Assembly: GCF_026151205.1 (NCBI RefSeq) | Contig: NC_087081.1 | Location: forward strand, 3,601,246 to 3,665,245 | Direction of reading: 5' to 3' | DNA: 64,000 bases | Origin: Bolinopsis microptera | Taxonomy: Eukaryota; Ctenophora; Tentaculata; Lobata; Bolinopsidae | In this document: piece by piece, positions 1 through 64,000 of the stretch | How positions within the stretch are numbered: position 1 is the first letter of the stretch | Layout: each line of letters starts with the position of its first letter | The notes under the pieces: model-generated | Seen by the model: the letters and a program-made list of their open reading frames with translations, nothing else | Databases searched by the model: none | What the model was told of the DNA's origin: nothing | Program-made: the position numbers and the translations under genes

Positions 1-149
1 AATGTTTTTAACAATGGCTCATCATAGAAAGGTTGAAAGGTTTAGTATAAAGGTATAATAATAGGGACTACATAATACAAACAGCTATTTTATGCAAAAT
101 ATCTCAGCACATATGATACTGAGAAACAATGTCTTTGAGATGTGTGTCA

Positions 150-207
150 GTGTGTCACGTGTTGCCCATATAAGTTAATATAAAGACCATGTGTTGCCCA
201 TATAAGG
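150..207. repeat. Short dispersed repeat near the C2 gene (copies also at 780-815 and 2130-2172)
   Basis: A core reading roughly TAAAGACCACGTGNTGCCCA followed by TATAAGGA occurs twice here, once at 780-815 in the duplicated exon region and once at 2130-2172 in another intron. It looks like a small local repeat spread within one gene. I see no terminal inverted repeats or coding content. Confidence 0.5.
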
Positions 208-402
208 ATTGTGTCTGTTAGATTTGTGTCAGCACGCATGTTTATGACTGATGACTGTGGATCCTCGTGCCTCCGCAACTCAAACAATGTAAGAGTTTAC
301 CTTATATAAAGCGGCTAACCATATTTGTCTTATTTGAGGAAAGGAAAATTACTCTTTTACAAGCTATAAGAGTTTACAAATGAAGTATAATAACAATCAA
401 AC

Positions 403-10953
<10,551 letters not shown>

Positions 10954-12118
10954 TCCAGTAGCTTGTAGTTATAAATATAATCTTTAATCAATCACAGAAA
11001 GAGTGTTTCATCTGTTTAACCTTGATTTATCGGGAACCCCCGACTCACCCCGAGAGGTGGAATATTCTCAGGTTCCCAAAAAGTATTTTTACATGTTTTC
11101 AGTAAAATTTGGGCCCCGGCCGCGATTTTAAATTTACCATGAAAGTTAATTCAAGTTTATTCAAGTATTCCGGTAAATGGGGGCTTGATTAAATAACTGG
11201 TTTGCATTGTCATTTATCATTGTTTAATTTCTATTAGAAATAGAATCAGTGATAAAATTGGTGCCATCCTAACGAAAAAGAATAAGCAAAGCTATAGTAA
11301 TACTGAAATATCTATAACGGAGCAAAATAAATTACCGAGAAACAACAACGGACATATATGTGAAAAGTGTAAGCTGAGCGGAAATAACAAAACATACACT
11401 TACTTAGCATTACGAGCTGAACTTATTCTCGGGCCAGTTTGCAAAATTTACTGCAAATATCCCACCAAGAACTGGCGGATATCAGGATAAGAGAGATTAT
11501 GTACTAGGCAACAAAATGGAAGATAATTTTGAAGTTTTCAAAAATAAGAGAGATTCTCGGCAGCTCGCTGTTTAAAGTTAAATTTAAACTGAGCCCCTCT
11601 GCCCGAGATGTATAAAATATAAATTTCAATGTTTTCCAACGTTTTATTATAAATTAAAATACGACTGCTGAGTAATTAAAAATCACATTGTATATAATTT
11701 TCGTTCTTTAATTTGTTTGATGATGAACTAAATTTGTGAAATAAATAAAGAACTTACAGTTACATTTTGTCAAGGCTAGTGACGTCATACATGATATAAT
11801 ACAAGTACTTAAAAGTGTACAGAAAGCTTTCGTTGGGACTTTCATCGGGACTTTCATCCGTTATCTCTGATAATGATATCTCTACAGCGTCGCATATGGA
11901 GCGGTTCAACGAGTTCATATTCTACTCCATATATGATTATCCATCATGCTATTATACAGCATACCAACAACTAAATGATTGTTTGCAGTCATTCCATCTG
12001 CTTGCAGAAACATGAGTATCAACCTGAACCAGTATAAACCAGTAAAGCAGTATACCTATAAACCATACAGACACGGTATAAACCTAAATTTATGGTAGAA
12101 TATTATTTACTGATAGTG
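10954..12118. other. Upstream region of the C2 gene, no gene seen
   Basis: This stretch should hold the promoter and 5' leader of the minus-strand C2 gene. It is AT-rich and unique-looking. I see no convincing TATA box, exon or repeat. An ORF at 11815-12015 lacks splice context and resemblance to any family. Confidence 0.4.
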
Positions 12119-13065
12119 ATTTGTACGGCAAGTTTCCATAAATAAAATTTTACTATGAGCGCTCATTGTCGCCTACTGAGCGCTTATTTAGCGATTATAA
12201 TCGGTTTAGGCTGTTTATAATCGCTTTTATAGCGATTATAATTGATTGAAATAAAAGCGCTCATAACCGATTATAATTGCTGTAAATATTTTTAAAAGCG
12301 ATTACCTTATTTTTTTAGCGCTTGTAATCGCTTTTTGGTCGTTTCTAATTCGACATATGAAGTCATCTAGTGTCATCTAGCGTCATCTAGCGTGAAATAT
12401 CGCCAGATGATGAGAGATGACGCTAGATGACGCCAATTAGCGACATTGTCGCTAATTGCGCGGCACCTTTCGAATGTCGCTATCTGACGCTTTCTGGCGC
12501 TATCTAGCGCTATACATGACACTCTATGACGCTGTATGACGCTGTATGACGCTAGACGACGCTAGATGACGCTAGGCACGCAGCACTGACGCCAGGCGCT
12601 ATTTTCATGAAAATTCTAGGGACGACATCTAGCGTCATCTAGCGTCATATGTTGCCGCGACATCTGACGCTATCTGACGCCATCTAGCGACATCTGACGA
12701 CATCTGACGACATCTGACGCGACGACATCTGACGCAGGCGACATCAAGCGCTGGATAGCGGGATAAGTCAGTTTACGACAGTTCACGCTAACTAGCGCTA
12801 GATAGCGTTAGATAGCGCTAAATAGCATTAGATAGCGCTAAATAGCATTAGATAGCGCTAAATAGCGAAGAATTTCGGGTCGTGACAGTCCAGGCTATTT
12901 AGCGCTAGATGTCGCTATCTAGCGCTATATCAATATGTCGCTGCACGTCAGGTGTCGTTGCGTCATATAGCGCTAGATAGCGTTAGATAGCGCTGCATCA
13001 GATGTCGTCGCTACATATATAGCAGAAGATATCATATCCTATCACAGTAACAGTAACCCTAACCC

Positions 13066-13336
<271 letters not shown>

Positions 13337-15094
13337 CATACTGGGACCGTAAGCGCAGCCTGTTTTTGATTCACGATGTCAATCCTTCGCAGCTCGGTGA
13401 GGCACAGTGGTGCATCTCGCCGATCTACCGAAGTGGTTGCGAGAAGAATTATTGCGAGAAGAATTATTTGATGCGCGGCGCGACCCAGTAGTGCATCGCG
13501 CTACAAAGCCTGTTTGAAAATTAATTTTTACTGTGTATGAAAATTAATTGAAATTTAAGTGAGAATGATATAACTATAAGCTTGCGCGTCTAAGTCACCC
13601 AATTATTACACTCGATTAAGTCACCCAACTAATATATTACACTCGATTAACTAAATATTCGGCTGAGTGGAACAAAATATTAAATATCACCTATAATCAA
13701 GGGGTCGTTTACATATTATAATTATATAAGGGGCCTGATGCCGCCGGCCGGGGTTTTCCAAATTATTACACTTACTAGTGTGATTGTGACATAATACTAA
13801 TAGCAGAATAGCTTAATTGTTAATAGCTATGTATGGAATTGGAGGACTTCGCCGCGCGAATTGTCATTCTTGCTTCGTATCGAATCGAGCAACGATTTTT
13901 GCTCTGCTTCGCAGAGCACCGAACTTGATGGGTTGACATCGTCAATCAATTACTATATCAACTCCAATATCCAATAAATTTTTGAAAGCCCTATTGGAAG
14001 GTTTACAAATTTTCAGAATGATTTCATTCAAGGAACCAAAAATATATCCGAATAATACGTCCAAAATTTTAAACTAACTTTTGCTCCCAAAGCCACGCAT
14101 CGCCAATTTTGGCACCTATGCGAAACTCACTGATGATTTCAAAAACGTACAACAAAATTAATATTGTAAAAAGGCTCACACTCTCCAAAAAAATGTGAAC
14201 AAAAATTTTGAAAATCCGAGCAACTTTATTTTCATCGTGCACCTCCAACTGGAAAGACGAAAGGTATGACATCGTCAATATTCGCTAAACCATCAAATCA
14301 TTAATTTTTTATCACGCGCCGTTTTTTCTCAAAATATTAGCCAAAAAGTACGAAGTATATAGCGCGCGTCGGGCTACCTAGTCCAGTCGATCTAGTAGTA
14401 GGCGGTGCACGATAAAAATAAACTTGCTCGGATTTTCAAAATTTTTGTACCATCGTTTTCTAGAGACTGTGAGAATTTTCACAGTACCAAATTTATTATA
14501 CCTTTTTGGAATGATCAGTGAGTTTCTCCTAGGTGCCATATTTGATGGTGCGCGGCTTTTAGAGCAAAATTAGGTGTAAAAGTCGCGTAATTTGACGAAA
14601 TTCGTTGATTTTTGTCGTATTATTCTGTCATATCTTCGGTTCCTGAACATGAATCATGCTGAAAATTTGTCAGAACCTTCCAATCATACTTAACTACCGA
14701 ACCTAATTTAGTTGGGAGAGATTGGCCTTGATTAAGAGGTCTAAAAATGACAAAATAGGTATAAATTCGTTGATAACTCAAATTCTGACCATCGAAATTG
14801 CTCAAACTAAATTAGGTTCAGTAAAACATAAGTGTTTACGTAAGCTGACCAAATTTCAACAAAATTGTTATATGGGAAGTATTATAACTTTTCGATTGTT
14901 TCCAAAATAATGTGCTGGCCGAAATATGAGCTAAAAAACCATTCAATGGTCAGCACGCGCGTCTTATTGTCGATGGCGCACTGCCTACTAGTAGTCCATT
15001 AACAATGATCAAATCATTTACTTGTTCATAATTAAAAATTTATCACATATTATAGGCTTTTACTAAATCGCTCGCCCGAAACGGTTTAACATAC

Positions 15095-15180
15095 ACCCTA
15101 ATCCCAACCCTAACCCTAACTATAATCCCGAAGCTATCGATATTCTTAACCACAACCCTAACCCTAACCCGAGCCCTAAA
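15095..15180. repeat. Interstitial telomere-like repeats
   Basis: Degenerate CCCTAA units (for example AACCCTAACCCTAAC) occur here inside the fold-back element. Others lie at 13050-13065, 16632-16645, 28600-28650 and 50480-50500. They fit the TTAGGG telomere type shared by most animals. Confidence 0.7.
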
Positions 15181-16508
15181 TAATCGAATTCACGTTTTAC
15201 TAGCCTGTCACGTGACCAAAACGGATTTTTGCCCATAACTCTCCAGGGAAGCATTTTAACCCTACGTCATGGGGGGTGATTCGGAATCAGCGTCCAAAAA
15301 TACACCGATCAAGATAACTTTCATGCCTAAAGGGACTTTTCACAAGAATTTTCTTCAAATTTGGGCGAGCGATTTAGTAGGAGCGCATATTATACGTTAC
15401 TAAATTGCAAGTTATTCTGCTTGCCAAAAATGGGAACACGATGTAGTCGTATTTATATTATACTTTTCATTTTCACATAGCCACGAGTCTACAGTTTACT
15501 GCTCGCTATTGCTATGCTTGAAGCTATAAGCGTTACTGTGCCGCGCCGCGCATCCAATTACGCTTCTCGCTAGATCTGCGAGATGCACTTCTGTGCCTCG
15601 CCGAGCTGCGATGAATCGACATCATCAATTAAGGCTCAGGTTAGATAACTTTGATAGCTTTAGAGTGAGGGTTTGGATTCACATATGACATGATAGCCAT
15701 GTGTCTACGCGTACTGCGTGGACTGTCGCAAAACGACATCCTTCATTAATTATGCGCCGCGATATCTAGCGCAAGCTGTCACCACGATATCAAGCGCTAG
15801 ATAGCGCTATCTACTTCTACTTCTAGCACTATCTAGCGTAAACTGTCACAAACCGACATTCTCCGCTAGATAGCGCTATCTAGCGGAGAATGTCGGTTTG
15901 TGACAGTTTACGCTAGATAGCGCTATCTAGCGCTAGCTGTCGCCGCGATATCTAGCGCTAGAAAGCGCTATCTAGCGTAAACTGTCACAAACCGAAATTC
16001 TCCGCTAGATAGCGCTAAATAGCGCTGCGTCAGATGTCGTTGCGACATATAGCGTTAGATAGCGCTAGACACCGATAGATGTCGCAAAAAATGCGGACAT
16101 TTTATGAAAATAGCGCTATCTGTCGCCTGGCGCCAGTGCTGCGTGCCTTGCGTCATCTAGCGTCATATAGCGACATATAGCGTCATACAGCGTCATACAG
16201 CGTCATATAGCGTCATGTACCGCTAGATAGCGCCAGAAAGTGTCAGATAGCGATATTCGAAAGGTGCCGAGCAATTAGCGACAATGTCGCTAATTGGCGT
16301 CATCTAGCGTCATCTATCATCATCTAGCGATATTTCACGCTAGATGACGCTAGGTGACGCTAGATGACGTCATATGTCGAATTTCAACTATCAGTAAAGG
16401 TCCAAATCATGTTGATGGGGTCAGCGTAAAAAACGGTGAATAAAAAAAGCTACTATAATCGCTTATAATAGCGCTTTTTAATTCTGTTCCAACCGGTATT
16501 AATAAAAG

Positions 16509-16634
<126 letters not shown>

Positions 16635-18146
16635 GTTAGGGTTACTTTTACTGTTACTGTTACTGTGATAGGATATGATATCTTGTGCTATATGTAGCGA
16701 CGACATCTGACGCTATCTAGCGCTATATGTCGCAACGACATCTGACGCTACATAGCGCTATCTGGCGCTATATAGCGCTAGAAAGCGTGAACTGTCGTAA
16801 ACTGACTTATCCCGCTATCCATCGCTTAATGTCGCCTGCGTCAGATATCGCCTGCGTCAGATGTCGTCGCGTCAGATGTTGTCAGATGTCATCAAATGTC
16901 GCTAGATGGCGTCAGATAGCGTCAGATGTCGCGGCAATATATGACGCTATATAGATAGTAGATCAAGATGACGCTAGATTTCGTCCCTAGAATTTTTATG
17001 AAAATAGCGCTATCAGTATCTGTCGCCTGGCGGCAGTGCTGCGTGCCTATCGTCATCTATCGTCATCTAGCGTCATCTATCATCATCTGGCGATATTTCA
17101 CGCTAGATGACACAAGATGACTTCATATGTCGAATTTCAACTATCAGTAAAGGTCCGAATCATGTTGATGGGTAAAGAACGGTGAATAAAAAAGCGATTA
17201 TAATCGCTAATAAGCGCTTTTCAATTCCGTTCCATCCGGTATTAAAAAGAAGCGCTTATAAGCGATTTTTTGTGCAACCACGTTTAGAACCATGTTGATA
17301 GGAAAAACGGTAAAAAGCGGTGGAAAAGATTGAAAAAGCGGTAAAAAGCGGTAAAATAAAAAGCGACAATAAGCGACAAGGAGCGACAATTGGCAATAAA
17401 AATCGCTTATAAGTGGTTTTCAAAAAAGCGCTCTGTAGTCGCTCAGTAGGCGCTTTCAAAAAGGCTAAATTGCAGTCAACGTATAATCGCTTATTTATCG
17501 CTTATAAACGGCGCTTATAAGCGCTTTTCTGAGCGGCCGCTTTTCCAGCGCTTATAATCGCTTTATTCTTGGAAAAATCGCTTTCGAAGCGATTTAATCG
17601 ATTAGAAACGACCAAAAAGCGATTACAAGCGCTAAAAAAATAAGGTAATCGCTTTTAAAAATATTTACAGCAATTATAATCGGTTATGAGCGCTTTTATT
17701 TGAATCAATTATAATCGCTATAAAAGCGATTATAAACAGCCTAAACCGATTATAATCGCTAAATAAGCGCTCAGTAGGCGACAATGAGCGCTCATAGTAA
17801 AATTTTATTTATGGAAACTTGTCATTTGTACGGAGTTAAATCAAAATAGAACAGGCAGGGTTTTTGTTAATGTGAAAAAAATGTAATTTAATAAGTTCTA
17901 TTAGGTTGTATTGACCGAATTTTTTTTTTTTTAGGAAAATATTTTCAAAATTTACATACAATATAACATGTGGCGCAAAATAAAATCAAAATATAACTGA
18001 TTGCGATCTCTAAAGGACAGATGTATGTAAATTTCAAAGGGAAACCAGAACGCAGTAAAATTGTAGTCGAAACCACACCGCACAAGCCTAGTCCCTGGTA
18101 AATGAAAATCAATCAAATAATATGTTGATAAAAAATCATATCCCAT

Positions 18147-18380
18147 CAGTCCTTCTCGGAGCTTACGATCTTATTGTTCCTTATAACATGAACTCGCTGA
18201 GGCTCCAATTCCCGTTTCTGCTTAACTTCAAGAACTAACTTCCTGAAGGCAGCTCTCTGCTCGGCTGATCGGTCGGGGCTGATGTACACTGAGTCATACC
18301 CCTCCACTTCTCTTAGTTTTCTCGCTTTGCTCAACACTCGCCGCACATGATCTGAGCCGCTGAGAGTGAACTTGATAGGT
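18147..18380 (-). pseudogene. Retrotransposon ORF1-like C-terminal fragment
   Basis: The minus-strand frame ends in a segment containing SDHVRRVLSKARKLRE, VYISPDRSAEQRAAFRKLV and HVIRNNKIVSSEKD, then a TGA at 18147. The pattern of ARKL, SPDR(S/T)xEQR and a basic tail resembles the C-terminus of ORF1-type proteins from LINEs of marine invertebrates. That is recalled resemblance, not a search. Upstream of about 18380 the frame continues but looks random, so this is a truncated piece. Confidence 0.5.
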
Positions 18381-18869
18381 TTAACGAATATGAATACAGA
18401 ATACTGAAATGACTGAATATTCTCGGTCGAATGAATCACCGAATATTCCGTCAAAATGCATATCGAAAACTCATACTGAACTTTCAAGCTAAATAATATT
18501 TTATTATTGCACAGCTTGGGGCACAAATTAAATTGAAATTACACTTCCGGGAGAATAGTTCAAGTTGGGGCATAGTTGAGACAAAAAATGACCTGAAGCA
18601 CAGCTTAGGGAAACTTAACTGTTTTGGGGTACAGTTGGGGCAAAAAGTTATTTCAATCTTAAATGTGCAACAGTAAACAATCTTTTGAAGTAATTGTAAC
18701 TTAATGAAAACAATGTATACACAATTATATTAAAATTAATTAAAATAAACCTAATTCCTGAGACAATGTTGAAAACCAATACATTTAACAATTTATACCT
18801 TATCGGTTGTGAAGTCAATCCCGGGATTCGGGAATCCCGAGCAAACTAAATTACTAATAGTGTATGTAC

Positions 18870-19140
18870 TAAGAGCATCAACTTGCGGGTGAACATTTTA
18901 TGTCTCAAAACCCAACATATTATACATCATTGGAAAGGTCTCATTGAGTAGAGTCATATGGTACCAAGTTTTGGGGAAATGGCTGCTCCTAGCGAAAGTT
19001 ATAGCCCGTCAAAGTCCCAAAATTGTCACTTTAGACAACAGGGCGGGGCATCGTGTTCTTAAAGTTTTTGACGAATTTTTTTTACAGCATATTGTTTATC
19101 ACATTTTTTTACACAAGATTTGCTGTATGCCGTAATTTTT
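18870..19140 (+). repeat. Dispersed repeat, copy 1 (inverted copy at 28135-28435)
   Basis: About 270 bp starting near GTGTATGTACTAAGAGCATC matches 28135-28435 in reverse orientation at high identity, and the flanks diverge. It contains the phrase AGCGAAAGTTATAGCCCGTC. No protein or tRNA promoter is recognisable, so the class is unknown. Confidence 0.8.
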
Positions 19141-19384
19141 AATCCATTATTACAGTCACAATCAATTTATTTTGTCATCAGAGTTTGAATTACGTAAAGA
19201 GACAATCTGTATTCCGCATGGTTCCCGGCGCGCTAGTTTGTCTACAAATTATTAATTCGCGCGTTACAATACAGAAGATGAATCCGAGATTGCAGAAGGA
19301 CTTTCGACAAATCTGTTCCAAATAAAAAGATCGAAAATCGAGTGTTTTAGTGAATAACTTAGAATATAATTTTGATTTTCTCAA

Positions 19385-20240
19385 GATCTGACTGATAGAT
19401 TTTCTTAAAACTTTCCAGATAGTTACATGGCTATATGACGGATAATGTGTGACAGTTTGGGAGAACTTATATATGCCAAAATGGAGATATGACTGCAAAC
19501 ACAAGAAAATATCTTCACATTGGCGCTTTCTAGCGGAACACAGGCATATATTTCGAGATCTGAATTATAGAATTTCTTTAAACTTTCCAGATAGTTACAT
19601 GGCTATAAGACAGAGAATATGTGGGAAGTTGGGCGAGTTTCTATGTGCCAAATTTGAGATGTGACTTCAAACACAAGAAAATATCTCCAAATTAGCGCCT
19701 TCTAGCGGAACAAAGTCATATATCTCAAGATCTGAATGATAGAATTTCTTTAAACTTTCTAAATAGTTACATGGCTATAATACGGATAATCTAAGCGAGT
19801 TTGGGCGAATTTCTATGTGCCAAACTTGAGATATGACTTCAAACACAAGAAAATATCTCAAATTGGCGCATTCTAGCGGAAGGCAGGCATATATTTCGAG
19901 ATCTGAATAATAGAATTTCTTTAAACTTTCCAGATAGTTACATGGCTATAAGACGGATAATCTGAGCGAGTTTGGGCGAATTTCTATGTGCCAAACTTGA
20001 GATATGACTTCAAACACATGAAAACATCTCCAATTGGCGATTTCGGAACGATATTTGACGAAAGTCGATTATCTCGAGATCTGAATAATAGAATTTCTTT
20101 AAACTTTTCAGATAGTTACATGGCTATAAGACGGATAATCTGAGCGAGTTTGGGCGAATTTCTATGTGCCAAACTTGAGATATGACTTCAAACACAAGAA
20201 AATATCTCAAATTGGCCCGTTCTAGCGGAACGCAGGCATA
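19385..20240 (+). repeat. 172-bp tandem array, five copies, left side
   Basis: The marker AGTTACATGGCTAT recurs at about 19421, 19593, 19765, 19936 and 20113. Each unit reads from GAATTTCTTTAAACTTT through GAGATATGACTTCAAACACA to a CTAGCGGAA phrase. Similar units lie inverted at 21655-22190. The array abuts a GGA-rich tract. Confidence 0.85.
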
Positions 20241-21654
20241 TATGCAGGAGGAGGTGTAGGGGGAAGAGGACTCAGGAGGAGGTGGACTTAGGAGGAGGAG
20301 GACTGAGGAAGAGGAGAAAGAGGTGGAGGAGAAAGAGGTGGAGGAGGAAGAGGACTGAGAAGGATGTGGAGTGTGGACTCAGGAGGAGGAGGACTCAGGA
20401 GGAGGAGGAGGATGAGGACTGAGGAGGACTGAGGAATAGGAGGAGGAGGAGGTGGAGGAAGAAGAGGACTCAGGAAGAGGAGGACTCAGGAGGAGGAGGA
20501 CTCAGGAGGAGGATGAGGACTCAGGAGGAGGACTCAGGAGGAGGAGGAAGATGAGGATGACTGAGGAGGAAAAGAAGGACTGAGGAGCAGGAGGAGGACT
20601 GAGGAGGAGGAGGAGGAGGAGGGGATGAGGGGAGGAGTGGGAGGAGGAGGAAAAGACGACTGATGAGGAGCCAGGAGGAGGAGAAGGACTGAGGAGGAGG
20701 AGGAGGACTGAGGAGGATGAGGAGGAGGAAGAGAAGGAGGAGAAGGAGGTGGACGAGGAGGAGTGAGGAGGAGGAGGAGGAAGGGAGGAGGAAGGGATGA
20801 GGGGGACGAGGGAGAGGAGGAGGAGGAGAAGGAGGTGGGGGAGGAGGACTCAGGGGGACTCAGGAGGAGGAGGATTCAGGAGGAGGAAGATGAATATGAG
20901 GACTGAGGAGGAGGACTGAGGAGGAAAAGGAAGAGGAGGAGGACTGAAGAGGAGAATGAGGAGGGGATGAGGGGGAAGAGGAGGAGAAGGAGGTGGAGGA
21001 GGAGGAGGTGGAGGAGGAGGACTGAAGAGGAGGACTGAAGAGGAGGAGGAGGACTGAGGAGGAGGAGGAGGAGGGGATGAGGGGGAGGAAAGAGAGGAGG
21101 GGGAGGAGGAGGAGGATAAGGAGGAGGTGGGGCAGGAGGAGGAGGATAAGGAGGAGGTGGGGCAGGAGGACTGATGAGGAGGAGGAGGAGGACTGACGAG
21201 GAGGAGGACTAAGGAGAAGGAGGTGGAGGACTAAGGAGAAGGAGGAGGAGGATGACGCAGAAGGAGGAGGAAAAGGAGGACTGGGATGAGGGGGAGGAGG
21301 GAGATAAGGTGGAGGAGGACGACTCAGGAAGAGGAGGACTCAGGAGGAAGAGGTGGAGGAGGAAGAAGACTCAGGAGGAGGTGGACTCAGGAGGAGGAGG
21401 ACTCAGGGATACTCAAGAGGAGGAGGACTCAGGAGGAGGAGGATGATGATGAGGAGAACTGAGGAGGAGGAGGAGGGGATGAGGCGGAGGGAGAGGAGGG
21501 GGAAGATGAGGAAGAGGAGGTGGAGGAGGAGGATGAGAAAGAGGAGGATGAGGTGGAGGAGAAGGACTGATGAGGAGGAGGAGGACTGATGAGGAGGAGG
21601 AGGACTGACGAGGAGGAGGATGACTTAGCAGGGGGAAGACTGAGGAGGAGGAAG
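20241..21654. repeat. 1.4-kb GGA-rich polypurine tract
   Basis: Almost pure G/A on the plus strand, made of GGAGGA, GACTCAGGAGGA and GACTGAGGAGGA variants. It is flanked by inverted 172-bp arrays. Its glutamate/glycine/arginine ORFs are a by-product of base composition. Such tracts can adopt triplex (H-DNA) structures. Confidence 0.95.
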
Positions 21655-22190
21655 AGAACGCGCCAATTTAAGATATTTTCTTGTGTTTGAAGTCATATCT
21701 CAGGTTTGGCACATAGAAATTCGCCCAAACTCGCTCAGATTATCCGTCTTATAGCTATGAAACTATCTGGAAAGTTTAAAGAAATTCTATCATTCAGAAC
21801 TTGAGATAATCGACTTTCGTCAAATATTGTTCCGAAACCGCCAATTTGAGATAATTTCATGTGTTTGAAGTCATATCTCAGGTTTGACACATAAAAATTC
21901 GCCCAAACTCGCTCAGATTATCCGTCTTATAGCCATGTAACTATCTGGAAAGTTTTAAGAAATTCTATCATTCAGATCTCGAAATAAATGCCTGCGTTCC
22001 GCTAGAACGCGCCAATTTGAGATATTTTCTTGTGTTTGAAGTCATATCTTAAGTTTGGCACATAGAAATTCGCCCAAACTCGCTCCGATTATCCGTCTTA
22101 TAGCCATTTAACTATCTGGAAAGTTTAAAGAAATTCTATCATTCAGATCTCGAGATAATCGACTTTCGTCAAATATCGTTCCGCGGAACA
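21655..22190 (-). repeat. 172-bp tandem array, three copies, right side (inverted)
   Basis: The complement of the left array: ATAGCCATGTAACTATCT-type markers at about 21752, 21931 and 22100. It ends at ATCGTTCCGCGGAACATACGG. With 19385-20240 it makes an inverted structure of about 2.8 kb around the GGA tract. Confidence 0.85.
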
Positions 22191-22236
22191 TACGGAACGG
22201 AAAGTCCAACTCCGAGATTGTGGAACCAGATGATAC

Positions 22237-23060
22237 GGTTTTTGAGGCATTTTAATACGGTCATTTTAGTCTGTTAAAGTAATTTCAGAGTGCTGGAAAT
22301 GGTTTCACGGTGTAGGGGGATGTGTTTACAAACTATTTTGACGTCAAAATTATCGCCAGAGGCTCCCTGAGTCATGGAATGAACGGAATGAACAAAAATG
22401 AAATTTTTTCTAAAACTCATCGGATTGCCCCAAAACAGGTCGGAATCGTTTGGTATTGACCCTTATAGTGTTCCTACAAAGTTTGGTGGCCCTAGCACTC
22501 CCAGAACGCCCACTAGAGACTTGATTCCATTTCCGTATCAAAAAGCTGGTTCCTGAGTATCCGATATTGATACGGTCATTTCAGTCTGTTAAAGGGGCTG
22601 CAGAGTGCTGGAGATGATTGTACGGTGTAGGGGGATGTGTTTACTAACTATTTTGACGTCAAAATAGTCGCCCAAGATTCCCTGAGTCATGGAATGAACG
22701 GAATGAACAAAAATGAAATTTTTTCTAAAACTCGTCGGATTGCCCCAAAACAGGTAGGAATCGTTTGGTATTGACCCTAATAGTGTTCCTACAAATTTTG
22801 GTGGCCATAGTACTCCCAGAACACCCATTATACCCTTGGCTGGATTCAAGAATTTAGAACCAGTTGAGCAGATAAAACGGATTTTGAGAAATTTTGTCTG
22901 CTTGTGTTGTTGCAGAGAGTTGAATTTGGTTCAACAGTATTCAAACAAGATGTGTTCCAACTTAGTTTTGTAGCCCTACTAGTTTCAGAACGTCCACTAG
23001 AATCCGGTTCCATTTTCTTCCAAGAAGCTGTAGACAAGGTTGTTTGAAATTTAAATTTAA
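22237..23060. repeat. 314-bp tandem duplication plus a decayed third copy
   Basis: ATACGGTCATTT(T/C)AGTCTGTTAAAG occurs at 22254 and 22568. The following 280 bp are closely similar, including CATGGAATGAACGGAATGA and GGATTGCCCCAAAACAGGT. From about 22940 a weaker copy of the CAGAACGTCCACTAGA and CCAAGAAGCTG part follows. No coding content is recognised. Confidence 0.75.
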
Positions 23061-23426
23061 CCTCTCTGGTAATACAACTTTTTACTTGGATGGATTTCAA
23101 TAATTAAAGAGAGCAGATTGTTACTTTGTTATTTTTGAGATTTGATTTTTTGATATCATATGTACAAATGTATAAATCAGTTTCTACAAATTGTAACAGC
23201 AATTGGCAGTAATAAAGCGGTAGTAATAGTTTTGCACAACATCAATCATAATATCATTCAATACTTCAATACCTTCAAAATAATTTAACTCGGTTATAAT
23301 AATTTAAACGCAGATCTAAAAGAACTAAGCACGGTAGTAGGATGAAGTTCCAGGCAAGGTTGGAGGAAGGTAGAGGTGAAGCTGTGGGTAAGAATAGTAG
23401 GCTAGGGAGGATCCATTTCTGATCCC

Positions 23427-23540
23427 GCGAGAGCAAATCCAGTTCCAAGTGAGAGCAAATCCAGTTCCAAGTGAGAGCAAATCCAGTTCCAAGTGAGAGC
23501 AAATCCAGTTCCAAGTGAGAGCAAATCCAGTTCCAAGTCT
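23427..23540. repeat. 22-bp minisatellite, five copies
   Basis: Five nearly perfect copies of a unit containing GAGCAAATCCAGTTCCAAGT. Repetitive Leu/Trp ORFs on the minus strand are artefacts of it. Confidence 0.9.
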
Positions 23541-24336
23541 CGACAAGCTGCTTATCATTTTGTTCAGGAGGTATGGGAGCCCGGAGGAAGAATTAGGGTT
23601 GGTTTCTGAAGAGGTAGTGATACCAAGATAGGGGATTAGGGGATGTTAGGTAAGTGCTGATAGGTGCTCCCTAGCTAGTTATAACAAGCTATTTTGTCCC
23701 ATTCGTAAATATCTAAGCTTTTGTTGATCTGAAACTCATTGTCTGGAACTGTTGTTATCAAATTCTGGAACTGTTGTAAGCTTTGTCTGGATCCAGCAGG
23801 AGAAGGGGGAAGAAGGAACTCTGTAGCAGGACAAGAAGGCGCAGTCTTCTTTCTTCACGACCAGTTGGCCGCACAAACAATCAGATCACATTCAAAATTA
23901 CATCATATCTCTCATTGCCAGTAATAAATAATTTAAGTTTCACAGTTAACTCCATCCAGTAATTATTATGATAGTAGTTCAAAATACAAACCAATAGAGC
24001 AATGGTCTTTCAACGTTATCTATCTTTGCATCCTGAAGTGGGTTAGGTGAAAATTCGTCGACCGCACGTAATCGTAGATTCAGAGTGTAAACAAAATTTG
24101 TGAAAATGGGGATCGTACAGTTATTTTTCAAATCTGACAGTTGAGAAGTCAAGAAACGTTCTTTTATCAGGCTAAACGAAATATATCAAACTCGAAAAGC
24201 TGACATTTGCAAATTTATCGAATGAAAAACATGATTCATCTTTAGGTGTATATTTTCATGATATCTAGGATGCAACTTGGAATACTATATATTATATATA
24301 TACTACAATGTACTGCAATTCAGAAAATTCTAACGC

Positions 24337-25285
24337 CTAAGACTGATGAACGAAAGACTTAGACCTGAAATCAAGTTTAAAAGATCTCAATGTTACTTTA
24401 TTGTGCATTCTAGGAGGCTCAGTGGTAGGAGGGACAAACCTATTCTCTATGAAGCTTTGCCTTACCTTAGAGCGGATCATTGGGCCTCTTAAGTGCTCGT
24501 ACTGACGGGGATGATGTCACTTAGATAATGCCCACAAGAAACCTAAAGCCAAAGGACCACAATCATAAGAATTACCCTGCACCTGCGTATCAATATACCT
24601 AACTAAAGTAGTGAGAGGTCTTAACTTAAGAATACAGTGAATGATGGACTTATCTAAAACAGTACTGTTCTCTAAACTAGCTGAGGTTTTCATGGAATCA
24701 AAAATTTCTACAACATGAGGTTCACTTATGAAAGTAAGGGCGTTAGATATACAGAACCAATGTAAATTACTAGGATTAATTATCTGGATAAACTTACTGT
24801 CAACTGGACTAAAACTACTATAACTATAAGGACTGGATAAGCAAGTGTCTTGAAATGAAAATGAGTTGGAACGATGAATTTTACACATGTTGCTATAACT
24901 ATTAACTATAATATCATCATACCATGTACTAGAACTTTGACAAATATCATATTGCTCCGAATACATACTAAGTCTTCCTGTGTCGGAGTGAGTGAGCCAG
25001 TTACTAGATACTGAAGTTGATTTTGATTCTGCAATAACCTTAATCTTCTTACGCTTAGCACCAGCTTGTGACGGCTGTGCTCTCTTAAAGCCTGAGGACG
25101 GTTCAAAATCAAATATATCAAGTACTGGGCGCTTACTTTTATCAACACTAGGTGCGGGCTTAGACTGATCAGAAACAGGGGTACTTAACTTAAAGATTAC
25201 AAGACAGGCTGAACGTGAAAATTCTAGGAATGAATGTTTAGAGAGTAGATTAGACTTAGTGTTGGAAAACTCATAGCAATTTGTT
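24337..25285 (-). pseudogene. Ulp1-type (C48) cysteine protease, broken, probably from a transposon
   Basis: An open minus-strand frame carries a Lys/Ser-rich N-terminal part (KRAQPSQAGAKRKKIKV). A protease-like domain follows, with NPSNLHWFCISN (His), VEIFDSM (Asp), QVQGNSYDCGPLALGF (Gln and Cys), in the order and spacing of the Ulp1/SENP His-Asp-Gln-Cys set. A TGA at 24517-24519 interrupts the frame. Beyond it the same frame still reads a family-like tail, with YEHLRGPMIRSKVRQSF, to a TAG at 24337. Known: orphan Ulp1-like domains are common in animal DNA transposons and other mobile elements. No start Met fits the 5' end, which follows a stop near 25286. The rest of the element was not found. 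Confidence 0.7.
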
Positions 25286-25599
25286 TATCTCGTTGAGATG
25301 ATTCTAACCATTGTAATGACCAAGATGACCACTTATTTCCCATCAAAAGACCGAAGCTGAGATATCTTGTAAGAAGTGTGTCAATCGATGCTCGTGAGAG
25401 TGTAAAAATGGGGTCTGAACTGAAAACACAACAACCCGAAGTCTGAAGACTCTAAAACCATGATCATTTAAAATTAAATACACAAGACGAAAGTTTAGCT
25501 CTTATCAGAAGCAGAGATATCTTAAAACAAGTGAGATAAAGGGTGTGATCATACATATCACTTTAGTCTAAGGGTCACGAAATCCTCTCCGAACCTCAG

Positions 25600-25758
25600 C
25601 GTGGTGTGGCCTGGTTGGCAGTAACGGGTGGTGTGCTCTCTTGTTGAGTACAAAGGTTGAGACTTGCCAACTCAAAGTTCCGATGTGGCCTGGTTGGCAG
25701 TAACGGGTGGTGTGCTCTCTTGTTGAGTACAAAGGTTGGGACTTGCCAACTCAAAGTT
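25600..25758. repeat. About 80-bp tandem duplication
   Basis: Two near-identical copies of TGTGGCCTGGTTGGCAGTAA ... ACTTGCCAACTCAAAGTT stand head to tail, with one A/G difference. The inner GGCAGTAA/TTGCCAACT parts suggest a short hairpin. Confidence 0.85.
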
Positions 25759-26469
25759 ACTATAGGAACCAGGAAGTCGACACTAACAGCTACCAAGCAT
25801 CAGGAAATTTCTCTTTCAGATATCAGGATACCAGATAGTACACGCACGAATGACGACACGTTAGACAAAGATACCTAGCTCTAAGAGCTATTAAATCACC
25901 AAGAAATTCTCCTTCGGCTTTTAGGTCCCAACGAAGTCACCCACCACAGAGCTACGGATTCCAATTCGCTCATTCTGACTACAAAGACACACTGATAATT
26001 AGTAGTCTTTGCACTCCCTCAAGTAACCACTATTCAGGTCTTTTTCAGTTAAGACAGGTAATGCATAAGGGCTGACACACGCTAGACACAGGCTCGTGAT
26101 AAGACAGAGTTAGGGATTTCAAATCTCTCACTCTGACTATGAGGAGTGAGGACACACTGATAGCGAGAATCCTTAGCACTTCTCCCTCCAGTGACCATAT
26201 TCCAGGTCATCTCAGCTAGACAGCTAAGGGCTCATCTTGAGGCCATCACATTTAACCTAGGATTAGGGGACCGGGTTAGCTTTGCCACACTCTTCATTGA
26301 AGTGTGACAAAACGCTCTACAATCATCTAATAGCAGCAGAGTTCGACTGACACCATTACTGGTTCTAATCAGTTTATACAGCAGAAGTTCTTAACGTTCG
26401 AAAACAGTTCATCTTGGACATCCTCCAGAGATGCTCTATCATAGCCTGTCACATTACACGGGGAACCCT

Positions 26470-26842
26470 TAGATCTACAGTACCCTGGTGGACAGCATAG
26501 CTCACTAAAGCATAATCGGACCAGGAACAAACAACAATGCATTGCCTCAGGGATGCAAATATTAGGACATCAAAATTTTAACGAATGCATTACTCAAACT
26601 TTGGATTCAATTTGTTAGCCCAACGTTAGATGGTAACAATACAGGACAGACAATCCTCCTTTACTTTCATTGAGAAAATAGTACCCACTATTTACATTAG
26701 ACATGGCAAGTATCTGGACTAATGATAACTTAGGATCCCCATCAATCATTAATTCCTCTCAGATTCCCAGGCTGCATTTAAAGCGCCTAACAGCACCAGT
26801 TTTAACTCCAGGTTCGTTCAGGGACGTAGCCAGGATTTTTCT

Positions 26843-26877
<35 letters not shown>

Positions 26878-27300
26878 TGTCGGCGAGCCAACGCGTCCAT
26901 TCCAGCTGCGCAGCGAGCAAGCTGTGGCGGAGGTCGTGGGCCCAGGGCCCAGCGGGGCCCAGGGGCGGAGCCACTTGGCGGGGGCTAGAGTGGCGCAGGC
27001 CCCGGAAAATTTTGCAAAATAGATTTTGACATTTCCTACAGTCTAGGGGACACTAGCCCCCCCCCCTGTCTACGTGCCTGGGTTCGTTCTGAACATCTCA
27101 GACCAACTCAATTCAATAGGTATTCACATCGAGTAGAACTTGGATGTTCCAGGGCATGAAGGAGTAACGGTAAAGAACTAGCGGACGAATTAGCAAGGGA
27201 TGATCAATCCAACAACATCCCCATAGGACCAGAACCCTTTCTCCCAATTAGGCCAAACTCAGTGACAAAGGAAAATCACACTTGAGATGTTCCTTCACAA
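26470..27300 (+). pseudogene. LINE relic: endonuclease linker and RNase H (I/Nimb/R1-like)
   Basis: Fragments in three frames: VPWWTA followed by LTKA at 26480 (linker between endonuclease and RT), SDSQAAFKA at 26759 (RNase H core), VPGHEGVT at about 27144, and ELADELARDDQSNNIPIGPEPFLP at about 27175-27245. These are hallmarks of RNase H in I-like non-LTR retrotransposons. Stops, frameshifts and loss of the entire RT show a dead, internally deleted copy. A hAT MITE (26819-27080) splits the RNase H domain. Confidence 0.75.
26819..27080. mobile_element. hAT-type MITE nested in the LINE RNase H
   Basis: The 262-bp element starts CAGGGACGTAGCCAGG and ends CTGTCTACGTGCCTG, giving imperfect terminal inverted repeats. 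The 8-bp target duplication is GGTTCGTT (26811-26818 and 27081-27088). It has a run of 31 G next to the left end (26845-26875) and 10 C next to the right end. Removing it restores continuous RNase H-like sequence. Confidence 0.9.
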
Positions 27301-28134
27301 ACATAAATACAGGTATTTTAATTTTTCTGGAATTCACATCAGATGGCTGACATGGCCACTGTCAGGATAGATCACAGCCCACTAGTTTAACAACGTCAAC
27401 TTCGAGACACAAGATTGTGGACACTTCAGGAGAAGCAGAAAACATCCCAGCACCTCCTCTGCAAGGGCATCCATATCATGACACTCAGAATGAGGATAAT
27501 TGGAAAACCACTAAGGACTACGGAGGATCTTAACTGTTCTAACCAATCTTTCCCCTTTAGCAAAGTCACCCTGAACTCTACTGTGGTGAGTAGAGTGTTA
27601 CACTTTGTAACGGTGCTTAGCTTTTCTTAGTATTATAGCTTTCAGTTCATGTTTCTAGTAAGATAAGATCTGGTATTGATACTTCTAATTGCATTTATTC
27701 TATAATGAATTGCATTACACATTATATATGCTTTTAGATAGATACCAATCATCGTGATTCCATTGCATACATCAGACTAGAGCAATAAACATTAACAACA
27801 GTAAATTCAACCATATCTTCAAATTTGTGGAACAGTCGACAATACTGGATAGTATAGGGAAAACCCTGGATTCTTCCTTTAAGTGTATACATACTTTTAC
27901 TATCCAGAACTAAGAATATTTGCATTATACTTTCACACCAATTTCACAGTGTGATCATTTAAACTTCATGTTGTGGACGTCAGCTGGATTTGATGCAACC
28001 GAAAATGCGACATGAGCATGTAAATTTGATATGAGAAAAAAAATTGCGCAACAAAAAATTTGGTTAAATCTCCTTATTGCGATTTCTAACTGCGCGGCCG
28101 TAGCGCGTACTTTTAAATCCAAATAAAAATTATT

Positions 28135-28435
28135 TTTGATTAAAATATCAAAAAATAAAATTACGGCATACAGCAAATCTTGTGTAAAAAAATGTGATAA
28201 ACAATATGCTGTAAAAAAATTCGTCAAAAACTTTAAGAACACGATGCCCCGCCCCATTTTTTAAATGGTCATTTTTGGAACTTTGACGGGCTATAACTTT
28301 CGCTAGGAACAGCCATTTGCCCAAAACTTGGTACCAAACGACTCTACTCAATGAGACCTTTCCAATGATGTATAATATGTTGGGTTTTGAGACATAAAAT
28401 GTTCACCCGCAAGTTGATGCTCTTAGTACATACAC
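28135..28435 (-). repeat. Dispersed repeat, copy 2 (inverted relative to 18870-19140)
   Basis: The complement of the copy at 18870-19140, with small differences (CCAAAACTTGGTACC, TTTAAATGGTCATTTTTGG). Sequence on either side is not shared. The class is unknown. Confidence 0.8.
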
Positions 28436-29483
28436 TATAAAGTTATAAGTATAACACCATGGGCATGATCACTATGACTTTGATTCTAGAGTTCAGAAAA
28501 AGAGTAAAACACTAAAATTTGGATAATGATTAATCACTCTACACTCGACTGTCACGTGACTTTTTCAACCCGTTCTCTAGCTGGTCATGAACGACTATTC
28601 GAAACCCTAACCCTCTAATCTGATCCCAACCCTAACCCTAACCTTACCTGGGGACCCCAGGCTATTATGTTCATTAAATTTAACATAAATTATTCCACCG
28701 AATAAATATTCGGCGGAATGACAAGCTGAGCGCAGCCCAGTAACCCTAACCCATTCCTTAACAAAAGCATATGCTGAAATTCTAACCCTAAACGAGAAAT
28801 TAGGCTAACTTTTAATTAAATTTTAACCCTATGAGTATTGCTGAAAGCACAGTGCAAGGCCTACACGGACCGCCTCTAACTAGCCAATCCCTGTTTACAT
28901 GCCGTGTAGCAGGGGACTAGAAAGAGCTAAACTAGTAAGCGGGGCATAGCCAATACACTGTACTCCCATCATTGAGTATATTACCAACCAAAACTATTTC
29001 ATTGCACGGGGGGTGATCGAAATCAGCGCGTTCTGAAAATACATCGATTGAAGATGATCTCAAAGTCAACTGTCGGGGGCCCTTTTTTGAACAATCTCGA
29101 AGATCGATTGTAGAGTGATTTAGCACGCTCGCTAAAATTTCACAAATTTTTGGAAATGTTTGGGCGGTCATGAGCGTGAATAATAATTATTATGTCCGTG
29201 AAAAACTTGGTGATCGGTAAAAAACTTGTCCGTGACAATTCTGTTCGATAAGATAGTTATATTTATACATTAAGCCATCTTATTCTTACATCTATAATGC
29301 TTTCTTTTAGGTTTGAGAACTGTTCGACTGCAGCATGCTTGTTATGTAGTTGTCATACGTTGTATATATGACCCGCTGCGTGTCTCCCCCTGTATTCTAA
29401 ACGACCGTGGGGTCACAGCGTGATTACAACAACATGCAAATTGAAATTCCTCAGCTCCCTTATTTTCCTGTTGCAAATTGTAG

Positions 29484-29932
29484 AAGCTATAAGAGAAAAC
29501 GCAATGCCGCCACCTTGGGCTTGGACGCCTCCGCTACAACTCGTTTGCGGGAAAAGAAGGACACAAAAAGACACCCCTCGTCTAAAAGTAAAGCCGAGGA
29601 GAGAGAGAGAAATGATTCATCATTAACTCGACCCATAACGCGGTACTGCTCCTTGTACATTGTATTTTGTACATTAATGTACATTGTACTACTACTATAA
29701 TTGTACAATGCCGAGGATCACGAGATGGTTCTCATAATTGAGCGCGAGGAAGGAGCTGCTGCAGCGTATATGCGTGGAGCCGGAGGAGCGGTAGAGAAAT
29801 AGGCATTGCGACAGGTGTGGATCATGGAACGCCTGCAGAGACGGTGTGAGGGGGTGGTGTTCCAACTGCAACTGTGCTTAGATAGATTACCAAGTTATTT
29901 AAATTATGTAAACAAGGAGGAAGATCTTTAAT
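29484..29932 (+). pseudogene. Coding-like segment of unknown family, possibly broken
   Basis: After a good acceptor (TTTTCCTGTTGCAAATTGTAG) a frame reads EAIRENAMPPPWAWTPPLQL and a basic tail to a TAA at 29624. From about 29703 another frame reads NAEDHEMVLIIEREEGAAAA and YMRGAGGAVEK, hits a TAG at 29801, and continues in the same frame as ALRQVWIMERLQRRCEG to a TAA near 29930. Composition is protein-like, but no family is recognised. It could be terminal exons of a gene or a decayed element. Confidence 0.3.
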
Positions 29933-30003
29933 ATCTTTAGTACTAAAACTTTTCCTGTTTTATTAATTAACAAATTAAAAGTGACTGGTTTGTGAGCCTG
30001 TTT

Positions 30004-31375
30004 TTGTTTTACATTTTTGTTCCAGTCTTCAAGTTCAAATAATTATTCGGACATTTGTACCCATTATTCATCTTTTATAGTTTTATTCATTCCTTAAGAT
30101 TCAAATTTTGAAGATTCTCAAGATTCATTTTGTTCATATATATACTCGTTTTAATTTGTAACCAATGAAATTAAAAGTTCAAACAAGGTTTTTAGAATAA
30201 AGATAACCAAGAGGATAATTGAACTGAAAATATATATTCCAGAAAAGTTTAAATTCATGAAAATGAGATGAAATGAGATGAAATGAGATGAAATGAGATG
30301 AAATGAGATGAAATGCAATGAAATGAGATGAAATGAAATGAGATGAGATGAAATGAAATGAAATGAAATGAAATGAAATGAAATGAAATGAAATGAAATG
30401 AAATGAAATGAAATGAAACGACATGAAATGAAATGAAATGAAATGAGGTATTTATATTCCGCTCATATGATTAAACCAACAACACAAGGAACTGAAAACA
30501 TATATTCCAGAAAATTTTAAATTCATGAAATTCATTCCTCAACACCAGGAAGGTGGTTAACCCATGTCAGAGCGGCTAATTGTGAGTGATGTGAGCAAAT
30601 GAGTAAATGTGAACTAAAATATTAGTCTACTCTTTAGACATAGACAAAATTATTGTAAACCACATTAAACTAAGTAGAGGCAGAAACCATACAATTTGTT
30701 TTACATTTTTGTTCCAGTCTTCAAGTTCAAATAATTATTCGGACATTTGTACCCATTATTCATCTTTTATAGTTTTATTCATTCCTTAAGATTCAAATTT
30801 TGAAGATTCTCAAGATTCATTTTGTTCATATATATACTCGTTTTAATTTGTAACCAATGAAATTAAAAGTTCAAACAAGGTTTTTTAGAATAAAGATAAC
30901 CAAGAGGATAATTGAACTGAAAATATATATTCCAGAAAAGTTTAAATTCATGAAATGAGATGAAATGAGATGAAATGAGATGAAATGAGATGAAATGAGA
31001 TGAAATGCAATGAAATGAGATGAAATGAAATGAGATGAGATGAAATGAAATGAAATGAAATGAAATGAAATGAAATGAAATGAAATGAAATGAAATGAAA
31101 CGACATGAAATGAAATGAGGTATTTATATTCCGCTCATATGATTAACCAACAACACAAGGAACTGAAAACATATATTCCAGAAAATTTTAAATTCATGAA
31201 ATTCATTCCTCAACACCAGGAAGGTGGTTAACCATGTCAGAGCGGCTAATTGTGAGTGATGTGAGCAAATGAGTAAATGTGAACTAAAATATTAGTCTAC
31301 TCTTTAGACATAGACAAAAATTATTGTAAACCACATTAAACTAAGTAGAGGCAGAAACCATACAATACATGTAGG
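30004..31375. repeat. 690-bp tandem duplication containing ATGAA/ATGAG pentamers
   Basis: Two copies, offset 692 bp, start at TTTTACATTTTTGTTCCAGT (30008 and 30700) and end near CAGAAACCATACAAT. They are almost identical outside the microsatellite. Each carries a pentanucleotide tract (about 30265-30447 and 30955-31117) with the same order of ATGAG and ATGAA variants but different length. This is a recent segmental duplication. Confidence 0.9.
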
Positions 31376-31439
31376 TATAATAAAGGTTATTTCAGTGACA
31401 TAATCAACCAAAAGAAAACAGATCCTAGAAAGGTAGAGA

Positions 31440-31800
31440 TCAAGGCATAAAACTGGAGTGCGATAAAAAATAAAAGCCAATATGTCTTGCAAACTGCAAC
31501 GTGAAGACAAAAGGAGCAGTAAAAGACATCAAACTGATTATACAAATGCTTAAATGGTTCTTTAACATTCGCTTGAAACAGTTAGTATCAGTATACATCT
31601 CAACATCAGTGGAAGAGAGTTCCATGCAACCGGTGCATGGCTTGAGAAACGTCTGTCATCAACTTTGGATTTTTCATTTGTTGGTATCTTGAGCATGAGA
31701 TGGTCACCCGGTCTCTTCGACCTGGTCACGGTGTTTGAAAGTTCTGTATCCTCTACATCCACATCAGTAATACTTTGAGGTAACCCGGTGCAGTACCGTG
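31440..31800 (-). pseudogene. LINE reverse transcriptase C-terminal relic (CR1/jockey-like)
   Basis: The minus strand reads TAPGYLKVLL, DHLMLKIPTNEKS, then RRFSSHAPVAWNSLPLMLR. After a frameshift near 31610 it reads CFKRMLKNHLS. The order YLxxLL, R(S)FSxxAPxxWNSLP, FKxxLKxxL is the usual end of CR1-like RT proteins. The rest of the ORF is missing. Confidence 0.7.
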
Positions 31801-32313
31801 AACTGATTTAGAATATAAGTTATAAATACTTAAATGTCGGTTCAGAATGTCCATTTGAAACTCAACAATCGCGATCGGATGAGAAATCAATATGATTCTA
31901 GATACGTACAAAAATCGTGTCTACTGTCTCTCCTAGATAACATTAATAACTATCATTACAGCAAAAAATTGAACCCTTCTACCATGACAAGCAATGTCAT
32001 TTTGGATAATAAACATTTGATAATAAGCTTAGAAACAGGTGGGAGGATGGGCCATCCATGGGTCGTTAAAAAACTAAACCATCTTCTTAAACTTCAGAGT
32101 TTATTCATGCTCTTGTTGAAAGTACTTTAGTGTACTTGCTTGTATTAATAGTAATACTTACTTGGGCTATAGCTATATAGTATATACTATATATATACTA
32201 GCTCCACGGGCCTCCTTTTTATTTTGCGACATTATGGCTCACCTCCACCAGAATCAAAGTTTAATTATCCAAGCATTGAAATTTAACTGGTACAAAAACT
32301 CTGTTTTGTTTAA

Positions 32314-32532
32314 GGGGCCATCTACTTAGGACGTCCGCCAAAATCGCAAATTTTCAGACCACCCCCTCCCCCCTGTCCGAAGTGTTTCGAATTTTCAAAA
32401 CCCACACGAATTTTTAATTCGTTAATTCTGCCAAACTTTCCGGATTGTCAAGAAACCACCTCCACCCTCCCCCTGTCCGGATTTCCAAAACTACCCCTCT
32501 ATATTTGCCGGACGTCCCTAAGTAGATGGCCC
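32314..32532. mobile_element. MITE with GGGCCATCTACTTAGG ends
   Basis: The left end GGGGCCATCTACTTAGGACG and the reverse complement of the right end, GGGCCATCTACTTAGGGACG, form about 20 bp of inverted repeat. The inside has C-rich CCACCCCCTCCCCC blocks on both halves. A TA lies outside each end, consistent with a TA target, though the border is uncertain by a base or two. Confidence 0.65.
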
Positions 32533-33199
32533 TACTCTAATCAATTATTCAGTGAATAAAAATTCAAACAACCACCTAAGTTTAAATAAAAGTCGATATG
32601 CACAGGCAATAAACAACTTTTGTCTACCGGGTGAAACCAGCTTTGCGTATTTCGTCTGAAATTTATTTTGTCGATATTTTGTATATTTCTCATTATTCTT
32701 TTAGCTGAGTTATAAATTAACACTCGTTACAACCGATATTGTCCAATTGGAGGCCTTCATAATGCAGTCAAAATGATTATAACTTTTATTTCTATACCAA
32801 TTTCTTTTATTTCTATACATTTCTGTACTATGAAGGCATACATCCGAGGCAAGAAACCCGTGCTTATGATTATGTGAGATTGCCTGTGTTTATGTAAAAA
32901 TACACAGCTGAAATACAAAACCTTTATATCAGAAAAACTGTAAAAATGTAATGTATAATCACTGTCATCCAAATCAAAATCAAACCCAAAAAATTGAACA
33001 TTTCAAACTTACTCAAGCAACTAAGTAAATAAAATAAGTATTCAAAACCTACCCAAACAACTACAACAGTCTCCTTATGTTTTTAAATTAGTTCTACCAG
33101 TCTCTGTTTTAACCCTTTTTCATTAGTGTCATTTCAACCTTCGATTTAGGACTTTCCTTTGTCCTTCGGTTCAGATCCGCCTTTACCCACTTTAGGATG

Positions 33200-33420
33200 T
33201 TTTCCTTTTTCCTTGGACTTTATCTTTTTCCCTTAGACTTATCTTTTTCCTTGGACTTATCTTTTTCCTTGGACTTATCTTTTTCCTTGGACTTATCTTT
33301 TTCCTTGGACTTATCTTTTCCCCTTGGACTTATCTTTTTCCTTGGACTTATCGTTCTTCCTTGGACTTATCTTTTTCCTTGGACTTATCTTTATCCTTGG
33401 ACTTATCGTTTTCCTTGATT
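33200..33420. repeat. 18-bp minisatellite CTTTTTCCTTGGACTTAT
   Basis: About eleven copies with small variants. Frames across it give repetitive Phe/Leu/Ser peptides with no coding meaning. It borders a stretch of unusual base runs. Confidence 0.85.
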
Positions 33421-36300
33421 TTTTTCCCCTTTGGATTATTTTTGTCTTTTTTTCTTTTTCTTTTTACCCTTCCATTTGATTTTTTTCGGAAGGGGTCTGT
33501 AAAAACCTTTTCCTCCCGATCTTTGGGGACTTCAATTTAACCCTGTCCAACTCAAAATTTAAACATAAAATACTCCTAAAAGTTTTTTCCCCGGCCCCCT
33601 TTTTCCGGTACTCCTTTCCCCTTCCCTGGCCCTTTCTTAAGTACCGCAGCAGTCGAGTTAACAAACCCAGCAACACAAGGGGGAACCCACAGCTAACAAA
33701 TTATAGAAACCCCCAGCTGGCCCGGGAACTCCTTGTTACAAATCGTGAGCGAAGTTCCTCTCTACCTCTCACTCTTCATCGCTGGAAACCCCACACAGGC
33801 TGAAGTCGGGGGCTGAACAACCCGGTATTCTAACAGGACTTTTGTCGGTGGGTTTTTTTCAGGGGTTTACAGGGGGTTTTTGGGACTAGTTTGGGGCCGG
33901 GGGCGCTGTGGGGTTTTGCTATCCAGGTGGTAAAAGGGTTGTTCCACCCCCTTGTGGGTATCAGACAGGACTGGGGAAGCTGTTTTTGGGAATGTTCCAG
34001 GGAATCCCCCCCAATCCGCGTACCCCGGACGTCGCCCTGAGATCTGTGGGTTCGATAAACCATGTGTCATTGTGTTCTTTTGCACGTAGCAGGTAGCATG
34101 GGTATGGTGGTGGGGTGGGGGAACAACTGGGGACGGGGGGATTTGGGGGGGGTGGCGTGGAGCCGGGGGGATGGATGGAGGGGGTCAGACTCGATAACAC
34201 CAGGGGCCCAACATTTTTCCTGAAAAAGAAATTAGCAACTGAGATTTTTTTTATAAATCTTAGTTTTTTTAAATTTAATGTACAATTTACTAGTAACAGA
34301 ACGGAACTCCCAAATTTATATTTTACGGATGAAAAATTTCTAATAAATTAAAAAAAATCAACTGATAAGATGGTACTAAATAAAGTAATTTTCTCTACAG
34401 AGTCAACCCAACAAAATTACTTGCTTAAAATGATGACACAGATTTGTTATGTCACAAATTAATCAATTTCGAACGATTGCCATAAGTAGGAAGCAAACCA
34501 AAATAATTGTAAAGAAGGGGCTCACATTTGGTAATAAAACTCGCAATTATGTAAATAGTAATTTAAATTTGCGATAATTGGTTATAATTTGGGGGTATTA
34601 ACGGGGGGGGGGAGATCAAAAAAACAACCAGGCAATTTCTTGGGAAATAGAAACACAACATCGGGTTTAGGATGGAAGCAAAAATTAAAAAGCAAGTTGA
34701 AGGGAAGATAGTAAAGTAGCGTAACTCAAATTTAATTAAATTACCTGATCAAACCCAATAATTGAAATAATCGATCACATTAAAAAATTGAATATTTAAG
34801 GGAAAGCAAAGTGGCCCCCTTGCCCTTAAAGGAACATTTGACCTACAACAAGGGCCATACAAATTTTATTACAAAGCGTTGGGGACAGAGCTATAAAAGG
34901 AATAACCAAGTTATAAACTTTAAAAAACTTATAAACTTAATTTATTCGTAACTTTAAACCCGTTCTTGACATAAAAAAACAAAAAATTTTTTTAAAAATT
35001 TTTCAGTTTTACCTCCTTATTAAAAGAAAATTTCGACTGTGTAAATTATTGAATTAAAAAATAAAAAGAATGAAATTTTTCCCCAAAACCCCTAATCTGG
35101 GTAGAGTGAAACCCCTGCCAGTTCCTCTTTCCAAAAAAAAAGGGGAAAAGAAAATTTTTGAGAACCGCCGCAAATGCAAATTGATACCGAGAAGAAATTG
35201 GCGCTTGCTTTCCCATTCAATAACTTATTACAATTCGTAACTCTCATTTAAAAAGGACCCCCAGGAGGGGCCCAAGGGTTAAAAATAAAACTTGTGACCA
35301 ACGTGCGGCGCCCGGGGTTTTAACCCAAAAGGCCTCAACCTTTACAATAAAACATTGTAAAACAATTCCTAAACTTTTAATAAAATACCCTAGGAAAAAA
35401 CAAAAAAAAATTTAAAAAAATTCTGACAAGAACAAAATGACAAAACAAAAAAATGTGATGTTTTTTTCAGAAAAAGCAGATTTGTTCCAAAAAACCCCTG
35501 ATGACAAAATTTCCAAAAAGGAACCAAAAAATCACTTATTTCTACGCATTCCATATTCTCAAATAATTTGTAGTGTTTAAAAATATTATTGTTTTTAAAA
35601 CCTATTAACACAATTCTTTTCACAAAAACTTTCAAAAAAAATCAGAAAACTTTCTCAAAAAAACCGAAAAAAATTACAGACTAATAAAAAAAGTGCTTTC
35701 TTTAAAAATTCTTAAGTTTACGGGAGGACAAATAAACAGGGAGTAATCGAAAAAATATCGTAAGCAAATGTAAACTTAAAAAGGCACGAAATATTAATGA
35801 ACAATGACGATCCAGGGCTGAAAAGAATCAAAAAACGTTCTCAAGGGAAAACAACAAAATTTTTCAGCACGAAATTGCAAAGGGAGAAAACAGATATCAA
35901 ATTTTAAACCCTTTAATTTAAAAGGGTAAACCGGTACCCGTACAAAGATTTTTTTTATGATCTCAATAAAAAGTGTAATGAATAAACTACGAAAAAATAA
36001 CGTTAACAAAAATTTTGGGTTTATGCTGTTTTCCCCCCAACGAACAACTGTCTCAAAAACCCGTTTAATACAAACACCTCTCCGTGGTTATAAGGCCCCC
36101 TACAATTTGTACCGTCAGTAAATAAGTCCCATAACCTAATTAAAATGGGGATTTGAATCGTTCGTAGACGAAAAAATGTTAACGACGGTAAAAAGTTTCC
36201 CAATCAATATTCTAAAGTTCTATCCAATAGAGGATTACGGGGCAAAAACAAAACAGAAACTAACCATTTTTGTGAGGCTAACGAATCACTTTGTTCAGAA
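33421..36300. other. Homopolymer-rich stretch without recognisable genes
   Basis: Runs of four to eight identical bases (AAAAAAA, GGGGG, CCCC) are far denser here than elsewhere. No exon, TE protein or clear repeat is seen. This may be real low-complexity DNA or poorly corrected consensus; the sequence alone cannot tell. Confidence 0.4.
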
Positions 36301-37595
36301 AATAACAGAATTGCAACTCACTTAGATAATCGATACCTGTGGGGGCACGACATTCTTACCTTACATTATTAAACTTAATTTAATGTAACGAGATTAAGTA
36401 GGTATTAAATTATGAAGAAATGAGAGAAACTTGATTTAAAATCCAGCTAACAAATTAGACTTTGAAACGATGGTGCGAGGAATACTACGCACTTAATCAT
36501 CACGAAGTTTACCTACACAAAACTTCAATCACTCATACCGGGATTTTAGAACAAATTGGGCATGATTCTAATTAAACACCTAGATTTACATAACACGGGA
36601 TGTAGGCTACAAATACCAAGTAATGATATCCTGATGTTGCAGACACTATAATGACTCGTAAATATTTGAGGGGAAATAAGATCAGATGCTGTGGCCAACT
36701 TGGGTAGAAGGTGATAAGGGGGAGGTAGTAAGTATCCTAGTTAGCTAAAACTAAAAGGTGTTGAATGATATCAAGAAAGCAAGAAAGGTGTTAAGTAAAA
36801 CGGAAATGTGATACGGATCAGGTCGGAGCACATGCACAGCTGTGTAAATAATTACCTTCCACCAATTATCTGCATATTTTAGAAACGTTACACCCCAGCT
36901 GCTGTGGGGATTCACGTTATAACGTTATAATACTCTGATAACAACTTTGCAAAGAACTGCAGGTAAATTCCTCATTTAAAGTCAAATTTAGATATCTTAG
37001 TACACATTTTAGCTCAGGTAGGCTAAATTGTGCCATATTGTGCAGCTCAGCCAAAATCAGAGACAATATTTTCAATCGTGATGATCCAGCGCTGATAACT
37101 TTATAACTAAGAAGTTTTGGTCACATGTTAAGCATCAATCTAACTCCTGCCGTATTCCTAATTGTGTTAGTTACTGATCTGGACCGATTTCATTCTCGGT
37201 ATCATTTTGCATTTGAGAACGGTTTATTTTTGGGGACTGGTTTATTAGCCAGTCAATGTTTACGAATATAATAACTTTATTAAATAATTATAAATATATA
37301 ACATAAATCAAATCTTAAACCGAATATTTGCACCCAATTCATAAATAAAAATAAAAAAATGATGATTTATTGATTTAAACAAACAAAAGATAAAGCACAC
37401 TGTGCTTCCAACAAAGCAACAACCTTTAAAGCTATTAGACTCGCGATTAGTTTTATTGATGTATTTATTAATCTACTGTAAGTGAAATGTGTCAAAAAAT
37501 GAAAAAGAAATAAGTTCCGGATTTTAGACAAATAAGTTCCACGCACTCAGTTCAAATAATATAAAAGTATAAAAGAACTTAAAAATACCTTTGAA

Positions 37596-38233
37596 TTAAG
37601 AGCTCTCGAAAAGCAAACCACTGATCACTGACGACCGTTGATCTGAGGCTGATATTAAATAAGCAACTGAGGGGCGGCAGTGACAAGTGTGAAGTGTGAC
37701 TGAAGACATACTACCTCCAAACAACAAATCCCTGTCTACCTCTGCCCACATGATATTATTGGCCTGGTAAGGGTTCTTGGATCCAGATAACCCCCGATAC
37801 AAGGAGAACTAGGGCAAAAGTAGCTACTTTCTGGATGCAGAGAGCCTCACTGACAGCTGGGATGTTCCCATGAATAGCTTGTTGTCGGGACGGTTTACAG
37901 GGTTTATGAGGAGATAGGCAGGTGCACACCGCACGTGTAGCTTGAGTCTGCATTGGTACAACTTTACATGGGTTGTGACAGGTAATTCTATGCACTCACT
38001 GAACACAAAGTAATATGACTACAAAAACGATCAGAATGCCCCAGTGCCCCTCTCAAATCTTTACACGTGCACGTGCGTGTAATAACCCTGGTTAACATGC
38101 AACTTCCTATTTCTCGTCTAATTTGCACGTGGGCGGTCGTACATATTACATACAGAAATACTTTTGTAATAGTCAGTTTTATCACATCAAAGAATAGTAG
38201 AGCAAGAAATGTGAGTCTCAGAAGAAGCATCAT
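37596..38233 (-). CDS. Predicted small secreted or signal-anchored protein, unknown family
   Basis: Four minus-strand exons join in phase: 38233-38067, 37998-37851, 37808-37715 and 37648-37596. They encode 153 residues and end in TAA. The first exon begins MMLLLRLTFLALLFFDVIKL, a signal-peptide-like run. Exon 2 (VTTHVKLYQC, INPVNRPDNKLFMGTSQLS) joins exon 3 (FSLYRGLSGSKNPYQANNIM, WAEVDRDLLFG) at a phase-0 border. The last exon adds SDQRSSVISGLLFESS. All borders are GT/AG; the first donor (GTGTAA) has close alternatives in the same phase. Several Cys residues fit an extracellular protein. I recognise no family. The middle two exons are the firmest part. Confidence 0.5.
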
Positions 38234-38689
38234 AATTATAAAGGAAAAATACCTACCTTTTGATAGAATAACATCGTGATCCAGCGTGATGAATCGTTTT
38301 AATATTAATTGAAGTTAAACGGATGCATCCCTGACTTTTTAACTAAATGATAAGAGACGTATATATTAGGACATTTGTAATCTGATAAAATTTAAAGTTT
38401 TGGCGTGTGAATTAAAGCTTGGTGTGAGAATTAGTGTGGAAATAAAAGAGATTCATTTTATTTCAGTTTATTTATATATTATATTGTCAATAAACCGGTT
38501 TCAAAGCCCTTAAGTGTTGCCGTCGGGTCTTTAAAACCTATGCTCATTAAGTCATTACTCGGGGCACATATTTGAGTGATTTTGATCATGGCTAAAGTTA
38601 CAAAGTTACAAAATACTTTGAAGATTTTATACATCAGATAAAATAAATGCCCACAAAATTAAAATGCAGCTCGCAATGAACACAACGTA

Positions 38690-38805
38690 ATTACCACAAT
38701 GCACAAAACCGATCAAAATGTCGCTGGCAAATCTGCACGTGCACTTGCACTTTTGAACACCGTTACCATGGTTACTATGCAACTACCTATTTCGAAGTCG
38801 AAATT
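38690..38805. repeat. Diverged copy of the 38020-38115 segment
   Basis: The order CACAA-CGATCAAAATG-CAAATCTGCACGTGCAC-ACCATGGTTACTATGCAACT-CCTATTTC parallels 38020-38115 inside the first exon and intron of the gene at 37.6-38.2 kb. This suggests an old local duplication about 670 bp upstream. The copy keeps no clear frame. Confidence 0.5.
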
Positions 38806-40860
38806 CTCTGATTTAAAATCCAAGTCGAAATTCTATGATAATCTTTGATTCTACAGCTTTCGTTAACTAATTCTTCTAATTCCACTAATTCAACTTGAAC
38901 TTCAACAATATGTCAAAAATTTAAACCGTAAACTGTAATAGTAATACTAATACAAGTACCCTGTAATAATACACTTAGTTTGTTTTATAAGTGTTTTATA
39001 TAATATAAGTGTTTCGTTTCATTTCGTTTCGTTAGGACACCATTTATATTTATAAAGACGGAGCCCAAATGAAATAAAATTAAAAACAGCAAGGCTTCAA
39101 ACGTGAAAAATCAAAGACGCCACAGCCCACAACAGGTCTCAAAATAGATCGGGTGCAATAAAGCACATTTCACACACCTTACTTCTACCAGCAAATTTAG
39201 AGACGGGTTGCGATGAGCTATTGTCCGAGAGGAAAGCGGCGCACGCTACTTCGAAGAAATTTAGACGATTATCATCTGGCCTTTGCCAAAATTAACCGTC
39301 TTTAGTACTTTAGTATTTGAGTATGTATGATATCCTAAAAGAAATGCACAACTTTATGTTGTCAACATGACAACATAAAGAATTGTAAAACAATATTTGA
39401 GAAATGTGAAAGAATAGAGCAATCAGCAAAACGTTTTAACTTTCTCCATAACAAAATCATGCATAATGCAGAAAAGAATGGAACAGTCTTACTGTCTCCC
39501 TGTCACTGAAAAAAAGTCATCGTATGATCCGACTGATGAGATTACAATTTCATCATCGCATGAGGAATCCACATTGTAACTTAACCAAACAGAGTAGCTA
39601 CTACGCGTGTGCCGTGACCCAAGCACAAATATTGAAAGAGGTTGTCAAGCTCTCAAAATAAGGCGCAGGTAAAATAACATAGTTCGATGCAGACGGGGTT
39701 GTCGTGAATCTAAGTACCTCTCCCAGGGGGGGGGGGGGTGACTGGACATGGGAGAATGACTAGTACGAATATCAGTGATATCTTGGCTAGCATCATGATG
39801 TTAGAGTAGGACTACAGATTGCAAGAATGATTCAGCTTGGGTATAACTGACTCACTTAATGTTTTATTAATATAAGTTAGGTACTTTTTAATATTGGGTA
39901 CTAATTCCAAGCTCAGGTTTCTGTCGGGGTCTTATCTTTGAAATTCATAATTAAATCTATCGTTGTTGTTAGGGTTAACAGGAAAAAAATCATTGTTGTT
40001 AACAACAGAAAATTAACAAATGTTTACTAGGTTCCAATGATACAGTAAATAAAGATTTGAACTCAAAAGCGTCCGCTTTTGAGACCCTGTTCTTCGTTTC
40101 ACGAATATTCCTCTTTACTTGTTAGCCGTTTAGACCAATTATTCTCAGCAGACCTTAGCAATACGATCGTCACGATTACTAATCAGAACTTTCCCACTCG
40201 AGTAAATTGTATTATGCAAATTGTTGTTGTTCAAACTTATTTGCAGATGGCCGCAAAGAAAAAGAAAATGTTTACTCGTATTGTGGAATAATAAAGTAGT
40301 TATTAGTACTAGTAGGAACTAGTAAAAATAATGATGAATAAATAAATAAAAGATGGTAGATTTAAAGGTGCAGTCCTCAAATAAATATCACTAACATATT
40401 TCTATTTTCTATGGGTTACTTTTTGGGACTTTCGGACAGGACGACAGTTATCATCTGTGTAGCTTCTACATGTGAGATTTTAGTCGAGGTGACGAAAGGA
40501 AAGATAGTGGTAGGAGCATTATAACATCCTGATAATATAAAGAATATTTTAATAATGCTACGTAATAATTCTTAAAACACACAATTCTTTAAACTAAATA
40601 AATGGTTGGTTATATCATAAACCTGGGGAACTGTACAAAATTTAACACTGAACGTACTCAACTTGCCCACAGCACTAATTGTACAAAGGGGACCATTACT
40701 GATTCAATGAATGCTATGAAACTTCAACTAATCATCGCATAAAACAAAATATAAATATCATCTTTCCATTCAGTTACTACTACTCACAGAGAATCAGTAG
40801 TCATGGTAACCACTAACATGACGATTTATCTTACATATCCTGATAATAATCTTACATTTT
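38806..40860. other. No gene recognised
   Basis: AT-rich intergenic DNA. It includes a run of 14 G at 39726-39739 and a 30-bp phrase (GGAACAGTCTTACTGTCTCC...) shared with about 41765. No exon with both borders and coding character was found. Confidence 0.4.
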
Positions 40861-40867
40861 GGGTTGC

Positions 40868-41564
40868 AGGGTTGCTGCTACAGTTGGACTTAGAATGAAT
40901 GAAGGGAAAACCAAATTCATTACTCAGAACATCGAGAACCCTGATACCATCAAGTCCCTGGGTAACAGCAGAATATAGCATGTGGAAGACTTTACCAGTT
41001 TACCTATCTGGGTTCTAGAATCAGAGACAGTGAGAGTGATATCAGGGTTAGGAAAGGAAGAGCATGGGGAGCATGCAACACACTAAGAAACTTTGAAATT
41101 CTAAGCTTAGAAAGTCTATCAAGATCAGAGTGTTTACAGCACTAGTCGAGTCGGTGCTTTTGTATGGTTCCGAGACTTGAACTATGACGAAAAGGCTAGA
41201 AAAGATGGTTGATGGTTGCTATACGCGAATGTTAAGAATGGCCCTTAACATCAATTAATATCGAGACCATGTCCGCAACCACAGCCTGTACGGTGATCTT
41301 CCCAAAGTCAGCTCCAAGATAACCCAACGAAGGCTCAGACTTGCAGGTCATGCTCACCGACATCCGGAGCTGACACTGAACAAACTGATCCTCTGTAAGC
41401 CGAGTCATGGGCATACTAACAGGGCGCGACCTCGCTTAACACTACTAGATAACCTAAAAGCAGATACTGGGCTGAAGTCAGTAGATGATATAGCTAGACT
41501 GATGGAGGACAGAAAGCTGTGGGGAACTGTTGTCAATGGATCTCGGGAATACTACCCGCCTTAA
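40868..41564 (+). pseudogene. Non-LTR retrotransposon reverse transcriptase, C-terminal part, broken
   Basis: The frame pieces read GLRMNEGKTKFI, then GRAWGACNTLRN, VFTALVESVLLYGSET, LEKMVDGCYTRMLRMALNI, DHVRNHSLYGDLPKVSSKI, RRLRLAGHAHRHPEL, RARPRLTLLDNLKADTGL and a TAA after REYYPP. This order (NxxKTKxM, ESxLLYGSExW, DGCYTRML, RRLRxAGHxxR, RGRPxxTxxD) is typical of the RT thumb and C-terminal region of many invertebrate LINEs. At least one frameshift and stops at W codons (ET-stop, IN-stop) show it is dead. The 5' part and any endonuclease are absent. Confidence 0.85.
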
Positions 41565-41569
41565 GTCAA

Positions 41570-43350
41570 GTAAGCCAATAATCTTACATATTTTGTATGC
41601 TAATACCCCAATTAATTCACCCCAAGTTCAGTGACATAAAATTATGATAACATTACTCTCCAGTGATTTGTGGACTTCTTATAATTCTCTTAATTGTAAT
41701 TTTTATGGTCTACAATGTTATCTCAGATGCTACTTTACTCAATTACGAGTGAACGTTATGACTGGAACAGTCTTACTGTCTCCCTGTCACCGAAAACAAA
41801 CACAATCACGAGGAGACAGTAAACTAATTACAACACTACAAATCTATTACATTTATTGAGAAAATTATGTAATGTAACGCGATGGAAGTTCTTTAAGCGG
41901 GCAATTCCAGTCCAAACCCTGGAAACATGACATAAAAGATTTGTTTTCACTTGTTTGAATGAAAAGCACTAATACACCGTAATATTGGTAAAGGAGCGCA
42001 GAGTAGGGAGTAAGGAATATAAAGGTCAGAGTAGTAGAGAGATAATGATATCTACATCAGTACATTAGAGGGCTTTTCTGCAGGGGTATGTTTCCACGGT
42101 GACCAGATTGCTTACTAATTGCATGCAGCTGGCTAGTCGATAGATGTAATGTGTTACCCTTTGTATTTTTACTGTGGATCACGTGTTAAAAGGCGGGATT
42201 CGTTTTAAATGTTATGTAAATGTTAGAGCAGAGAAAGTGTGATATGTAAACTAAGCTGCATGTGAACTATGAAATGTTGGCAAAAAAAGTGGGGGAAAAG
42301 TGAACTTATCAATCTATGAAATATTGAGATTGAAGACATGGAATCAATCAATCAAGACTGGGAAATGAAAGACAGAGGCTGAGCGTGAGATTAATAGTCT
42401 CATGTACCCGATAAATAGTATGCATCACAGATTACATAACAAACTGAATTGATTAATTAAACTAAATCATGAATACGGTATAAATAAGAATGCGGATCCC
42501 TCCTTTGCGTCTTCAGATTATCGTGAGCAGCCAAGTACCCTTAGAAATAATATGTAACGTTAATATTTTATCAGATACAAAAAAAAATTTGCTTGACGTA
42601 TTTTCCATTATTTGCAGTTTGTTGCGATTTTATCATCACATTTGTCGTCAGTTTATTTTTCTATTTAGTTTTGATATATTTTCTAGTAGTTATGTTTCAG
42701 GAGTGCCCATTGGGGTCTTTATTTTTAACTTATTATGATTGTAATCAATAAATTAGTCCATTAGAGACGACCCCATTACGAGGGGCTTTCAATCAATCGG
42801 AATAGATAGAACTGAGATTAACAGTTAAACATCTGACTTATCAATTAGCAACGATCGGTATAACAGATAAGGACTTAAAATTGATTTGCTGTCGGATACG
42901 AAGCCTTTTTGTCCTAATACCGATCAACGTATTTTTGGAATTTAACATAACTGTAAGGAGCATCCCATCGGTCACAGATTAGGTCCATTGTTGAAATATT
43001 GAAATATTTAAATAACAAATACAAGATATATTATGATACAATAAAATAAATTTCGTGCTCCGATATCCTTGCACGAGTGGTACACAATGTTAACAAAGAG
43101 GGAGATAAGTAGGGACGGCTTCTTGCCCCACGATTCGGGCCTGTCACGCAACAACGTGAGACAAAAGGCTTCCTTGTCAAACATTTCAGAGCATGCATCC
43201 CAAACCATCATTCGTCCACCTCAATGTGACCATTTCGGCATTGTGGTAATTTTTGAGCCTCCAACTGTACAATTGTACATCATGATTCCAGATACCAAAC
43301 TTAAAATCGCTCTACAGACTTTACACTACCTATCAATATCATAGAATTAT
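41570..43350. other. No gene recognised
   Basis: AT-rich sequence with a few open frames (for example 43008-43344 on both strands) but no convincing splice borders or known motifs. The 43.0-43.2 kb part reads protein-like on the minus strand (SEMFDKEAFCLTLLRDRPES) and may be an unclassified relic. Confidence 0.35.
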
Positions 43351-43359
43351 ACAATTATA

Positions 43360-43516
43360 CAGGGGCGGCAAAAAGTCAGTGCATACGTATTTTTGAAAAA
43401 AAAAGTTTTAACGATCTTTTGAAAAAACCGTTTTAGCGTCCATAACAATTAACAATTAAGGGTTCTGGGTTTGTTAGGTTGCCAAAGTTGTAGCAGAAAA
43501 CACGACTTTTTGCCTG
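43360..43516. mobile_element. Tc1/mariner-like MITE
   Basis: A TA dinucleotide flanks both ends (43358-43359 and 43517-43518). The left end CAGGGGCGGCAAAAAGTCAG and the reverse complement of the right end, CAGGCAAAAAGTCGTG, match except for a 5-bp GGCGG gap. The size is 157 bp and it is non-coding. Confidence 0.65.
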
Positions 43517-43916
43517 TACCACTAACAATGTATAGTAAGGACCTGCAAATCGTAACCTTCTAAATACTACAAACACCTCTTGAAATAGGAAAACAGTATA
43601 TATATGCGAGACATATGATCATACTAATGACCGATGATGTATGAAAAAATCACAGAATACAATGTAGCTTCTCTGAGTTAAAATTAAATAGGTTAAACTG
43701 TTAAAGTGCTAATTAGAGTATATAATATTGTAAAATGAAATTTTGTAAATTTCCTAACCAGACCTTTATGTGAGAGCTATTCCTCATAAGCTCATACTAA
43801 TAGGAATAAGCACCATAGTTTGTGCAGTCGCTGTGTGATTTGCAGGTTTTTACGGTTATATGAGTAGCGTGCCAGTGGGATCACGAAAGAAAATGAACAT
43901 CGGCCCTCATTAAGGG

Positions 43917-44402
43917 GGCCGGGGGGGGTCTTCATCAAAATTCTCTCGAAATTGACTTTGTAGTTGTTTCTGATGGAGGGGAGTGATATCTATCAGCTGT
44001 TTTTGGTCCCATGGAAAAATATTGTTCCTGGCCGAAATTATTGCCGGTCAAAGGTCAGCGCTTATGTGTAATTGTATTGCGCGAGCGATTTTCAATTGCG
44101 CGCCCTGAAAATCGAGTCTAAAAATCTATCCTACATTTTTTGAGCAATCACCCTGAAACTTTCAGGATATGTTGTAAGGAAGTTTTAGAAGAGATTTATG
44201 GGCCAGAATTTTGAGATAGGCCTTAGAAATTTTTTTATTCGATTTTGAAAATCTTGGACCTGAAAAAATCGTCAAAATACGAGGTCCAAGATTTACAAAA
44301 TCGAATAAAAAATGTTCTAAGGCCTATCTCAAAATTCTGGCCCAAAAATCTCTTCTAAAAGGTCCTTAGAATTTCGAGAGAATTTTGATGAAGTCCCCCC
44401 CC
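43917..44402. mobile_element. Hairpin-forming MITE
   Basis: CTTCATCAAAATTCTCTCGA near 43930 is inverted at 44370-44390, and G7-8/C7-9 lies outside each. The inner arms 44172-44268 and 44281-44370 are near-perfect complements (GAGATAGGCCTTAGAA and its complement) around a short centre at 44275. The left side has about 200 bp missing from the right. The long stem suggests recent origin or a foldback mechanism. Confidence 0.7.
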
Positions 44403-44595
44403 CTAACTCTCTAACCTTCTCTCTAACTCTATAACCTTCTCTATAACTCTCTAACCTTCTCTCTAACTCTCTAACCTTCTCTCCAACTCTCTAACCTTCA
44501 GTCTAACTCTCTAACCTTCTCTCTAACTCTCTAACCTTCTCTCTAACTCTCTAACCTTCTCTCTAACTCTCTAACCTTCTCTCTAACTCTCTAAA
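44403..44595. repeat. 20-bp minisatellite, ten copies
   Basis: A unit TAACTCTCTAACCTTCTCTC is repeated with few changes. It starts exactly at the right end of the hairpin MITE. Confidence 0.9.
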
Positions 44596-44599
44596 ATTT

Positions 44600-45470
44600 G
44601 TCCTCCAATCTTTTCCAAGATGCAGGATCTATATTCTATATTCTATAGGTTATCTAACTGATTCTTGGGATTCTTGATTCCGAATATACAATACACTGTG
44701 ATATATTAGAGAAAACAGTTGCATCACTAAAAGATGGAAAGGATCATCTCGGAAATAAACCACAACAACTTACACAACTAATGTAACAATATTATAACTA
44801 ATAAAACATTAAACTAATATAACAGCATTGAATAGTAACAAATGAGCTGATCAGTCTAAGAATTAGAGCCGCTCAGTACATAGTAGCTATCCCAGGAGGG
44901 ACCCAAACAACAAGTCACGTAATAAAATAGAATGCGAAAACAATACCCTCCCCCCCCCCCCCCCACAATAACACTAAACTTACACAGCAACCGGTCGCAA
45001 ACTAAAAAAATAGAAAATTGTGTAGAGTAAAAATGCAGACCTGCAAATTCCTAATTCAGAATTTAGTTAAGATTATAAAACGAGTGTGCGAGTTTCAGAA
45101 CTTATACAGAGTTAGCAGTTAACAGTTACCGTTAAGAGTGTAGACTATAAATATCCAGCCTTTAGTCCTATTAGACCTTAGATCAATAACTCCCGGTGCA
45201 AAGTCACAGTTCACACGCTGCGTGACGCGCGCTCTCTCTCTCTCTCTAATTGGTTTAGCATGTTATAGGATGTAGAATCGGGATAGGAACAGGTCGCGTT
45301 CTTTGTGTAGACATTGTGTGTATTTCGTGTGTAATTTGTGTGTGGGTTTTCTGCGGATATTCTATGTGCTTTCTGGGTGCTTTTTGTGTGCTTTTATGCA
45401 TCTTTTGATAACATGCTAATGTGTGTTGTATGGGTGCAGTAGAACTTCGTGGGACGACATTTTGGGTATT
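44600..45470. other. No gene recognised
   Basis: Intergenic AT-rich DNA with a C15 run at 44950-44964 and a short CT repeat at 45230-45247. No exon was identified. Confidence 0.4.
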
Positions 45471-45473
45471 TAA

Positions 45474-46936
45474 CCCATTAGGGACGATAGGGTCGTTTAC
45501 GACCCACCTTTTCTATAGGCTATAGAGGACAAACCATAATACTAAACGCAACGAATCTTTCGCACATATGCTCAAAATTTATTGGGCTACATTATTGACT
45601 TTCCAGTCGAGACCCAATTAATTACTAACAACTAAATAATTAGGCTAATTAGTCGTCATAATTGGAAAATATTTCACTTTACTTCTTGCCTTGATTGGGA
45701 CATTAAAACTTTATGTAGGCTTATTTTGTTGAGGACAAAATAGTTGCGGGCAACGATTTCCTTGAGACATATGAAAAGCCCGTGATAATCAGATGTTCAC
45801 AAACAGAGCTAGACGCTGTTTACTAACTGCGGTCGCATACGACCCACTCGTCCGGGTCGCAAACGACCCATCACGGTTTTTCGGCTTTAATTTCTGAAAC
45901 AAAGACGTAAGGATAAAATTAAATAAAAAGCATAAGTTAAAAACATATGGTCAATACTGTGTGACTCTAACTTTTTAAAAATAAAGAATTTGGGTCATTA
46001 ACGACCCACTCGGCTCACTTGCTTATTACTACATATGTCCATGTAACTTCTTGAATTCAGCCTAAAGCATGACATCATAAGTTCAAAATCGCCTCTCAGC
46101 AAGTGATAATCATCATAAACTGCGAAAAATCGGTTAAATGGGTCATTAGCGACCCACTAGGACCACAAAATTGATTAATTAAATATAATGTTGTCAAACT
46201 TTTACAAATATTAGTATAAAAACATGTTATATCTTGGTCATTACTCTTGTACGTTGATTTAACTTTTAAAATCGATCAACTGGGTCAATAACGACCCACT
46301 CGAAAGTTGAACCACCTCATAAATTATTATCAGTATCATGCTGTTCCACCATCAAGAAAGACACTCGTAGGTCTTAATTCCACGCAAACCACGGGTGGCT
46401 GACTACTAGCCCTTCTGAGATCCAGGGCCAACTGAAGGGCCGTCATCACTCATCAAAGAGCTGCGAGAATAACACTACTGCATATTATTATATGCCTGGA
46501 GTTGCGTCCTGACTAATACTATGGTGCGTGGAAATCTGTACCGAAAGGACCGTGGCCGTGCCGCAAAAGAAAAGGAATCGGCCCTCGTTCCTAACTTGCT
46601 AGGTAATAGCCATGCTGTTGTTGTTGCTTATTAGATTCTGTTACCTTTTTCGTCAATTTCGAATCTTGGTAAACGACCTGCTACAACCCACCGCTTGAGA
46701 CCCAGGGTCCCACGGTGATCAAATCATGTCACTCAAGAAAAATCCCCTGAACGAAGTATACGAGATATCATGTAACCTTGGGTAAATACTGAAAGACGAG
46801 TGGTCAAATTGCATATTCTAATCCAACATGCCAATCTGTTTTTTTTTTCATTCCTAGAAAGTACGAGAATAACTAAACAACTGCTGCATTCAGATGGCTA
46901 CATCTACAGCTCTGTGAAGAAGGACAAGGAAAAAGC

Positions 46937-46967
<31 letters not shown>

Positions 46968-48170
46968 ATTTGGCTGGCGGTGCTGCAACCTGCAATCTCT
47001 CAGACAACTACCTCGTTGTGGGTAACAAACCCCGCAACAACGAGGCAGCTTTCAAAACGAAAACAAGTATTACGTAATCGGCCGAGAGGGAGGGGAGTTT
47101 CCAAATGATTACGCTTGTGTAATTTTGACATAATAGCTATGTGGTGGGGGGGGGGGCGTAAAAATTGTCCAATAAGTGATTACGTAATATATGAACGGCC
47201 CCTAAGAAGTAAAGGGAGCTGCGAAGAGAGTAGATGCAACCATCTGAAATCTGAATCCAGCAGTTGTATAGTTCTTCTTGGACGTTCTAAGAATCGGGAA
47301 AAGATAGGCATGTTGTTTGCAGTTTGCTGTCTCACGACATTACGGTCGTGTACTAACAGCTGATAAACTCACCTACCTATCAATCCAATTCTGCCCATTA
47401 TTCGTCAGTCATTGGGTGATCCGTGATCTGCAGATTACCGTGAGACTCCAGATCTCAGAAGGGCTAGTAGTCAGCCACCCGTGGTTTGCGTGGAATTAAG
47501 ACCTACGAGTGTCTTTCTTGATGGTAGAACAACATGATACTGATAATTAATGTCGTGGTTCAACTTCCGAGTGGGTCGTTATTGACCCAGTTGATCGATT
47601 TTAAAATTTAAATCAACGTACAGGAGTAATGACCAAGATATAACATGTTTTTATACTAATATTTGTAAAAGTTTGACAACATTATATTTAATTAATCAAT
47701 TTTGTGGTCTTAGTGGGTCGCTAATGACCCATTTAACCGATTTTTCGCAGTTTATGATGATTATCACTTGCTGAGAGGCGATTTTGAACTTACGATGTCA
47801 TGCTTTAGGCTGAATTCAAGACGTTACATGGACATATGTAGTAATAAGCAAGTGAGCCGAGTGGGTCGTTAATGACCCAAATTCTTTATTTTTAAAAAGT
47901 TAGAGTCACACAGTATTGACCATATGTTTTTAACTTATGCTTTTTATTTAATTTTATCCTTACGTCTTTGTTTCAGAAATTAAAGCCGAAAAACCGTGAT
48001 GGGTCGTTTGCGACCCGGACGAGTGGGTCGTATGCGACCATAGCTGTATCTTTTAAAGTAAACGAGATACAGATTAGCTTTTTTGGGTATCTCATTTTTG
48101 CTGTAAAGTGACCTAGTGTGTTAAACGGCATCAAAATCGGCAAACTTTAAAACTCGTCGTCCCTAATGGG
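45474..48170. mobile_element. Palindromic piggyBac-like element, TTAA-flanked
   Basis: TTAA stands on both sides (45470-45473 and 48171-48174). The ends are perfect 14-bp inverted repeats, CCCATTAGGGACGA. From about 45830 inward the left half is the reverse complement of the right half from about 48055, continuing to about 46425/47445. It resumes at 46850-46940 with 47205-47290, so most of the element is one palindrome. At least ten GGGTCNNNNNGACCC-type palindromes occur, spaced about 140 bp. A C30 run (46938-46967) and a G run near 47145 flank the centre. No transposase is recognised. TTAA targets and CCC ends are the piggyBac signature. Confidence 0.8.
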
Positions 48171-48349
48171 TTAATATTGTCGCTCGGTTAAATAGCATTA
48201 TTAATGGTTCATTAGTTTGGTGTGTGAGTCGGTTTATATTATGCCGATCATTGCAGTAATAATACAATCTGCCATGCATCAGATCGCATAATTATGGAGT
48301 AGATCTCTCGAGACTATTTAACTCGAGATAACGCCATCAATTTATAGTC

Positions 48350-49608
48350 TGTACATCTTCCCTCCCTCTCAGCTTATCAGTTGAACTTAATATCTTCCCT
48401 CACTCTCAGCTTATCAGTTGAACTGTACATCTTCCCTCACTCTCAGCTTATCAGTTGAACTGTACATCTTCCCTCACTCTCAGCTTATCAGTTGAACTGT
48501 ACATCTTCCCTCACTCTCAGCTTATCAGTTGAACTGTACATCTTCCCTTCCTCTCAGCTTATCAGTTGAACTGTACATCTTCCCTCCCTCTCAGCTTATC
48601 AGTTGAACTGTACATCTTCCCTTCCTCTCAGCTTATCAGTTGAACTGTACATCTTCCCTTCCTCTCAGCTTATCAGTTGAACTGTACATCTTCCCTCCCT
48701 CTCAGATTATCAGTTGAACTGTACATCTTCCCTCACTCAGCTTATCAGTTGAACTGTTATACATCTTCCCTCACTCTCAGCTTATCAGTTGAACTGTACA
48801 TCTTCCCTCACTCTCAGCTTATCAGTTGAACTGTACATCTTCCCTCACTCTCAGCTTATCAGTTGAACTGTACATCTTCCCTTCCTCTCAGCTTATCAGT
48901 TGAACTGTACATCTTCCCTTCCTCTCAGCTTATCAGTTGAACTGTACATCTTCCCTCCCTCTCAGATTATCAGTTGAACTGTACATCTTCCCTCACTCAG
49001 CTTATCAGTTGAACTGTTATACATCTTCCCTCACTCTCAGCTTATCAGTTGAACTGTACATCTTCCCTCACTCTCAGCTTATCAGTTGAACTGTACATCT
49101 TCCCTCACTCTCAGCTTATCAGTTGAACTGTACATCTTCCCTCACTCAGCTTATCAGTTGAACTGTTATACATCTTCCCTCACTCTCAGCTTATCAGTTG
49201 AACTGTACATCTTCCCTCACTCTCAGCTTATCAGTTGAACTGTACATCTTCCCTTCCTCTCAGCTTATCAGTTGAACTGTACATCTTCCCTCCCTCTCAG
49301 CTTATCAGTTGAACTGTACATCTTCCCTTCCTCTCAGCTTATCAGTTGAACTGTACATCTTCCCTCTCTCTCAGTTTATCAGTTGAACTGTACATCTTCC
49401 CTCCCTCTCAGCTTATCAGTTGAACTGTACATCTTCCCTCACTCACAGCTTATCAGTTGAACTGTACATCTTCCCTCACTCTCAGCTTATCAGTTGAACT
49501 GTACATCTTCCCTCACTCTCAGCTTATCAGTTGAACTGCATACATCTTCCCTCACTCTCAGCGTATCAGTTGAACTGTACATCTTCCCTCACTCTCAGCT
49601 TATCAGTT
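48350..49608. repeat. 37-bp minisatellite, about 33 copies
   Basis: A unit containing TGTACATCTTCCCTCACTCT and CAGCTTATCAGTTGAAC repeats with CCTC/CTTC variants and a 37+ bp higher-order pattern.  The CTCACTCAGC shortened unit followed by GTTATACATC recurs at 48733, 48993 and 49141. It lies directly right of the piggyBac-like element after 180 bp. Confidence 0.95.
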
Positions 49609-50303
49609 GGAAAGTACTGTGGACAATAAACAGTTGAGAGCTGATAAATAAAACAACATCTCTCGAGTACAACATTCGTTTGAACTTTAAAAAACAGCAT
49701 AAATCGTGAGTCCGTTCACGTGGAATTGCCACAGCCAGAAGGTAATTACGGCATGCTCGCTGAGTTTTCAAGCTTTTCTAATCATAGGGAGCTATATTAA
49801 TATCGTGTGGTTAACCGCTGGTCATGGTAGCCGGTAGAGGAATACGGGGTGTCAAAATGGTTGGAACCATCTTTTGTTTGATCCAATCCTTCGTGCTTGT
49901 ACTTTGCAATTATTCTAGCTCACCTTGTCCACTGGTTTTATAAGTTAGAAATAAATCATTTATACTTCATTATATGATTGCATGTAAATCTTAAAATCCT
50001 TCTTGAGTGTTTATTTTGGAATCAACAGTACTCCTAAAAAGGCATGGTTTCTAATCGTCAAAAAACATCCAAATCCTAACAATGCATCCGATAAGAAAAG
50101 CTACTTTCCGCACTGATATTACTATACCCCTTGATCAGTTTCTACCTCATGCTTTATATTCTACACTTTATCTTTAACAGCATAAAAAATCCCATTCAGA
50201 TCCTTGAATCAGTAAAATATCCATAATAATGAATCACATATTTCATATAATAAAGCAATATGTAATTTAATTAAAGCAATCATATAATTAGGGAGTCCTA
50301 ATT
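49609..50303. other. Short intergenic stretch
   Basis: AT-rich sequence between the 37-bp minisatellite and the first candidate exon of the plus-strand gene at 50304. A frame ending at a GTAATT donor (about 49700-49740, RESVHVELPQPE) could be an exon, but it has no visible start. Confidence 0.35.
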
Positions 50304-53300
50304 ATGGAAGAAGGGTCGTCACGTTTATCTCCTCCTGTGGGATACAGGTAAATCACACCCCATCTTCAGCCAGTAGCCGAGCATACTTTACACTTTACAT
50401 AGTAATTGCATATTTGTATACTAATTTGCATAAGTTGCATAGTAAAAAAACCCCTTTGGACTCTTATCTTCATATCACCCTAGCCCTAAACCCTAAACTG
50501 TCAAACTTTGATATTGACAGACTCCTCGGGGTAAGGCCTCGGTAAATGTTCGGTAAATGGCTCAGTAAAAGGGCATGAACGACTAAAACTTGAAAAAATT
50601 ATGTACGTCGCTTTACAAATAAAACCAGATAATAGGAAATAAGATCAGTAAATTAGTGGTACAGTGAGGCACGGTAAATCGGAGGTTTTGACTGTTTAAT
50701 TCAACGAAACTTGAGAGTTTAAAAACTCATTTATAATGTAGAAGGGTCGTTCCATCTATTGTAATAGTTGATTATATTGATTACATAATGATTGTACTTT
50801 TGAATTTTGGGAATTTTCTATTTATTCGTTTGAGTTATTGTTAATAGAAGGGGTGATTTACAAAACTATTATTATAATAGCATGTTAACTAAGTAATCTG
50901 AGTTTTTAGTTCATGCCTCCGTATGGGGACGATCAGAAACCGCCGGTGAGTTTATTTTTGCACACAAAATTAATCTAATAAATAGGTCCATCATGATTAG
51001 TTAATAATTTATTGTTTACCAAAACAATTCGTTGGTAAAATAACTGTATGTTGTTAAAATAAAATGAACAAGATAAATTAACTTTTAATTCGAGAGTGGT
51101 GTAGACTGCACTGAATCTGAAATTTGCCTTGATATGAGACTATAATCAATACTTTAAAATTATATCAGAAGATATAATGTTATAATAATAGAGAACATTT
51201 TCTCTTAATGATATCAATGAATAATCGTATTAGCCATAGCCGGTAACGCATTAGACTAGTGTATTATATAACTAAAAGGCATGGACCAGAATTTAAGTAT
51301 AATGTTAGTAGCATATCTTAGTCAAGGTGTATTTGCACCCTCAAGACTTGCCAATAATCCCAATATCACTCGGACACTTGTCCCATACCTTCAAGTTAAT
51401 TACTGGGTCCACCTACATACAAGTCACTCTAACAAACTGCAATTCGTACCTGGTCTGACAAATCACAATCTCATAATTACACCTCCAATCACTTACTCCT
51501 TCATCAAAAATCTGTCACTTCATTCCAGCACTTGAGATCGCAGGCTTCCAAGCTTTAACGCATATATGTATAATTACTAAATTAGTAACAGTAGAGGTGC
51601 TTGTATTAGTCCATCTCTCAAGCAATTGTGATTAGATTGAAGCCACCAAAATAAACCCGTTGTACAATGACCGATGTAGAAGTATTAAATGAAGTATATG
51701 GTACTGACAGGACCAAGTAAAGCACTATACACATCTCCCTACCTGTGTAGTCCTTTTCAGGGATATATTACCATAAAATCTGGGATATACAGGGGGTTCA
51801 CGATACATTGAAAAGGTTTTTAAATGCCTAAATAACACTTTATGAAGGGGCAGTCCACTATATTTTCCCCTCATTCCTTTGCTGAATCGATTAATTAATG
51901 TATAGTGGAACAGCAATACTAAGGTAATGGACTGAATTGCAGTTCCCCTACTACAGAAATTAATCCCGATAAAACACACGACCTCTGCGCATGTCCAGAG
52001 GATATCACCATTTACCTCACACAGACATCGAACGCTGTACGAAGAAGACGCTCAGACCTCATTACGATTAATTAATGTTACAACCATAACTGTCCAGGTT
52101 ATCAAAAATGCCACACAATTATCCAAAATTTAGAATATTGTGCTGCGACATCCTGCACTGAGTGATAACTAAGTGATAACTATGACATGAATGTATAGTA
52201 TGAAGAATGTTTCTGCCAATGTGTTACCTCTTATAATATTGGAATTGGAGTGACCCTAGAACCTTTAATATTTTTTTATGAGAATAACAGGGTGACAGTA
52301 AAAAGGGGGCTATCAATGCTATTTGAGCATTTTAAGGCGAAAACTTCTGAACACTCTCTGAACACGCTCTGAACACTCTCTGAACACTCTCTGCACTCTC
52401 TGAACACGTCCTGAAACAATCTCTGAACACTCTCTGAACACTACTCTGAACACTCTCTGAACACTGCTCTCTGAACACTCTCTGAACCCTCTGAACACTC
52501 TCTGAACAACTTCTCTAAACGTTCACTGAACACTCTCTGAACACTCTCTAAATATTCTCTAAACACTCTGAACACTCTCTAAACACTCTCTGAACACTCT
52601 CTGGAACACTCTCTAACACTCACTGAACACTCCTCTAAACACTCTCTTGACACTCTCAGAAACACTCTCTGAACATTCTCTGAACACCTCTGACACTCTC
52701 TGAACACTCTCGAACACTCTCTAAACAACCACTCTCTAAACACTCGAACACTCTTAAACACGCTCTATACACTCTATGAACACTCTCTGAACACTCTCCT
52801 AAACACTGCTTGAAACAGCCGTTATGCGCAACACTACCCCAAAGTAACATACCCATACTGTAAAACAACGATTTACTCCTGTGCTTCTTTGGAGGATTTC
52901 TTTCTACAAACCTTAGCGACAAACAGAGCTTCCCTGTAAAAATAATAGAGAGAACTCGATTACATTTTAACAAATGACTACTCAAAGACAATTTGAATAT
53001 TCGCTGGATAACAGGGTACCAGTTACTTTAGTTTACACTTAAAAGTAAACTGACATTTTCATATTATGTTTACGTAGGGCTTAATTCAACGAACAATGCC
53101 AAATCCATCAACATATCACCGTAACACTGCCAACATAACTATGCCGCTGCAAATGCCCCCATTTCGCTTCAATGCTGCCGCAATGTTCTATTTAACGCGC
53201 GAGTAGTAGCGCTAGTAAGTAGCGCCTATAAAGCGCTACAAGCGACACAATCCCCTTCAGTTATGCACCATCTACCCAACATGGAAACTTTAAAGATGAA

Positions 53301-53692
53301 TTGGATACCTTCCCTTACCACAGAGACTCAGTACTTTGGGGGTAAATCTACTCCGTAAATCTAGACAGTGATGAAGGGATACGTTTTTTTTGGGAGAACG
53401 TACATGAAATATTATTATGATTTCTAAGTTGATATTGATGGCTGCTTTAAACCATGATTGTAAATGACAGTTGAGTTTAGGAAGCACATGAAAAATAAGG
53501 ATTTAGGAAATCGATGTTATAATGATTATGTTTCACAATTTTTGATATCTGTTAATTTTGTCGTCACTCTCAAAACGTCAAAAGGCCTTTTGCTATTTCA
53601 GATACATTCGCACCGCAAAGACTTTTCCATCCGGCGACTATTGCATCTCTCGACAATTTGCGCATTCCCTCGCTCCTGATGTCGACCAATAA
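50304..53692 (+). CDS. Predicted 95-residue protein, five exons, unknown family
   Basis: Exons 50304-50347 (ATG; MEEGSSRLSPPVGY), 50521-50530 (10-nt microexon with GACAG before and GTAAGG after), 50910-50945 (FMPPYGDDQKPP, GTGAGT donor), 53078-53184 (GLIQRTMPNPSTYHRN, LQMPPFRFNAAA) and 53602-53692 (YIRTAKTFPSGDYCI to TAA) join in one frame. The Pro/Tyr-rich, short format recalls ciliary microtubule inner proteins, but that is only an impression. Doubts: the last donor (GTTCTA) is weak, the microexon is inferred from phase, and another frame of the last exon could splice via GTAAGT at 53696 to 54831-54896 (RIPEPRTKDAHPRH). Confidence 0.45.
52340..52810. repeat. Degenerate 11-12 bp repeat (CTCTGAACACT)
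   Basis: About forty copies of CTCTCTGAACA/CTCTGAACACT with many one-base indels. Cys/Glu/Ser/Arg-rich minus-strand ORFs over it are artefacts. It lies in the large intron of the plus-strand gene. Confidence 0.85.
52873..52933 (-). CDS. Possible minus-strand exon
   Basis: A strong acceptor (CTCTATTATTTTTACAG) precedes a frame reading EALFVAKVCRKKSSKEAQE and TAA, which looks like a basic C-terminus. A second frame (GKLCLSLRFVERNPPKKHRS) is in phase with a possible exon at about 53297-53338 (LRSRFTPKVLSLC, donor GTAAGG). The correct reading, if any, is undecided. Confidence 0.25.
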
Positions 53693-54219
53693 GTTGTAAG
53701 TGACTTTCACAACATCAATAAGCTCCTAAAATCCTTGAAATCATCGCTTGCCCGGGAGTACAATATCAACACATCTCAAAAATTACAGTTATTCGAGGTC
53801 TATTAAACCTAAACTTCACAGAGGAAATAATGTGTACTCTCATTCACGAGTACTCTAAACCCAACGTCACAGAGAAAAAGGTGTACTTCTCAATATAAAA
53901 ATTTAGTAATAGGTACCAGTACTACTTTCTCATATAAATATGACTTATCGGTCTTAGCGATCTTTACTAGTTACTCTGTCACATGTGAGAAGCATTAATC
54001 ACTTTAAACCTAACACCTCAAACCTCATATTATTCCTCAAGACCTTCGTTCACTTTCAAAAATCAGGCTGAACCTCTCCGTGTGAATCACGAGGTTACTG
54101 CATCTGGAGGCTATAATCACTGGTCAGTAATGGCAGTGTATTTATATTACCATGTAGTTATTATACTCCTTCATCATAAAACAAGATATATTTACAGCCG
54201 AAGTATCAAAGTAGTTACC

Positions 54220-54840
54220 TTTAACTCCCTTCATCAATAAAACGGTCTGTATTTCAAGCCGGAGTTCCATAAAACTTTACTCCTTCATCAATATACAGTC
54301 CTTTATGTTCTGCCGGAGTAACCAAACTGACTCCTTCATCAATTATACAGTCTGTATTTCAGCTGGATACCATAACTAACCCTCTTACAAAAAACTGTCT
54401 GTATTTTCCAGCCGGAAGTACCAAACTCACTCCTTCGATCAAGAAAAAGTTGGGGGGGGGGGAACTGTCTGTATGTTCAGCCGAGTACCATAACTTACTC
54501 CTTCATCAATTAAACTGTCTAATTTCAGCTGGAGTACCATAACTTAACTCCTTCATGCAATTAAACTGTCTGTATTTCACCGGAGTACCATACTCACTCC
54601 TTCATCCATAAACTGGATCTTTATTTCAGCCGGAGTATACCATAACTTTTACTCTCATCAATTAAACAGTCTGTATTTCAGCCGAGTACCATAACTTACT
54701 CCCTTCATCAATAAAACAGTCCCTGAATTTCAGCCGGAGTACCATAACTTACTCTTCATCAATTAAACAGTCTGTATTTTCATCCGGAGTACCATAACGT
54801 ACTCCTTCATCAATCAAATGTCTAATTTCAGCCGGATACC
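54220..54840. repeat. About 50-bp tandem repeat carrying splice-acceptor-like motifs
   Basis: About twelve copies of ACTCCTTCATCAATTAAACA + GTCTGTATTTCAGCCGGAGT + ACCATAACTT, with frequent single-base indels. Each unit ends a pyrimidine tract with TTTCAG. The last copy runs into a frame (RIPEPRTKDAHPRHRLPMDK, stop at 54894-54896) that may be a real terminal exon. Confidence 0.85.
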
Positions 54841-56817
54841 AGAACCACGGACCAAGGACGCACATCCAAGGCACCGCCTCCCCATGGACAAGTGACACAC
54901 CACTAAGTGTGATTGTGTGATAAAATTTAGAAGTTTAATAGCGATCAGGGTTGTGAGATATAATGTGAGCAGTGATTCATTGTACGCTCCAGAGTAATGC
55001 GGTTAGAAAAAAAACCTGGTTAAACAGTCAACCGGTTTTGTTTGTATGTGAACGGGTTGAAATTATCACTGTATTTGAGTTTATTTGCGTATCCGGACGT
55101 TGTGGATAAGTCAGAACTTTTGAAAATGCAACTAGAATTGCAGGAAAGACCCGCTTGTCATTTGTTTTGTATATGACGTGGCTAACTTATGTTTGCTACT
55201 GCTATTTGTAAAAATGATTGGTTGCAAGGTTTATTTGATTTTGTGGGAGGAGTATAACGTTTAATATTAATTGATTAATAACTGTTGAAACTTGATTTCT
55301 TACATGAGAGTATAAACTTTAAAAAAAATTCTCCTACTCTGTGTATTGAGTAAAGGTTATTTCTGTTCAGAAAATTGTGTTTTCTCAAAAATTCCTTCCC
55401 GAACGCAAAAATACGATGCATTTAGATTTTAATTCCGAGATGAAATAATGCGATTAAGTCGAAAAAAGATAATGACTACTGTAAGAATTGTCTTAGTTTT
55501 AATTAAAACTTGGCAACAAAATCTGTCTTGTTGGTGCCTTAAGTCTGCAAAAAGTAACATTAAAAGAACAAGCAGAGTGGGAATTGTAAAAAAACATTTT
55601 CAATAATCAATAAACTGTTTAATTCTTGTAACCATTATTATTTATTATATATTTTAACCCAACTTTTAAAAGTCGCTTCGCAATGTAAAAACAACTGTTT
55701 TTTGATGAGAGTACAAGTAACTCTAAGTTGTGCAATACATCAGTTGTTGCTAAATTTGCCCAAATATACCTTCTTCACAGTCTTTAAAAATAGAGAGATA
55801 TTTAAATATAAGTTTTTTTGTGTTACAAATCTTTCTCACAGTCGAAAATTGCCAATACGGGTCGCAACTGCGTAGAACTGACTTATTTTATCTAAGTTAT
55901 TTTGCTGATATTAGTGGAGACCAAATTTTTAGCATTTCCTTTTTATTTTTAAAGAAGGTACGATATATAATAGGCGATAATTTAACATCGGCACATATTT
56001 TTCGGGGAAATTGAAACGGACTAACTAGCGGAGCAAAACTTTTAATTAAGAGGTGTATTCCCAAAGTTCTTGAGATATTGAATTGCGACCTGCGTGCTGA
56101 TTATTTGTACGATTGATAAATAATTACACTTTATAACACAAAATATTTGACATATACCGACTTTCAAATGAGGCTCCGAATATCATCATGTAATTTTGAA
56201 CACATTCTTTTGATAATTCTGAATTGTTTAATGTAAAGTTGATTTGAAATGGATAGCGGAGATATTGGGTAGTTGATGCTAGTGCGGGGCAGTGACACAC
56301 CAATGTCCCAAACGTTTAATCCCATCAAGATCACCCCAGCCTCCGCTTTCTTGACAAGAATAAGTAGGTGTGTGTCTACGATAAAAGCAACCATTATTTG
56401 AGGTAGTTGCGGAATTTTCCAATATATTTTAAGTGCATTTTAGGCGAAAATTTTTGTGATATACTCATTGTAGTTTAGTAGAGAAGTGCATCACAGCTCT
56501 CAAGAAAACTAACAGTTCACTCCCACACCAAATATAATATACAATAAAAATCAGAAAAATTGCGGGAAAGTACAACTGTAGTCATAATCCATGCTAACCC
56601 GTCCAGAAAAACGTCACTGCCCCGCCTCCTCCCCCCCCCCCCCCCCCTCGAAGCATCAGACCCTTTTACATCGTAATTAAGAGAAAAGCCAGTTATTTTT
56701 GTAATGTTTTGTTATATTTATGGTATCAAATAATCCTACACGCTGTGTGATTGGTACACTATATTTATTATTTACTTACCTGACAACTTATTGTAATTCT
56801 TTGTTTTCTCCGACCAG

Positions 56818-57328
56818 ATGAAACGTCACCTCCAGTGTATTATACGGATACTAATTCCAACAGCCGCAACTTAATTGCACTTTTGTCAGTAAGATCTGCA
56901 GAGAAAAGGCAGTTTGTGTGGTTTTTACAGACATCAGAGTAAAACCGTTAATGTCAGTTTAAAGTTAGCTCTGTTCGGGCTAATCCTTTAATTGGACACG
57001 TCCTCAGCAGTAAGGTAACTTTACCGTAGAATTTCTACTGTTAGATCATTGGTAACGGTAAGAGACTTACAGGCTCTGACTTCTGTAGACAACCAATTAC
57101 TATGATATTCTCTGCATTATTCTCAATAACGTAAAACATAATGCTATGGACGGGTTTGGCAACGAACAAATGAAACGTGATTGCTTACAGTTTATGTGTA
57201 ATCAGACTTACATGTGGAAACCAACTATGAAAAATTATTGGTTATCTTTTTCCAAATACAGGAAAATCATGGGGGTGATTGTTAGAAATGATGCAATTCC
57301 CTACTATATGATTGATAATGTCGTATGA
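56818..57328 (+). CDS. Two in-phase exons of an unknown gene
   Basis: Exon 56818-56888 has a TTTTCTCCGACCAG acceptor and GTAAGA donor and reads ETSPPVYYTDTNSNSRNLIA. It joins at phase 0 to an exon starting at 57089 (CTTCTGTAG) that reads TTNYYDILCIILNNVKHNAM, FGNEQMKRDCLQFMCNQTYM and YRKIMGVIVRNDAIPYYMID. This exon either ends at a GTATGA donor (57323) or stops at TGA 57326-57328. No 5' exon was found (one carried base is needed), and no family is recognised. Confidence 0.4.
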
Positions 57329-57658
57329 ATGCACTTGATATCAGAGTGAGATGGTTTCACTCAGTCATTGATCACTCAACCTTGATCACGTAACTTAACA
57401 TAATATTGGTTAATAGTTCCACTTTTTTCAATCTGTTAAGCTGAAAGTTTCCTACTTTAATTCTAGACCATATCCTGTCTGTAATATATATATACACTTC
57501 TTTAAAGGTCTGAACGAATCATTAATCCGTCACGTGACATGAACATAATTTGGATCACGTGACATGACGTGGTGCAGACAAACCCTCCCCCTCCCCATAA
57601 CTCAGTCGATCTGTTGAGGTGACATTGTCGAAATATCAACTGTTTACCTACTACCTAG

Positions 57659-57807
57659 GTAACATCTTATTCAACAATACGGTGATAGTTTCTCATGATC
57701 AAGAACGATTCAAAATTCCAGCCCTGATGACTATAAAAGATCTTATAAAGATCTGCGATCAACAGGACCTCTCAAAATGGTCTAATGAGTATTTAATTGG
57801 GCGGTAA
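57659..57807 (+). CDS. Possible exon or relic, unknown
   Basis: After CTACTACCTAG a frame reads NILFNNTVIVSHDQERFKIP, LMTIKDLIKICDQQDLSKWS and NEYLIG, then either a GTAATT donor at 57804 or TAA at 57805. Its phase does not match the exon ending at 57322. The FNN...LI...DL pattern faintly recalls a conserved LINE linker, so it may be a retroelement relic. Confidence 0.25.
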
Positions 57808-58365
57808 TTGAGTTAATAGGCCGTAATTGATTGGGTAACGTTTGTTAGATTTAGTGTAATCTGTAGATATCTTAGCATGGGTTTTTTCTTTACAGCTTTG
57901 ATTTGATATAATATTCAGTGATTCAGTTGAATGATCGCATATTTGTTCTGTTTATAATATTTATTAATTATAGTAGCATACGTCTAGTTAGATAAAATAA
58001 ATATACTTTATTCAAGCATGCTTTAATTGATGTGTATTAGGGAACAGAATGGATACACTACAGCCCATTTAATATATATTTGAGTAGCTCGTACACGCTA
58101 TTAACTGACTAAATACCAAGTTTAAATACGCAATTAGAGTTACCAATATTTTCCCACTACACAGAGAAATCCCAATATAAACATATTAAATCCTAACTTT
58201 TTATAATGCGTCACATTCTAAACATGTTTTTGCTGGTTTTTCTAAAAGATTTCGCAATTGATTTAGGATTCGTGTAATGGGTGAATAGGAACCAGGATAG
58301 AAAAGTACTAATTACATTTATGAGTGTTTTCAACAATAGTGGTAATCCTGAAATACACATTGACA

Positions 58366-61300
58366 TCATCGGCAAGTAATGGCCGCAAAAAATTGATGAT
58401 GAATATTGATGTAGTACCTACTTCTTGTAAGATGGTAAAGATATAAATATGACAAATGATACAAAACAAACTCTCATGTGCAATGCTGCTCCCTATAAGG
58501 AAACTCCGGACAATATATCCAGCTATCAATTAGCACGATTTCATTATATCCCACTGTATGTTAAATTAGAATGCAATATGAAATTGGTCTTATCGATGGC
58601 GGAAACTCCACAGCAATGTGGAGTTTCAGACAAATTAACTGAGGAGAATCGCTGTCATCAAACACAGAAGTTAACTAAAACCCATACCCAAAATCAACTT
58701 CATCCAGCAGTTCCTGTATTTCTGATTTCAGAGTTCTGGGAATGACAAAGTTATTGCTTTCTACATTGACGGAACAACGCGGTAACAAATGAATTAGAAA
58801 CAGCGTCTATCGTAAGAAAATAAAATTTGCTTCGCGCGCACGTCACGCACATATAATCGCGGGAGTAGATTCCCGAATTGCGTTGGCAGCTAGCTAAGAC
58901 ATAAGACGTATGGAAGACTAGAGACCGGAGACGGGACAATGTTTGAAGCCTGAAGGATAAAAGACAGATCAATAATACAACGAGATCCTCGGTAGGAGCA
59001 TACTGCGTGGTACAGTACTTAAATCTTGTCACAGGACGTTTGGCAAGAACCGGTCGAGTTTTGTCACAAAAGCGAAAGTAATTGGGTTAAGAATGATTCG
59101 GCTGCATTAAAAATAGTGGGGGTTTTTCAGTTTAATAAATTATCTGTCCTGAGAAGTCTTTGAAGACATTATGCCAGCCTTAAAGACCGCAACAGCAATT
59201 TGGATCAATTCCACTATAATTGGTAATCATCGAGACTGTAAAGTGAAGACCAACAAGAAAATGAGTCTCCCAAATAAATATCTAATATCTATGCCCAGAA
59301 AGAAAGCGCCACGACCTCAAATCCAGAATAGATTGTGCCTGAGTTTTCACGACTATCACTCGCTGGATTGGGCATCGAACTAGCAACCTCACGACAAGTA
59401 ACCCGACCCAACGAGCTGGTCTGGGTCGGCATGCTGGAGATGAGTGACCCATTATCCCATGTGATCATGGAACGCTAGTTTACAACCGCACTTTGTATAT
59501 ACAACTGTTATACTATATTTGTCACTGACACTCCCCTTGTCACTTCTGGTTTTTTTCGAACTGTTACCTTGTGTTGAACGTGGTTTTGTTGTTGACATGT
59601 TGTCCCCGTGTGCCTTCGGCTGCTTGTCATGTGTTTGTCTCACGGAGATTCACGAACATCTTGAGAGGTTTGTCAGGGGAACCAACAGGCAACGTTTACG
59701 CCACGGTGTCAACCTAGAGCTTTCATATATCCACTGAAAAACGAGATTAATTACCACAACAGCACAAGCAGTGAGATGTGCACAACCGTTGAGATTATGA
59801 CATGGCACATATGACAATAAACCGTTTGAAATTTTTTGACGATTCTTTAATTATTTAGTACGAAGAACGCTCTTATTTACTTGTCACGTAAATTAATTAT
59901 TTCTATTAATAACGACGGTCTCCTCAGTAAGGAACACATACTGAGCATCTTAAGGAGACACTAGGGGAATTGACAGAACGAAAGAAAGTAGTAATATTCA
60001 GTATATTTAGTAATATACATTAATATTCAGACTTCAGTAATATTCCAGTAAGATGCAGTAATAGTCAGTAAGATCAGTAATATCATTAATGTTTCAGTGA
60101 ATATTCAGTAAAGTTCATAACATTCAACTCTTGAACAGCCACAATGGTATGTGGGTCATAAATGCGCAACATTCAGTATCTATCATAATTTGCCTCAGAA
60201 TAAAATGACGGAGGAAGAACAGTTTTACATTTCCATTGGTTCTGACAACAACGACTACGACAATAACAAACACTTGAGGGACGGGCTAGGTCAGTGAAAG
60301 GTTCAGAAAGAGTGGGTAAATATTTTCACGTAGTTTACCTGGGGACCTAATTTCTCTTCAAAACAGATTGAAAGCTGGCGGCTGAGGGTTGAAGCTGCGG
60401 CGAAATGAAACTAAGCGCCGCCTAGTACCCGTATTAGTAATAGTACAAGGAAAGAGGATGAAAAATTCATAATTTTGCTGTTTACTAAGTTCAAGTATCA
60501 TGAACCCATATGATAGTATGGAATATGGTCTATTTGTTATGTGAAGAACGATAGATCGTAAAATAGAAAACAAAGAACAGGTCCTGAGCTGACGTAAACG
60601 CTGCTTGTCACGTATTATTGATTGGTAAAAGAAACTAAAATTTTCAATAAACTCACCTAAAAAACCTTTTTTTTTCCAGAAATTGTACATGCATTTCACA
60701 TTTAAACGATGGACCAAGGGACGAAGCAGCATTGATAGAGGTAATGTTTTTAAAGTCAGCGCAAAATTTATTAAGCCCTTCTCCAGATGGAATGAATTCT
60801 TTTAGCATTAAAACAGCATTAGCAGTACAGTATTAGTACTGATTCTTAATGAGTATTACGAAAAAAAAAATATTACTGATATTACTACTGGGTTCAGGTG
60901 ATTGAATGAGATTCTGCAGGCAACGATAAAAACAACGACGGACGACTAGATTACTTTGAATTTCCTCAGAAGCTTGAGAGACATTTCATTTGATGATGTT
61001 TTCACCTCCCCCACTTTGTTGTCCGTATTTCGGTGAGTTTGCAAATATGTCCGGGGTATAGTTGTTGATTTGGGATGTAGGCGGATTGGTTGCCCTATTA
61101 AACTGATTGGTTCCCGTTTAGATTTTTTTAACTGTGTGGAACTAGGTCCTAGATTGGGTTCACTGCAGTCACCCGGTTTTCAACTATCATCATCAACTAC
61201 CACGAGTGGGAGTATCCACCATATCTTGTCCAGAGCTGGATATGATGATCTGACGATCTATTAATTAGAATATCAGTAAAGCACGGAAACAATTGAACAA

Positions 61301-63337
61301 ACGACATCATTGGGCCAACTGTCCTCAATTTTTCAATATCTCACTTTCATACTGACGTGACTGTGTTCCGGATGGTAACGAGAAAAGGATTATTATAATC
61401 AAGAAGTATTAACCTATATGTAACTGTAAGATCAGTAAAGAATTTTTGTTTTCATGTTATACTGCATTACTGATTCAATTATAACTGTATTACTTGACCA
61501 GTTTTTAACGGATTACTTGATCCAGTAAGTTATTAACACATTGAACTTATATAACTCAAATCATATTTATATTACCCACTTCTATTTACAAATTTGTACT
61601 TCGATTGACAATGACAAAGTTTTACTATCAAAATACAATTTTGTATTTATAAAAATGAGTAAGTGATTAATAAATTCCATTTATTTGTCTTCTTGAACAG
61701 GTTATAAGCAATAAAAACGTGCTGCGTCTGTACAGCAGCACAAGTGGTCCACAGTCAAACCAATATATAACCTTACGTTTACGGAGATACTGTAAAACAT
61801 AATATATGCAAATTATTAACACAAAATGAAGTGAATGAACGCAAATGAACGTAAAGAATGTGAATGATCGCAAGAATGAATTGTGTATGAATGCAGAATG
61901 AAGTGAATGAACGCAGAAATGAACACATACTGGCGGAAATTAAGTTTCAGGATACCAAATTTGACGACGCGATTTCCTGATCCATTGCAATCATTTTCGA
62001 CAAACTCTATACATGTGGTTATACAACACTGTTACACACTGTTACACCCTGTTACAACACTGGTTACACACTGTTACACACTGTTTACACACTGATCACC
62101 ACTGTTTCACCTGTTACAACACTGTTACAACACTTTTACCCACTGTTACACACTGTTACACACTGTTACAAACTGTTACACACTGTTACACACTGTTACT
62201 CACTGTTACACACTGTTACACACAGTTACTCTAAACGTTACATTACAAACAATGTTAACACACTGTTACACACTGTTTACACACGATACACACAATTACA
62301 TACTGAGGTACTGTTACAGTGTTAACAATTGCTAAAATCCCATAATGATACCTAAATGAATTCTGTTTCTTTAAACTCTGCGTTATCTTCCAAGAGGCCC
62401 AGAGAGATAACCAACAAAAACAAAAAACACGTGATATCCACTTAAAGGTCAGTTACATCGGTGAAACTTCTTAATAAGGGTTACGTATTGTCCTGTTTAC
62501 CATCTGCCCTCTGCGTCGTCCGAAGAGAACCAACAGTAGAGGAAGAAGGGGGAACTCCAACAAAGATAGATTGTAGAATTCTCACCCAGTCCATACCTCC
62601 TACGTACGGCCTTTTACCTGAAAAATCAAAACAAATTTACTGAAATGAAAAACAGTCGGGAAGATTTATTTACTTATTAAAACAAGCGATATATCTTGTG
62701 GGTGAGATAGTAAATGTAGTAATACATTAGTAGTAGTAAGGATACATTATACACTAAAATTATTATGTAGTAATGTTTACCTTACTTAAAACAGTTTTCG
62801 CAAAGGGTCATACGGATTTAATTAAACTTTCTTTAAATAGAACGGATAAAGGAATTAATTCCTTTATCCGCCATGTTCTGAATTCATGGGCAATGTATTG
62901 GATCACTTCCAGTAGCGCGCGATCGCCCTTCCGCGGCAAATGTATTGGATAACCTTACATCACACATCTTGAGGGCCTTTGTGAAGACCGAGACCGAGAC
63001 AAAACGCGATCAAACCCTCCTGAAATCGAGATGAAATTGTTTTTAAAAACAATTATCTACAAGGGGTCTTTATATAGCTCAGTACTGTTTGCCCGATTGA
63101 GGTAATTCCAGTTTGTATGCTTACCATCATCACCTATTCCGAGACTATGTTAAAATTCAAGAATTTTGGGTTCGCATCGGTTTGGCTAGATAAACTTTTA
63201 AAATAATGTAAACAGCTACAAACCTGCTAGGGAATGCCAATGTCTTTACTGTCAAGGTATTTGGAAAAACGAAAACCACAACGAACTATACAACGAGGAA
63301 GAGCCAAAGAAATTAGACCACTACTGTCAGCCGCCAT
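58366..63337 (-). CDS. Predicted 111-residue protein with mitochondrial-like N-terminus, unknown family
   Basis: Exons 63337-63250, 62617-62501, 58760-58688 and 58423-58366 join in phase on the minus strand, all with GT/AG. The start MAADSSGLISLALPRCIVRC followed by GFRFSKYLD is rich in Arg and aliphatic residues without acids after residue 4, like a transit peptide. Next come YVGGMDWVRILQSIFVGV and a Ser/Thr patch. Exon 3 reads SNNFVIPRTLKSEIQELLDE and VDF. The last exon gives YYINIHHQFFAAITCR and TGA. The ATG context is TGCATGG. The third intron (58424-58687) and second intron (58761-62500) contain a SINE and a plus-strand EF-hand gene. The final exon is the weakest call. Confidence 0.45.
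58602..58627. other. Perfect 11-bp hairpin with GCAA loop
   Basis: GAAACTCCACA, loop GCAA, TGTGGAGTTTC. The loop fits the stable GNRA class in RNA. It lies in the small intron between the last two exons of the minus-strand gene. Confidence 0.6.
59230..59430 (-). mobile_element. tRNA-derived SINE
   Basis: On the minus strand 59429-59365 reads like a tRNA head. A box-A-like CCAGCTCGTTGGG is followed about 30 bp later by a box-B-like TAGTTCGATGCCC. A body of 130 or more bp follows (GTGATAGTCGTGAAAACTCA ...). No CCA or full cloverleaf is evident, so this is a SINE rather than a tRNA gene. The tail end is not defined. Confidence 0.5.
59975..60125. repeat. Degenerate CAGTAATATT repeat
   Basis: About ten imperfect copies of TTCAGTAATAT/AGATCAGTAAT just upstream of the candidate EF-hand start codon. 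Confidence 0.7.
60205..61261 (+). CDS. EF-hand protein, partial model with one apparent frameshift
   Basis: Exon 60205-60289 starts AAAATGA and reads MTEEEQFYISIGSDNNDYDN then NKHLRDGL, with a GTCAGT donor. It joins in phase to 60920 (ATTCTGCAG), giving a canonical EF-hand calcium loop DKNNDGRLDYFE followed by F. The literal frame then stops at TGA 60991. Dropping one C in TTTCCTCAG would give a normal helix (LRSLRDISFDDVF) running to a GTGAGT donor at 61032. A terminal exon from 61166 (GGTTCACTGCAG) would follow. The reading of that last exon is uncertain. Loop ligands at positions 1, 3, 5, 7 (Arg, backbone), 9 and 12 fit calcium binding. It lies inside an intron of the minus-strand gene. 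Confidence 0.45.
62010..62310. repeat. 10-bp repeat (ACTGTTACAC), about 25 copies
   Basis: Degenerate tandem copies with insertions (GTTTACACACTG, CAACACTG). His/Thr/Tyr-rich ORFs over it are artefacts. Confidence 0.85.
62843..62870. other. Perfect 28-bp palindrome
   Basis: CGGATAAAGGAATT followed directly by its complement AATTCCTTTATCCG, with no loop. It lies in the first intron of the minus-strand gene at 62.6-63.2 kb. It could be a protein-binding site, a MITE core or chance. Confidence 0.6.
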
Positions 63338-63348
63338 GCACGCGTGAC

Positions 63349-64000
63349 CTGTAAATATTATGTAAATATGTAGTATATTATATAAATATTTAATATATTA
63401 TACAAATATTAATATATTATACAAAAATTTATACATTGACATTGGTGGGTCTGAATCTAAAAGAAAGTTAAGCCGACAATTTTTTGAGATGCGAAGCCTC
63501 TTCTTACTAAAACATCATTTGAAATACACAATCTCTATACTTCCCTTGTAGTCAGTTAAACTTAATGAATCTAGATTATTGTTGTATCTTCTCAATATTC
63601 TCCTATACCAGACTATCACACATCGGTATAACGGTTTAAATCATAAGCAACAAAGAAACTTAATAGTTTTACTAACCGGCAATGTCGAGGATGCCGAACG
63701 CAGAGAGTCATATCCCAGGGTTGACAGAAGGGATAAAGAACTCACCCGGGAGGTAGTATTTGATAGGTTGCATATTTCAGCTGCTTTTGCACGTGCAATT
63801 AAAAGCCAGAATTAAGTGATAATTAATTATGCAATATAACTTAAAAACTAAAAAATATGTGATAATAATTATGAAGCAGTTATAGAAGGTTTGAAAACCC
63901 ACCTTATCAAGGGAGAAATTAAGTATAAAGAATAATCTTGTGTCAACAATATTAAAATTAATTTCAGAGAAGCATTCGATTCATAAACATAATAACAAAA
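63349..64000. other. Upstream region of the minus-strand gene
   Basis: AT-rich sequence (ATATTAATATATTATACAAAT near 63370-63430). A minus-strand frame ending at a GTGAGT donor near 63750 (AAEICNLSNTTSR) and a plus-strand ORF at 63579-63815 overlap; neither is convincing. If the first is an exon, the gene starts further right. Confidence 0.3.

Follow-up and report, generated by a model that had tools for sequence, protein, structure and literature searches.

Rows of palindromic sites at the ends of a piggyBac family in Bolinopsis microptera are probable arrays of transposase-binding sites

The window, a stretch of 64,000 nucleotides of Bolinopsis microptera contig NC_087081.1, contains an element of 2697 bp at positions 45474-48170 with TTAA on both sides (45470-45473 and 48171-48174). 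Its ends form a perfect inverted match of 18 nt that includes the TTAA (45470-45487 with 48157-48174, 100%). Within this match, the terminal inverted repeat CCCATTAGGGACGA occupies 45474-45487 on the plus strand and 48157-48170 on the minus strand. Searching the genome (264.65 Mb) for the exact 18-base end returned 163 + 177 occurrences and none for the reversed controls. The tip CCCATTAGGGACGA is a short inverted repeat starting CC[C/T], as in piggyBac elements, and CCCAT is listed among piggyBac tip motifs (PMC10813416); its fourth base is not the T of the CC[C/T]T rule given in PMC2872659. No open reading frame of at least 150 aa overlaps the element, and no DDE_Tnp_1_7 transposase was found in it. 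The element is a non-autonomous (defective) piggyBac and a member of a young family. MITEs usually measure under 500 bp (PMC2872659), a size that the 2697-bp element exceeds and that a related 241-bp form fits.

Using the leftmost 981 bases as a query, 40 matches were scored among 375 first-look candidates, so the genome holds at least 40 near-identical copies. All 40 were 98-100% identical over 977-981 bases, the single 100% match being the window's own. Twenty further copies were fetched (21 with the window element). The window element and 19 of these 20 have TTAA on either side, with differing flanks; the twentieth, L025, was incomplete. Copy L013 (3121 bp) lay beyond the length filter, and 19 copies were therefore counted in the comparisons below.

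The perfect palindrome GGGTC-N6-GACCC occurs nine times in the window, always within the element, and in none of 100 dinucleotide shuffles. The first-pass annotation had described these palindromes as GGGTC(N5)GACCC; they are real, but their centre has six bases rather than five. The outermost, GGGTCGTTTACGACCC at 45490-45505 (element bp 17-32), is at the same position in the autonomous left end and is a putative site for a dimer of the transposase CRD, the C-terminal zinc-finger domain. Further in lies a paired module at 45830-45869, composed of CGGTCGCATACGACCC (45830-45845), one base off the consensus, and GGGTCGCAAACGACCC (45854-45869); the same module is found in an autonomous copy, at 360/384 of the left end and 135/159 of the right. 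Single palindromes follow at 45992-46007 (GGGTCATTAACGACCC), 46140-46155 (GGGTCATTAGCGACCC) and 46282-46297 (GGGTCAATAACGACCC). In the right half, the sites are GGGTCGTTATTGACCC (47573-47588), GGGTCGCTAATGACCC (47715-47730), GGGTCGTTAATGACCC (47863-47878) and the mirrored pair at 48001-48040, of which 48001-48016 is perfect and 48025-48040 is one base off. The annotated left-half positions, 45855, 45993, 46140 and 46280, were close to those found (45854, 45992, 46140 and 46282); the annotation had missed the site at the tip (45490) and an imperfect one, one base off, at 45830, with its mirror at 48025. Measured inward, the steps between sites are 340, 24, 138, 148 and 142 bp on the left and 24, 138, 148 and 142 bp on the right.

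We evaluated chance origin with first-order Markov shuffles. Three or more palindromes with shared 5-bp arms arose in 1 of 200 shuffles of the window element and in 0 of 200 for each of three other piggyBac ends; on these counts (0-1 of 200), chance was rejected as the origin of the palindrome families. As a control, 4 of 37 overlapping 3-kb pieces of the window contained at least three palindromes with shared 6-bp arms, an arm length that differs from the 5 bp of the shuffles. These four pieces represent two places, one at ~2.3 kb and one at 15.8-16.8 kb, each within or next to tandem repeats. Genome-wide, a 21-base form of the site, GGGTC-N6-GACCCACTCG, occurs 187 + 213 times, and its reversed controls 0 times; the 100 places listed of these 400 all lie, by eye, within ~1 kb of a listed family end motif. 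Other repeats were observed in the window. Positions 12360-17090 contain many repeats of 10-bp period, rich in palindromes such as AGCGCT; at 19374-22183, two blocks of a 171-172-bp satellite, inverted by eye, flank an AGG-rich tract; and a 37-bp minisatellite of about 34 copies (48349-49609) begins 175 bp beyond the element.

The right half of the element had been described as mirroring the left. Indeed, the sites are mirrored, because the two arms (45831-46422, plus strand, and 47451-48039, minus strand) are 96% complementary over 521 nt and 98% over 97 nt. Beyond the paired module, the left arm matches the window's own right-end array at 425 of 430 positions; this recent inverted duplication means that the mirrored sites are not independent evidence. 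Outside the arms, the left end proper (45474-45829, plus strand) is homologous to the autonomous left end (285/359 identical). The right end proper (48041-48156, minus strand) is free of palindromes, the first site starting at bp 131, and its tip-side 134 nt match the autonomous right end at 122 of 134 positions. The left arm aligned better with the autonomous right end (305/396, score 154) than with the autonomous left end (264/380, score 39). Since this arm is nearest to the element's own right-end array and then to the autonomous right end, the right-end array appears to have been copied in inverted orientation to the left side. It would there have replaced the left-end array, with the shared paired module at the junction. 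The central stretch between the arms (46423-47450) gave no blastn hit at E≤1 to the autonomous sequence compared.

Searching the genome with the PF13843 (DDE_Tnp_1_7) profile yielded 26 matches, and the transposase search proposed in the first-pass annotation indeed recovered loci with the same ends. The best four, L029-L032, have frames of 681, 681, 681 and 678 aa without internal stops beside the same 18-base end. In three of these (copies C3, C9 and C11), the opposite end carries an exact end motif whose distance and strand fit, the stretch between the ends having been read in part. C3 spans 2418696-2423908 (5213 bp), and C9 and C11 measure ~6.0 and ~7.8 kb by arithmetic from their end positions; the 100 left ends listed, of 126 in all, include none for the C12 copy. 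Against PF13843, the L031 frame scored 270 bits, and it matched piggyBat (E 3.8e-25) and T. ni piggyBac (E 7.8e-14) in the PDB. Upstream of the core, an open frame of acidic 14-aa repeats was observed at ~3450-4090 of L031 on the minus strand, and likewise in L029, L030 and L032. It has 12-15 EEQ units in the stretches read, with 59-62 D+E versus 5-11 K+R; judged by eye, it could splice in frame to the core and is possibly a disordered N-terminal extension.

Downstream of the core, behind an AG, a second open stretch has the pattern H-x11-CxxC-x7-CxxC-x4-HxxC-x4-H in L029, L030 and L032, with ligands assigned by eye; in L031, a tyrosine replaces the second histidine. The splice sites between the coding stretches are predicted, having been read by eye. 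The CRD-like stretch thus has, by eye, five cysteines and three histidines in three of the four copies. Its Pfam matches were all below the cut-off (C1_2, E 0.0055; zf-HIT, 0.11), and a sequence comparison with the PDB found no transposase. In the piggyBat CRD, whose topology is C1-like and which resembles a ZNHIT2 domain, five cysteines and three histidines serve as ligands in the arrangement Cys3His1 + Cys2His2 (PMC11707139); the weak C1_2 and zf-HIT scores would be in line with such a fold. The upstream histidine agrees with the variant class of PMC8086355.

The autonomous element has arrays at both ends. In C3, counting from the first T of TTAA, sites in the 959 nt of left end covered lie at 21, 360 (one base off), 384, 520, 674 and 815, and those of the right end at 135 (one base off), 159, 296, 456 and, decayed, 586. 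The steps are 339, 24, 136, 154 and 141 bp on the left and 24, 137, 160 and 130 bp on the right. All four autonomous right ends are alike, with one site one base off and three perfect sites, the fifth being 2-3 bases off in each of the four. The ends are asymmetric, since the left tip has one site, at bp 17-32, and the right tip has none for 130 bp, its first site starting at bp 131. Reading outward along the two autonomous ends, CGAGT precedes 7 of the 10 inner sites, and CGATA takes this place at the tip; the CGAGT is perhaps a reversed core-binding motif. A promoter array for the transposase gene was rejected as an explanation of the right-end array because that array is located 3' of the gene.

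The first-pass annotation had proposed comparing sites with spacers across copies, and the sites proved the more conserved. Between the window and autonomous right ends, 74 of 80 site positions are identical (92%) versus 434 of 640 elsewhere (68%), an excess that circular shifts reproduced in 9 of 719 cases and random block placements in 17 of 5000. Taken by themselves, the six centre bases (27/30) are not clearly conserved, as 63/719 shifts and 236/5000 placements did as well. For the left ends, the values were 46/48 in sites and 277/352 elsewhere (30/399 shifts and 136/5000 placements as good). Between the left and right arrays of the autonomous element, identity was 71/80 in sites (89%) versus 231/525 in the rest (44%), equalled by 2/604 shifts and 1/5000 placements. 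Among the 19 young copies, chosen by similarity to the window's left end, sites contained 4 variable columns versus a shift mean of 11.45 (544/20000 joint shifts as low; per half, 56/727 on the right and 199/933 on the left), a modest depletion.

Two observations had been named in advance as speaking against selection on the sites: decayed motifs in other copies, and spacers that prove on alignment to be diverged tandem repeats. In the young copies, the nine perfect sites amount to 171 instances, of which 170 are intact and one is deleted; decay was present in the fifth autonomous right-end site and in older relatives (1/8 sites perfect in L062, of which 1100 nt were covered, and 3/6 in L074, counting sites up to 3 bases off). 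As for the spacers, which had been described as sharing no obvious similarity, neighbouring ones in the right ends aligned locally no better than shuffles in any of the 12 comparisons (at least 61/300 shuffles as good), which included six within the window copy. Global same-strand comparisons were high in two of three cases in the window copy (matched by 6/300 and 10/300 shuffles) and in none of three in the autonomous copy. The description thus stands locally for the window copy and fails in the autonomous left end, where sites 520 and 674 are inside a visible tandem duplication of ~154 bp. This duplication would show how an array can grow, not why sites outlast spacers. Diverged tandem repeats were rejected as the whole story because the right-end spacers align no better than shuffles locally.

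A smaller form of the element is also common. Six 241-bp elements (L055, L057, L063, L069, L076 and L078, each from position 1501) equal their own reverse complements at 228-236 of 241 positions. They have left-end tips on both sides, with one site each and no array, and the site centre is widened from 6 to 8 bases (N8); both half-sites are intact in 11 of 12 sites. Allowing up to 3 mismatches, N8-type ends number 107, versus 126 N6-type left ends of all forms, and at least 37 pairs at 241-244 bp were counted by eye among the 100 N8 places listed. The family thus appears to have mobilised symmetric left ends. Since these relatives were amplified without an array, the inner array appears dispensable in cis, at least for the 241-bp forms. 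At 1501-1550 of L068, a family end and a diverged relative of it (TTAACCCGTTAGGTACGACGAGTT) directly adjoin each other.

Two further piggyBac families in the genome were compared. Family 2, of about 2.3 kb with the tip TTAACCCTTATCATAC, was identified with both ends at L046 379-2685, L047 627-2931, L049 376-2718 and L051 360-2709. One end has a TGGGTTGA-type site at bp 19, and the opposite end has one at bp 45. This layout resembles that of T. ni piggyBac, whose right-end bp 34-63 nearly repeat left-end bp 7-35 (PMC7351741). An array is present on one end only: in L049, TGGGTTGAATCAACCCA lies at bp 316, 381 and 446, within tandem units of 65 bp in which the tip motif ACTGGGGG recurs. The other end has the tip site alone. 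Family 3 (L033-L040) has the tip TTAACCCATATAATACC and, in L033 648-1300, GTACTTTTAAAAGTAC at bp 184, 216 and 248 with a weaker one at 134. These 32-bp steps near one end comprise three perfect sites in 6 of 8 loci and two in the remaining 2. A CRD-like zinc pattern can be read alongside family 3 by eye, although the pattern scan did not report one. Plain tandem units make up the arrays of families 2 and 3. All three families with a readable end therefore have an array on at least one end; the stretches for a fourth PF13843 group (L041/L042) and for L048 contained neither a family of palindromes nor any ends, and fell outside the comparison.

The ends probably carry arrays of CRD-dimer sites for the family's transposase, whose inner sites may recruit dimers and aid synapsis. 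Each ~16-bp palindrome would bind a dimer of the C-terminal zinc-finger domains, a contact observed in structures of T. ni piggyBac and piggyBat. The single site of the left tip corresponds in position to that of T. ni piggyBac, a palindrome at left-end bp 17-33 bound by a CRD zinc-finger dimer (PMC7351741). Inward of both tips, the pair 24 bp apart and the single sites beyond it would gather extra transposase dimers and help synapse the ends. Such arrays may grow by duplication of site-bearing units, as seen once, after which the spacers would drift while the sites are kept. For the inner sites, we lean towards recruitment and synapsis rather than a brake, because no site is present at the right tip itself. 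The same arrays might instead act as a brake or sponge, through unproductive dimer binding or misaligned ends, and we give this version appreciable but lesser weight. Shortening the piggyBat left end to LE88, and thereby removing its third site, raised activity about 8.7-fold (PMC11707139), whereas in T. ni piggyBac a third CRD site introduced into the left end approximately doubled activity (PMC7351741). Relatives without inner sites are common, as the N8-type ends (107) and the pairs at 241-244 bp (at least 37) indicate, but so is the array-bearing form, with 40 scored matches and 126 N6-type left ends of all forms.

The first-pass annotation had ascribed the pattern to selection for protein binding or hairpins. 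Position, the exactly kept half-site and the right kind of transposase argue indirectly for binding; hairpins fared poorly. The sites are palindromic, whole arms could pair too, and a study of human piggyBac-like elements suggested DNA structures of this kind for their inner inverted repeats (PMC12324416). If the sites acted as hairpins or cruciforms and not as protein-bound duplexes, their stems would nevertheless be 5 bp long, with an A-C mismatch as the next pair at left-end sites 520, 674 and 815 and right-end site 456, and the altered half-sites (45830, 48025, right-end 586, L062 and L074) have, by eye, no compensating change opposite. Hairpin selection was rejected on these uncompensated changes and the recurring mismatch next to the half-sites, and we rank it as the least probable reading. 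It is also very unlikely that the sites are neutral relics whose conservation is apparent only, produced by young copies and tandem duplicate units. The copies are 98-99% identical, left-end sites 520 and 674 lie in the ~154-bp duplication and decayed sites exist, but sites are 92% and 89% identical where the rest is 68% and 44%, and right-end spacers no longer align with one another locally. Equally little credence attaches to the binding of a host chromatin or transcription factor with nucleosome-like spacing. Steps of 130-160 bp would suit it, but the earlier remark on near-nucleosomal spacing is weak given that the other two families have different palindromes, spaced by 65 and 32 bp; nucleosome phasing as a rule was rejected on these varying steps. 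Moreover, of the 400 occurrences of the 21-base form, the 100 that were listed are all, by eye, in or beside family copies.

Extending the CRD-dimer reading, palindrome arrays of this type may conceivably constitute a general, evolving address system, an idea that we put forward as speculative. Each family would have its own half-site and spacing (GGGTC/~140 bp, TGGGTT/65 bp and GTACTT/32 bp), the number of inner sites would tune dimer assembly, and non-autonomous elements would escape as left-end/left-end forms with a widened site. Three families with three palindromes in one genome provide material for reading the rule of CRD-to-DNA recognition. According to the piggyBat authors, subterminal arrays have been assumed necessary but may be inhibitory (PMC11707139). 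With its open transposase frames, its very similar copies and natural ends that have either one site or four to six, the family allows the question of stimulation versus restraint to be put to natural variants.

Among known systems, T. ni piggyBac (LE35/RE63) shares the TTAA target, CCC tips, a DDE transposase of the same superfamily, the left-end palindrome at bp 17 and an asymmetric right end (PMC7351741). Its minimal ends have one palindrome each versus four to six here, the order CxxC-CxxC-CxxH-CxxC of its PHD-like CRD was not seen in the CRD-like stretch of the Bolinopsis microptera family, and its LE35/LE35 form shows no activity with the native enzyme, in contrast to the many left-end/left-end relatives of 241 bp in this family. 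The coral CMITEs are likewise TTAA-flanked non-autonomous elements tied to piggyBac, but measure about 100 bp and have a conserved internal region, and the term 'palindrom' is absent from the text of PMC2872659. Human MER75, MER85 and Looper have subterminal inner inverted repeats, a trait described as shared with invertebrate elements, and, unlike here, no long arrays are reported in the part of PMC12324416 consulted. The piggyBat element of Myotis lucifugus gives the better transposase match (E 3.8e-25), its CRD has as many cysteine and histidine ligands as were assigned by eye to the CRD-like stretch here, and it has several palindromes on one end (PMC11707139, PMC13405395). Its three sites are 44 bp apart and on the left end only, versus both ends and steps of 130-160 bp here. 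The piggyBat-type combination of GCGGGA and a repeated palindrome confined to the left end does not describe this family, GCGGGA being absent from the autonomous ends examined (959 nt of left end in one copy, 700 nt of right end in four). The pattern had been thought unfamiliar from piggyBac MITEs. Single palindromes per end and the three on one end of piggyBat are published (PMC7351741, PMC11707139), and arrays of four to six per piggyBac end were not found in a search of open-licence literature. Single sites of this sort are thus known, and the long rows are the unusual part.
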